Shown here one piece after another: positions 1-64,000 of a stretch of DNA of 64,000 nt; positions within the stretch are counted from its first letter, which is position 1; each line of letters begins with the position of its first letter. The notes below the pieces were generated by a model, which was not told the origin of the DNA, searched no databases, and saw nothing but the letters and a program-made list of their open reading frames with translations. The position numbers and the translations under genes were made by a program. Source of the DNA: Fragilaria crotonensis (Eukaryota; Bacillariophyta; Fragilariophyceae; Fragilariales; Fragilariaceae); the NCBI GenBank assembly GCA_022925895.1, contig JAKSYS010000177.1, positions 31,207-95,206 on the forward strand, written 5' to 3'.

Positions 1-348
1 GAACGTAATGATTTAAATAATAAGGACAAGTCTGCTGATGAACAAATTGTTCATGAGAATTCCAATGAAGCCAATTCCAAGAACCCTGATGAAAACTACA
101 TCATCGAGGACGACGAGGACTATGGCAAGGTTGACATGGCAGAAGTCTTTCCAAACACTGATGACAACCCAATCGAGTACATCTACACCAGGGACAGCAC
201 TGGGAGAGTTATTTCGGTGGATTTCCGTCTCAAGGTACCTCGCAACGAGGTAGAGTTCATTCGCAGTCACGATGAAAATGGTGGCATTGTTGACGTGGAA
301 TGCCGCTTCAAGAAAACAGGAGAAGATGATACGACAGGCAACAATTAG
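1..348 (+). CDS. C-terminal end of an unknown acidic protein (5' cut by the window)
   Basis: The frame is open from base 1 to a TAG stop at 346-348, giving 115 residues with no upstream stop, so the gene begins before the window. The N-terminal half is rich in Asn, Asp and Glu. The C-terminal half looks like a small beta-rich module (IEYIYTRDSTGRVISVDFRL, then a similar strand pattern ending VDVECRF). I do not recognise the family. It lies tail to tail with the decayed MULE transposase that begins about 150 bp downstream on the other strand, so it could be an accessory gene of that element or an unrelated host gene. Confidence 0.5.
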   Translation, partial: ERNDLNNKDKSADEQIVHENSNEANSKNPDENYIIEDDEDYGKVDMAEVFPNTDDNPIEYIYTRDSTGRVISVDFRLKVPRNEVEFIRSHDENGGIVDVECRFKKTGEDDTTGNN

Positions 349-502
349 TAACCTAGATGCAGGACATGACAAGAAATGAAGTAACTCATAGTCTAGTAGT
401 AGAACTATTTTTGTTACCTTCATCAAGCAACTACCATGCTGTGGTTACTCGTCTTGTGTTTCCTCTTGCATGTCAAGTGCGTCTTCTGCATCTATTTCGT
501 TT

Positions 503-3452
503 TTATAATTCGTATTGCTCCTCCTTTCTTTCCTCGTCTTCTTCGTTTTCACGTTGCATTTCTTTGCCACGCTCCTCATCGTCGTTGTTGTTGTTTTCCT
601 CGGTCTTCTCCTCAGGAAGCAATCTCTCGGTAGGCGTTTTTGGATTTGGACAAGTCCTCTTATTATGACCTCGGCGGCTGCAGTTCGAACAGATGATTGG
701 AGAATCTTCGCCCATTCGGTATTCACTTCGATGACGAATTCTCTTGGTTTTGGGGCGCCCAGCTCCACGCTTTTTAACAATTGGCGGCAGCGTAATGCCA
801 TCAGATTTCAAAGAGTCGGTGCTTACCGGATAAACGTTCTGCTTGAGCGTTTTTGCACGTACCCAAACTTATGATAATCACCCACAAGCTCTGATTGTAT
901 ATAGGTCAAGTCGTAGCCTTTGTGAAGCCGATACACCGCCATTGCATGTCGGCAAGGAATCATGCAGTCCTGCCATGCACCACATGAGCACCATCGTTGT
1001 TCTGGTTTCACCATGTGCAAGTTAAGTTGCACATTTGGCACATCGACACCAACAATTATATCACCAATATCAGCATCCTCAGGATCTCCATACTCGGCGA
1101 CACAACTTCAAAATGTCCACAGTCCTCCTCGACTTCTAGCACTGTCATTGAGGCTGCTTTCTCCCATCTTGCCTTGAGAAGCTTTTTCACTCTTGGCACA
1201 ACATCACCACCGTCATGCTTGGAATACACCGTTCTCAGCCTGCAGATACGACTTGACAGAAGATTGACCAAGTGCTCAAATGCACCCATCCACGGAAGGT
1301 CACGAGCCCCTGTGAACATACTGTTAACCGATTCGCTTGTGTTGCTTGTCACTATCCCAAATCGAGGTGGATACTGATGCTGCCGACTGAGCCACTGGGA
1401 TGACTTCCACAGGACACCACCTTCCTCAATATCTTGGATGTACTTTGCAGCCTGCGGTTTCACTCGTTTTGTTTTGTCCATTAGCAACTCCACGTATCGG
1501 GCAGAGTATGTTTTGGCAATTGCCATAACATATTTGGAAGCGTTTCTTCCAAACCTCTGCGTCACATTTGCTCGTATGTGCTGTGCACAACTGAATTCTA
1601 TACTTGTAGGAAACACTCGTTTCACCGCCTCCTTGAGACCTTTGTCCCGATCAGACACAAAGACAAATGGTGTTTCACGAAGTTGAGAATTGTCATCAGC
1701 CATGGCTTGTGCGCTCCTCCTGCTGACAAATAATGGGGCACGCTTCCTTTAGATATGTCAACATCTGAATCCACGTTTCCCCATCCTCATTGCCGGCTGC
1801 AATCATGAAACCAATGGGGAATACATCGTTGTTCCCAGTCAGAACAGATGCAACATACAAGGTTCCCTTGAATTCGCAAGGTGGGCAGCATCAAGGAAAT
1901 CACCGGTCTCACAAACTTAAGAGCATTATTCATGAATCCAGGAAAGAAGTGAACGCTCTGAAGCTCGAAGGTTGGCAAACGTAAGAACCCAAGCACCGAC
2001 CCCGGATTTGTTCTCGCAAGCTCCTCGGTGTACTAGGGTCCGACCAGCTGAAAGCTCTTGTACCCCAACCTTTTGGGTTACCATGGTGTCACGGTTGACG
2101 GCACGCCATGCTGTGTTGTACGAAACAACTTGGGAATCGTTCTTTCTGTTTGCCAGTGTTTTCACAACGTCACGGGCCGTGGGAGCAACATGCTTATTTT
2201 TGAGGACTTTAGTTATCGCATCAGTTAACATCTTGGAGGAATAACGTGTCTTCCATTTCCTACCATCGGCCGCGAGTGGGGGACGACGAACTTCAGCGTG
2301 GCGTGTCTTCATCCTAGAGACAGTGTACATACCATCACTCCTGCGCCTCGAGAAACGAATCTCAAATGGACAGTTGATGTGTTCCCTACATTGGTACACA
2401 CGAAATTTTCCATTGATAGAACGCTTGATGCGCAAGTGGTTGCCAGTTCTTTGTTCATAGATTTCCACAAGAGGGTTGATGTGATCCATCTCTGCAAAGG
2501 AGTCAATTTTGGCTTCCGCCATCACCTTGTAGAAGGTTGTGTCCGATGATGCACCTGTTAGAGCACTGCTATCCTCGGTTTTGGAAGAAGTGGACATGGT
2601 GTTGATGACAAGAAGCTCATTTGAAACCTCGTTGGGAAGTTGTTGTGCCTCGTTGGGAAGTTGTTGTGCCTCGTTGGGAAGTTGTTGTGCCTCGATAGTA
2701 ACCTGGTCAACGGCATCCGCCATGTCTTTGGACTCTTTGGACACCTCGGAGTCAGAGTCATTCGTTGTCATCATCTCTTCGGACTCCTCGGAGTCAGAGT
2801 CATTTTCTTTTGACTCTTTCGACACCTCGGAGTCAGAGTCATTCCTCCTCATCGCGACGGCACCCTGCGGAAACGGAAACTCGCCCCTCGCAATAAGCCG
2901 TTCGACGGCTTGCTGCAAAAGAACCTGCATCTCTTCGGAGGCGAGACTATCTATGGACGCATTGTCACACTCATTGTCTTCTTCACACTCATTGTCTTCT
3001 TCTTCAACGGCTTTCCTGATGGGGCTCTTCGGGACAACCTCGGTCAGCTTCACCTCGGTTGTGCCATTTTTATCAACAACAATGTCCGCGTCAGAATTTG
3101 TCTTGACCTTCAACTCCCGTTTGACCTTCTTCACAGCAATCTTCTTTTTCTGTGATCCTTCTGCTGCTTGGATGTTTCTTGTTTTCGAGGGTGTAGATTT
3201 TCTTGTGGTTGCCATGCGAGGCGGAACACCTTGAGCACTATTCTCGAACTTGCCTGAGGAAGAAAGAAGCGGAAAGCACCCCCTGAAGTATGTGCTGGTG
3301 GTCTCCAGCTCTTCATTGTCAACATCGATGACCGTATTGACACCAAGACAATGCGACAATAATCTCCTTGCTTCTGTGACATAGCTACTGGATGGTAGTA
3401 CCCTATCAGACAATACGACAATGGTGGACCGTCGTGGTAGGACAAAGGACAA
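503..3452 (-). pseudogene. Decayed Mutator-like element (MULE) transposase
   Basis: Read on the minus strand, the frames show a MULE transposase in order. First comes an acidic, Lys-rich N-terminus; the likely ATG is at 3215 (MATTRKST), though the frame stays open to 3452. Next is a MuDR-type DNA-binding region (FRVYQCREHINCPFEIRF), then the DDE core with a first Asp at DAAHL near 1885 and VFVSDRDKGLKEAV near 1650. A SWIM zinc finger follows (CSCGAWQDCMIPCRH, near 960-1000) and a CCHC knuckle near the C-terminus (CSNCSRRGHNKRTC). The frame changes at least four times: near 2065 with an in-frame TAG at about 2035, near 1890, near 1090 and near 835. A contiguous DDE transposase therefore cannot be made. 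I could not define terminal inverted repeats or a 9-bp target duplication. The domain order is that of plant and protist MULEs. Confidence 0.88.
2627..2689 (-). repeat. Three perfect 21-bp tandem units inside the MULE coding region
   Basis: The unit CCTCGTTGGGAAGTTGTTGTG (21 bp, split here as CCTCGTTGGG and AAGTTGTTGTG) occurs three times without change. It encodes the heptad EAQQLPN in the acidic linker N-terminal to the DNA-binding region. Neighbouring Asp/Ser/Glu-rich units (near 2735-2850) are also repeated but less exactly. This is slippage-type expansion in a disordered linker. Confidence 0.9.
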
Positions 3453-4529
3453 AAGAAAGGAAAAGAGCTGAATGTTCTTTCTTGTTGTTTGAAGTGGTGA
3501 GTGTCAGATGGATTTTGGCTGGATGATGATGTATAGTAGTGGAGGGAAATTGAGGAGGCGCCGTAGTATACCTCTACATAAGTGTATACGGCCAAGTACT
3601 GATAGCGCGCACAAATTGTTTTTCCAAGGAAATTTGACACACCATGGATATCATTCAATATGACAAGAGTATTGCACCTAAGTGAATTATGACCAATGTT
3701 GAGGTTGATGGACAGGATCAGAATGAAATGGTTTGCACCCATCGATGCTATCATGGGAAGATAAATGACGAAGAACGGCTCCAAAGAAGCGTGGTGAACA
3801 TGGTTGATTTTTGTTTAGTCTACAGGACGGGGTACGATATCTTCTGTGAAAGCTTGGAGTGGCAGGCGCTGCATTTGAGAAATGGATTATATAATAGACA
3901 AATGTACTAGATAGCAAACATGGCCAAAAGATGTGTACTACAATGCAATTTAGAAATCATAATGTACTATATTGCAATACCGTACAAAACTAGATAGAGG
4001 GTCATTGTACTTTATAATCTTTAAACTTATTTATGGACTAAATTGCAATTTCCCCTTTTTTTAAAGGTACATCGATGTACCCCCAACGATAAGAGACATG
4101 CTGACATGCTCTCTAACAAAAGAATTGTGCGAAAGGTCAGCGTGACAATATTTGTTCGTTTAGCTGAGAATCTTTTTGTCGTTGGTTCCCGTAATCCAAG
4201 TGAATTGGATCATTGGAGGGCAGCCTTGAACCACACAAGTTTTCACTGCGACATAACTCGCACACTTCGTACGCTCTCCACGCACACCCATTTACCGGTA
4301 AACAATAGGAGTCCGACATTCACGTGCATGTGAACGGTGAACGCAGACCTCAACGAGACATCATCAAACAAGCAGCAGCTCCGAAGCACGAATTGGGGTT
4401 GTCACATCGAAATCCGGTCACCAGTAATCTCTTTCAATCACCATTCCATCGGAGTTGAGGTAGGGGCGCTCTCTTCCACTTCTGTAGTGCAGGTGCCTTA
4501 GATTGAAAATCAGGGATCGGCCGTTTAGC
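3453..4529. other. Intergenic stretch between MULE and SPT6
   Basis: No gene is supported. The short open frames here have no recognisable domain and no start context. The 3900-4040 part is AT-rich with repeated ACTANATTGCAAT-like phrases. The last 100 bp must hold the SPT6 promoter and 5' UTR. Confidence 0.6.
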
Positions 4530-7500
4530 ATGAGTGACAATGAGGAAGGCGAGCTCTTCGATGACTCGGACGAAGACGAGGATGAACCACGAGTGACCAA
4601 GAAACGGAAAGCCGAAAAGAGCGGAAGTTTAGCCAAAAAGAAAGGCAGGTCCGAGCTTTCCAAATCCTTCATCGATGATTCTGCTCAATTGAGTGGCGAA
4701 GAAGACGACGAGGACGATGAGGAGGAGGAAGACGACGACAACGAAAACGATTACATTAAAGATGGCTTCGTTGTCGATGAAGATGACGAAGAAGAGGAGC
4801 GAAGGCCCAAGAAGCCAAAAGATGATTTAGAAGATTCGGATGATGAAGATGACGACGACGAGGACGATGAAGGCGGGAAGAAAAAGAAGAAAAGTCGCGT
4901 TCGCAAAATGCGTGATGTGGAGATTCTCGACGACGACGACCTCGACCTTATCAATGAAGCCCGTGGTATCAAAACCAACCGAGACGAAGCGCGTGAACGT
5001 GAGCGAGAGGCGGAAGCGCGCCGTGTGCGAGCTCAGAATGAAGCAGAGCTTCGGAAAGGGCTCTTTCGCGAAGATGCCGATGACGAGCCGCTGTCAGGTG
5101 CGAAGCAGGCTTCGAAGAAAGGGAGGGTAGAACGATATGACGAGGACGGTATGGACGACTTCATCGATGATGACATAGGCGATCAAGGTGATATTCTAGC
5201 GGCTGGTGGCCGAGATTATGATGAAGAGGGTGGTGTTAGTGAGGCCCAGCTGAACGAAGCGTCCGAGATTTTTGGAACCGAATACATGGACTATATACAA
5301 GAAGAAGATGGCGACGACGATGACACTGGATTTCTAGGAGGAGGGTCCAAATACAAAGAGCGCGGCGTTGGAATAGATTATGGTGTTGATTCTGATCAGG
5401 AGGAATCTGATGACGACGATGACCTGTTCGGCGATGACGATGATGACAAGGAGGCGTTGAGACTTAAGCGAGAAAAACGTGCATTAACCAAGTCCGAGCG
5501 CAGGCGTCAGGCGAAAATGCAGAAGGTTCAAAAGCAGAAAGCTGAGCTTCGCAAAAATTTTGAACCTGTACAGCTGATTGAGAACTTTTGCACTGAACGC
5601 GACGACGAAATTCGGATGAAAGATATCCCTGAGCGATTCTTCGACTTGTCGATTCCTCACCAACCTCCGATTGACGCTTCAGAGGCATTTACCGCTGACG
5701 AAGAAGAGGAAGCAATGTGGATTTTGGGAAGAGTTCAGGAGATTTCGGTGGAGGTGGCTTCGGGTCCAGTGCACGAAATTGACAAGCGAACGAAGGACGT
5801 TGTTTCCTCCATTGTGCATGCTCTTCGATACATGCATCGCGATAAGTTCGAACCTGCCTTTATCAAGCGATATCGCGGAGACATTGTCACCTCTGAGGCG
5901 GTACGAAACAATCTTTACGCTATTCTGGATGAAGACTCGGAGTGGGCTCGATTGACTACTAAGCGGTCAACGGTTGAAACCATGCTCACCAGTATGGCGT
6001 CCGTCGTTAGTTCTTTCGAGTCTGTTGGTGCTGAGGAAGCCAGTGTCCAGAAGCTGAGAGATGATCTGCAAATCGCGCAAACAGAGCTGGAGGAGACGAT
6101 TCTTGAGGAAAGATCGATCCAAGAACAGCTGAATCAATTAGGCGACGATGATGACGATGATGATGACGACAATCTGTTTGATGACGACGATGTAAGTTGA
6201 AGTTCACGGTGCATCGCGACGTCTGCTTAACTCTATTGTCCTCTCACTCTTGACACAGGGAGATAAAGCTGAGAGCGAAAAGAAGACGAATCTCAAGAAA
6301 CATCTGAAAACCCTTCAAAGCCTGCAGAAGGTGAGATCGGACCTTGTGCTTCAGCTGAATTCGCGGTTGGAAGCAGCCGAATCGCTTGCTCAGGAATCCC
6401 ATGTACGTAGAGGACCAGCCTTAGCCATCACTAAGAAGGTTTGTCGTCCCAATCTATGGAATGTCGACGACTATCAAATTTATCTAGTTTCGTTGGAAGA
6501 AGAGCGTCACATTGACGACATGAAGAAGTATTTCACGGTGATAAAAGAAGGAAATGATGCGATTATAAAAAAGGAATCCTCGGGAGATGACACAAGAGGA
6601 GATGAGGCTGACCAAAAGAGAAGCCGCTCGGTCAACAATGATCTCTATCGTTCTCGTGTCGCAGAAGGAATGCGCTCGATTGCTTATCGTTTCATGTTGG
6701 CTCCTTTTCGAGCAGGGATCAAGCTCGAGGACATGGCCGATGGCGGCGAGTTCGATTACGCCAAGGATCTTCCCGGGGAGGAGGGCGGGAAATATGCCGG
6801 CAACCCTTTGCGGTGGGTGGCTCCAAAGGTCAACGGTCTTACTCCCTCACAGTTCGCTAACGATTTGATTGGGAGTGGCGAGCTTGTCCAAATCGTATCG
6901 AACGACATAAGCAAAGACAAGGACGACCCACTCAGTGGGTGCCGTTTTGTTTCCGCCATCGAAATAGCGTACGAGCCCAGAATTCGCCGTATTCTGCGCA
7001 ATATCTTTCACGACGAGGCGCTACTCACAACACGTCCAACTAAGAAGGGGCTAGAAAATATTGATGTTTTCAGTGAGTACTACGGAGTTCACCTCATCAG
7101 GGGCAAGCCAGTGAAAGATCACTTTCCGCTTTCTGACAGGGCAAAAGAGATGCGATACACTTCGGCAGGCCACTTAATGGGATCTCCGGCTGGCCAGGAG
7201 CTAGAGGCAGAAATCAAACAAGTTGAAAGGAATAGCTGCCTTCAATTTCTACGAATTCTCGAGGCTGAACATTTGGGCCTCATTTCAGTTCACGTGCACA
7301 TGCCTTACAAAAATGAGAACGAATCTTGGTTCAAAGAGGCTCGGGAGGTCTGGGCCAATCGAGAAAACCACAACATTGGGCCTCTCCTTGACAAGTTAGA
7401 AGCAGTGTTCTTCCCTCTGGACCAGGATTCGGACGATTGGAATGAGGAGCGCAGAAAGATTCTGAAATTCGCCTTGACGAAGGTCATTCTTCCAGAGTTC

Positions 7501-10476
7501 GAGCAAGAGATGAAGCGGGACATGCGGGAGGCTGCCACTAAGTTTGGAATCCTACAAGCGGGTGACAATCTTCGCGAAATGGCAATGGAAGGTCCTTACC
7601 GTCCCCCAGCGCTCACGGGCGAGAATAGGTTCATCACTCCTACAGGAGACCTCGCTATTGTTGGTGTTTGTTGTCCTTCTGATACCAAGGAGACTATGTA
7701 TCTTGCGTCGGTTACGGAGATGGGTGAATTGAACGATCATTTTGCCATCCCTTCTGGTCAACGGATCGATAGCGATCAAGTGAAGGAGAAGGTTGTCGAC
7801 TTCCTCATGAATTCGCGTCCAGCAGCCGTGCTTGTCGGTACAGGTGGTGGTTTCGCAAGCCGTATGCTCGCTCGGAAACTCGGTGAACTGGTGGCGCAGG
7901 CAACCGAGAAGTGGAACAACAGATTCATCCAAGGCATAGATGAAGATGATGATGAATTTGAGGCTCGACAACAGTCATTTAGGCGAAAGCATCCAAATGG
8001 GGATTTTGACGAAGATGAGGGGGAACAGTGGAAGTGTGGCGTTGAATTAATTGACGATACCGTGGCTCAGCTGTTTGGCAGAAGCGTGAGAGGGAAGAAA
8101 GAATTTCCAGATACAGAAGTGAACTTGAAATGCGCCGTCGCAATTGCTAGACACGCAAAGGATCCACTTTCGGAATTGACGTATGCTTGGAATGTCGCGA
8201 GTGAGTCTGGGGTGTTTGGAACAGAGATGCTGTATCTCAACATCCACCCCATGCAGAGATTCCTTCCGAAAACCCGACTACTGCGACAGTACGAGCGGGT
8301 CCTCTGTGAAGTTGTGGCTGATGTTGGCGTGGACGTCAATACAGCCTGTAACCACGATCATTTGCTTGGGAGCCTATCCTTTGTTTCTGGTCTTGGACCG
8401 CGCAAGGCAGCCAATCTAAAACAAAACTTGACAAGAACTGTTGGAGCTGTCGCTAGCAGGAAAAACATCCTTCAAAAACGGCTTCTCGGTCCAGTTGTGT
8501 ACAACAACGCTGTTGCGTTTCTTCGTATCCGCGAAATCGAACAGCTTGCCAATCAATTTCTTCATCCTTTGGATAATACGAGGCTCCATCCAGATGTATA
8601 TCATCGAAATAATTGGGCGGTCAAAATCGCGACGGATGCGCTTGAACGCGTGGAAGGGCAGGGACAGGACAAGGATTCGTTTGGAGTGGAGTCACTAAAG
8701 GACTGTATGGAAAACTCAATGGCAGAAGTCGAGAGACTCTTCAAAGCGACGAAACAGGAATGGGAATCTCGCTACGGTCCGACCTTCAATGTGGCAGCGT
8801 GGAATCCGAAGGTCAACGTTCCGGCTTCGTTCTGGAATGATAAGGTTGAAGAACTCGATCTCGATGCTTTCTCGGGCATGATTGAACAAACGGGACTAGG
8901 AAAATGGAACTCACACCTTCGCATGATCAAGTGGGAATTCCGCTTACCGTACGATGATCCCAGGACGCCCATGGCGCCCCTAAGTGCTGAAAAGATGTTT
9001 AAGCTGATTACCGGAGAGACGGATCATAGTATGCGTCCGGGCATAGTGGTTACCGGCAAGGTTATCCGCAATGCTGAGTTCGGATCACGAGTGAAACTCG
9101 ACGGGGACATCCCTGCGTTTATTCCCTTGAGGAATCTTGCAGATGAACATGTCGAGGCTGCTGAGGACATCGTCCAAGTCGGATCAGTGGTGACCGCCGT
9201 CATCACCGAGGTAAAGAAGGACCATTTCACAGTCGATATGAGCATGAAACTACAGGATTTGAAGAGGCCTCCATCTTCGTGGGAGCGACCTGCAAGTTTG
9301 CCCCCTTTTGACTCCTGCTTCGATGGAGCAGCAGCATTGAGCATCGAGAACTCAAAACAATCCGAGCGCGATGCGCTCATGGAGGATCAGAGCAATCGTG
9401 CCAAGGGAGTCGATGTGCCGACAAGAAGTAAACCAGGCCGTTCCTCACGCCGTGCGTGTGCCCATCCAGCGTTTCGTAACGCGAAACATGACGAAGTAGA
9501 TCGCGAGCTTCGTGATGCCGGCGAGGGTATGGTCGGCGAAGCCCTGATTCGCCCAAGCTCGAAATCCAGTGATTCGTTGGCAGTGCATTGGGTCGTCAAG
9601 GAAGGGAGTATTAAGTTGATTGAGGTGCAAGAAGAGGAAAAGGATACTGAGGCTAGCATCGGAAGAAAACTGAAGGTCAAGGATCAGGTTTACGAGAGTA
9701 TTGACGAGTTGCTCGGTAGGCACATTTCACCGATGAACGATCTCGTGGAAAAACTGGTGCATCATCGAAAGTTTATGGACATATCTGAAGATGAAGTGGA
9801 CGAAAAGCTGAAGGAGATGAAGCAGAAATCGCCGCAAGCTGTCTTCTACCAGCTTTGCTGGTTGGAGATGCATCCAGGTTATGCTTCGCTGCGTTACGTT
9901 CTAACTTCCCAAGTGAAGAGCTACACCATTGGTATCACACCAACTGGGTATACTTTGGGCCCAAAAACTTTTCGCAGCATAGACCAGCTTTTGAACGAAT
10001 TCAAAAAAAATCCCAGAACAGTTGCGTCAGGCAGGTCTACTGCCTCAGTTTCTTCTCGATCAACTCTGCCAACTGTGACGACTGAGGAGAATCGACAATC
10101 ACGCTGGGGGCAACCTAATAAGGCCCTGCTTCCGCCAGTACTTCCTCTGCCACCGCCTTTGCCTGTGGTTGCCGCGCGCCCTCCCCATCCAGTTCCATAT
10201 CCGCAGGGCTTCCCGCCACCGGTAAGTCATCCACGGTTGATACATGTTTAGTTGATTCATTTGCTAACCAAAATGTGCACGCCATAGCCCCCATCAGGAC
10301 GTCCTCCACCACCAGGACCCCCACCGCCAGGTCCTCCGCCACCTGGACCGCCTCCATTTGGCCAGCCTCCTCCTCCACCGCCTCACTTCAATTTGCCTCC
10401 ACCGCCTCCACCAGGTCTCCCACCTCGCCCTCCACAATACAGCCTACCACCTCCACCGAGACCACCTGCTTACTAG
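4530..10476 (+). CDS. SPT6: Transcription elongation factor SPT6 (histone chaperone)
   Basis: SPT6 binds histones and phosphorylated RNA polymerase II and restores chromatin behind it in the nucleus. I read join(4530..6191, 6259..10221, 10288..10476), 1937 residues. Both introns (67 and 66 nt) start GTAAGT, end AG and fall at phase 0. The start is the ATG of MSDNEEGELF, the usual SPT6 opening. Domains in order: long Asp/Glu/Lys N-terminus (about 1-330), helical core, YqgF-like fold (about 1025-1100), helix-hairpin-helix (about 1213-1271, with VSGLGPRKA), S1 domain (about 1473-1551, GIVVTGKVI) and tandem SH2 (about 1620-1810). The tail encoded by exon 3 is almost entirely Pro and Gly. At 1937 residues it is somewhat longer than human SPT6 (about 1726). 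Exon 1 ends and exon 3 begins in low-complexity sequence, so splice sites there deserve RNA support. Confidence 0.97.
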
Positions 10477-10496
10477 CAAGCTAAGCTAACAATACT

Positions 10497-11147
10497 CTAT
10501 TTCCTTTTCTTCTTCCTCTTCCCTTTAGAGTTGACAAACTGATCCACCATGTCATTTTGTAGAAATGTAGCGGAAGGGTCGACGTAGGCGCACTTGAGGA
10601 TAGTGCGCTTCCCGTATTTCAGGGATGTGACACAATGAGGGACACCGCCAGCAAGTATTATCAGAGAAGAATTCACATCGGTTACCAAAATTTGGACATT
10701 GTCGGTGTCGGTGCTGCCAGGTAGTTTTAGCATGGTTCGGCAATCCGAGGTATTCTCAAGAGTCAGAACCACTTCCAGTTGCGGGGACGGTTGATAAAGA
10801 ACATCATCGACATGCCAATCCATACCAGCACCTGGTTTCGCGTACGCTCGTAGTTCAACTGGTATGTCAGCGGAAAGTTTATAATCCGCACCCGCGACTG
10901 TTTGAATGAGATCCATCACACTGCCCTCTTGTAGGATGCGGACTGTGTCGAATTCCCGTGGCACGATGGCGCCGATCCGATTTCTGGCAACACTGGAAGT
11001 TGTTTCTGCTTGGAGGCACAATTGAGACATCTCGGATTTGACAATCGTCAGCTCAGCGTGCGTCAAAACAGATGATTTGTAAAGAAAACCTCCATGGTGC
11101 TGAAAGGACTTTTGCAAATGTGAATGATTCGTCCGATGGGACCTCAT
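10497..11147 (-). CDS. 2OG-Fe(II) oxygenase-like protein, N-terminus uncertain
   Basis: The well-supported part runs from GGFLYKSSVLT (near 11085) to the stop at 10497. It has the pattern of a prolyl-hydroxylase-like double-stranded beta-helix: an HxD pair in MDWHVDDVLY (near 10810), a distal His in GGVPHCVTSL (near 10630), and a downstream Arg in KYGKRTILKCAYV that would bind 2-oxoglutarate. The C-terminus is Lys/Arg-rich (GKRKKKRK), as for a nuclear or nucleolar signal. The ATG at 11147 is only one option: an acidic open stretch in another frame lies upstream, and a CTTTCAG acceptor-like site sits just before the conserved part, so a first exon may be missing. Its stop lies only 20 bp from the SPT6 stop, tail to tail. 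The substrate is unknown. Confidence 0.72.
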   Translation of the reverse strand: MRSHRTNHSHLQKSFQHHGGFLYKSSVLTHAELTIVKSEMSQLCLQAETTSSVARNRIGAIVPREFDTVRILQEGSVMDLIQTVAGADYKLSADIPVELRAYAKPGAGMDWHVDDVLYQPSPQLEVVLTLENTSDCRTMLKLPGSTDTDNVQILVTDVNSSLIILAGGVPHCVTSLKYGKRTILKCAYVDPSATFLQNDMVDQFVNSKGKRKKKRK

Positions 11148-11872
11148 CCATGTCGATGATGCTGTTGTCGTCGTTATGCGCGACGCCAAATCCGTTTGGC
11201 GCTCATTTCTTTGAGGGTGGAGCTGTCGTATTGATAACGACGAGACAAACTCTATCCATGTTATCATTAGCAATGCCGCAACCTTGTTCCAGTGGGAGGC
11301 CCGCCGTGCCGCTGCGAGGAGCATCGCCGTGTCCTGATAAGCTTGGATTGATGTCAGCATTCCGCCTTCAACATTCGTCAAGAATGACGACCTGTTGAGG
11401 TGCTCAAAGTGGTCCAAAAACTCCAGAAACCATCGCCTATTTCGTGTATTGCGTGTGATTATGGAATTAACCTGCAATTACCTCTGGTAGATGAACATTC
11501 TTACAACTTCTACTAGCGGTAGTGCATGTATGCATACAGAGTGTACCAGGCACGCCTGCAGACTCCGGACTCTGGAATCCTTGTGCATACTGTAGTACTA
11601 CTTGTTGTATGCACATCACCACGGTACGCACTCCTGGATGTCAGTCAGTCATCAGCAACATCGCACACTTCACGACGACGAGCGGGCCATCAATCTGAAG
11701 AAAACCGACGAAGTGATTTTCTGACGAGAAAATCATGGTCAAACCTTTTGCTAATCGCAAACATCACAACCTCCGAGGCTGGAGCAAAAGTCAACAAAGG
11801 CGACTATTCTCTACCGGTAGCGACGTGCGAACACCATCCTCTATGAATTGCTAATCGCTGGACACTGATACT
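11148..11872. other. Divergent intergenic region, possibly with an unrecognised exon
   Basis: This lies between the oxygenase-like gene (minus) and the PPR gene (plus). The minus strand from about 11090 to 11330 contains protein-like sequence in a frame other than the oxygenase frame (for example IIDMDEVPSDESFTFAK), interrupted by one TGA. It may be an upstream oxygenase exon. The rest holds no supported gene. Confidence 0.45.
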
Positions 11873-14800
11873 ATGAAGTGCAGCCGCCTTGGGAAATTGT
11901 CGCAACCATGGCCAGTGGTGGTCGTTACCACAACAGTTGTGATTTTGAGTTTTGCGTCGTCTTTCGTCCCTGTTGATTCATTCATTCCTCCGCTCAAAGG
12001 ACATGCCATAACTTCTCCCCGATGGGAACATCTCCAGTTTGATGCCACTGCAGCATCACAAATTACAGTCGACAGCAATGAACTGACAAATGAAGCAAAC
12101 ATGGCGCGATTTCGAGGATACTTGAATTGGATTTCCAAAAATACGCGCGGTTGGCATCAAGCCGCCATGGCCATGGACGATGAATTGCGTGCCATGGAAG
12201 AACGGTGGAATGCAGGACAAGGACAAAGCAGCGCACCTACATTAGGAAGATATCATGGATCCACAATACGTCCGGATCCGACCTGTTATGGTATTGTTGC
12301 TGAAGCCTTTGCCAAGGCCGATTTGGGACGACTAGGAGCCGAAAAGGCATCCGAAGTTTTGAGTCGATGTCACGAAACTCATAATGGTGCGGTCGGCGTT
12401 GTGTTGCACACCACTGTAATGAAGGCGTGGGCAAATGCTGGCGACTTTGTGAAGGCGAGGCAACTACTGTTGGATATGGAAGAACGGTATGCAAAATCTA
12501 GGGACGAGGCCATGGCTCCAGACATGATAGCGTATACCGTATACCTCAACGTACTATCTGATAGCAAAGCTATATCAGGTCAGGAGATTGCGTCCGAAGC
12601 CTTGGCGTTGTTGCACGAGATGCACAAAAAGGCAGAGTCGGGAGAGAATGTGAAGGTCAGGCCAAATACATACGCCTATACAGCTGTAATGAAATGCCTC
12701 GCTAGAGCAAATGACTATGTTGGCATCGAAAGCCTCTTTCAAGAGCTCCGACGACTGTCAGATGAAGCTTCTGAGGATAATCAGAGCGCCTATCGACCAG
12801 GAAAACTCGTATACGGGACCATGATTGGGATTTACGCTGAATCGGACCTGGGAGATGAGGGAGCGAGAAAGGCAGACGCATTGCTAAACGAGCTACAATT
12901 ATTACATCGTGAGACAGGCAACATTCTGTATCGACCCAACCCGTTCATTCTATCATCCGTGTTGACGGCGTATGCTAAAGTCCATAGCAGTGTGATGCTA
13001 GAGACTGCCTTGGCGAGAGCCGACGAAATTCTGGCGCAGTGTCAACAAGATGAACATTTGTCGTTGGACACCAGTATTTTGGAAGCAGGTAAGTTCTACG
13101 CTGTTATACTAAACACGTCCATGTATTGAAGCGACACTCAATTTCGTCGCAAAAGCTATGAAAGTCAAGGCTCACAGGCTTCGGTTGAATGGTGGAGACG
13201 ATGCTGAGAAAATTCTTCGCCGCACACCCGAGCCAAGCGCGAACATGTTCCAGATCGCCATCTTCGCTCACGCCGTCCGGCAAAATCCCACACGAGCCCA
13301 GAAGCTATTAGATGAAATGACGTTTTTGGCACGGGCACGAAAATTGAGATACCCGAGTACATCCACAATTGTTTCCTGCATCAAGGCATGGACGAAACGT
13401 GGCGGAGAGAAATCACTGGAACAGGCGGGTCGATTGATCCGTCGCATTCTCAAACAAGAAATTCAGGGGCATCAGAAGTTCCCTTTTGACCTCGAAACTC
13501 GACTTTTCAACGACCTGATTGTCGGTTGGCGACGGACTGGTCTTAAAGTTGCCGGTGAGAAGAGCGAAGATGTATTGAACCTCCTTTATGACGCCTATCA
13601 GAAATCGGAGAACATCGCTTTCCTCCCAACAAACTACACCTATCACTCAACTATCGAAGCTTGGGGAAACAGCAGTCATCCAGATTCTGGTCAACGAGCT
13701 CTCCGTTTGCTCCAAAAGATGGAAGCAATTCCAGAAAGTGCTGGGGGCAAGATCGAGGCTGGCAATGCGGTCTTGTATGCAGCTATGAAGTCGCTGGTTC
13801 GCACGGGAAATGCGACGCTGATTGGAGCCACCAATGATGTTTACACGAGAATGTGTAATAATTATCTTTTGGGTGATCGCTCGTTCACCCTGACACCAAA
13901 GACAAACACCATGTTCTTGCGAGATTTCGTTTCAAACCCTGATCCCTTGGCCGGTGTCAGGGCTGAGAATCTTCTCCGACACATGGATAGAATGAGTAAA
14001 AGGCAGGGTCTTGAGCATCTTCGGCCTAGTCACTTCGAATACACTTGTGTTATGAACGTGTATGCAAAGAAAGGACTGATAGAGGAGGCTGAACGAATCC
14101 TACAAGAAATGGAGACCGCATTTGAAAGTGGTGACACACATATTGAGGTCACAGCTACGACTTACAGTGTCCTTATTCTTGCTCTTTTGGAAAGAGCGAG
14201 ACCAGCAGATGCTGCTAGAATCAGGCTTTTGCTCAACAAGGTACTCGATGGTCATTGGTGTGGTATCAAGTCGATGAAACCGGACGACGCATTTTTTACC
14301 TCCTATCTTTTCGTGCTAGCCCAACGTAAGAGTAAGGACGCCTCCCTTGTCGACGAAGGGTTTTATTTGCTACTTGAGAAACGGCAAGCTGGTCTACTTC
14401 CCAACGATATGGATTATGGGATAATGTGTAAGCTGATCTTGAATCATGGAAGCGTGGATGACATTGACCGCCTCGTCAGGATGCTCAGCGATGCCGAGGC
14501 ACAAAGCCTACGTGGTCGTGAACGACCTCTGCGACAAAGTGTTTACGTTCAGGCAATGACAACGTGTATGTACCATGAAGATGCTACTGCGAAACGGAAA
14601 GGAATGGAAATTATGCAGCACATCGAAGACCAAGTGGAATCTGGCCGTTCCCTGTTGCCCCTAGATCGTCATCTCTATCACGTCCTGCTGTCTGGGTGGG
14701 CGCGAAGTCACGACAAGGACGCTTTTCAAATGACCATAGAGGTCTTCAAGAAAATGAAATCTTCCAAAAATCCAGATGTGAAACCGATTACTCGTTCCTA

Positions 14801-15113
14801 TAATTGGGTTATCTTCGCAGCTGGTCAGACGCCAAGCGCCAGCGAAGCAGAGGCTCGAAGCAAGTTTGAGATAGCCATGGCGCTCTTCACGGAAATGCAC
14901 CAGTGCGATAGTCTTCGTCCTGACGCACTTACGTACTCCAATTTTCTCTTTGTCTGTGCCACTCATTTACCTCAGGGCGACGGCCGAGATAAGGTCGCTC
15001 GAAATGTGGTCGACCTTTGTCAAAAGAAGGGGCTGATGAGCAGCCTCGTGTACGAAAATTTATCTCGGTACTTTCCTCTTGTTCTCCGAGCGGTCGAGGA
15101 GAACGAGGGTTAA
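11873..15113 (+). CDS. Pentatricopeptide-repeat (PPR) protein with N-terminal targeting region
   Basis: I read join(11873..13088, 13156..15113), 1057 residues, with one 67-nt intron (GTAAGT...AAAAG, phase 1) that restores the frame exactly. PPR proteins bind organelle RNA and guide processing, editing or translation. Helical-pair repeats of about 35 residues fill most of the protein, for example YTCVMNVYAKKGLIEEAERI, TTYSVLILALLERARPADAA and DALTYSNFLFVCA. The N-terminus starts MKCSRLGKLSQPWP followed by a hydrophobic stretch and then SFASSFVPVDSF. The hydrophobic segment followed by ASSFVP resembles the signal peptide plus ASAFAP-type transit peptide used to enter diatom plastids, so plastid import is a reasonable inference; mitochondrion is the alternative. 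No DYW or SMR domain is visible. It converges on the phosphotransferase gene, 151 bp away. Confidence 0.9.
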
Positions 15114-15264
15114 GGCAGGGGTCATACCGAAGCATTGGCAGCGCAACGTTGCTCCCGAAAGAACATGGAAAGATGTGAAAAATCGAATGATTCCGACAGG
15201 TGACACACCGCGACAGTTGCGACAGAAGGAAGAATCCGTTGTAGGGCATGAATGCAGTCAATCT

Positions 15265-16489
15265 CTATAGACTGCTAGATAGCGTCGGAGGAGGGTACTC
15301 ACGAAGGAGTTGTTTCGTCATGGCAATCATGGTGGGTAATAAGCCAGCAACTCGATCGGCAATCGCACTGCTAGCCACACCTGCTTTGGCTCGTTGCGCC
15401 ACCCCCTGCACAATGACGCAATTCTTGAAAAACAGAAAGGCTAAATAAAATCCAAACCACGCTTTGGTCTCCGATAATGAGATCATTTGGTTATATGTAG
15501 CATAACGTTTCAGCAAGTCTTCCCGTGCAGGTAGACCTAGATCTTCAAGATCCATGCCCAGCAATCCGGCAATTCCCAATCCCTTGTCTGGGGGAATGAA
15601 GTACATCATACTCAGATTAGCAACGTCGCAAAGAGGATCTAATGGTTGACAACTCCCAGTCCAAAATTGCAATAACCTTGGGTTCTGTCTCTGAGAAAAC
15701 CAAATTATCGATCTTGAAATCTCCATGGAGCAGGGATGTGTTGTTGGGACAGTTTGGAGCTGCTCTGGAGAGTTGATGCGCAATGGAATTGAGTTCTGGT
15801 ACAGGAACTAGGTTTGACTGCTTCCTTGAGACAGCCATTAATTGTTGAATGTTGCGTTCCACGTAGCGACCAATCTTCCCGTACGTTGATAAACCAACTT
15901 CGTTGTATTGGACGGAATGCAAGTTGGTCAAAACTTGCAAGACATGGTCGTATGCGGCACCCCGCTGGTCTCGGGTCATGCCGGGCAACGATGGATCAGT
16001 GAAGATTCGTCCTTGCACAAATTCCATAACGTAGAATTCTGCACCCAAGACTAACGAATCCTTGCAATAGGCGTAAACTTTGGGAATTGGCACGATTCGA
16101 GATGGATGTAGCCGGTTGTGAGTCTCCAACGCTTGCAAAATTCGAAATTCACGATGCAAGGCATGAGCCGACGCATGGGCAATGGTTTGAGGTTTCTTGC
16201 GCAGCACTAGTGGGACTGTTCTCCCATCATATGAGACAAGAAGTTTGTATGTTGGATTGGATTGACCAAAGCCAAATTGACGCACTTCAATCGATAATGG
16301 GCAGTTGTTTGAGTCGCTCGTGTCCAGATTTCTTTGACGATCACCGAGCATTAGTTGCATTAAACTTCGCTCTTCCGAGAACCATTCAGTTAATTTCATA
16401 ACATCAATGACATGGCGTACTTCCGTAGTCGCCTGGCCGCGGTCTCCTCTGTGTTTCGAACTTGTTGCTGACGACACCATCGTCGACAT
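15265..16489 (-). CDS. ACAD10/11-type aminoglycoside-phosphotransferase-fold kinase, frameshifted
   Basis: The start is the ATG at 16489. The protein matches the stand-alone N-terminal kinase-like domain of ACAD10/ACAD11, which acts on 4-hydroxyacyl-CoAs on the way to beta-oxidation. Visible motifs are a Gly-rich region ([15 protein letters not shown]), the VLRKKP lysine region, the catalytic loop [13 protein letters not shown] and the metal-binding LDWELST. Immediately after LDWELSTI, at about 15640, the frame changes and the first frame stops (RSSLRRC). The second frame carries on with the expected [14 protein letters not shown] and stays open to 15265, for roughly 400 residues in all. The Gly expected before DP is missing, as after a 2-nt loss. 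The downstream frame is otherwise intact, so this is either a recent mutation or an assembly error. It starts 201 bp from the divergent MED21-like gene. Confidence 0.82.
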
Positions 16490-16690
16490 CGACTACAAGA
16501 TTTTGTGATTTGATCGACATGTGACGCCGCTTTGTGGGGTGGACAGACGTGGATCATACGGTAGCCAGCACGAACACGGTGCAGCCTGTACTAAAGACAA
16601 CTGTACTGTACACATAATACTTAATCCACACAACTACAACTAACTCATCGACGACCATTCCGCAAAAACAACTTTCATACGAGGACCACC

Positions 16691-17417
16691 ATGCCCGCCA
16701 ATCAAGAGGTTGATGGACAAGGCACAGGCCCATCAACTGACCTTCAAGCAGAAAATGAGTTGGCGAATTCCGAGCAAAATATCAAGGTCGATGAAATAAC
16801 GGCCATTCAAGATAGCATCGGTAGGTCCACAAGTCAATAACAATGAGACCACGTTGATGCCTTTGTATTTCTCTCCCGCAAACTTTGATTCTAAGCTGAG
16901 ATTTTCGTCAGATGGCCTTTCCTTAGCCATGTTTGAAGCGCTTCGAGGACTTCGTGATGCTGTGGCTCCCGAATCTGGTAATTTGACAGCCGAGCAACAG
17001 TCGGAAGCAACGTCCGGACCTGATTTTGAAGAGTTTTGGCAGTCCTATCGCAACAACGAGGCCGAAACGGTGGCGGCCGTTCGACGACTCGGGGCAGATC
17101 CTCAGAAGAGAGAAGATTATGTAAGAATCTTTCGGTTGTTTGAGCGAGAAAAAGATGCGGAACTTGTTGCGAGATTGGCAAAGACTGTACTGCAAAAGAG
17201 TGCCGATGTCGATGAGCGCGTATCCAATATATCGGGGATGGATCGAACGAAATCGCAGCAAATGGCGCGAATCGACGAGCTCTTACGGCAAAATGAGATC
17301 GTGGACAAGGAACTTCGAGAAGTTCACGAGCTGGCGAAGAAACGACGAGATCAAATACGAAAGGCGTTGCAAGAAAAAACATGTCAAGCTCTGGGCATTG
17401 AAGAGTATAAATACTAG
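16691..17417 (+). CDS. MED21: Probable Mediator complex subunit 21
   Basis: I read join(16691..16820, 16912..17417), 211 residues. The 91-nt intron (GTAGGT...GTCAG) splits an Asp codon and rejoins the frame. Mediator subunit 21 sits in the middle module and links activators to RNA polymerase II. Two features fit the family: an early helix with the pattern IQDSIDGLSLAMFEALRGLR, and a C-terminal coiled coil with IDELLRQN followed by KELREVHELAKKRRDQIRKAL. The N-terminal 40 residues are acidic and disordered, and the protein is longer than yeast or human MED21 (about 140). The assignment rests on pattern and length only; another small coiled-coil nuclear protein is possible. Confidence 0.55.
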
Positions 17418-18188
17418 AACCAAATGGCATGCAAGAACTCCTCGGGACGGGTTGTCATAGCGCAACCAATGCATGCATTATTTTATCTCGAGGCCGTCTT
17501 ATCGTTCCAATGTGGCTCCCCAATCGTCGAAAAGTCGAACAAACTCACGTTGGTAAATCCAAGAGGAGCACACATACACTTCGACTTTGTTGTTGTGTCA
17601 TGGTCGTGGGGAAGTGATAAATTTTCCAATTGTGGACACTCTGTTGTTCAAGAAATCTGGTTTGGATTTTCATCTGAAGACATTGTCGGTGGAGGATTCT
17701 GGTCGGGGTCGTTGCTTTTGATGATGTAGTGACGCCAAATTGGACGAGCTCGTGGATTCTGGTCCGCGTCATATGCATCAAAACAGTGATGCCGAATCAG
17801 AGCTTGGGGATTGAATTGGAGTTTGTGGATTCTGTTCGGCGTCGTTCGCTTATAAAACGACAAAGACCAGAATCGGTTTAAGAACACCAAAAGCAATGCC
17901 AAATTCTAACAAGTTGTGATTTGCGATCAAAATGATGAATATTGAATTATTGTTCAATGTCATGTCATTATCTAGCTGCAAGCATTATCAAGGTCCTAAT
18001 AACTCATTGCAAATCACTTTCGCATCATGGTCGTGAATTGCCTCGATTTCGAAAACAAGGCCGGGGAATCAGCGCTTGTTCTAATATAAAAGTTGGGGGG
18101 TCAGTTTGTCATCGCAACTTTTCGTTGCGACAAGGGAGGGACTTTAGCTACTGTACCTGTACGTATGTACTGTACGGAGTATTGTACT
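17418..18188. repeat. Intergenic DNA with a degenerate tandem repeat
   Basis: There is no supported gene. From about 17690 to 17850 the phrase GGATTCTGKTC followed by a GTC-containing segment recurs three times (17694, 17754, 17827), with spacings of 60 and 73 bp, so a degenerate minisatellite-like repeat lies just downstream of the MED21-like gene. From about 18140 GTAC-rich sequence begins. Confidence 0.55.
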
Positions 18189-19178
18189 AGTCTACTCTCG
18201 ATATTATGGGTACCCTGGTAACTGGCGAAAAGTGCCCATAATATCGAAACACCCATAATACATTAACACGTGATTTGTACGTGCTTTTTCAGTACTGGCA
18301 CAGTACAGTAGTGTTCTACTGGAACGAGTGTGTTGTACTAGTACGTAGTACATAAGTACAGTACAGGAGTGTAGGTAATATAGCTCCCTCAAAACCTATG
18401 CACAATCAATAACTCATCAACAACAGCAACAACTCAGCATTAAACTAATGATACTTCTACAAATGCCTATAGTAATATGTGGTCATTATGGCAGCAGTAA
18501 CAGCTTGACTGGAACCAGCACATTAATGGTAGATGAGATGCTATTGAGCCTACAATTGAGGTAGTAGCAATTGAGGATGCTATGAATCCACTGACAGAAA
18601 TAGCAAGGGTGTTGATCCCAATGATCCTCCACCTCATTAATTGCTCTCACACCCTGGCTGCCCTTGAGACCCTGAGGATGTTTCAAAGCAATCTTGGCTA
18701 GCTAGTACCTTGAATCAGAGCCTTACCAACAAAGATGCCAAAATGATGCAAATAGCAAGAGGGACACAGACATTTGAGGTGCATTCAATCTAATCGAGAA
18801 GGCAGTCAAGCATTTGCAGAAACAAGGTATCTTGGGAACAAGTAAAGCTGCCAGCCAACTGTGCTTCATTTTTTCTACTATGAATAAGCCACCCACAGAT
18901 GAGGGCATTGATGCACATCATGATGACTCTTCCTACTCCTCAGCAGCAAGTGCCACTGCGATACATGATGTCATAAGAGAGTAGCAATGAGTTCAACAAG
19001 CATAGGAACTGGCCATTATTAGGCAGTCAATGAAATGATCAACTACAGTACCATATACACAGTACACAGTACGGACGTGGTCTGTCCGTCATCGGAGGTG
19101 GTAAATCCAGAATAATGCCCATATTACCGAGAGTGCCCATTGCCCATACTATTTTGCCCATAATATCGCGAGTAGACT
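18189..19178. mobile_element. Small inverted-repeat element (MITE-like or decayed DNA transposon)
   Basis: The left end at 18189-18210 (AGTCTACTCTCGATATTATG followed by GG) is matched in inverted orientation at 19157-19178 with one mismatch. The motif CCCATAAT(ATCG) recurs in both orientations close to each end (18199-18210, 18235-18246, near 18250, near 19110-19165), like subterminal transposase-binding sites. The inner 600 bp has no intact frame. Near 18720-19020 the plus strand shows a broken protein-like frame (KDAKMMQIARGTQTFEVHS) with several stops. No target duplication is clear. Confidence 0.5.
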
Positions 19179-19500
19179 GTATTTCAAATTTCAACAGCAG
19201 CGAGCAGGGCTCAACATGGCGAGCCGGTGCCACCTACTGGTACGTGTACTGGTACCAGATACCTGGTATAAGGTCAAAGCACACGTACGCATACATGCAT
19301 GATACTGGTACGTGATACACCAACATTTCACACGTACTCCGAGTCTGCCATACTCGTATGCTCGTATGTCATACTCTGTACTCGGAGTACGCAAGAACTC
19401 CGTATGAATCAAAAACTGGTACAAGCTGCACTGGTACCGGTACAAGTACTAGTACTTGTACGTACCTGGTAGTAGTACTGTATAATCGGTCAGCGAAGAT
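19179..19500. repeat. GTAC/GGTACC palindrome-rich low-complexity DNA upstream of actin
   Basis: Dense overlapping palindromes such as GGTACC, GTAC, AGTACT and TACGTA make up most of this stretch (for example ACTGGTACGTGTACTGG near 19240 and TACTAGTACTTGTACG near 19445). The same texture recurs at about 22260-22510, 57840-58030 and 62390-62720. No gene is supported. The last 180 bp before 19687 is ordinary sequence and should hold the actin promoter. Confidence 0.7.
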
Positions 19501-19686
19501 TTAAAAAGAGTTTGCTTGGTGGCGTGGATTTCCGTGGTTTCCGATCTTCATGAATGGAACAGATTTGCGTACGTAAGCCTAGTAGTGTTTCTACAGACTG
19601 CTTCGATTTGAACCCGCAACCGCAGCTTTGGTCATTCCCCTACCTTCACATAAGACTCTGTTTGAATAACCACAACACCTTTTAAG

Positions 19687-21411
19687 ATGGCTGACGATGA
19701 AGATATTGCCGCCCTTGTCATTGACAATGGTTCCGGAATGTGCAAGGGTACGATTCAGATGTGTTTTGATCATTCGATTTGACGGAGCCCTTATCTATGA
19801 GTGCTCAAAATGGCATCGTGTTACGTTGCAGTATGTTTTCGCGGGCTGCCTGACCGCCTCGACCGCTTGCCTACGACTTCGTGTAATCAACTGATATTTG
19901 CAGGTCTTCCGATGGTGTGAATAGACGGAAGGGCATGAGTGAACGACAACCGCCTTCACTCGTCGCAATTGCTTTGCTGTACCGATGATGCACTCGTGTC
20001 TGTTCCTGTTGTCATTTTTGTTCATTTGTTTTTGTGCTATTTTTTTTTGTTACAAATCTGCTGTGAAATTAACCGTTATTATCATAGTCCAAACCTTTTA
20101 ACTCAACGTTGCTCTCCTGCCCATGCCAACAGCCGGATTTGCTGGAGATGATGCTCCACGATCTGTTTTCCCTTCTCTCATTGGACGCGCCCGTCAGCCA
20201 GGTATCATGGTGAGTGAACAATATCGTTCGACCTTGGCGGATATCAAGCGTGCTCTGCAGGCTGAAGATGTTATGCGCCGTGTCAGTGGATTGTATCATC
20301 AATGGTGACACGATGCTAGTCTTTCTTTCCATTGCTCTCCAGCACATGGATGTGTGCATGTTTCATGACTCGTTGAATGTCGTCTCAACCATCTCGCCTC
20401 GTTTCTCCTTATTAGGTTGGTATGGAGCAACGCGATGCCTACGTTGGAGATGAAGCCCAGGCCAAGCGTGGTGTGTTGACTTTGAAGTACCCGATCGAGC
20501 ACGGTATCGTCACAAATTGGGATGATATGGAGAAGATTTGGCACCATACTTTCTACAACGAGCTCCGTGTTGCCCCGGAGGCTCACCCAGTCCTCCTTAC
20601 AGAGGCTCCACAGAACCCCAAAGCCAACCGCGAGCGCATGACGCAAATCATGTTTGAGACTTTCAACGTGCCTGCTATGTACGTCAATATTCAGGCCGTT
20701 CTTTCTCTCTACGCTTCTGGACGTACTACTGGTTGCGTTCTCGACTCTGGTGACGGAGTCACACACACAGTTCCTATCTACGAGGGATATGCCCTTCCTC
20801 ATGCTGTTGTCCGTCTTGATCTCGCTGGACGCGATCTCACCGACTACCTCATGAAGATTCTCACAGAACGTGGTTACTCCCTCACGACCACTGCTGAGCG
20901 TGAAATTGTGCGTGATATCAAGGAGTCGTTGTGCTTCGTTGCTGTTGACTTCGAGGAGGAAATGAAGAAGGCCGCAGAGTCGTCGGCACTCGAGAAGTCT
21001 TTCGAGCTTCCCGATGGTAACATTATTGTCATTGGAAACGAACGCTTCCGATGCCCTGAGGTGCTTTTCCAGCCTAACCTTACCGGCCTTGAGATGGACG
21101 GCATTGCTGACTCCACTTTCCAGACTATCATGAAGTGTGATGTCGACATCCGCAAGGACTTGTACGCTAACATTGTCCTCTCAGGAGGAACCACCATGTT
21201 TCCTGGAATCTCGGAACGTATGTCCAAAGAGATCACTGCGCTGGCTCCTGCGTCCATCAAGGTAAAGATTGTTGCTCCTCCAGAGCGCAAGTATTCTGTC
21301 TGGATCGGTGGATCCATTCTGGCTTCCCTTTCGACCTTCCAGAGCATGTGGATCTCTAAGGAAGAGTATGACGAATCTGGTCCGTCCATCGTTCACCGCA
21401 AGTGCTTCTAA
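19687..21411 (+). CDS. ACT: Actin
   Basis: I read join(19687..19747, 20133..20209, 20416..21411), 377 residues, the normal actin length. Actin is the cytoskeletal ATPase that polymerises into filaments. Hallmarks are the phosphate-1 loop [18 protein letters not shown], which is rebuilt across the first splice (phase 1, Ala codon split), [10 protein letters not shown], the adenosine-binding region and the C-terminus HRKCF. Intron 1 (385 nt, GTACGA...ACAG) and intron 2 (206 nt, GTGAGT...TTAG) are much longer than other introns in the window. An early long intron in a highly expressed gene may hold enhancing signals. The gene is intact and faces a repeat-rich region on both sides. Confidence 0.99.
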
Positions 21412-22590
21412 GCTTACTGTGGTCTTGCCTTGACGGAAATGTTTGCGACAGTTATTTACTTCTAGGAAGTCGTTGTGACGATAATGAATCAGTTCTGGTG
21501 TGTTGCTTTTTTGGCAGTCTTCCCAATTCACCATGCACCGTTCTTCAATAGGTTCATGGTTCTCTGCACTCAGTCGTGCTGTAGTTCGAGAAACTATCTA
21601 TCAGTGTACGAGTACTATTTCTAGCAGAAGCTCCTCTCTACTCTACAAGAGACCAGTACTACAAACAATCTACGGTAGAGTAGTGGCAAGAGGCGAAAGC
21701 GTTTCCTGTTTGGTCTCTGAAGCTCAGTATCGTGCTATGACCACCTACATGGTACTTGTTGCTTTCCGGTACATGTATCCATACTATATGCTAGTATTAC
21801 GGCATACTGAAGATAGTCGCATATGACATAATCTCCAAACAAGGAAAGATCGATCCCGATGTTGCGAAGGTGTTCAAGAACCACTACCGGTACTTCTTAG
21901 TACTCGGTCAGGCCTATTGTTCTATGTTCAACGTATTTGACGTTTGGCCCTAAATTCTAAATTGGATGCTTGTGATGAATGATGACACCAAGTCAATTAT
22001 TCCTTACATACGACTACACCGCGAAATGTGGTTAGTTGTTCGTTTGCTATTGTGCACTGTGCACTGAAGACTGAAGTATCGTTGTGTGATACAGTAAAAA
22101 GAATACAGTGGTGAGCAGTATACAGTACTGGGTCATCACGTCTACGAACTCTTTGAAAAACACCTTTTTTGCTCGAAATTTAAATACGACCAACACCCAA
22201 AGCGAGGTGGTTTTGTAAATAAAGAAATCAAAAAAACTCTCAGCAAAAAACACCTGCCTGCCAACCCTCGGAAAGATACGTGGAGGTCTAGTACCAGCTG
22301 CAACCTGGTACTGTAAAAACTAACAGTCTGTCTTCTCAAGGAACGATCTACAGATCTACAGTGCTATGCACTATGCACTATGCATACTGCATACTACTAC
22401 TAGGACCTGGTAATAGCTACTTGTACCAGTACCTGGTAATACACTTCTGTACCGGAATGCTACTACACCGGGTACAGTATTTAGTCTGGTCTACTAGTAG
22501 AGTCTACTAGACTATTGTGCAACACTCCATTTTTTGACCCCAAACATAAATTAGTCTGGATCGGCCAATTTGCGAAGATAGGCCCTCGGA
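21412..22590. other. Repeat-rich intergenic DNA downstream of actin
   Basis: No gene is supported. After about 150 bp of probable actin 3' UTR, the sequence turns into short GTAC/CTAG-rich phrases (21590-21920 and 22260-22510). A plain AT-rich part lies between them. Short open frames show no domain. Confidence 0.6.
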
Positions 22591-22592
22591 TA

Positions 22593-24456
22593 CTATGGCT
22601 GGATTCACGAAGAGGATTCGCGAGGTAGAGCTCTACGTACTAGTACCACTATTTTTTTAGCGCTCGCATATTGAAAATTGATTTACACGCCAAATCACTT
22701 GCTTTTCATTCCATTGACCATGGCAGTGAATATCTCAACCAATTCTTGATATTCCGTGGAGCTTCTTGAAGCTACATCATCTCCTTGCTCTTCATGAGTG
22801 AAAGCACATTGAAGCTCCACAGAAAACGCAGTTTTGATAAATTCACGACCATTCCAATTTCTACTGATCACGCGCCAGGAGATGGCAGTAAAGGGAGCAC
22901 CTTCTTCTCTTGTGATTCCAGAAACGTTGTCTGATGAAGAGAACAGTTACCAGCATGTTGCCCAATTGAGTGTTGGTGTCAGTCATACCAAATGTCACGA
23001 ACCATGATGACGATGACAGTGGATCTTGGGATGGATCCAGATTCGAACCCTTAGAGCATCCCCACCCGAGGCGAACACGTGGTGAACTCCGTTTGGAACA
23101 TTCTTGGAAGCATTTTCACCATTCCTACTTTTTCCTTTCAAAATAAGGACGGAAGAGGCTCACAGAATGTCACTCCTCGGAACTTTTTGCTCCCAGACGT
23201 TGGATCAATTTGTTGGCTGTCGATGTGTCGACCGATGGCTTGCTCTCACGACGTGACATGTGAAGTGCCATGAGTTGGGCATGCATTGCCTGGATACAGA
23301 TGAAGGTCATAGCAGACTAACAGGGAAGATGAATTTGATACTGTCACCGATGAAGCCTCTGTTGTTGGTGTGCTCCTTGATGGTGCTAGCAAGCAGCTCC
23401 AAACGTTTTGGCTACTAGAGCCCAATCCTGGTTCCATCGCTGGATCAATGCATCACGGCATCTCGTGATCTGTTGTCACTGCTAAGAGATAAGGAATCAC
23501 CCATCATCATCCTGCAGGACTCGAGTCATGGACACCGCACGTGTGAGGAACTTCTTGACGCTGGGAGCCCTTCACTTGCATTTGTCACCCGACACGGCGG
23601 TGGTGCGCAAGTTTCGAGATTTTGCTGTAAAACCTATCCAGAAGTTGCCAATTCTCTGCCCATTCAAGTTCATGAATCGAGAGACAGAATTGGCTGATAT
23701 ATGTCAATATCAATTTGAATAACCGGACTTCTTGGCCAGTATTCGATTTGTCAGGATATGTCAATGACCAGCCAAGATATCTCATACAAGATTGGCATGA
23801 ACTACACATCCTGCTGCCCAATACAAACCTAATTGTCAACAACTTCAAATTGATTGGTGTTGATTGAAAGATCAAATGCTACTTTCTGAGTGGCTGCCTC
23901 ACCCTGCCAAGAAATTTGAATGAATATGCTACTATGGCACATCTCGGATGTATTTTGTTGGGTGCGGTCGCCTGCAATCATGTTGCGTACAATCATAATG
24001 CTGCTTTCTTTAAAGCAGACCTCACTATATTTATCCAACAAGCCGGGCAATCAAGAGCATGGCGGATGAGATGGAATCACTTTGATTTCAGCATACCCTT
24101 TCTTGGTGTTCGACTGTGGGCTCATTCCTCCTGGTCATGACTCATGACTGCTCACCATCTTGTTGCCATTACCTTGCTTTGTTGGTGCAGATCTCGTCAC
24201 GCTGGCGCTCACGTCGCGGGTTCTGAAACTCTCGAACATTATATTGTACATCGACTAGACTAGCTACTTCTTCATTGCCACAGTTGGGGTCTATTTCGGC
24301 TAGATGAACAAAAGCTGCACTGACAACCCGATTAGAATCACCAATTCAGTAGCTGTACCGTAACCTTGGTATACTTTTGACGTCGGAAATAAAAAAAATT
24401 AATACTAGGCCTACGTAGAGCTACCTCGTGTACCCAAAATATGCATCCAGCCATAG
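22593..24456. mobile_element. Non-autonomous TA-flanked DNA transposon, copy 1
   Basis: The left end TA-CTATGGCTGGAT (22591-22604) is repeated in inverted form at 24445-24458 (ATCCAGCCATAG-TA). The similarity goes on inward after a gap: CGAGGTAG, then CTCTACGTA, then a T-run, in both arms (left near 22620-22660, right near 24375-24430). The imperfect terminal inverted repeats are thus about 60 bp. A TA on each side fits Tc1/mariner-like insertion. The 1.86-kb body holds only broken protein-like frames; I see no transposase motif, so it depends on another element or is dead. Confidence 0.6.
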
Positions 24457-24693
24457 TACCAGGGACGTCCCTGGAAGGTCCGGCAACGCACCTCTTCTTG
24501 GTATTAATTGCATGTAGAAGCTACGAGAGGAAACGTCATTTTACCGGACCTCCCTGGAAAACACATCTACACACATCTACGATTCGTACTATTAGCGATG
24601 CAGAAGCCACATGAAAAAACCGACTTTTTATGATGCCCTTATGGCGAAAATTAGTTTCAAACATATACTACTACCGGTAGTCTACATGTACTA

Positions 24694-26055
24694 GTGTCTA
24701 AACGCCCGGGGGGGTATCTTTAATTAAAGACAAATCTGTCTTTATTTAAAGATGGCCATTTTCGTACGTTTTGCAAGACGGTCAATGTACGTTCGATACC
24801 ACCATCAACACGAAATTTGACATTGACAATGGCCGATTGCCGTCATCAATATCTTGACACATCTACACTAATGATCATAATGTAACATTTAGAACCTATT
24901 GATTGTTCACCATGGCAGGAGGCTAGGTGTGTATGAAAGTCTAGCTTTCCAGAAAATCATCATTCTCGTGGTGCAGTCCTAAACAGGCTTTCATCGGACA
25001 GGAATACGACCATGTTGACAAGAAGAACTGGCAGACTTGGCATTGTTGGCCTGAAAGACAGACAAAGAAGGCAGGGCACTGTCCACTAGCAATTCCTGCT
25101 TCCTCCTCTTTGATCCCAAGCGACAGAAAGTCCCACTGCTTGGATCCCCAACTCAAGCTTTTGCATTCGTGCTTCGCTCCTTGATTGACAACCACGCAAT
25201 GCATGCAACCAGCAATGATTGCAACCTCACCTCTGTCTGAACAGAAGCACAAGTATCATGTTCTCCGTCATCAGATGGGACTGCTGGCGGCAAAGTCAGC
25301 ATGACATGTCTAAGCAGAGCAAAGGTAGTGAGAACTCAGGATTCGAAGTAATTTGGAGCTCGACAAAATTACCGAACATTGCACTCAATGTCAGCGCCAT
25401 AACACTGCAATGAATGAACATTTGAGATTGGCCTCCATAGGAAACCTACTCTCAAGAGAACTTCCATGACAAGTGTTGCTCACCATTTGAATCAATGCAT
25501 CAGGGCGAAGATGATGAATTCGATGCGTTGATTGAGGTCTCAAATGATCTTACGTAGCCTCCGTAGGGCATGTACCAAAAAATATTGTTCCACATCACCT
25601 TCATTTGCAGTCTCTAACTCACGAAGAATTGAAACTTAGAGATAGTCATCCGTTGCATACCTTCACTTCAGAGAACGTCCAAGACATTTCTTGCGGACCG
25701 TTTTGAGTCAATTGGAGTGGACGATGATGAAAAGAATGCGGCAAATAAGGCCTCAAACGATCTGACCTTGTGTAGAGTGCGTAGGCATGTACTGAAAACG
25801 TGTTATTTTTTGACCCCCAAAAACTCGCCAAAAAGGGGCTCTAGTTTTCCTTTCTAAAACATAAACCAGGAACTGTCGCTAACTAAGAAACACCCATTTG
25901 GCCCACGGGGTTTAACTCAATGGAGAACACTTTGGCCGTCTTAATTTTTGTCAAAAACGAAAAATGAAGAAGTTGAGTAAGGGTCGAAATTGATCTTTAA
26001 TTAAAGATTTCACCAGTGAGCGATCTTTAATTAAAGATTTCGGGCGTTTAGACAC
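24694..26055. mobile_element. Non-autonomous TA-flanked DNA transposon, copy 2 (different family)
   Basis: GTGTCTAAACGCCCG at 24694-24708 is matched exactly in inverted form at 26041-26055, and each end is preceded or followed by TA. Just inside both ends lies the palindrome TCTTTAATTAAAGA (near 24717 on the left; near 25993 and 26029 on the right), which looks like a subterminal binding site. The 1.36-kb interior has no recognisable transposase; short frames such as that at 24941-25252 (minus) show no domain. The next element, the LTR retrotransposon, starts 90 bp further on. Confidence 0.65.
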
Positions 26056-26951
26056 TAGTCTGGACCACATTATTATTTAGGAATCCAGGCTATTTGCCCA
26101 TCCAGACTAAATACTGTACCCGGTGTACTTGTACTGTATGTACCTCTGACAGACTTCCAGTATCGCCCTATATATTTTTACATGTATCCCTATCCCTAAC
26201 TGTCGCCCGTGTGCACAGTAAAACGTTACATCCGTGCTCCAGTAACCAGTGCGACACTGCACGACTGGAATCAAAACTCTCGTCGATTTGAATTTCATGT
26301 TCATCTCATCCCATGAGATTGAACACTCATTTTCAAACGAGACTCAACGCCTCGTATACGGACGACCACGCCGCGACACGAAACGACGTCTCCGAGAAAC
26401 GAGGAGTGTTCCTCATTGTTCCAAAGGAACACTCCCTTCTCTCAGACCTCTCATCCTCTGCCCCTCATCACACTTCTCACAATTGTCAAATTACTCATTT
26501 TAGTGCCACTTACCCTTTTCTGCACATACTGTGAATATTGCACATCATGAATGAAATTGACTCATGACGAATTTTACGCCGGTCGTCAAATTGTCAACCT
26601 CACCATACTGTACATATATCAGTAGTCAGTACGGTACTCACTATTACGACAGCACACAGCACGGCAAGCAGTACAACAGTACTGCACATCACTTCATCTG
26701 CCCGGCCATAGTCCGTGCGTGAGTCTATCGTTACCGTACATAACGATAAACTATTAGACAGTGCCCACTATGACCAAAGCGATATTATTACTAGTCCGTC
26801 CTCGCACATTTATGTAGCGATAGACCGACAGATAGTATACGTATCGTTGTCTGTAGCGGTAGACAGCATTGTATTGCTGTACCGTTTATAGACACACTAA
26901 GCAGTAGTCAGTGTCGTACTAGACACTTACCTACTGGGGGCGTACCCCGTA

Positions 26952-29900
26952 CAGCTGGTTTTTCGTTGAAGCGTCCGAACGTAGGTTGTGTACAATTCGT
27001 ACCATGCACGCATATTATTTCCATATCCTTTATCAAGTTTTAGTAGCAGCTGTCTCCTGCGACCATAAAAATCCATCTCTGTCGACATGATGATCACACC
27101 TCGTCCTCCTCGTTTCTTGTCTTTGCTTCTTTGAGTGCACTGTTGACGAAGCCACGATCGAAGTCCAATGCACACCTGTGAGACTTGAACAATTTCATCA
27201 GGCGTTGGATTTCGGAGTACAGAAGTCCTTGATCTTCTGTTATACTTGTGGCGATGAAGTTGTGGGTACGACCTTGCTGCCTCATTCTCTGCTGACTCTC
27301 AAAAGATGATGGTAAGTACAAATATATGCGCGTGCTCGAAGCAAACTTTCCCATCCTTTCTTTGGTCAACTCCTTGATTGAACACGTTGAATCTCTCACA
27401 AGTTGTTTGAAATTCTCTCGTCCCTCTTTTGAGATACAGGAACCCGTCGGTAGAAAGCCTTTGCGTGACCCCAGCAAAATTCAATGCCTTCCCTGCTAAT
27501 TCGGCATGGAACTTTGGTGTTAGAAGTACCGTGATGCCCAGCTGAGATCCAAGGTACTGAAGTGCCGTTTCCTCATCCTTGAAATCAGCACACTCTGCGA
27601 TGAGATGGCGTAGGGAATACCGTAAGTCAATCTTCCCTGAAATTGTGTCTTTCTTTCCGTCGACAGTGTATTTATCTAACTCACTTGGATCAATCAGTCC
27701 TCTTTCCCACAGAACTTGTAGCATGCCTTTAGATTTTCCTTCCCATCCAGATAGGATTTTGTCGACTTCTTTGTGAGTTTCGATTGAATTGTTTCTTGCC
27801 AATTCCTGAAGTTCGGCTTTAGTGTACCCGCGTTTTTGTTGGAGCGTCACACCCTTTTCGTTGAGCTCTTCAAGAAGGGTCTTCTTTGTTTTTCAATTGG
27901 CTTGCTTCTTTTCCCCATTATTCGATCATGACGTTGTAAGTCACGTTGCTCTGGTGTCAAATACCATGGGCCACAGTCGTCAGTATTGAATACCATTGAC
28001 TGTGTGTCTCCGATGCCCAGGGTTGGTGAGTGTGTGCCCAGATAACCCTCTTGTGACATTATGACTGTGTCTCTCATCTGCTGTTTTGATCCTCCAAAGT
28101 TCTTTTGCATGTTGATCGCACTGAGTGCACCATCACGTTTGCGAGCGTGTCCCTGAGAATGATCGAACAAAAATACAAAATCGAAGCTTGGATATAGGAT
28201 TCGTAGGCAATCAACCACATCCTCAAGCTGAAGACTCATGTGGTATGAATTCCAATAACCCTGATTATTGATTCCGATGAACAAGTATTTTACGAAGGGG
28301 GATTCCAACAAAATCGGCTTCCTCGTTGTTCCCAAGATTTCCATCGCAGCTGTTGTATCGAGGTAATTTCCACCGCCGAGAGCTGCTGTTTGCCTTGCCA
28401 TATTCACTCTTTGTAACTCATCCTCTGTCATCTGCCTGCCAAAGCCGAATTCGCGTGACACGAACGCAGAAAGCATATACCCATCGCCCTCCGACTTGGG
28501 CAGAAGTGGCACTTGTCCTTTGGCCCAACCCATTGTTTGGAGGACAGTAGATACTGCGCGAAGACAGACTCATCTTGACCAATAATCATCAAGGGCCTGA
28601 CTGATGATGACACTCGTATGCTTGTTTTTGCTTCAACATCTCGCGCTGCCTCTTCTCCCTTTTGATTCTTGATATGCAATTCTTCCAATAGTCAACGTGA
28701 AACTCAACCCGAGTCTCATCAGATATAATATCATAGTAATGATGTCCGAAATCTGTGTCTAAGGTCTTGATCGTAGCAGCTTCACTGAGTGGAAGCTGAA
28801 TCCAACGCCGACAACGTGGCTCAAGCACGGTAAGGTAGTTCTTGCAGAATGCATTTCGATGTGCGACAACATCTTCACGTTCATGGCCATCGACGTAGAA
28901 GCTCTTCCTTCTCGTATCATACTTGAATCCGAGTAATCGCATCCAGCGCCATGCTGTTGTGAAGCTCATGTTTTTAAGTCTATGTGCGCGAAGGAATAGC
29001 GCAATATCATCCTCATCTTGATCGACATCGACAGGATTGCTAGTAGGATTAATGGCTGTAGTACTTGTACTCAATGTTGACGTTTCTGCAGTATCTTCGT
29101 CTACTACCGATTCACGTTTCCACAACGCAGCCAGCCTTGGGATTACAGACGAATGAACGAATTGATAGACTGCTTCAATTGAAAGATGTGACAAGTTCTC
29201 GACGCCAAATGCAACAATCTGCTCCTTTGCGCATGGAAACACTTCGAGAACTCGAGGAAGAGGTCGTTTCCCACACTGAACAGACAAGTTTGGGTTTGGG
29301 AAGCATTCAAAATTACGGAACACAATGTTCCAATTTGCGATGGTTTTATAGAAGGTTGCTTGCGTCATACCAACAGTGTTCAATACCTTACAAGATTCAG
29401 TGCAACAGTCTTGCCACGTCCATTCATTCATTTTTGCAAGAGCCAATCGGTACGCATAACAAAGAAACGTCGCCCTTTGCCTGACAGCGCATATCTCAGC
29501 TTTGGTACACACGTTGTCGATATCTCTACCTTGCACAACATTCCTCCAATTATTTTCTTCCTCATGAACGCTTTGAAGCAGTACAATCCTTCTCTGAAGT
29601 GCTTCCATTGGAGTTTCAGAATCGAAATCAGTATCATTCCCATCCTCGCAATTCGTTGTCCCATGTTTCTTTGGTGGTTTGAACACTCGGTATGCCTCTG
29701 GGCTACATGGCCAGTAACTTGAGCTAGAAGCATCAGCAGCAATCATTACAGCGGCCGCACCAGTATCTCCTATCCTTGCTCGTTTGCTCGGTGATTGCTC
29801 AACAATGTCTCCGATCCTTCCTCCCGTTGTAGCCTCCGTGTTGACAGGTGTAGTTATCATTGTGTCGAGAGCGGGTCTTGATCTTGTGCTTGGAATGACT

Positions 29901-30516
29901 AGCACATTTGCGGCTGCTTCCATTACTTTTTCGTTCCATGCACTGTTAAGTGGACATGGGTACCGTATCTGCCTTGATTTCTCTGTGAAGTAGTAATAGA
30001 ATGTGTTCTTGTATGTGACTCTGAACACTCCTGTTGTGTTTGATCCATCAAATCGGTGCATCAATTCTCCGAAAGAAGCCGACTTGGACATCCCTGTATT
30101 GAACCTTCTTACATCAATGACGCCAAGGGACGCATTGACATCAAATCTCCTAAAGCTTCAGCCCAAGTTGATGCAGGAAGCCAGCAATTTGACAATCTCG
30201 GACCATACGTGATGTCTGTTCGAAGTAGCATGACGGCATCAGTCAAAATAGCATATTTACCTTTGTCAACCATTGTATCTATAGATTTATCACCAACAGT
30301 AGGTTCACTGAGTTACATAGGAAGGTGACTGCAGGAGGTAAATCTATAGATTAGAATGGAAATGTTGCAAACGACGGCTTGAAAATCTCATTGTGGAAGC
30401 CTTGCTTCCAACACGACAAAGTCCCGCCCTCGTGACGTCATATTGGCAGTGAAATCGGTCTAGCGTAGAATTAATACTGGGACGTGCGCCCGGATTTTAG
30501 AACAGAAAACCAGCTG
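26952..30516 (-). mobile_element. TA-flanked DDE DNA transposon nested in the 5' LTR
   Basis: The intact 3' LTR reads CCCCGTAACGGTTACG at the homologous place. In the 5' LTR this is split into CCCCGTA and TAACGGTTACG, so the insertion duplicated TA. The element ends are CAGCTGGTTTTTCGTT (26952-26967) and its inverted partner at 30501-30516, matching at 14 of 16 bases. Its 3565 bp carry one broken transposase gene on the minus strand. The TA duplication and short terminal repeats fit the Tc1/mariner class. The order of events is fixed: retroelement first, this transposon later. Confidence 0.88.
27094..30091 (-). pseudogene. DDE transposase of the nested element, several frameshifts
   Basis: The start is the ATG at 30091 (MSKSASFGEL). 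Protein-like sequence runs through at least four frames: 30091 to about 28600, about 28620-28510, 28533-27847, then 27850 onward with another change near 27440 and a final stop at 27094. Visible motifs are GFKYDTRRKSFYVDGHERED, IIGQDESVF (first carboxylate region), LFDHSQGHARKRDGAL (second), and KFHAELAGKAL, where the third carboxylate would be expected. This set (YVDGHE, DES.F, FD.S..H, ELAG) marks a transposase group I know from fungal and algal genomes. I do not name a superfamily with certainty. The N-terminal part is probably DNA-binding. In this state it cannot encode one continuous enzyme. Confidence 0.8.
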
Positions 30517-30596
30517 TAACGGTTACGTCCTGGTTCTTAACCTGAACCCTATGCCGACATGCGCGTCGACAGGTTCCGTTAACCCGAACCCTATCA

Positions 30597-30614
30597 TGGT
30601 TGCTCGCCAGGCTT
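30597..30614 (+). other. Candidate primer-binding site
   Basis: TGGTTGCTCGCCAGGCTT begins directly after the CA that ends the 5' LTR. TGG is what pairs with a tRNA CCA end. I cannot name the tRNA from the sequence alone. The GC-rich sequence just downstream (30610-30650) can fold back on itself. Confidence 0.55.
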
Positions 30615-30859
30615 CTATCCTGGCCGGTCGCCGGGTTCCCTTCCCGGAAACTCCGACCACTTTCAATTTAAATTTGGTGCCTAGCACCGATTTAAATTGT
30701 TCTAACCTTTGTTCTTTTCCCTTCCAGCTCAACTTTTATACCAGCAGTACATGTTCCTACTGCCTGAGAATTGAAATTCTCATTCCTTGTGCTCACTTTT
30801 TTTTGCAAAACTTGTCTAACCCAACTCACCCTTCATCCTCAACTTTTGCAACTCTCACC

Positions 30860-33800
30860 ATGGTCAACCCAGCACTAACCCATTTGCCTCCAACTGAGGC
30901 CAACTGCCCACCCTCCCAATGTGTCAAGCCTACGAAACACATGGTGAACTATGTCGCCGCCGACAGCAATTTTGCAGCTCCTTTTGATGCAGATGCACTC
31001 AAAAATGCTGCCCTACCTCTCAAGAAGCATTCCTTTTCCTATGTTGCAACTACTAACACTTCTTCCATTGCTGAATCTAACACCTACAGGCCCAAGAAGA
31101 GCCCCAAGCAAGCTCCAGGCCATTTTCAGCACTCCGCAACGGCCCTGACTCCTGAGCAAGAGTCCGCCATCATCTCGCGTTTCCTTGAAACCATCGATCA
31201 AGAACGCCTCCAAGGTCAAGACACCAACAACAGAGTTTACTACGCCTGCGAACTCTCCTACGAAGCAGGATCTACCGATATGGGTCGCTCCCATTCTCTT
31301 TCCATCAAAAACGGCGCCATCAACGACATCGCAGCCGCCGAACTCCAAGACATTCAAGACATTTATGCGCGCAATACCCTCGTTTCCACCATCATCTCGC
31401 GCCAAGAAGACCTCCAACTCGCCTCCTACAAAAGGCCTATCAAGAACCAACGTGTCAGATTCAATTTTAACGTCGAAACCATCAAGATCAAGAACAACAA
31501 TGAAGTCGCGAAATGCGACTCTTTCAAGATTCCGGCGACGAACGCCGAAGACCTCCACTACGACAAGAGGGGTATCATCCAAACCGCCTTCAAAAAGGCT
31601 CTCCAATGCATGTCAACAATCAAATTTCCGACGATTACTCGAGCAGAAATCGTCCGAACAGTGGACTGCATCAAAGAATTAGCGCAGAACGCGCGTTTTC
31701 CTACGCCGTGCAAGCGCGAAGCTCGCAAGAGCGATTCTGACGACGACATCACATCAAGCGAAGCCAGAGCTTCCGACAACATGTCTACTTTTCTCCAGGC
31801 GCCAAGAATTGGCGGAGAACAAGCAAAAACAGTAATGGCAATAATGGACAAGTTCCATGGCCAAAATTGCAAATTCTCCTCTGAGTGCCTCTCCAAGTCT
31901 CCAGAACTGCTGAATCCACCTACAAGTACTACAATGATGCAGCTTCCTATGAGATTGGAAGAATTTCACAGAATTTTCTTCCCAACTTCACCTGAGAATG
32001 TCATCCCATTACTCAAGGACCATATTAATGTGGTCACACACGATGGCAAACTCACTTTCCCTGTGACCCATCCGGTTACAACTTCCCATCTAACTGTCGG
32101 CACTTCAATTGCTACTCAGAATGATGAGAACACCCCCGTCCACGCTGACGCCATCAATGGCCCCCTTCCGCACGACGGAATTGGTCCGATGTCCGAACGC
32201 GATCCCGGAATTGAAAATGCCGTTAACCCCAACTTCAACGATGACATTTCCGATAACGGCCTTGACTTAAGTAACATGTCATGCGGAATCCGATGGAAAC
32301 AAATGATGACAGAGATATTCATCAAGACTCCCCCGGACAAGAAATCGAAATTCCCTACGTCGAATTCCCCTCCCACGCCGCCCTACACAGACAAGACTCC
32401 CGTGGACACCACCTACGAATCTGCGGACATGCTGACGACTACGATTCCAGCACAGCCACAGACTACGTCCGCCTTCCGCCACCCGCCGGACACCAAGATC
32501 TACCATGCTTCGGACATCAAGCACAAGAAAACTACCCGATTCTCAGTCACACTTCCACAATTTTTGAACAGAAAGCCTGCAGCTTTTAAAAGCTGCAATC
32601 CCTTCAGTTTTCTGTCAATTGCTGAGAACTCTCACAAGTTGCATCCCACCACTGACAGCGCTTCCGATTGCCTACTATCTACGACTGCAGCAGGCATCAC
32701 CAACTTGATCAAGACAATGTCACACAATCACCCAGAATGCCCATGCACAAACAAGACACCAGAGACACTCCTTCATGTCATTCCTGGTGAGTCTAGTTCT
32801 GTGTGTTCAAATGATGAAAACAAAGAAAAATCTATTACTTGCAACTCACTTTCTCCTCCTGGCCACAGACACAATGATGTGAATGTAGCAACAGAGGATT
32901 ATTGCAATGTGATAAGATATGAATTGGAGAAACAACAAAGTCTTTGCAAACACAATGCCCTTGCTGTTCAAACTCCCAGATCATTACTTTTACCAAAAAC
33001 AAATCCGACAACGCAGACATCAACAACAAACGCCCCGTCAACAGAAAATGCACCTCCAGAAGGAGCAAATGCTCACCAAGAAGTGCACCACCCAATGTTT
33101 GCAAACATGCCAACTAATTGTGAAACATTTTTTGATGACAATGAGCATGAAAACAATGATGATGATCTGCCTCAAATCCCCTTAACCTCCCCAGATGCCC
33201 TGACATCATCAACCAGAACTGACTTCACATATCCACCAATTGAAGACCTCACAAGGACGCTCCTGAAATATGCCAAGATTGCAAACCTTCAGGAACTTAG
33301 CTTCCCAACTGACCTTCTCTCACGACGACGACAATTCAATGCCTTCATGGATAACCTCCGAATCATATGCAGCATATCACCATGGACACGCCAAGTCTTT
33401 GACCTTTGGCCGAGACAAATCAATTACTCTCATCCATGTGTTGGTATTGCAATCTTCAATCTGATTTTCACCAACATCTGTGAGCCCTGCCAGACACACA
33501 TTATTGACTGTTCCCCAGATGCCAGAACAGCCATTATGACTCTAAGACGTCACTGTGCACCGCTCACCCAAGATCACATTGAACGCACACGCGAATCCTT
33601 CTACTCCATCAAGCAAGGACATCAAGAAGTTGCAACATCCTACTTGAATCGCATTCGGACATTATCGCGCGACTGTTATCATGCCGGAATCACAAACACC
33701 GATGCTGATATAATCAAACGAGCCATTCATGGCGGCAGCAATCACCACTTCTATGCTGCTTCCTACCAGCGCTTTGATGCCGACATCCGTCGTGCAGAAT

Positions 33801-34585
33801 TACATGACAAAGAAATACCAACTTTTGCTGAACTTGAGAGCCACTTATTGAATATTGATGATTCCTGTGGACTTACTCTCCCTTCCCAAAACCAGCACAA
33901 TTACAACCAACATGCAAATTCTGCACACCAACCTTCATCAAGACTGCCTTTTCAACATCAAGGCACAACTTATGATGATTATCCACCACATCAACAGCAC
34001 CAAGCCTTCACCAGCTCTTCAATGATGCAACCAAATGCAGCCATAAACAAGAACAGGCCACCAAATCATTTTCAAAATCAAACAAACAATCTGGCCTCTG
34101 AACATCCAAGAAGATAGACTGATGACAATGATTGCAGTATTGCAATGCATCATCCTCAGTCTTTTCAAAAGCAACATTGCAACACAAGACCTCACTTCAG
34201 ACAAAATTCTGCAAACAATGCAAATCAAAGGCGTCCTCCAGATAATTTCAGCTCACCCAATGCTGCAAATATTACATGCTACAATTGTGGACAACTTGGC
34301 CACTATGCTAATCGATGCATAACCGTCAACAGATCACAAAACAGCAACCACGGAGGACTCCCAAACACAAATCCAAACAATGATGAAACCGCACCCCACA
34401 ACCAACGTGCTTATTACATCACTGATTCAATTCCATCTCAATCACATGCTTTTTACCATCAAGCATACATTGCATCCTGCAATGACCAGGGCAACTTCAA
34501 CTGCCCAAATCCAGTTACTTCATGGCCTGATATTGACACACCTGAGCAAATGGCAATCAACAGAGTATTCCTCAATGATTTCTAA
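30860..34585 (+). CDS. Gag polyprotein of the LTR element, interrupted by one in-frame TAG
   Basis: I take the ATG at 30860 (ACCATGG context, MVNPALTHLPP). The frame is open for 1085 residues to a TAG at 34115-34117, then stays open in the same frame for another 156 residues to 34585. Before the TAG lies a long Pro/Thr/Ser/Asn-rich region (about 1-770), then a helical capsid-type domain of the UBN2/Copia Gag kind (FNAFMDNLRIICSISPWTRQ ... ESFYSIKQGHQEVATSYLNR). After the TAG comes a CCHC zinc knuckle (CYNCGQLGHYANRC, near 34275-34317). The RNA-binding knuckle is therefore made only by readthrough or is lost. No protease or reverse-transcriptase motif follows. Gag would coat and package the element RNA. 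Confidence 0.85.
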
Positions 34586-34774
34586 GCATCAGTTCCAATA
34601 TCTCCATACAGGCCAACAACAAGACACACTTCACATCAACTACACTGAAAACCTTGTGAATCACACTTCACAGACATTCCAAAAAAAAAAATCCAAGTCT
34701 CACCAAAAACAAAAAAAACAATCTTCAGATCAAAAGATTTGCTACAACATCAGGAATCAACAGAGATTTGATTC

Positions 34775-34782
34775 AAGAGGGG
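34775..34782 (+). other. Polypurine tract
   Basis: AAGAGGGG directly precedes the TGACAG start of the 3' LTR. This is where plus-strand DNA synthesis would be primed in an LTR retroelement. Confidence 0.8.
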
Positions 34783-35680
34783 TGACAGACTTCCAGTATC
34801 GCCCTATATATTTTTACATGTATCCCTATCCCTAACTGTCGCCCGTGTGCACAGTAAAACGTTACATCCGTGCTCCAGTAACCAGTGCGACACTGCACGA
34901 CTGGAATCAAAACTCTCGTCGATTTGAATTTCATGTTCATCTCATCCCATGAGATTGAACACTCATTTTCAAACGAGACTCAACGCCTCGTATACGGACG
35001 ACCACGCCGCGACACGAAACGACGTCTCCGAGAAACGAGGAGTGTTCCTCATTGTTCCAAAGGAACACTCCCTTCTCTCAGACCTCTCATCCTCTGCCCC
35101 TCATCACACTTCTCACAATTGTCGAAATTACTCATTTTAGTGCCACTTACCCTTTTTCTGCACATACTGTGAATATTGCACATCATGAATGAAATTGACC
35201 ATGACGAATTTTTACCGCCGGTCGTCAAATTGTCAACCTCACCATACTGTACATATATCAGTAGTCAGTACGACGGTACTCACTATTACAACAGCACACA
35301 GCACGGCAAGCAGTACAACAGTACTTCCTGCACATCACTTCCTCTGCCCGGCCATAGTCCGTGCACGTCTGAGTCTATCGTTACCGTACATAACGATAAA
35401 CTATTAGACAGTGCCCACTATGACCAAAGCGATATTATTACTAGTCCGTCCCTCGCACATTTATGTAGCGATAGACCGACAGATAGTATACGTATCGTTG
35501 TCTGTAGCGGTAGACAGCATTGTATTGCTGTACCGTTTATAGACACACTAAGCAGTAGTCAGTGTCGTACTAGACACTTACCTACTGGGGGCGTACCCCG
35601 TAACGGTTACGTCCTGGTTCTTAACCTGAACCCTATGCCGACATGCGCGTCGACAGGTTCCGTTAACCCGAACCCTATCA
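34783..35680 (+). repeat. 3' LTR
   Basis: This 898-bp repeat starts TG and ends CA, followed by ACCTC. It is uninterrupted and defines the original state of the 5' LTR. It ends 108 bp before the start codon of the RUS1-family gene, on the same strand, so LTR promoter activity could reach that gene. Confidence 0.95.
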
Positions 35681-35788
35681 ACCTCGTCCCTCGTACCAAT
35701 ATACTCAGAGTATCCGACAACTGAATGCTAAAAACACAAATCGGGATTTCGTTATCTGTTCGGAACAATTGCAAACAGTGGGCGCACC

Positions 35789-37213
35789 ATGTCGTCCAGG
35801 TCCCTCGTTCTTGAATTCGACGAGGATCCAGCCTTGACTGAATCTACAGGTAGAAGGCCGCATTGGGAGTACACGATCTGCTCCTCTGGAGTCGTGGAGA
35901 AACATCGAAGGTTTGGGCATGACAGGGAACGACAACCCGACGGGACAGCTCCAACCTCTACGGCAGACTGGATTCGTCACTACATCATCGGTATTCCGAA
36001 GCAAGTTGTCAAAGACATGTTTCTACCCCTTGACTATCCTCATTCTGTCACCAAGGAGTATATGCCGTATCAGATTTGCGACTCCCTCCAAGGTCTCTGC
36101 TCATATCTTCGTGGGGTGGTCAGCACAAGCGCCGTCTTGACCGCGGCGGGTGTAGGAAATTCCGAGGCGACGGCCATGAGTGCTGCGATGACGTGGGCCA
36201 TCCGTGACGGTGTGGGTATGATAGGGGCTCTCACATTTTCCTACAGTGCATCATCGCTCTTTGATGGGTACGTCAAGGAGTTCCGACTTTTCGCCGATAT
36301 TATCAATGATGTTGGTTTGACTCTGGACATGCTGGCTCCTTATTTTGGTTCGGAGAACATATTATATGTGGGCAGTGCTGCCACAATTTGTAAAATCATG
36401 TGCGGCATCGCGGCAGGTGCCACAAAGGGTAGCATCACACAGCACTTTTCAACGCGAGGAAACATGGCTGATTTAAATGCAAAAGAGGGGACTCAAGAAA
36501 CCCTTGTGTCCCTAGTCGGCATGATTCTAGGCGTAATGCTCGCGAAGCATCTCAACAAGCTGGAAGAAGCGGACAAGTTTACAGCGTCTTCCGTCTCGTG
36601 GACCATCTTCATCGCCTTAACAATCGTTCACGTGGTCGTCAACTATATTGGTGTGAAGCTGCTGCGACTTCGAACTCTGAATGCGCAGCGCACCCGGGAA
36701 GCCTTCAACATGTTGGTTGATATCACAGTGCATAATTGTGAGAATTCTTCGGATGCGTGGGTTGAAAAAGCACTCGGAACAATTCCATCACCCGACGAGT
36801 TATCGGAATCGCTTCTTGCTTCGACACAACGTATGCTCTTCCAATGCGGGGTAATCCTTGACGCTCGCGTCGACCTGTTGGTGAAAGCGTTACCAGTAGA
36901 GGAATTGTCGAAACAACTGTATGGAGCAGATGGCTATCTCATTGGAGTTTCGAATCAGAAAGTCGTCATCGCACTCAAGGCTGGCGCATCTGAGGAAGAC
37001 CAGCTCAGGGCTTTCGTTCATGCACTCATTGTCAAGAAATGCCTTACGCTTGGAAAATCTTTCCAAGGATCTCATGCTTGCATGAAGCAACTGGTTGCCA
37101 AACGCCCTTTCCTCCAGTTGATGGGCGAGATTGGCTGGGATGTCAAGGGCAGGCTATATCTTGGATTTGGGCGACGCAGGGTGCAAGCCACGAAGAAGTC
37201 AAAAGATGAGTGA
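35789..37213 (+). CDS. RUS1-family membrane protein (DUF647)
   Basis: A single exon of 474 residues starting at the ATG of MSSRSLVLEF. The central region matches the RUS (root UV-B sensitive)/DUF647 family: FLPLDYPHSVTKEYMPYQIC, followed by WAIRDGVGMIGALTFSYSAS and FADIINDVGLTLDMLAPYF, then several hydrophobic helices (about residues 190-310). Plant members act in UV-B and vitamin B6-linked signalling, in plastids or other membranes; the biochemical activity is not settled. No plastid signal peptide is visible at the N-terminus, which is hydrophilic. The start codon lies about 100 bp after the LTR retroelement, so its upstream region was largely replaced or displaced by that insertion. Confidence 0.92.
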   Translation: MSSRSLVLEFDEDPALTESTGRRPHWEYTICSSGVVEKHRRFGHDRERQPDGTAPTSTADWIRHYIIGIPKQVVKDMFLPLDYPHSVTKEYMPYQICDSLQGLCSYLRGVVSTSAVLTAAGVGNSEATAMSAAMTWAIRDGVGMIGALTFSYSASSLFDGYVKEFRLFADIINDVGLTLDMLAPYFGSENILYVGSAATICKIMCGIAAGATKGSITQHFSTRGNMADLNAKEGTQETLVSLVGMILGVMLAKHLNKLEEADKFTASSVSWTIFIALTIVHVVVNYIGVKLLRLRTLNAQRTREAFNMLVDITVHNCENSSDAWVEKALGTIPSPDELSESLLASTQRMLFQCGVILDARVDLLVKALPVEELSKQLYGADGYLIGVSNQKVVIALKAGASEEDQLRAFVHALIVKKCLTLGKSFQGSHACMKQLVAKRPFLQLMGEIGWDVKGRLYLGFGRRRVQATKKSKDE

Positions 37214-37747
37214 CCACATTTATACACTGCTGGACCAGACATGCCCTTTTGGGAGATTGCAAGTAATCAAAGGTTGCCAACAACACTGGAATGGCTACTT
37301 CGTCAATAGGTCTTACCTGGTATTGGGTAATTACAGGAGCCTAGCTTCCCGCTGCCGGATACCGGTAAACGAGTACTCAACGTACTGCAGTACAGAACTT
37401 CCACAATACAGTTTCGTTTGGGAGGGGTGACTTTTCTACTGCATAGTGGCCTAACAGTTCCCTATGTCATACCGTCATACGTGTTCGCACTGAGTACCGG
37501 TCGGCTTTAGGAACACAAAGATTCGTCGTTCGTGCGAAGATCTGTTTCAAAATCAGTCTACGGAAACCTACAGTAGCGAACAACAACACTGTTTGTGAGG
37601 AACTAAACCGTTCTGGAAGACCATGAGCACTGTGTCGTTGCACCAGCTCATGCTCAATCAATCTCATAGTCGGCGCTGCAATACTGTTGTACGACGCCAA
37701 TCAGAAGCTCCGAGACAGCCAAGAATCTCATTCTAGTTGGCCTGCTA
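37214..37747. other. Intergenic, no gene seen
   Basis: There is a short GTAC-rich patch (37310-37430) and otherwise plain sequence. It should carry the RUS1 gene terminator and the promoter of the SAM-domain gene. Confidence 0.6.
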
Positions 37748-39061
37748 ATGTTGGATCTGGAGTTCGTACTACCGCTGCTTTCAAATGGCACGACAACGAT
37801 TACCCCAGCCATTTTGATGGCGACATCTTCTGTCCTCATCGACGCAACATTTCGACGTGAGTTATATCGCGATCGTATCTGGACTCAAGTCATACTTTGG
37901 TTGGCTGTATCGCTGCAGACGCCATCCGCCGAGCTCCTTGTTCATGGTGTTTTTGCTGCTGCCATCTGCAGTTGTGCGTACACGGTCCTTCTGTTGAAGT
38001 GGTCGATTTTGTTGGATGCGCCTGACTATACCAGACTTCTGGGTCTTTCTCTGTTGATCACACTTTACTGGGATGCTTGTCTTCCAACAGAAAGCCCCCG
38101 GGGCAACCACTGGATGGCATTCCTGTTGATCTTTGCGAGTCTCGCCTCCTGGCTATGGTATTCGAATCAACGCCGCCGACAACGCCAGCACCTCGTTGGT
38201 ATGCCGCTTGTGACTAGCACTGTCAATCTATCAACTACGAATTTAGACGAATGCCTCTGGAATCAGTGGACGCGATCACAAGTCTTGCAGTGGATAGCCA
38301 CTTTAGACGACAATTGGCGGTCTACCGTGTGCTGTCATTTGGCTCCCGAAGCGGTCACGGGATCTGTCTTGAAGGGGATGACAGCAGAAGATCTCAGATC
38401 GATGGGAGTTTCCTATGGAGACGCTCGTCGTCTTGTGAATCATATAGACGGCTTGATATCCAGGTATCCTGAACGCAACCAGTTTTGCGCTGAACCGCAA
38501 GGCGATATTCTGAAGGACTGGCTTGGAGACGATTCTCCGGACGTATCAATATATCAACATCAACCGCCAAAGTCCTTCATGCACGAAACAGAGGCTTTGG
38601 ACGAGGATGTTATCAAAAAGGCTAACGACATGATGAAAGAGAAGTACGGGTTCGAGCTACCTGAAATTCGCAGAAAGATACCGACAGAACAATTCGAATT
38701 CAGAGACTTAGCCGAACACGCATTGCCTCCCACTACAGAGACAACCACGATCGCAGAGGATGAAGCTCCGACTTCAGCAGCGCCGTTAACAGGTTTGCTC
38801 GCATCACTGCCTGAACATATCCGTGAAATAGCTGAACGCAAGCCTGAGCTACTCCAAGCGTTGTGGACAGCTCATCAGCTGGAACGTGAAGATCGTCCTG
38901 CACCTGACCCTGTTCGAATACGACGTCTGATTCAAGATTCAGTCTCTGCAAGATCCAATGCCGTGGAAACCATCACTCAGAATGAACATCAAGACGATGA
39001 AGAAACAACCGGTCTATTGCGAAAGCGTACAAGGAATCCAAAGTATGCATCCATTCTTTAA
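37748..39061 (+). CDS. Multi-pass membrane protein with a cytosolic SAM domain
   Basis: A single exon of 437 residues. The N-terminal 145 residues hold about four or five hydrophobic helices (for example QVILWLAVSL, LLVHGVFAAAICSCAYTVLL, WMAFLLIFASLASWLWY), ended by the positive patch NQRRRQRQ that should face the cytosol. A SAM domain follows (about 174-240: WTRSQVLQWIATLDDNW ... LKGMTAEDLRSMGVSYGDAR). SAM domains bind each other or other proteins and can form chains. The acidic C-terminal half ends in a helical segment, LLASLPEHIREIAERKPELL, and a basic tail. No enzyme domain is seen, so a scaffold role is inferred. Codons from about 164 onward lie in the duplicated block (copy A). It converges on the truncated RING-DTC fragment. 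Confidence 0.75.
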   Translation: MLDLEFVLPLLSNGTTTITPAILMATSSVLIDATFRRELYRDRIWTQVILWLAVSLQTPSAELLVHGVFAAAICSCAYTVLLLKWSILLDAPDYTRLLGLSLLITLYWDACLPTESPRGNHWMAFLLIFASLASWLWYSNQRRRQRQHLVGMPLVTSTVNLSTTNLDECLWNQWTRSQVLQWIATLDDNWRSTVCCHLAPEAVTGSVLKGMTAEDLRSMGVSYGDARRLVNHIDGLISRYPERNQFCAEPQGDILKDWLGDDSPDVSIYQHQPPKSFMHETEALDEDVIKKANDMMKEKYGFELPEIRRKIPTEQFEFRDLAEHALPPTTETTTIAEDEAPTSAAPLTGLLASLPEHIREIAERKPELLQALWTAHQLEREDRPAPDPVRIRRLIQDSVSARSNAVETITQNEHQDDEETTGLLRKRTRNPKYASIL

Positions 39062-40067
39062 GAAAGTAAGAAAAAGAAAACCTAACATCACTTCACGTGT
39101 TGCTGCTTCACCCGCTGCGGAGTAATCGACTCACATGACTGGATAGTACCCCTCGAAACTCGCAACTGACAAATCGTCAAGCGTCCACTCCCATTGGTTA
39201 CGTACCAGTTGATGGTGCACTAGTAATTGTTCATCCCTACGGACAATAGTCTGCCTTGGGGAACCCCAATTTATCGAGTTCGTAGTTGCATTTCTCAAGG
39301 TACGCAGCATCAGGATAACCATATGTGCCCTCTTTAAGTATTGTCTTGTGGGGAATCGACGCCCACACGACACTGTTTGGCTTCTTTGTGGTCTGTGAGA
39401 ATCCAATTTTAAACGTCAGTCCGTGCAACCATGCATACTTAAATCTCTTCAGTATCTGGCACCCTTCACTTGTGTGTGGCAAATAAGCCGGTCGATAACG
39501 GCCCCCTTCGAATGCCACACCAGGATTGTCATGATAACCCAGCTGTACACCGTTAGGAATTCGGTACACGATTTCAATGGCTTTAGCAGAAAATCCAGGG
39601 CAATCTTTCTGAGTCAATGTGATTGCCATGGTGCCTGATGGAGATTTACCCTGCGGCTCCCAGAAGGTCTTTTCGCAGAGTGGGCATTTTCGATCTCGCT
39701 TCAAACAATCAGCCATACAAGATTTGTGAACAAAGTGGGAGCATTTTTTGATTTGAATGCATAGTTCACAACAGAGCATTTTCGAACAAACTGGGCAGTT
39801 ATCCAGGTACCACATCGGAGCTGATGGAGAGACATTAGCTTGAATCTCTGACATGGCATCTTGACCCGTTTCCATAGGTTCTAGGGCGTCGGCAATCGCA
39901 CATTGGTTTGAAAGCGTTACAGGTGCAGTATATTCAAGGGTCTCGTCTCTCATGAAGGCGTTGGCGTCGCCTGGCGGAACCACCAGTGCAGTCAACTCGG
40001 CCTTGCAGTTATCAATGCAGTTGGGATTTGGGATGCCGGAAACCGAGGGGTCGTCTGTCCAAGTTAG
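38239..40067. repeat. Tandem segmental duplication, copy A
   Basis: This block (3' part of the SAM gene plus the convergent 3' part of a RING-DTC gene) aligns along its length with 40570-42383. Similarity starts at GAATTTAGACGAATGCC and stops after TCCAAGTTAG. Copy A keeps the full SAM gene but only the C-terminal RING-DTC module. Small indels and substitutions separate the copies. Confidence 0.92.
39237..39953 (-). CDS. Truncated RING-DTC (Deltex C-terminal) copy
   Basis: The fragment encodes about 238 residues if it starts at the in-frame ATG at 39953 (MRDETLEYTAPV). It holds one RING-type zinc finger (CPVCSKMLCCELCIQIKKC, then HFVHKSC and CPLC) and one DTC domain (PQGKSPSGTMAITL to SIPHKTILKEGTYGYPDAAY). 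It matches the second half of the larger gene at 41575-43062 and lacks that gene's first module. Homology stops at about 40067, where the duplication ends. It could still give a small Deltex-like protein or be silent. It differs from its parent by an extra Phe/Trp/Glu insertion between RING and DTC and by scattered changes. Confidence 0.75.
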   Translation of the reverse strand: MRDETLEYTAPVTLSNQCAIADALEPMETGQDAMSEIQANVSPSAPMWYLDNCPVCSKMLCCELCIQIKKCSHFVHKSCMADCLKRDRKCPLCEKTFWEPQGKSPSGTMAITLTQKDCPGFSAKAIEIVYRIPNGVQLGYHDNPGVAFEGGRYRPAYLPHTSEGCQILKRFKYAWLHGLTFKIGFSQTTKKPNSVVWASIPHKTILKEGTYGYPDAAYLEKCNYELDKLGFPKADYCP

Positions 40068-40498
40068 ACTACCGGTAGTCTACCAGGTACAGTACCGGTA
40101 GTTCTGATGACAGCATAACACATTTTTCTGATCGATCATCCCCGGTATTCTAGGTGCAAAATCACCTAGAATGACCCTCGCGGGCAATTGTTATCACCTA
40201 GAATACCCGTTCTTCTTATGAAGTTATGCGCAAGAACAAATCTTCTTATGAACTTATTTAGGAGAACATTCCATCTTATCAATACACATTTTCCTAGAAG
40301 TCTAACTTAGAAACGAGAAGGTATCTAATCGTGAACTTATTTACGAGAAGAAATCTTCTCATCAACTCATTCATGAGAAGCTTTCTAATCGTGGACTTAT
40401 TTAGGAGGAGAAATTACCTCCGAGCCTGCCAAGCCCCCATTTGCATACGACGTACATGACGCCAGCCAGTCTCCGACTACGTTATTAATTAAACGGTC
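40068..40498. repeat. Duplication junction with hairpin and degenerate short tandem repeats
   Basis: This is non-homologous sequence between the two duplicated copies. ATTCTAGGTG (40147-40156) and CACCTAGAAT (40163-40172) make a perfect 10-bp stem with a 6-nt loop, and a third arm CACCTAGAATACC lies at 40196-40208. From about 40240 to 40425 units of the type GAACTTATTTAGGAGAA recur three or four times with changes. No gene is seen. Confidence 0.7.
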
Positions 40499-41287
40499 AT
40501 GTCCCAGGAAGAAGCAGCAGCACAGCAGCACGTAAAAAAGAGGTTTTTTTTAGTCGAATGCGAATTTAAGAATTTAGACGAATGCCACTGGAATCAGTGG
40601 ACGAGATCGCAAGTCTTGCAGTGGATAGCCACCTTGGACGACAATTGGCGGTCTAGCGTGTGTTGGCATTTGGCTCCCGAAGCGGTCACGCGATCTGTCT
40701 TGAAGGGGATGACAGCAGATGATCTCAAATCGATGGGAGTTTCCTATGGAGACGCTCGTCGTCTTGTGAATCACAGAAAAGGCTTGATATCCAGGTATCC
40801 TGAACGCAACCAGTTTTGCGCTGAACCGCAAGGCGATATTCTGAAGGACTGGCTTGGAGACGATTCTCCGGACGTATCAATGTATCAACATCAACCGCCA
40901 AAGTCCTTCGTGCACGAAACAGAGGCTTTGGACGAGGATGTTATCAAAAAGGCTAACGACTTGATTGATGAAAGAAAGTACGGGTTCGAGCTACCTGAAA
41001 TTCGCAGAACGATACCAATGGAAAAATTCGAATTCGATACGACTAGCGCCCAAGAAACCGGAGAACTAGCCGAACACGCATTTCCTCCCACTACAGAGAC
41101 AACCACGATCGCAGAGGATGAAGCTCCGACTTCAGCAGCGCCGTTAACAGGTTTGCTCGCATCACTGCCTGAACATATCCGTGAAATAGCTGAACGCAAG
41201 CCTGAGCTACTCCAAGCGTTGTGGACAGCTCATCAGCTGGAACGTGAAGATCGTCTGTACCTTACTCTATTCGAATACGGCGTTTGA
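40499..41287 (+). CDS. Truncated SAM-domain copy, frameshifted at the 3' end
   Basis: This is an open frame of 262 residues. The first 25 residues (MSQEEAAAQQHVKKRFFLVE) are new sequence from the junction. From NLDECHWNQWTR on it matches the SAM gene at 37748-39061. It has no membrane helices. It keeps a stretch (TTSAQETGE) that copy A lacks, so copy A probably lost it. After HQLEREDR a small indel near 41255 shifts the frame and ends the protein early, while the rest of the old coding sequence is still readable to about 41420. A soluble SAM-only product is possible; a dying copy is as likely. Confidence 0.65.
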   Translation: MSQEEAAAQQHVKKRFFLVECEFKNLDECHWNQWTRSQVLQWIATLDDNWRSSVCWHLAPEAVTRSVLKGMTADDLKSMGVSYGDARRLVNHRKGLISRYPERNQFCAEPQGDILKDWLGDDSPDVSMYQHQPPKSFVHETEALDEDVIKKANDLIDERKYGFELPEIRRTIPMEKFEFDTTSAQETGELAEHAFPPTTETTTIAEDEAPTSAAPLTGLLASLPEHIREIAERKPELLQALWTAHQLEREDRLYLTLFEYGV

Positions 41288-42383
41288 TTCAAGATTCAGT
41301 CTCTGCAAGGTCCAATGCCATGGTATCCATCACTCAGAATGAACATCAAGACGATGAAGAAACAACCGGTCTATTGCGAAAGCGCACAAGAAATCCAAAG
41401 TATGGATCCATTCGTTAAGTAAGTAAGAAAAAGAAAGCCTAACATCACTTTACGTGTTGCTGCTTCACCCGCTGCGGAGTAATGGACTCACATGACTGGA
41501 TAGTACCCCTCGAAACTGCCAAAGCGTCCAGTCCCATTGGTTGAGGAGCACTTGATGGGGCACTATTGATATCCCTACGGACAATCGTCTGCCTTGGGGA
41601 ACCCCAATTCATCGAGTTTTCCGTTGCATTCCTCAAGGTACGCATTGTCAGGAAAACCGAATGGGCCCTTTAGAAGTGATGTCTTGTGGGGAATCGTCGC
41701 CCAGACGACACTGTCTGGCTTCTTTGTGGTCAGTGAGGTTCCAATTGTAAACGTCAGTCCGTGTAACCATGCATACTTAAATCTCTTCAGTATCTGGCAC
41801 CCTTCACTTGTGTGTGGCAAATAAGCCGTTCGTACAGTCTGATCGTATGGCACACCAGGATTCTCATGATAGCCCAGCTGTATACCATGAGGAATTCGGT
41901 ACACGATTTCAATGGCTTTAGCAGAAAATCCAGGGCAATCTTTCTGAGTCAATGTGATTGCCATGGTACCTGATGGAGATTTACCCTGCGGCTCGTCGCA
42001 GTGTGGGCATTTTCGATCTCGCTTCAAACAATCAGCCATACAAGATTCGTGAACAAAGTGGAAGCATTCTTTGATTTGAACGCATGGTTCACAACAGAGC
42101 ATTTTCGAACAAACTGGGCAGTCATCCAGGTACCACATCGGAGCTGAAGGAGAGACATTAGCTTGAATCTCTGACATGGCAACTTGACCCGTTTCCATAG
42201 GTTCTAGGGCGTCGGCAATCGCACATTGGCTTGAAAGCGTTACAGGTGCAGTATATTCAAGGGTCTCGTCTCTCATGAAGGCGTTGGCATCGCCAGGCGG
42301 AACCCCCAGTGCAGTCAACTCGGCATTGCAGTTATCAATGTAGTTCGGATCCGGGAAACCGTGGGGTCGTCCGTCCAGGTTAG
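40570..42383. repeat. Tandem segmental duplication, copy B
   Basis: Partner of 38239-40067, in direct orientation and offset by about 2.33 kb. Copy B keeps the full RING-DTC gene but only the C-terminal half of the SAM gene. The reciprocal truncation shows that the ancestral order was full SAM gene then full RING-DTC gene, and that the duplicated unit began inside one and ended inside the other. Confidence 0.92.
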
Positions 42384-43062
42384 TTTTGTGATGAATCGAG
42401 GTCCACACGACACTATTACGCCATCCCGTTGTGAGTGAAGTGCCGATCGAAAACGTCATTCCATGCATCCAAGCGTACTTTAGCCGATCGAGAAGCTGAA
42501 CACCTTCGTCGTTGTTCGGAAGGAATGCAGTTCGCCTTGTCGCGCTGTATGTCGCACCCGGATTTTCGTGAAAGGAAGATTGTATCCCTCTTGGGATTGC
42601 GTAGTCTATCTGGATTGCCTTTGTTGAAGGCTTGAACCCAGGGCAGTCACTGTGAGTGAGATGAATTCTCATTGATCCCGAGGGGCAATGACCTTGAGGT
42701 GAAACGGCAAACTCTCGACAGATGGGACACTTGGGATCATGCGTCAAACAAGCTTTTATGCAATCATCATGAAAGCAGTGCCGGCATTTCTTGATTTGGA
42801 CGCATGCACGATTGAGTGGAAAAAGGCAAATGGCGCAGTCGTCAAAACTTGCAGGCCCTTTGTCGGCAATGGTTGCAGCAACAGCAAGAGGAAAGGGCTG
42901 CTTCTCAAACGAGCGTGAAATGCCGAGACTCTCAGAAATCATCTCTGGCGCATCGTACACAAGCTCCTCGTTGCACACAATTGGCTTGGAAGAAATTCGT
43001 TTTCGCATTCTGTTGATGAATGTTGATAATATGTCAACTACCCACTTCCAGTCCACACACAT
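41575..43062 (-). CDS. E3 ubiquitin ligase with two RING-DTC (Deltex-type) modules
   Basis: The start is taken at the ATG at 43062 (MCVDWKWVVDIL); 495 residues. The frame is open a little further up, so an upstream exon is possible. Module 1 has a RING (CAICLFPLNRACVQIKKCRH ... CPIC) and a DTC domain (SPQGHCPSGSMRIHL ... VVWTSIHHKTNLDGRPHGFP). Module 2 repeats both (CPVCSKMLCCEPCVQ ... CPHC; EPQGKSPSGTMAITL ... VVWATIPHKT). Deltex proteins pair RING with DTC; the DTC domain binds ADP-ribose or NAD+ and allows ubiquitin to be attached to ADP-ribosylated targets. Animal Deltex proteins have one such module, so two in tandem is unusual. The second module's RING-to-DTC linker is shorter than the first. 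The gene is divergent from the Cache-WWE-PARP gene. Confidence 0.87.
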   Translation of the reverse strand: MCVDWKWVVDILSTFINRMRKRISSKPIVCNEELVYDAPEMISESLGISRSFEKQPFPLAVAATIADKGPASFDDCAICLFPLNRACVQIKKCRHCFHDDCIKACLTHDPKCPICREFAVSPQGHCPSGSMRIHLTHSDCPGFKPSTKAIQIDYAIPRGIQSSFHENPGATYSATRRTAFLPNNDEGVQLLDRLKYAWMHGMTFSIGTSLTTGWRNSVVWTSIHHKTNLDGRPHGFPDPNYIDNCNAELTALGVPPGDANAFMRDETLEYTAPVTLSSQCAIADALEPMETGQVAMSEIQANVSPSAPMWYLDDCPVCSKMLCCEPCVQIKECFHFVHESCMADCLKRDRKCPHCDEPQGKSPSGTMAITLTQKDCPGFSAKAIEIVYRIPHGIQLGYHENPGVPYDQTVRTAYLPHTSEGCQILKRFKYAWLHGLTFTIGTSLTTKKPDSVVWATIPHKTSLLKGPFGFPDNAYLEECNGKLDELGFPKADDCP

Positions 43063-43906
43063 CCAGGTTCGCTCTAAGTTAACGGATTGACGACTCGTGC
43101 TGCTCCCGGCTGATTCTTGACGAAGCACGAATCGGAATGAGGAAAGCAGTTCGATTAGAATTCAAGTGAAAACGGTAGTGATGGAGGTATGAACGTTGGC
43201 GTTCCTTTAGTGCAATCGATCCGATTACAAGTATAACGGTGCTGTGTTACGATGTTACGATACGTGGATTCGTCGACGCGTTTGCGGGTGTACAGCGGTT
43301 TGCTTACAATTTTTTGACTGAATTCCAGTTCGACATGCTGAGACATGCATGAATTGCGTACAAGTACTAGTACCTCGTACGAATGATACCAAGCGGCATT
43401 ACTGAAGTACGGGTAGGTGCTGTCAGTCAAAATACTGAAAGATAAGTATTGGACGTATTACTTGTATCATACGTACATACCCATACGTTTGCATGTGGAT
43501 GTCATACGTGCATGCTGGATGCTGAGAGTTCTATGTATGTGGGCTATATCGTACATCGTACCAGAACTTTTGACCTCGGGTGCGTACCAATAATCCAGTC
43601 CCCTTGTATGAAGTTCGCAGTCCACGGTACATAGATTGCAGTGAAACCAAACGACGTCATGCTGGTCATGCTTGGTCGCGAGTCGTGGATCCAACGACTC
43701 GGCTGAAGTACAACGTACAAGTACTATACTGTACCACGAATATTCTATCTGTCCTCCACATTGTATGACATATGAGCCTGGTACGTACTCTTAGTAATCA
43801 AGTATTCTGCAGTACACATACACCATTCCACCATCACTTTCTCGACGTGCTCATTGATTTACGCTCCAGAAATATTCTGTTGCCACCAACTTCTGTTTCT
43901 CAAACG
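43063..43906. promoter_or_regulatory. Shared divergent upstream region of the RING-DTC and Cache-PARP genes
   Basis: About 845 bp separates the two start codons and must hold both promoters. It has CATACGTAC/GTAC-rich stretches (43370-43600). No gene is supported inside, and I cannot name specific factor sites. Confidence 0.5.
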
Positions 43907-46900
43907 ATGAGTGGGGCACCATGGCGTTCCGCAACAGCACTGCTATTACTCTGGACTGCTCTACCTCAGAGCGCCTTTTCTGAACTTCTCCAGTCAGCCC
44001 GTGTCAGCTGCAATGCTGCCTACAATGCCCCATGCGCACGAATCACCTCGTGGGAGCTGGCCACAGAAACGGCGACCAAACTGCTTGGGTTGAAAAACGA
44101 GTCCGATGACTTCTTACGAGGAGTGACAGGAGGCGATTTCAACAGTAGCACTGGTTTCTACCCTTTTGTCATTGACCGTAACACGACCGTCTGCGTTGCC
44201 CACGGAGCCGACGCGTCGTTGGTTGGTGAAACACTGTGGAAGATCTTCTCACAATTCGGCATCGAATTTTCGGACGTGAGTGCGTTCCATACTCGATGTA
44301 TCGAAGCCGCTAGGAAAGGAGGTGGGTGGGTTCGGTACGTATGGAGCGATGGTGGCTCTCCGAAAAGCAAGCTTGCCTATGTAACGAACGTTACCGACCA
44401 GTACTACATTGGAGTGGGATATATAGACAGCCAGCTTCCGCCCGACTTGCCCTGCTCTGCCGAGTACGATTCCTTGTGCAGTATTTTGAATGTACAATCG
44501 CTGTTAGGCAAAGCGCAGAATCATCTCTTCCAAGAGTCTGTCGAAGATTTTGATGCAGCTGTCTACGACTTAAGCTTCTCAGAAGCGTTTCGAATTCCTG
44601 GTGGGTACTATGTATTTATGAACAACTACAACGGCCAACTTAAGGCACACGGAAACAACCAATCTAATTTCGGTCGGCGGTTTGCAGATGTCTACTTCGA
44701 GAAAGGATTGGGCAACCTGCGGAAAGGACAAGAAATCCATGAGGCGTTTGTCACAGCCGCAGAAGGTAGTGGATGGGTGGAGTACGAATGGCGAGACAGC
44801 ACTGTGGATGAATCTTACGTTAAAATTGCTCTCCTCGTCAAGGTCGAGTTTGACTCACAGAGTTATTATCTAGGTGTAGGGTTCAAGTTTAGCAGGGATC
44901 CGGTGTCGAGTTTTGATGTTGAGTGTTCGAGTGAGTATAACTCACCTTGCTCCTTCGCAACTGCGCTTGCATTGTCAAGCCATGCTCTGGCGTACGCAAT
45001 TTCTTCTCCTTCTAACACCACAGACGCCACTTTTGAGAATATCTCGCTCAGTGATGAATTTCGGACTGATGATTTTTACGTGTTCGCCTACAATTTCGAT
45101 GGATACTGTGTCGCCCATGGGCAGGACTATTCATACGTTAATATGACCTTGGCAGAAGTCTTTGAAGAAAAAGGTTTCGATTTAGATGCAGCGAAGCTGC
45201 ATGCGCAGTTTCAACTTGCTGCCATCCAGGGTGGTGGATGGGTGCTCTACGATTGGGCGAAACCTGGTGAGGCGAACTTCAAGAAACTGTCCTATATCTT
45301 TCTGATCACATTGGAAGGCCAATCTTACTATGGAGGTGTTGGTTTCAACAACAAACGAGCACCGGTTGACGTCTTCTCCGACACAGGACGAAAGAAGAAT
45401 GGTGACAGGATCCCATGCTCCATGAACTATAGCCAGCCATGCAGTCATGTGAACGTGAATGCCATCTTAGGCTCAGCACTTGCAGATCTTACTCTAGCAT
45501 CGTCGGAAGTCGGCGTTGCAACCCAATTGGAACGACTTCTCGAGAGCATCTCGACTGGAGATGAAGACCTTTATAGCGTCAATGATTTTCGTGTGTCAGT
45601 GTTCTCGGCTGATGCCAATCAATGCATCGACGATTTGTCTGGTTGTTGCATCGCGTATGGCGGCAAGATTGAGTACGTGAATTCAACGTGGCAAGAAATT
45701 CTCAACAAACAAGAAGTCACGTCGATTCAAGGAGCAGAACTTCACCGTGACCTCGTAGACTTGGCCAACGGCGGCGGAGGGTGGTACGAATACCCTTGGT
45801 CGAAATCGGCGGGTGTTGCGCAAGTGAAGCGTGCACTGGCAGCGAGATTTCGGAGTGGCGAAAAAAACTACTATGTTATTGCGGAGTATCTCAATTCCGA
45901 GCTCCCTTCAACGTGCGACGATTGCGAAGGAGGCCAGGAGTGTACACGGGATGATCAAGAGTTTTGCGAGCAGAAACCCGACCTAATTGTGCAGCATTTG
46001 GTCGCGGTGTGTGTAAGTGTGTTCGCCCTCGGATCCCTTATAGCTCTTTTCTGTTGGAATCGAGAGAGACGATCTAGAATAAAGAGCAGACAGATATTGC
46101 AAGAAAAGAAGAGGAGCTGCTGCGAATGGCAGAGCAGATGCAACAGAAAATGCAAGGAATGGTGGAAATCGTTCTTGACTTGCCAATTCAATCTCCACAC
46201 GCCTACGACCTGAAGGTCCAACAAAGTAAAGGTGGCGATTCAATCCTTCCACATATTTCTGCAGTTTGGTATTGGGAAGAAGACCCCTCCCATGTGTCAT
46301 GCCATCTTCCATCGACGGTCCTCCATAACACAACATTTGTCCGCTATTCAAGGGACATCTCTGAAGTTCTGGAGCAGTCGTACGGTGCATTTCTGGAGGG
46401 TCGGGGAAGTCGTGAGATTCATGTTGACTTATCAAATAAGATATCGTCGACAGCCGCTGGAGGAAAGGCGAGCAATTCGTCAACTGGAGCCCAGTACGTG
46501 GTAAATTTTGAGACTTTCGTGCAACTCAATATCAAAACAGCACACAGGCGAAAAGTTCACCGCGAGGAAGTTTCTATACCCATTGAAGCTGAGGTGCTTG
46601 GGAGTCTGCCCCAGCTTCCGGGCGACATTGATTTTGGCGATGACGGCGAGGCTTTGCTCCCCACTTTCAAAGGACAAATCATCCAGGTTTCTGAGCATGA
46701 CACCAGTGGGCTCTGGATGTATGGCAACGTTCTACATGACCCTCTCCTCAACGCTGCCCGCCAGCAATCCCAGGCGGCAAATGCAACTGCGTCAGCACTA
46801 AACACCTTGATGGTCAACGCGCTGCATGATAGACCGACCTCAGGGTGGTTTCCAAAATCAGTCTCAAAACCCGCAGATGCGAAAGTTATGCAAAAACTAT

Positions 46901-47607
46901 TGAAGAAATTTGGAGGAGAAGGTGCAGACATCCTGGCACCTCCCGATACCTGGGTTACCATCGCCAACAGTACGTCCTATCACGAAGGGAGGGTGGGCGT
47001 TGATTCCAATAGCACAGAATACAATGAAGTGGTCACATTTTTCATGACATCGATGCGCGATCGTGGAAGGTTCATAAACGTGACGAACCTTGAGAGGATC
47101 CAGAACTTGCCTTTGTGGCAGTCCTATGCCGTCAGAAAGCAAATAATCCAAACTCGAGACATTGATACCCCACACCATCGCATCAACAACCTCGACTTGA
47201 CCGATATTGAGCGAAGATGGCTCTTTCACGGCACCTGCAGCGCCGTTGTACCAAAAATTGTGACTCAAGGCTTCAATCGAGCTTTCGCTGGGCGCCATGC
47301 AGTATATTACGGCAAGGGAGTCTACTTTGCTCGAGACGCCTCCTATTCTAGCAACGAGACCTATTCTGCCCCTGACAGTAAAGGAATCCAACGAATGTTT
47401 CTGTGTCGCGCAATTGTCGGCGACTGGTGTCGAGGAGTCGAAGGCCAATTAACTCCGGATGCGAAGCCACACAACACATTGGAATTGTTCGATTCTACGG
47501 TGGACAACGTGTCAAAACCTTCCATCTTTGTCATATACCACGACGCTCAAAGCTTCCCAGAGTATTTGATCTCCTTTCGCGCGTCCGATACGAGGCGGGC
47601 CATTTAA
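43907..47607 (+). CDS. Signal peptide, four Cache-like domains, WWE and PARP catalytic domain
   Basis: I read join(43907..46012, 46078..47607), 1211 residues; the 65-nt intron (GTAAGT...TCTAG) is phase 0. MSGAPWRSATALLLLWTALP is a signal peptide. Four Cache-like repeats of about 150-165 residues follow, each opening with a Cys pair (CSAEYDSLCS, CSSEYNSPCS, CSMNYSQPCS) and carrying FVIDRNTTVCVAHG or GGGWVRYVW type motifs; such domains bind small ligands outside the cell. After the splice come a coiled coil (ARKEEELLRMAEQMQQKMQ), a WWE domain (about 765-860) that should bind poly-ADP-ribose, and a PARP domain with LFHGT (His), GKGVYFARDASYS (Tyr) and an Ile where PARP1 has Glu (IFVIYHDAQ), so mono-ADP-ribosyl transfer is predicted. 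If the intron is kept, the frame gives a good membrane helix (VSVFALGSLIALFCW) and then stops; see findings. It may also be two adjacent genes. Confidence 0.8.
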
Positions 47608-47755
47608 CTTCCAGTGCCGATTTGCGATGGTACTCTGTTGAAACCAGATCAGGGTATGTGCTTCGCTCCAACCGCACGATGCAAGCTTCGCAAAAACAAC
47701 CGCTCAGTCGTGCTGTACAGCATTGCAGACAACTAGGATCCCAAATGCATGGGGG

Positions 47756-50700
47756 CTATGCCACACCACCGGGAAGCAGGAAGCATAGCCGACTCAAGCC
47801 GTCTCGAGTCGAATCCTCGCCAGGTTTGGCTCTCGCAAGAACTCTCAAAGCGTCAGAGATAGCAGGGTGCATTGTAGAATCAATGTCACATGAGGACACG
47901 AGAATTTCCGCCTGCTCTTGAAGATGGCGACCCGCGCCGATACCCCCGAGGTACACGATCACTGTGCATGCCACCAACAAGCCATGGATATCAGGAAAGA
48001 GAGAGTTCTGTCTGGTCAAATCGTTCATAATGCAGCGCGATGCACTTCCAGAGTATTGCTCACGCAATACTTGCAATAGTAACAATCCGCTGCGCGTCAG
48101 ATTTGCGCACGCTTCAGCCTGTGGCTGCAACGGCGGTTTCCTGGCAACCAAAGTAGAAGCTGCAAGATGGCACTCAAGAAGCAATTCTTCGTAAGAATTG
48201 GGTTCCTCATCCTCAAAAATCTTCCTCGCCGTATCGATGTTCTGTAACGCCGACGCGCCCTTGGCACCTTCAATGGTGGTTAACTCGAGCATCACAAGCG
48301 CAAGTTTCTCGGGAAATCCTTTGTACTTTCCGGCCAACGAGCTCAACAGGAACGCGCTGATGCGTTCATCCCCATTGCAGCCACTCATACCCGCGTAAGC
48401 CCTCTCCAATGCCAAGAGGGCCACAACCGAAGTCGGCTTGTCTCGTCCTGCCAGAGAGCGAGCAGCCACGAAGCGGACGTCTGCGTCGCTGTCTTGGAGT
48501 AGCTTGAGAACCTCTCGTTGCAACGAGGAGTTACTTGAGACAGGCAGCTCGCGCGTTAACAGCGAACTGTTGTCGATTGCACAAGCTACGCTGTGGCGAA
48601 CTCTCCAAGGTCCCAGAGGATCGTTGAGTTCCTTTGCAACTAACCAGAATCGACGTGCTTTCTTGTCCAAATCATCACTATTTCCAGTGATCGCCAATGA
48701 CCACCCCATGAGCTCGAGCGCATTCGCGATCGACTTGTCATCACAGTCGATGTTCTGAACTTCGAAATCAGGAATCATAAGACTTGCAAGCTGCCATAAA
48801 TCCGAAATAGTCCGCAATCCACTGCAGTCAAGAGTCTGAATTGTATGGAGACACTCCAAAAGGCACCTTGACAGTCTTCGCACCGTTGGCGGGTGCGATC
48901 CGGGAGAATTGTTGATCGATTTCCTTCGGAGTTCTTTGTCTAGTGATTCGCAAAAACGTTGAGCCACACTCTCAACAATAGCCGCCTTTGCAGAAAGTGG
49001 CGAATCCGCTAGCAGCAGGTCGTCGATACGGTGATAGATTGTCTTCTTGAATGCCTTCGTCGCCGCCAAACGGGTGTCAATAACGTCACAAGTAAGGAGG
49101 GTTTTCATTTGTTCAACGTAGTATGCATGACTTTGTCCTCGCGCCCAAAGGAGCGCAGACAATAAGTCTGACGCCACCCTACCGGCAACATGGTACAGCG
49201 TCGATTCTCCGGCTACTTGAAGTTTATCGTTGTGCTTGTGATCCTGCAGTATGCCGAGACAAAATCGAATTAGTTCGTCGAGCCCTTGCTGGCTGCTTGT
49301 CATCTGCAGGCAGTAACTCCGAATCTCGATCGCCTTGGCCAAACAGGATGGATGGACAGGATATTGCTGACTGAACAAATCACAAATAACTTGGCTTGCG
49401 CCGCTCAGCTCCAAAGCAGACAACGGAGATGACAGGGTTTGCAATATCTCATAAATTGCAATAAGTGAACCGTGCTTGGCATTCCATGATTCGTCAGGAT
49501 TCCTGACTTTCTCTGCGCACACTCGGAGTAACAGGTCAGGGTGCGATGCCCTCGAACGATCCTTGCTTGCCATGTTCGCCAATGCACGGCCAGCGATGAC
49601 TCTGATCTTGTGCTCCTTTTGACAAAGGCTCTCAACAACCGGGCCAATGAAACAGTCAGTTATAGACGATGCTTCATTGCCAGATCGGCGTACTGGCTGG
49701 AGCCGTGCAAGCAGGAGAAGCACCAAGTACACGGGCGAGTGCAGCGAGCTGAAGGAAGATTCTACATCTGGATCATCATAAAGGCCATGCTTGAGAGCAG
49801 CTAGCAAGTACCCCTTCAACTGAGGATACGTTCGAAAGAACTCCACAGCAGAGATTGCGTTGCTACTCGTTTCATCCTTCTGGACGGCGTTTTTATCCGA
49901 GTCTATGACTCGCAGCATGGCCGCGGAAAAAACCATGGTCGCTGAATTTCGCACGGCCCATATTGTGTCAGTGTAGCCAATAAGTGATGCAATGATACAA
50001 TCGCCCACGAATGGCGCAACCTCAACCGCCAGTGGTGAATCAAGAATGATGAGTCGGAGGACGTTCAGCGAGTGTACCCTCGATGTGGGGTCGCTTGTAG
50101 AGCAGAACGAAAGGGCCCCTGAAAGATGTGACCGCAAACAATCCGAAAATTGTAATGTGGCGTTTCTCGCGACACCTGCGAGACCAAGAGAAGCAGCATG
50201 TTCCTCGACACTTGATTTGGGTGGCAATGCCAACATGACGAGCCTTGCGAGAATGTTTGGGCACAACGTTCTTGGGAAGACTTTGAGAGATAGCTCAGAT
50301 CTCATCAAGGCCAAGAATCCCAGTGCATACCCAGTGCTGCGCCTGAGAGTTGAATCGCGAACTTTCTCCGCTGACGAGATCTCAATGGCTAGTCGTTCGG
50401 ACCATCTCTTAGGAAAGCGTCGAAGTTCCGTTGCCGAGACCTTTGACATGCAATAGGTTGCAATTTGTTGGAGCGCCCTTTGTGCAGCATAAGCCGCGCC
50501 TTGATGCTTCAGTGCTGTCATCGTCGTTATCAATATTTGGCCTGCTCTCCCAACACCCGACGAGGACACGTACGTCGGTTCATAAGTGATCAGGGATGTA
50601 AGAGTGGCACATGCCTCACGCGTCAACAACCACGATCCAATCACAACCCTTTGAGTCGCAAATCGTCGCAAGGTCTCACTTTCAGCGGAGAAATTGATTG

Positions 50701-53700
50701 ATGAGAAAGTCGCATTCGCGCCGATCGCACCAGTGTTCACGTTCAAGGGGACAGCGGATGCACGCCCTTCAGAATGGTCAATGAAGTTCTCCATGCCTTC
50801 GAGGTATTCCCCATCCTTCACGTCTGCAACCACTGAAAGAGATACCTGAATCGCTTGCAAGCAAATCTCGACGAGTTTTGCAATGTCATCTCGAGAATAC
50901 GCTCCCCAAGTATCCATTGTGCTGGCTTCGATAATAAACCGAACTGATTTAATCAATCCGTGCGCCATTGGCAAAGTCAGACCTTTCTCTATAATCGGCA
51001 ACTCATGGCAGTCACCAGCTGTTAGAATTTCGTTGAGACTCTGCCTCATTCCATCGACTCGTTCCTTGAGCATGGCTGTTAGCCATATCAGGAAGTCCTG
51101 TCGAGCGACTGAGCTTGCTTTGGAACATGAGTGAAAAGCCAAGATCATGGCGCCCGTGTCTGCTTCGCGCTGCCGTGGAGATGCAGAAAGATAGACCCCT
51201 CGCCCCAACTCAAGCTCATCGCGAAATTGCGGTGGCAAAGGAATTCCACTTCTGTGAGCTGCACGAGTCAATGATATAAGGCAGGAAAAGGCCTCGCTCC
51301 GTGTAGCATCCCATATGGAGTGACAAAGGGAAACGATCATACACAATACTTCTAAGGATAGAAGGTTCTCCATGATGCCTCTTAGTGTCGCAAGGACACA
51401 CGCCTGACTTCGGTGGTAAGCCCTTTGTGCCTGCTTTTAACAAGCGCCTCCATCAGTCATGAGGAAATCGCTCCTCATCGCAACAGTCATAACACAGCGT
51501 AGTAAAGATATGGCAAACTGTTCCTTGTCTGACACCGTTCCAGGATAGGCAGCCTGCTTCAACAGAATCGTGCCCACAAGAAAGTCGTTGACGAAAGCGG
51601 AATATCGCGGCAAAGGTTCACTGTCAGAAATGGATTCTTGGGTTTCTGCTATCATGAGCCGATCCAAGAAGCACGTTAATGTTTGAAGGATGGTGGCGAT
51701 GTACTCCTTGCCAGTGGACTTGACTGCGTATGGTAAGGCTGCTTGCCACATGTCCAACTCGAAATGAAGCGCACCAGCGTGGCGTCCGATTGAATCGCGC
51801 GCCGACAGCAAAGGCTCCAACGCAGCGAACGCAGCTAACCTCACACGTTCGGAGCTATGCGTTAGGGAAGAGCGCACAAGGTCCAAAGGAAACTTCTCCC
51901 TCAGGCTCGTTCGCAATTCCTCGGAGGTTGACAACGAGCCGACCAGCTTCAGCGCAGAAGCTTGTCTTGCAATTTCCAGTTTGGCCCATAAGAATATGTC
52001 ATCGAATGTCTCGGCATCATATGATAATACAGGAAGGACAATTCCTTTAACCTTGTGACTTTCATATTCGTTCTCAAGGAACTTCAGCAGCACCGACATG
52101 GCGTATGACGCATCCATTCGACGGGACGACCCTCCGACCATTGTAATGAGAAGGGGAATGCAAAATGATGATACTTGTTTTCGCCGCACATGCGATTTGG
52201 AAAGAAGCCCTCGTGCAAAGTCAGGAGCCCATAACTCGATCCACTCTGGTAGAATTTGCGGCGTCGTGATTTCTAACTGGACCTCGTCTCCATTCGCCAA
52301 TCGTTGTTCGAGCTTTCGCCTTTCCTTCCGGTTAATCGACGCTCCCTCGTCAATGACGAAACCACTTTCCTGGTTCATTTCTTCCCTTCGTTTCGATAAG
52401 ATCTTACCTAGAAGGCAGGCAATATTACCTGCTGTATGGCCTCTGTCTCCCACCCCTTTCACTAATGATGTTACTAAGCGACCACCGCCGCTGACCATCA
52501 AGGTCTTCGCTCCGATTATGGGGAGTAGCGTTTCCAGGGCTATGTAGCGTCCTTTCTGATTAACAGGTTGCGAAAGTACACGGCCTACCAATCCTTGAAT
52601 TCCAGACGCGGCTTTTTCTTGTTTCGGGTGCAATGTTTCGATCACATCAACAAGACTGTTAAAGAGTCCTGGGATTGCACCGGCGACTTGTCGTCCGGGT
52701 GGGTTCTCCCATGCTGTCATGACAACATGCAGAGTCTCCTGCGTCAAATTGTCCATGTTGGCCAAGAACATATCAGACACGGCGTTGTCCCTCCTAACAA
52801 TTGAGCAGCATCGACTCAGCAAAGTTTGAAGACTTCGCAGCGCCGCCAACCGAGTTTGGCCATCTATAGCGTGACTGCACTGGCACAAAAGGTACTTTGC
52901 AAGGTGATCTTCAAGAAGTGACAAGGGTGAACCATAAACAAGCACATCATCACTGAGAACCACGGATATCCCGTGCACTGAACACAAAGTGTTGAGTGGT
53001 GGAAGGACGCTATCGGCAACAACATGCTGTATCCTTTCCAAAGCACGCTCACTGATGCGTGCGACTGGCATATGAATCCACGACACTAAAAGCGTCTGTC
53101 CGTATGCGACACCCAACTTGCTGAGCCCATCGGCGTGGAAAGCCGAGCTAGTGATTCCCTTCCACAGGAAAAGTTGTAACTCCTTCAGCACTGCATTCAT
53201 GTCACTTGTAAAGCTGAAGCCTTCTCGTTGGAGAAGATTCGTCAAGAGCACCTTCAGTGTTGTGGCTATCTCGGTGGTCAACTCCACTTCTGCCTCAGCC
53301 ACTTCTGGTAGCGGGAAATCTTTAGCATCATCAGCAACATAGAAAGAGGATTGATCAAGGACAGGAAGCACAGAAAGGCTTGTGTTATGCAGAAGATCAA
53401 GTGCACTCTGAATGCTATGTTCGCTTGCAACAATAATGTGGTTCGTTGGTGGATAGTTTAGTGCTTCAAACAAAGTCTGCAAAGGATACTCCCAAAACTT
53501 GGGCTGCCATATCGTCGTCACAACATGTCTATGCATTCCAGATAATGTTTCTGTGTCTAGGATTTCACAGAGTGCATCCATATTGGCCCGAATCGCCCTT
53601 CGCAACGGTTGGTTTGTCATGTGAGATAGGGACAATTCTAGCAACACTCTGTATGTTCCCACAAAAACGGCCGCGTGGCTCCGAATGACCTGCGCACTGT

Positions 53701-53959
53701 CAGGCTTCGGCAACGCGTTTCGAAACGTTTGCAGCGCTTGCAACTGATCTCGATTCTGTGTCGAAGTAGTCAGTGCTCTCCACAGTTGTTCCACATGCGA
53801 CGACTCGCTTGAATTCAAGGAGAGAACTGCCAAGGCTTCAGTCACGCCGGCACTACTGTTGTCGTTGATTTCATCATCTGAGCTGTGGTTTAGCGAAAAG
53901 CGGATGAAGCCATCGTGAGGGACTGGGATGGCTTCAGCTACTTTGGCTTTCTTCCCCAT
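47756..53959 (-). CDS. THADA: THADA/Trm732-family HEAT-repeat protein
   Basis: I read complement(join(47756..51378, 51442..53959)), 2046 residues, close to human THADA (1953). Trm732/THADA partners the Trm7/FTSJ1 methyltransferase for 2'-O-methylation of the tRNA anticodon loop. Helical HEAT-like repeats fill the protein. The DUF2428 signature is clear at about 1275-1320: SRVHSLNVLRLIILDSPLAV, then WAVRNSATMVFSA. The start MGKKAKVAEA is the first ATG of the frame. Both parts are in the same frame, separated by a single TAA at 51437-51439. A 63-nt intron with a weak donor (GTTAAA) and a CTAAGAG acceptor removes it without changing frame. The alternative is a real nonsense mutation. The gene converges on the PARP gene, 148 bp away. 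Confidence 0.85.
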
Positions 53960-54777
53960 CGGGATTCCTATTTTTGTTAGGCGATGATGGTGGCTCTATG
54001 AAACATCATCTACAGAATTGAGTCGCGGCAAGTTCGAATGGATGCGGACATGCGGACTGGGCATGATGATTGATGATTTGATGATGCATCGGGCATGGGT
54101 CGGCCGACGACTGGACGAGGTGAAGTTGAGTACATACTACATTCGACCCCTATCATACTGTACAACAACAACTTGTATGATACTGTAGGTTATTGGAGCA
54201 CGGAACTCGTATGATAGGCACACATCTCGCATAGTACATAGTACTACAGAGTATATCATACGTACAGTATGACACATAGTGGAGTCGCGTTCCAACATCC
54301 GGACGTCGCACAGAGCAATGATTCGTGTAAAGTAAAAACAAATACTCGCAAATTACCCGTTCCCGGATCAGTCACGGGAATGCACCGCGCCACTATTCGC
54401 TTGTAAGACTAATTCATTTTTCAAACGCTGATCGCCTGATCGCTGATCCATGTTACCTGTCAATGAGCTTCGAAGCATCCTGGGTCCTGGGCGCTCTATA
54501 TCTCTAGGCCGTACTCCATACTACGCTTAAGGTGATGTGAATGCATCGAGTCTATGCTGCCCCACTCAGCACAAGGGACAACGGCAGGAACGGTATGTGG
54601 GAAAGGGATGGTTTGTGAAGTACGAGACCAAAACGACGAGTTCGGGCTAACGTCAATGATAGCGGACATGTGGTTGGCATTTAAAACACTAGAAATAGAA
54701 CGATGGAGTCACTCCAACGAGAATAGCTAGATTTGTGGAATTCCTCAGTCGCTGCTGCTATACACCATCCATATTCG
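53960..54777. other. Intergenic, no gene seen
   Basis: Contains the THADA upstream region, a short GTAC/ATAC-rich patch (54130-54290) and plain sequence. No domain-bearing frame is present. Confidence 0.6.
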
Positions 54778-55602
54778 TTACACACTGGCTTGATATTCCT
54801 GTGCCATTTCGATATCGACCTCTCGTGCAGGACGAGAGCCACGATCACCCTTTCCGGCAAGTGTTGAAAAGAGTTGCATTCGCTTGGAGACAACCCCAGT
54901 GAGAGGGTGAGCCTTGGTATCGACCTTGCGTTTTCTCATCGCGGCGGCAGCAACGACAGCCCCAGCAACCGCAGCTCCAGCCACAAGCAAGAAGCCCTTT
55001 CGTTTCACGGCACCCTTGTTATTCTCTGAGGCGGATGCTGCGTCGGTGTCACCGCTGCCACTTCCGTCTGATCCCCCGCTTCCGCCCGATCCTCCACTTC
55101 CACCTGATGATCCTCCTCCACTTCCCCCAGATCCGCTACCATCGGAGCCGCTTCCTCCAGACCCGCTTGAACCTCCACTTCCGCTGCCAGAGGATTCTCC
55201 GCTGCCGCTTGATCCTCCACTTTCATCGCTATTACCTGATCCTCCACTTTCACCGCTACCAGCTGATCCAGCATTTCCTCCACTGAAACCACGACGACAG
55301 ACCGGGTTAGAGATTTTATCGACGGAAAACCATTCTTAGAGCACATCCGAAACTCTCGTTAACTTACTCGTTCTTTGGCGGTGGCTTGTGGGGCGGTGTT
55401 GTGGCTTCATGAGAATTGAAAACGGGAGGTTAGGGTTGAATCGAGTTGAATCTCAACAACGGGGCGCTCCTGGAAACCAAACCAGTCACAACGTACCAAC
55501 TAGAATTCTGTCGACCTCCTTGCCCTCAATTGGTGCTGTTGCCATTGCTACTGACAGCATGGCAACAAATAGAGCTGCTAATCGCAATGTACGGATATTC
55601 AT
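54778..55602 (-). CDS. Secreted/type I membrane protein with Gly-Ser-rich ectodomain
   Basis: I read complement(join(54778..55282, 55368..55404, 55497..55602)), 215 residues. The introns are 85 and 92 nt with GTAAGT and GTACGT donors; the 37-nt middle exon is the only choice I found that keeps the Gly/Ser frame joined to the TM frame. Order: signal peptide (MNIRTLRLAALFVAMLSVAM), a short Pro-rich piece (ATTPPHKPPPKN), about 85 residues almost all Gly, Ser, Asp and Glu, one TM helix (GFLLVAGAAVAGAVVAAAA) closed by RKRK, and a 50-residue cytosolic tail ending DIEMAQEYQASV. No known domain. The layout matches the gene at 60830-61646 and suggests a cell-surface or wall-facing protein; function unknown. 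Confidence 0.7.
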
Positions 55603-58274
55603 GTTGTTTATGAAGTGGAGCTGTTGCCTACGCGGAGAGTACGAACTGCAAATCAAGCTGAACACTTTCTGCAAATGAATTTTGTGAATCAAGAACGTTG
55701 CTACTCCTTGTTATCTATGTCTTTATCCAGTACTCCTACTGGGTACCTAAAAAAAGTCGACACTATCCAATATCTGTTATGAATTTTGTGATCGGCCTAA
55801 CAAGAATTTGGCGATCTCAGTAGCAGTCATATGCTTTTGTGTATCCTGTTCATGTGTGAACGCCTGCACAAAAACTTGCTTCGCACTGTTGTAACGACGT
55901 TTTACCCTCCTTCTTGAAATTCAATCCTTACTGCAACAACTCAAAAATTGCTTTCACGACCCATTTCATTTCGTATGCGCACCTCCAATGTCGAACCGCT
56001 CCCCAACGCCATCGCGAACCCCATTCGGCGATTTTGGTTCCACAAGTACTGTGCGTAGCAGTAGGTATTGTGTGTACCAAGTACCAATCCCCTTGGTGGG
56101 GTATATCATACGGGGCACTGTCTATGATCGAAACGTGCATGATGGTGCATGGGTGCATGGGAGCGACTTCATGCCTGGGGTAGACTTCATGCCTGGGGTA
56201 CAAGTGTACCTGGTACAGTAGAAATACTGCACTCTGTGGAAAGTATGTATACTTATTATGCATATGATAGAGAGCGATGACCTAAAAACCTCACAAGTCT
56301 ACTCCGAATCTCCGAATCTCCGAATGCTCCGCAGAACCTAGATCCACCAAAAACCAAAAACTGGCTTGGGAGGCAACAAAATCACTTTGAACCCGAACGG
56401 GTGAAATTTGAGCACACATATGCACATATGCCATTATATTCTGCCTGTACTACCGGTAGACGGAACGGTACCATGGGAACCTTGTTCCTACTGAATGATG
56501 CTGAACTTAGCACCCCCTTGATCCTACTCCTTCCTTCGGAAAGATTGAATTTTATGTCGGTTACTGGAAATGCTTTGCTATTCAGCATTCAACTCTAGTG
56601 ATGATCAAGAATTTCTAGCCTGTTGCAGCCAACCATTGCTGGTCTACAGAGTTGTCACCATTGAGGGCATATGCTTCCCAAGAATGGCATCTAGCATGAT
56701 CTGCACCACCAATGCTCCCTTGTCGTAAACTGAGTCATATAGTATCATATCCTTCCAATCATGTTCTCTCCCTATCTCACAAGGTAATCTCATACTGTGC
56801 ATGCTAGACCCATGGCAATATATCAGGTGTGTAGCCTTGCTAGCTAGAGCATGCTCATTGGCACATCACCTTCCTTTTCAATTTGAGTGCCTTGTAGGAT
56901 GTGAGTCCACTTTATCATTTGGAAACCAGCTCTCTAAGGAAACATTAAAGTTGTATAGTTAAATTTGAGCATCTCTGAGCCAATGCCATGCTTCAGCTCA
57001 CTCAAATTGATGGGTTGCTATCTGACTAATCCTCAACCTCCCAACTGTTTCCTCCATTCCATATGAGCATCATCATTGGAATGCGATTACACACAAGGAT
57101 TCCCTTATCCTATCCTCACAAACACAGTTGGCCAGCAAAACAAGGTTGGCATCAGTATCGCTTTCCATTTGAAGTGGTGGCACCATGAACACTGTAAATC
57201 CCATGCGATTCGCTCCTACTCAGGTGAGCCCACTTAAAACAGCAGACATTTTGGAGCAAAGAAAGGGCATCAACATACGTTGTCAACATTAAGCAAGTGG
57301 TGGTGTACCATACTAGTAGTAGCAGGTGAGACATGAGCATGCAATAATGATGTTGAGCAGTGAACTTGAGAGACCAAACTCCCAGTTGCATGGCCACACA
57401 ACTTGTTTCTTGCAGTCTCCAAAACAATATTTCTTCTCTAGTATTCAACAACCTCTGGAGCAATTTCAAACTTGACCTCTGAAGTCAGGGACCAAGTTTC
57501 ACAAAGAAGAATGGGATGGGGAATTATGTTTTGTAAATGCCCCCTGTATTCAGCAAATCATGTTGTTATGCAATGGGACATTGTTCTAGTTTTGTCGTAA
57601 TGTTACGCCACGTCTTCCTAAGCAGCATATTCTTTTTCTTAACTGAAGATTGAATCTCGCTGTCACCTACAGTACCTGGTACGGTAAAGCGATTGCATCA
57701 CGCTTGACGCTGTCCCCAGGCCGGTTGAGGCGGTCAGATAACCTTATAATAAAAGTGTATATGGTAAGAGTTCTCGTTTTGTTTTGTCGAATGGCCAATT
57801 TAACGGTCGAAACGTGCTTTGGCAACAACAAACACTAGTACTGGAGTACTGATACTGTCAATTACATCGCGCGCTACGAGAGTTGTACAGTACTCCGTAG
57901 TACCAGGTACAGTAGTAATTACGTTGTACGAGTAGTATGTCATACAGTGTTCATTTGGTACAAGTACCTGGTACCTGGTACCAGGTTGAATGCATATGTC
58001 ATACAGGTACTAGTACTTGTACTTGAACATGAAACACGGTTCACGTTCCAAACGTACCAAGCACTAGCTACGAACTGTAGGACACCGCATGAGAACGGTC
58101 CTTTCGCCTCTGCAGTCTGCAGCTTTCCGAAGCTGTTGTTGACATGCTGATGTCGGATGTTCTGGAGTCCTGACAAGCAGGCCCATTCTTCCAGTACAGT
58201 TATCATTGCATCATCACTCAGGTAACCACTCACCTCTCCCAGCTAGTTCATTGATTCAATAGCCACTTTAGTGC
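55603..58274. other. Long intergenic stretch with repeats and possible transposon remnants
   Basis: No gene is supported in 2.7 kb. At about 56166-56201 the unit GACTTCATGCCTGGGGTA occurs twice in tandem. From about 56600 to 57560 the sequence has a changed composition and broken protein-like frames (for example the minus frame at 57152-57469), which could be a decayed element, but I see no family motif. From 57840 to 58030 it is GTAC/GGTACC palindrome-rich. Confidence 0.5.
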
Positions 58275-60530
58275 ATGATTTCGTTGTCACGAAAGGGTGT
58301 CATGGAGTCTCGAAAAAGCATTCTGGAGAATTTCAAGCAGTCCAGTGCTCGCATATTGAGGAAAGGGTCGTTTTCGCATCGTATCCACGACCCATGTCAC
58401 CAGCTGACGACGTCCAGTTTCAACTTCGGCTCACCAACCTACGCAGCATGCTTTGCAAACCTTCCCGTCGCCGATGTGCAGGCCTTACGTCGAGCTGCGC
58501 TGGACTACATAGAGAAATTTGACCGACAAGAATGGTACGACAACCCCATGGTTACGATTTTGCAGGGAGAGAAATTTCCCATCGAGAAGAGTACTCTTGT
58601 GGAAACTAAGGACGCCTTTGCCAACGCCAATGGACTGCAACAACTTGCAACAAAGGAGCAAGTAGAGCAACTGATACACGCGATTTCCACGCAGACGTCG
58701 TCTCACACTGACTTGCGACAGCCTGTTCGTGCGATTGAGGACGAACTCTTGACCACGTACGCTGGTTGTCTGATTGGTAACCAGTGTCTCGATTTTGGAA
58801 AGCAAGATGGTATCACCGAGATTGAAGAGGCAACCATGGCGAATGCAGTAGAACGCAACCTAAATGATCTGTTGCTGAAGGACGAAGCTAATGGTAAGAT
58901 CCAGATCAATCGGAAACCTATTTACGTAAGTTGTGTCAGCAACTTCACCATCTTTTTGGACCTCTTCCGAAAAACTATTCGCTCGCTTGAAATAGGCATT
59001 CCGTGCGTGATCTTGGGACGGAGTCACACGTCGCAGCATTCCTTTCGTTGGACAGAACTGCTGGTGAATTTGCTCAAGAAACACGACCTCTCGCACATGG
59101 TGACCTTCCTGTCTTGCAGTTTGGAAGACATCATTAACATTACGCAAAGTACGCGAAAGTCAACCGGAAATCTATACACTACCTGTTCTCGAGAGCTGGC
59201 AAAAAGTATAACGTCAAAGTATCCAAATACCATTGCATCAACTGGTGGTCCTAACACTATGGTGACGACGGACTGGAGTCCTGCTGTCAGAGATGCGGTT
59301 CGAACGAGCGCCACCATCGAGAGTTCCGGGCAGTGTACTGCGCTCCGTCACTGCATCCTTGGTCGCAATATCACCAAAGCCGAAATTGAAGATGTCTTTT
59401 CCAGAACTGTTGGGATCACTAATCCCGCATCGGCTCTCAAGAGCGGCATCTTTGATGGTGTATACAAAAATCATCAAGGAACAAAAGGTCCTGACGGTAA
59501 GGGCTACACATATCTAAGTGAGGGAGATGCATACGTCAAGGTCAGAAGTTATTTGCCAAGAGGTGTCATGAACGAGTACTGGCGCAAAGTTGTTGTAGAT
59601 TTTTCTCAACTGACAAGGCACTGGGAAAGTGACGAGTATGAGCTCTTCTCCCTTGCCAAGTGGTTGAACGAGAACCAGCCTATTTCATTGGCCATCAATG
59701 CTTCTAGAGAAAGGGCGCTGAAGGTCGGCCAGAGTCTTTTTGAGATGACTGGGCTGGTAGTTTACACCATCGGCTCCACGAATGACCCCACAACACCTCC
59801 CGCACTTACATGTCAAGCAAGACCTCAAGATGGGGAAATCTTCGGGGAGTTCCCTCCACGGGATTCGTTGCAGAGATTTACGAAGTTTCCAGTCTTTGTC
59901 CCAAGCTCCAATCCCTCGTACGACAGTACTTACACCAGGGCCTACCTTGAGGCGCTGGAGCTTGGGGTTAGCTTCCCACATTGGTGCATCGAAATGACCA
60001 CTCACGTACGCGACCGCGCGATCCGTGGATACTGCTATGAACTCTTGAAGTATCTTGACGATGCAACAAGGACCAACCCAAAGGAAGGGTTTGGAAGTTC
60101 GCGCACTGCTCTGTGGGGTTTGCAAAGACCCCCGCTGTTGTTGGGGCAGAAAACATTGATTCGGTGTCCCGCCGGGACAAGTTTCGACACCCTTGCTCCC
60201 CTCCTCTTGCTTTTCCGTGCGACCAATGCGCGTGACCAATTTGAACTCTCTGTTGACTCAAACAACAACCATGTCATCTTTCGCCTTTGCGAAGAATACG
60301 AGATCCCAATACTCGTTCAGACTCGGCACGAGTTCCGCCTTCGAATTGCCAACTTCAACCTTGTGTATAATGCCATTGAGCTCAGGGAACCAATGAAAAC
60401 GTTCCCCATGGTGGGCAATTTTGTATCACTCGTCATGTCAATGGGACACATAAAAAGCACGAAGCCCAACGACACCGAATTCATAACTCAATTCTCCAAA
60501 TCCAAGAAGTGGCTGCACTTTTTGTCATAA
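58275..60530 (+). CDS. Divergent aldehyde-dehydrogenase-superfamily protein (P5CDH-like)
   Basis: A single exon of 751 residues, ATG at 58275 (MISLSRKGVMESRKS). The middle part resembles the catalytic half of the delta-1-pyrroline-5-carboxylate dehydrogenase branch: TIASTGGPNTMVTTDW followed 32 residues later by SSGQCTALRHCIL, which would hold the nucleophile Cys354. The family has Glu before TGG as general base; here it is Ser322. The usual GQRC is GQC, one residue shorter. An N-terminal dinucleotide-fold region (IPCVILGRSH) and a C-terminal part with several family-like strands are present. A catalytically impaired or re-tasked ALDH-fold protein is my inference. The Arg-rich N-terminus (SRKGVMESRKSILENFKQ) could be a mitochondrial presequence. 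It sits between two SP-TM protein genes. Confidence 0.58.
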   Translation: MISLSRKGVMESRKSILENFKQSSARILRKGSFSHRIHDPCHQLTTSSFNFGSPTYAACFANLPVADVQALRRAALDYIEKFDRQEWYDNPMVTILQGEKFPIEKSTLVETKDAFANANGLQQLATKEQVEQLIHAISTQTSSHTDLRQPVRAIEDELLTTYAGCLIGNQCLDFGKQDGITEIEEATMANAVERNLNDLLLKDEANGKIQINRKPIYVSCVSNFTIFLDLFRKTIRSLEIGIPCVILGRSHTSQHSFRWTELLVNLLKKHDLSHMVTFLSCSLEDIINITQSTRKSTGNLYTTCSRELAKSITSKYPNTIASTGGPNTMVTTDWSPAVRDAVRTSATIESSGQCTALRHCILGRNITKAEIEDVFSRTVGITNPASALKSGIFDGVYKNHQGTKGPDGKGYTYLSEGDAYVKVRSYLPRGVMNEYWRKVVVDFSQLTRHWESDEYELFSLAKWLNENQPISLAINASRERALKVGQSLFEMTGLVVYTIGSTNDPTTPPALTCQARPQDGEIFGEFPPRDSLQRFTKFPVFVPSSNPSYDSTYTRAYLEALELGVSFPHWCIEMTTHVRDRAIRGYCYELLKYLDDATRTNPKEGFGSSRTALWGLQRPPLLLGQKTLIRCPAGTSFDTLAPLLLLFRATNARDQFELSVDSNNNHVIFRLCEEYEIPILVQTRHEFRLRIANFNLVYNAIELREPMKTFPMVGNFVSLVMSMGHIKSTKPNDTEFITQFSKSKKWLHFLS

Positions 60531-60829
60531 GTCTGACGATACTCTTCTGGATGAGGTTGCTGCGTTTGGTGTGTCGTGAGAATGGGGTCGTTAATCTCAT
60601 CCTAGTTCTTGGGGATTGGGGAAGGGCGGAAGTCTGACAGTCTAGCTATGAGAGACATACAGTTGTGGCTATTGCTACATTGAAGAGTTTATTCGTGCAA
60701 TCGCTGAGTTTAAAGCGTCGAGTCAATGGATTTGAATATTTCATCCTATGTAGTGTTATGTGTTTGAAAAAGACTCAAACATGCATAGTGATTCGTAAGC
60801 AATGGAATTCACGGACAGTCAGGGTGCAT

Positions 60830-61646
60830 CTAAACATGTGCGTAGTTTGTTGTAGGACCTCCGCCAATTCCCTCCGCGGATGTAGTTGCAATTGAAGGCA
60901 TCTCGATGAATGTCGGGGGATCGCCCGCTGGAAGTTCAGGCGCTTCTCCCTTCTCCAGTAATTCCATATGCCTTGCGACACTACCCTCAATGTCTTGACC
61001 ATGCTCTGCTGCTGCTCGCTGCGTTTGAAACATGATGATTAGTTGGTGTCAGGCAGTAATGCAGAAAGAAGAACTCGACAACGTACCCTCTTCTTGAACA
61101 AAACTCCACCAACAATAAGCGCGAGAGCGGCTCCAGCGATAACATACATCATGGCGCTGAATTTGCTGAATCCACCAGGAGAGCCGTTTCCAGATTGGCC
61201 ATTTCCGCTGTTACCAGCCTCATCTTGTTCGTCAGTGGTTTCGGATGACGTTTCAGAGCTGCTGCTGCTGCTGCTACTACTACTGCTGCTGCTGCTACTA
61301 CTTGTCGTATCACATTCCCACTCGTGATGTCGGGGTCCAATGCCGCAGGGTGGCGAAGGACAAATCGGACCAGGTCCATGACAAAGGTGCATTGTGTCTT
61401 AAAGGTCAGAGTTAGAGTGATAATTTCATGGTGGGCGACAGTCTTGAATCTAAGGTGACGAGATAACTTACAAAGAATCCACGAGAATCCTCCGGATCCC
61501 CATCCGAGTTGTCTTCGTTGTCCGCTGAAGTCGATCTCTACCTCCATCTCTTCGTGAACATTGCGTCTCATCAGCTCTTGAGCATCGCTAGCACTAGCTA
61601 GGAGAGCTAGACAGATCACTGCAATCATCCTCTGCATCATCATCAT
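60830..61646 (-). CDS. Secreted/type I membrane protein with Cys-rich and poly-Ser ectodomain
   Basis: I read complement(join(60830..61018, 61087..61397, 61472..61646)), 224 residues. Introns of 68 and 74 nt have GTACGT and GTAAGT donors, and all junctions keep frame. Order: signal peptide (MQRMIAVICLALLASASDAQ after three extra Met codons), a charged segment, a Cys-containing piece (CHGPGPICPSPPCGIGPRHH), a run of sixteen Ser made from GCT/ACT-type repeats near 61255-61308, an acidic Gly/Asn-rich linker, one TM helix (MMYVIAGAALALIVGGVLF) closed by KKRR, and an acidic cytosolic tail of about 60 residues. No known domain. The architecture parallels that of 54778-55602, although the sequences are not alike. 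Confidence 0.72.
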
Positions 61647-63010
61647 CTTGAGCAATCTGATTTCTAAGCTGTACTCAGATCTTTTTGTGATCAATGTGGT
61701 TGACCAGTCGAGACGGCGTGCCAGCGTTTCTCATTACGAGCACGCTACAGGCTTCATTCGTTACGAAAAGACTTACATAGCGCATTGCTACTTTCTGACA
61801 GAGTGGAGGCGTTCCAGCGACGAACCTAAGCGGACGGCGCATCGCACCTTTCCTTACATGTCATGAGTGCAAATTGTGGTGCTTCGATTTAGAGATGTCG
61901 GGCGTTGAGTACACTCGGTATTTAGAGTGTTTCCGATGTGCGGCAGTAATTGTCAGAACAACATATCTTTTAAACAGTATGCGTGGTTGAATGTGCACTT
62001 AGAACTGCATTAAGACGTTGGTTTTGTGATACACACGGTGCTGGAAACTCCCTAACAGTGTCATGCGAACAGACAGAACTCGTGCCACATCTGTGCATGT
62101 GTATGTATGGACACGAGCAAGATAGGTGCCCAGTGCCCATCCTTTCCTGCAGACGTCACGATCAATCTATCATACAAACATACATCATACATCATACGAG
62201 TATGAATACATACTCCTAGTACGAGTGGTGATACTAATGTATATATGTACTCGAGTATATATTTGTGACATATCTGTTAATTCTCTGTCGATTGTCGATT
62301 GTTTCGTAACTGGTGAGCACAGTGCACCTTTGAGAATCATTTTATGCTAAGAACTCCACCTGTCACTCCAAGGCGTGAGTATTGAGTAGATATCAGCCCG
62401 GTGGTACTGGCTACCAGGTACTGGCTAGCTAGATACCTTCTACCTTAGACTACGGTACAAGTTAATGTTGGTATGGTGATTGTGCAACTGGGAACTGGGT
62501 GCACCAGGTGCAAGTACTCGGAGGGGTACAAGTACAGCACCTACTATAGGCCACCGACTCACCTACTACATGGTACCTGGTACCTGGTACGATCATTATA
62601 ATTGATGCTACATGATAGATGATACCCTATATGATTCTGTATTACACCTGCTACTTTAACCTTGAACCTGCCTAACTTGATCTAGTACTGAGTACTTGCA
62701 AGGATATACAAGGCGTCCTGGCGAGATTCCAACTTGACGAACTCTGAGCGAGAGCGCAGATTTCCAACTACACAGAAAGAACAGGATTCTATGAAAGGGA
62801 TGACGATATCACGTACACCGAGTTACTATTGAGTATTACCAAGTGAAGTACTCGTAGAGAAGAGACGATGCGTTCATCTAGATGTCGAAGGCAAAGTTAT
62901 CGTCCTAGATTCTTGTAATCACCGGCAGAACAAGTTTGGTTCAACAAGAAGAGCTATAGAGATAACGCGAAGTAACTGGGTGCGTCATTCTTCGCAGAAT
63001 ATGAGTGTCC
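61647..63010. repeat. Intergenic stretch with GGTACC-type palindromic repeats
   Basis: No gene is supported. From about 62150 to 62720 the DNA is dominated by TAC/GTAC phrases, including TGGTACCTGGTACCTGGTAC at 62571-62590 (three tandem copies of a GGTACCT unit). The rest is unremarkable. Confidence 0.65.
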
Positions 63011-63832
63011 TTACTGAGAATGCGATGGCTCCATATCTCGAGCGGGAACATACGTAGGAAGGGCTTTAGGAAGTTGTATGGCCAACATGGTGAGCCAGAC
63101 AGGCAGGAAGATCAGCATATTAATGGCAGAAATGCACACCGCGAAGAGCGTGTATACATGTTGATCGTAAAGAAGGATGATGGCACCCAACAAGTCGAAA
63201 ACGCAAAGAAACGCTATCAACAAGCCGAATCGAGACCACCACACGCTGAACACTCGATCCTGCATTGAAGCAACCGAGTACGCGATAAGGACCAAAATGA
63301 CTGAGAGACAGACCCATTCGAACCCATCAATGAATGTCGTCAGTCCATGTGTGATAAGGTAGGTGACTTCTAGTGCTCTCCAACCAATTTTGTCGGCTTC
63401 ATTGTATATACCCTCCGGCAGCCAAACGTCAAGATTAAAGGTAGACGAGACCCAAAGAGCTGAACTCTTTCCACCAAACGACAAAAGTCGCGCAATCAGC
63501 TCGGTAATAATTCCAGTCAGGGCGAATCCAACCATTGCTCCATGGGTGCGCACTTTGCGCTGTCCTCCGCGGGAGAGAACCCAAGCAACTTGCAGCATGG
63601 GGATTGCAAAGAGGACCCACGCCATCGTATTAAGAACGTTATAAGTGGCAACAAGGGCTGCTTCATCACGGCGATACTGCCATTCCTTTTCTATATGGGA
63701 AGGTCTCAAATCTTGGCGTGCATATGCGTCGAAATGGCTTCGATTGACGTATCGCACAAAGGCAACGAGGCGCATCACTGTTCCCACAAAGAAAAATATC
63801 GCAGCGAAGATAGGACTGTAAGCTAGCGCCAT
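63011..63832 (-). CDS. Multi-pass membrane protein of unknown function
   Basis: A single exon of 273 residues with the ATG at 63832. About six or seven hydrophobic helices are visible: FAAIFFFVGTVMRLVAFV, TMAWVLFAIPMLQVAWVL, MVGFALTGIITELIARLL, LEVTYLITHGLTTFIDGF, VCLSVILVLIAYSVAS, FGLLIAFLCVFDLLGAIIL and INMLIFLPVWLTMLAI. No catalytic or transport signature is recognised and the N-terminal helix could double as a signal anchor. No operon-like neighbour is expected in a eukaryote, and the upstream 170 bp to the window end hold its promoter. It could be a diatom-specific family. Confidence 0.7.
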   Translation of the reverse strand: MALAYSPIFAAIFFFVGTVMRLVAFVRYVNRSHFDAYARQDLRPSHIEKEWQYRRDEAALVATYNVLNTMAWVLFAIPMLQVAWVLSRGGQRKVRTHGAMVGFALTGIITELIARLLSFGGKSSALWVSSTFNLDVWLPEGIYNEADKIGWRALEVTYLITHGLTTFIDGFEWVCLSVILVLIAYSVASMQDRVFSVWWSRFGLLIAFLCVFDLLGAIILLYDQHVYTLFAVCISAINMLIFLPVWLTMLAIQLPKALPTYVPARDMEPSHSQ

Positions 63833-64000
63833 TGTCGTTCTCCTTCAGGGTAATAATTGATGCTGTGGTAGTGTTCGAACGGTGTCAAAGATCAGATTCA
63901 ATGGTGCAGCCAGATGGATGCAAGGTGCAACAGTGGCAAAAAGAGCACGCGGTGAGATCATGCATTCTAAAATCTGCTACATATCGTCGAGTATCGAACA

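What the first reader, a model, noticed from the sequence alone, without database searches (positions are those of the whole stretch)
43907..47607. A receptor-like ADP-ribosyltransferase: four Cache-like domains joined to WWE and PARP
Seen: a signal peptide, four Cys-paired Cache-like repeats, then after a frame change a coiled coil, a WWE domain and a PARP domain with an H-Y-I triad. Known: Cache domains sense small molecules outside cells, WWE binds ADP-ribose polymers, and H-Y-I PARPs transfer single ADP-ribose units. Inference: one protein could couple an external ligand to intracellular ADP-ribosylation. I know of no described PARP with an extracellular Cache array.
Basis: partly seen in the sequence, partly recalled or inferred. 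Interest (0 to 1): 0.88.

Follow-up and report, generated by a model that had tools for sequence, protein, structure and literature searches.

The report
Receptor-like PARP enzymes in a diatom
This alga appears to build cell-surface-type receptors whose inner end is a PARP enzyme that tags proteins with ADP-ribose, a way of passing an outside signal inwards that we found no description of.

Summary
Window 43907-47607 (+) encodes a signal-peptide-like start, four Cache repeats, one transmembrane (TM) helix, then, after a change of frame, a WWE domain and an H-Y-I PARP domain. The frame change is probably an assembly indel: a dispersed paralogue on contig C41 reads Cache 4, TM, coil, WWE and PARP in one uninterrupted 723-codon frame, and two near-identical contigs of this assembly differ by 23 gaps and no substitution.

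The finding is wider than reported. Six further loci carry a class-C-GPCR-like ligand-binding domain (ANF_receptor), a TM helix, PARP, then WWE: three as single ORFs, three as ORF pairs. So PARP seems joined to unrelated sensors at least twice. The three Deltex (DTC) domains found in the genome all lie 1.2-4.6 kb upstream of the window gene's ATG, on the other strand; one keeps the residues known for ADP-ribose ubiquitination.

Best reading: single-pass receptors with a mono-ADP-ribosyltransferase output, here possibly read by a Deltex E3. Architecture is well supported; ligand, membrane, activity and coupling are inferred. Literature listings showed no such receptor.

The parts
43907..43981 (+). 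signal-peptide-like N-terminus (MSGAPWRSATALLLLWTALPQSAFS)
   Evidence: read from the sequence; hydropathy peak modest (1.17); no signal-peptide predictor was available
44009..44452 (+). Cache repeat 1
   Evidence: Pfam sCache_2 best stretch, residues 85-171 of the ORF; C-x7-C start; alignment
44453..44923 (+). Cache repeat 2
   Evidence: dCache_2 stretch at C89:75809-76090
44924..45415 (+). Cache repeat 3
   Evidence: dCache_2 best stretch; model pLDDT 85.9; Foldseek best match TlpB sCache
45416..45940 (+). Cache repeat 4, the most diverged copy, with an inserted Cys-containing loop
   Evidence: 75% identical over 183 aligned codons to the C41 paralogue
45998..46054 (+). single transmembrane helix LVAVCVSVFALGSLIALFC followed by WNRERRSRIKSR
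   Evidence: Kyte-Doolittle window mean 2.66, next best in ORF A 1.28; the C41 paralogue has one at the same place (2.77)
46078..46213 (+). overlap of the two open frames; relative to the paralogue there is a one-base length difference here that changes the frame
46090..46180 (+). charged, coiled-coil-like juxtamembrane segment
   Evidence: by eye; aligned to the charged repeats of the paralogue
46261..46563 (+). WWE domain
   Evidence: Pfam WWE 1.6e-6; C89:77467-77769
47011..47580 (+). PARP catalytic domain, H-Y-I triad; stop at 47605-47607
   Evidence: Pfam 3e-23; C89:78217-78786; PDB PARP15 2.6e-41; triad
41575..43128 (-). divergent neighbour: E3 ligase with two RING-DTC (Deltex) units; DTC domains at 42301-42696 and 41602-41988
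   Evidence: Pfam DTC 4e-77; PDB DTX1 6e-35, DTX2 1e-33, DTX3L 1.5e-23; positions
39237..40079 (-). second RING-DTC ORF, a partial tandem copy; DTC at 39264-39653
   Evidence: Pfam DTC 9e-35; its RING match is below cut-off (21.3 against 27.3 bits); tandem duplication 38236-40067 / 40567-42383, 90.1% identity

Best explanation
The window gene encodes a single-pass type I membrane protein: signal peptide, four tandem Cache ligand-binding domains outside the cell (or in a lumen), one TM helix, a juxtamembrane coil, a WWE domain and an H-Y-I PARP domain in the cytosol. It belongs to a set of receptor-like PARPs in this genome; six other loci carry a Venus-flytrap (ANF_receptor) ectodomain with the PARP and WWE in the opposite order. 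Proposed mechanism: a small ligand binding the Cache array changes dimer geometry through the TM helix and coil; this brings cytosolic PARP domains into contact with each other or with substrates, and they attach single ADP-ribose units. The tag is read by WWE domains or by the Deltex E3 encoded next door, which would add ubiquitin to ADP-ribose and route the target or the receptor itself. Shown: the domains, their order, one uninterrupted frame from Cache 4 to PARP in the paralogue, the hydrophobic segment, a repeated second architecture and the Deltex neighbourhood. Inferred: topology, membrane, dimerisation, enzymatic activity, ligand control and the Deltex link.
For: Domains: Pfam and PDB, Cache fold. 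One protein: the C41 paralogue spans Cache 4 to PARP in one 723-codon open frame. The frame break is probably technical: the C658 and C49 contigs align over 5,556 columns with 0 mismatches, 23 gap openings and 39 gap bases. One dominant hydrophobic helix followed by basic residues in both copies. Generality: each of the 6 PARP-domain matches found in the genome (5 over cut-off) lies in a receptor-like ORF, or (C94) in an ORF beside one. ANF_receptor + TM + PARP + WWE occurs as one ORF at C843, C328 and C658, and as neighbouring ORF pairs at two C94 loci and C299; each of the six has one dominant hydrophobic helix after the sensor (19-residue means 2.37-3.34, next best at most 1.79). The C328 ectodomain best matches mGluR and CaSR in the PDB, its PARP PARP14. 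Constraint: dN/dS between window and C41 is 0.35 in Cache 4 and 0.58 in coil-WWE-PARP. Neighbourhood: the 3 DTC matches found in 62.1 Mb all lie at window 39264-42696. Deltex ADP-ribose ubiquitination, and PARP9 and DTX3L sharing a bidirectional promoter, are described in PMC12687431 (passages).
Against: The window copy itself is not open across the junction. The C41 copy is cut by its contig end and shows only Cache 4. There are no transcript or protein data. N-glycosylation sequons are in excess in the cytosolic half too (8 against 3.1 in shuffles, p 0.006) as well as in the ectodomain (10 against 4.6, p 0.015), so sequons do not support the topology. Three of the six ANF-PARP ORFs (C843, C328, C658) show no signal peptide as read. 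In three of the six (C94 twice, C299) the link from sensor to second half of PARP rests on an inferred intron. dN/dS of 0.58 for the inner half is only moderate constraint, from a single pair of sequences. The Deltex linkage is a single instance and was noticed after the fact. A third ANF_receptor ORF on C94 has TM and coil but no PARP was found near it.
Confidence: 0.68

Rival explanations
1. Two separate genes: a membrane-anchored Cache protein ending after the TM helix (stop at 46213) and a soluble WWE-PARP starting near 46126.
For: The window has two overlapping frames, and ORF B has its own ATG at 46126.
Against: The paralogue has both halves in one open frame across TM and coil. The two halves overlap by 136 nt with no room for a poly(A) site and promoter. 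Indel-only differences are seen between two contigs of this assembly.
Confidence: 0.06
2. The frame break is real and the window copy is a recent pseudogene or a truncated decoy (Cache array and TM with a short tail), while C41 is the working gene.
For: The break is in the sequence as given. The PARP parts of the two copies are much closer (dS 0.09) than Cache 4 (dS 0.44), so the copies have exchanged or drifted unevenly.
Against: About 1,200 other codons are open, with no further stop or frame break. The assembly shows 23 gap openings and no mismatch between two contigs over 5.5 kb.
Confidence: 0.16
3. An intron at 46013-46089 (GTAAGT...CAG, 77 nt) restores the frame, removing most of the TM helix and giving a soluble or alternatively anchored protein.
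For: The length restores the frame and both splice signals are present (sequence).
Against: At the aligned place the paralogue has GC instead of GT and codes the TM helix straight through. The product would be a lumenal or secreted PARP without NAD+ (inference).
Confidence: 0.08
4. The architecture is right, but the protein sits in an internal membrane (ER, vacuole, plastid envelope) and senses a lumenal compound, or the Cache array only anchors or localises a constitutive PARP.
For: Nothing in the sequence fixes the membrane. The N-terminus reads PQSAF-SEL, distantly like the ASAFAP motif of diatom plastid proteins (motif recalled). PARP16 and a few other PARPs are membrane proteins (PMC4245714, passages).
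Against: Cache and ANF_receptor domains are best known as ligand sensors (family knowledge), and two unrelated sensor types joined to PARP favour sensing over mere anchoring. The stretch after the putative cleavage site leads directly into Cache 1, leaving no obvious transit peptide (by eye).
Confidence: 0.2

Closest known systems
Human PARP14 / PARP15 / PARP10 / PARP12 class (mono-ADP-ribosyltransferases)
   Same: PARP catalytic domain is nearest by sequence (PARP15 2.6e-41); H-Y-hydrophobic triad; WWE domain next to PARP in some (recalled)
   Different: The human enzymes that I know of this class are soluble (recalled); no signal peptide, TM helix or ligand-binding ectodomain
PARP9-DTX3L (with PARP14/15) gene neighbourhood
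   Same: A Deltex E3 divergent from a PARP gene; PARP9 and DTX3L share a bidirectional promoter and form a heterodimer (PMC12687431, passages)
   Different: PARP9 has no assigned catalytic activity of its own (same source); no receptor part; the human cluster with PARP14/15 is recalled; the diatom arrangement may be convergent
Venus kinase receptors, receptor guanylate cyclases, class C GPCRs
   Same: ANF_receptor/VFT ectodomain, and for the enzyme-linked types a single TM helix and a catalytic inner domain; VKR seen in a search listing only (PMC3703292), the rest recalled
   Different: The output domain here is a PARP, not a kinase, cyclase or 7TM bundle
Bacterial Cache chemoreceptors and sensor kinases (sCache_2/dCache_2, TlpB)
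   Same: Same ectodomain fold and sequence family
   Different: Four tandem repeats, eukaryotic host, PARP output; Cache in eukaryotes is less abundant and ascribed to horizontal transfer (PMC4822843, passages)
PARP16 and TM-containing PARPs listed in PMC4245714
   Same: PARP joined to a TM segment
   Different: PARP16 has a C-terminal TM helix; a sponge protein, rhizarian Clade 3 proteins and a rice Clade 2 protein have TM segments with other or no domains; the word Cache does not occur in its main text and the passages read name no ligand-binding ectodomain

Membership tests
PARP (PF00644) | catalytic domain over curated cut-off | tested here: met
   82.8 bits against cut-off 26.7
PARP (PF00644) | H-Y-[hydrophobic] triad of mono-ADP-ribosyltransferases | tested here: met
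   H, Y, I in window, C41, C843, C328 and C658; third position V in two C94 loci and C299; activity not tested
WWE (PF02825) | domain over cut-off | tested here: met
   28.8 bits against cut-off 21.1; 9 matches in the genome, one of them in the C49 near-copy
Cache superfamily (sCache_2/dCache_2) | Pfam match over cut-off | tested here: met
   62 and 69 bits against cut-offs 25 and 26.5
Cache superfamily (sCache_2/dCache_2) | long N-terminal helix plus PAS-like sheet fold | tested here: met
   one repeat of four tested: repeat 3 model has H8-27, then mixed strands and helices, pLDDT 85.9; best solved match TlpB, with TM only about 0.48
Single-pass receptor | signal peptide, ectodomain, one TM, inner domain in one chain | tested here: inconclusive
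   all parts are present; chain continuity is shown in the C41 paralogue for Cache 4 to PARP but not in the window copy; signal peptide and topology judged from sequence
Single-pass receptor | ligand-dependent activity | not testable with these tools
   needs biochemistry
Deltex E3 (neighbour) | RING followed by DTC | tested here: met
   met for the 41575-43128 ORF; in the 39237-40079 ORF DTC is over and RING under the Pfam cut-off
Deltex E3 (neighbour) | DTC residues H582, H594, E608 (DTX2 numbering, PMC11460948) | tested here: met
   by alignment with DTX1/DTX2 and among copies: first DTC keeps H, H, E; second has P, F, K; third P, Y, E; so met in 1 of 3 (mapping by spacing is mine)
Two-gene alternative | paralogues with separate halves | tested here: not met
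   the only other Cache-PARP copy found in the genome is one frame

The most novel reading that the evidence does not exclude
Diatoms use a class of enzyme-linked receptors, receptor ADP-ribosyltransferases, in which extracellular Cache or Venus-flytrap sensors directly control a cytosolic PARP, and in which a genetically linked Deltex E3 converts the ADP-ribose mark into an ADP-ribose-ubiquitin signal. This would be a ligand-to-ubiquitin pathway without kinase or cyclase.
Probability: 0.4. Interest if true: 0.93.

Novelty: new variant of a known kind. Interest (0 to 1): 0.82.

Why it matters
PARPs are known mainly as intracellular enzymes of DNA repair and stress or antiviral response, and diatoms were once listed as lacking PARPs (PMC2964712, passages; revised for Thalassiosira oceanica in PMC4245714, passages). 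A set of eight receptor-like PARP loci (two Cache type, six ANF type) with two unrelated sensors would add ADP-ribosylation to the short list of direct receptor outputs (kinase, cyclase, phosphatase). It would also give a chemical handle (NAD+ analogues, PARP inhibitors, ADP-ribose reagents) on how diatoms sense bacteria, grazers, mates or nutrients, where few receptors are known.

Tried and rejected
SH3-like domain between WWE and PARP (window 46582-46959): suspected by eye; no Pfam match, and only chance-level PDB matches (E 0.26 and 1.4); dropped.

Fold of the WWE-PARP half without an alignment: pLDDT 29, no information.

Viral origin of the PARP: two IMG/VR searches returned 68 and 61 pattern matches, none confirmed by tblastn; the patterns were peptides specific to these copies, so distant viral PARPs would be missed.

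Bacterial source of the Cache array: a protein-based scan gave 7 pattern matches, none confirmed. A motif scan gave 48 loci with clear sCache relatives, but these were selected for the motif, so their E-values are not independent evidence. Of the 49 stretches extracted from them, 34 went into the fold alignment.

Classical PARP1 in this genome: WGR 0 matches with the control ringing in 2 of 14; the PARP_reg search rang nowhere, controls included, and is uninformative. The genome search reads exon by exon and gives lower bounds.

C94:3640-4653: an ANF_receptor ORF with TM and coil whose 7-kb surroundings gave no PARP-WWE match; not counted. C49 is a near copy of C658, broken by gaps; not counted as a separate gene.

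The first hydropathy scan reported C843's helix too weakly because of how it merged runs; it was redone, which is the one cited.

Plastid targeting through an ASAFAP-like motif: considered, judged weak.
Full report
WHAT IS THERE. The finding lies on contig C89 of a 62.1-Mb, 881-contig assembly. The genome is photosynthetic, with 61 light-harvesting protein matches, some of them exons of one gene. The best hit (L113) matches FCPI-7 of entry 6ly5 at 4e-87; that this entry comes from a diatom is recalled. So a diatom is very likely, though the species is not known to me. ORF A (open 43769-46213) holds a signal-peptide-like start at 43907 and four repeats of about 150-175 residues, each starting C-x7-C and sharing G-x-G-W...Y-x-W motifs. 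Pfam calls them dCache_2 (5e-19) and sCache_2 (8e-17). Repeat 3, folded with an alignment of the four repeats and 34 bacterial sequences, gave pLDDT 85.9; its best solved neighbour is the TlpB Cache domain (E 7e-5, probability 1.0, TM about 0.48, rmsd 5.3), followed by PAS and other sensor domains. A hydrophobic helix (45998-46054) followed by basic residues comes next. ORF B (open 46078-47607) holds WWE (1.6e-6) and PARP (3e-23), nearest to human PARP15, PARP14, PARP10 and PARP12 in the PDB, with H, Y and I at the triad positions.

ONE PROTEIN OR TWO. The two frames overlap by 136 nt. A paralogue at the start of contig C41 (bases 2-2173) is open through Cache 4, TM helix, charged coil, WWE and PARP in one frame of 723 codons. 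It is 76% identical over 480 codons of coil-WWE-PARP and 75% over 183 codons of Cache 4. Its similarity to the window ends about 23 bases past the stop codon, so I take it for a dispersed copy, not an allele. In the DNA alignment the window differs from the paralogue by a one-base length difference inside the overlap that accounts for the change of frame. How likely is a technical cause? Contigs C658 and C49 carry the same locus: over 5,556 aligned columns they differ by 23 gap openings (39 bases) and not one substitution. That is the mark of uncorrected indels, so I read the window's frame change as an assembly error (a real frameshift is kept as a rival at 0.16). A 77-nt GTAAGT...CAG intron (46013-46089) would also restore the frame, but would remove most of the TM helix, and the paralogue has no GT there.

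IT IS NOT ALONE. Each of the six PARP-domain matches found in the genome (five over the cut-off) lies in a receptor-like ORF or, at C94, in an ORF directly beside one. Apart from the window and C41, four contigs were read for these, with a fifth (C299) added through its WWE match. C843, C328 and C658 are single ORFs of 859, 863 and 846 aa with ANF_receptor (8e-35, 2e-40, 2e-18), PARP (1e-13, 8e-14, 1e-11) and WWE (5e-9, 3e-12, 2e-11). Two loci on C94 and one on C299 have an ANF_receptor ORF with TM followed by an ORF with the second part of PARP (23.5-24.7 bits, just under the cut-off of 26.7) and WWE; the PARP histidine is in the first ORF and the tyrosine in the second, which fits one intron (the joint is inferred). 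In all six, one hydrophobic helix after the sensor stands out (19-residue means 2.37-3.34, next best at most 1.79). The C328 ectodomain matches metabotropic glutamate and calcium-sensing receptors, its PARP PARP14. The order is PARP-WWE here but WWE-PARP in the Cache type, and the ectodomains are unrelated. The simplest history is two independent joinings of PARP to a sensor; no tree was built. Signal-peptide-like starts are seen in the window and in three of the six ANF-PARP loci (C94 twice, C299); they are not seen in the ORFs of C843, C328 and C658 as read.

DELTEX NEXT DOOR. On the opposite strand, starting about 0.8 kb from the receptor's ATG, lies an ORF with two RING-DTC units (PDB DTX1 6e-35, DTX2 1e-33, DTX3L 1.5e-23), and behind it a second DTC ORF with a weak RING that is part of a tandem duplication (38236-40067 and 40567-42383, 90.1%). 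These are the only three DTC matches found in the genome. Deltex DTC domains bind ADP-ribose and NAD+ and, with RING, attach ubiquitin to ADP-ribose; PARP9 and DTX3L share a bidirectional promoter (PMC12687431, passages). The DTX2 residues H582, H594 and E608 (PMC11460948, passages) are all kept in the first DTC, none in the second, and in the third only E608, with Tyr at the H594 place as in DTX3L (mapping by spacing is mine). Taking eight PARP loci with 10 kb either side, one Deltex locus would fall near a PARP by chance with probability of about 0.003 (my estimate).

HOW IT PROBABLY WORKS. Shown: domain content and order, one-frame continuity from Cache 4 to PARP in the paralogue, hydrophobic helix, moderate constraint (dN/dS 0.35 outside, 0.58 inside, one pair). 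Inferred: type I topology, ligand binding by the Cache array, transmission through TM and coil, mono-ADP-ribosylation by the H-Y-I PARP, reading by WWE or Deltex. Against an easy topology argument, N-x-S/T sequons exceed shuffles in both halves (10 against 4.6 outside, 8 against 3.1 inside); cysteines are 18 in 665 outside and 4 in 493 inside. Macrodomain proteins, possible erasers, are present elsewhere (6 matches).

AGAINST WHAT IS KNOWN. [quoted passage not shown] PMC4245714 (passages) found at least two in Thalassiosira oceanica and mentions TM-containing PARPs (PARP16, a sponge protein, rhizarian Clade 3 proteins, a rice protein); the word Cache does not occur in its main text. PMC4822843 (passages) describes Cache as a bacterial sensor, less abundant in eukaryotes and apparently acquired there by transfer. 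Eight searches with PARP, Cache, receptor, WWE, Deltex or diatom terms listed no paper that by title or abstract start describes a receptor PARP: 20 listed of 345; 13 of 13; 20 of 65; 20 of 170; 15 of 24; 1 of 1; none found. The library is open-access only, most listed papers were not opened, and automated database annotations could not be searched, so absence from print is not proved. Each domain is a family member by its own test; the combination is what is new.

Noticed in passing
G000 contigs C843, C328, C658, C94 (two loci), C299 (L030-L034): A second type of receptor-like PARP: ANF_receptor + TM + coil + PARP + WWE, six loci; used in the main argument.
   Followed up: yes
window 38236-40067 and 40567-42383: Tandem duplication (90.1% identity) of a SAM-domain ORF (+) with a RING-DTC ORF (-); the longer SAM ORF (37748-39061) looks membrane-embedded at its N-terminus by eye.
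   Followed up: partly
C94:3640-4653 (L063): An ANF_receptor ORF with TM and coil like its PARP-bearing neighbours but with no PARP-WWE found within the 7-kb locus: possibly a decoy or a truncated copy.
   Followed up: partly
window 45419-47604 against L014 2-2170: Synonymous divergence between the two Cache-PARP copies falls from 0.44 (Cache 4) to 0.34 (WWE and linker) to 0.09 (PARP), as if the PARP part had been converted recently.
   Followed up: partly
C658:266500-273500 against C49:1500-9000 (L032, L035): Two contigs identical over 5.5 aligned kb except for 23 gaps: the assembly holds uncorrected indels and duplicated contigs, so frame breaks elsewhere in this genome should be distrusted.
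   Followed up: yes
window 46582-46959: A conserved region between WWE and PARP without a family match; it looks SH3-like by eye (no support in Pfam or PDB).
   Followed up: partly
window 47756-53959 (-): THADA/Trm732-like gene split into two ORFs (47756-51373 and 51437-53959), by an intron or another frame break.
   Followed up: no
L066 and L102 (bacterial contigs titled Acidobacteria): ORFs of about 600 aa that carry the best bacterial matches to the Cache repeats, apparently with tandem Cache domains of their own (by eye).
   Followed up: no
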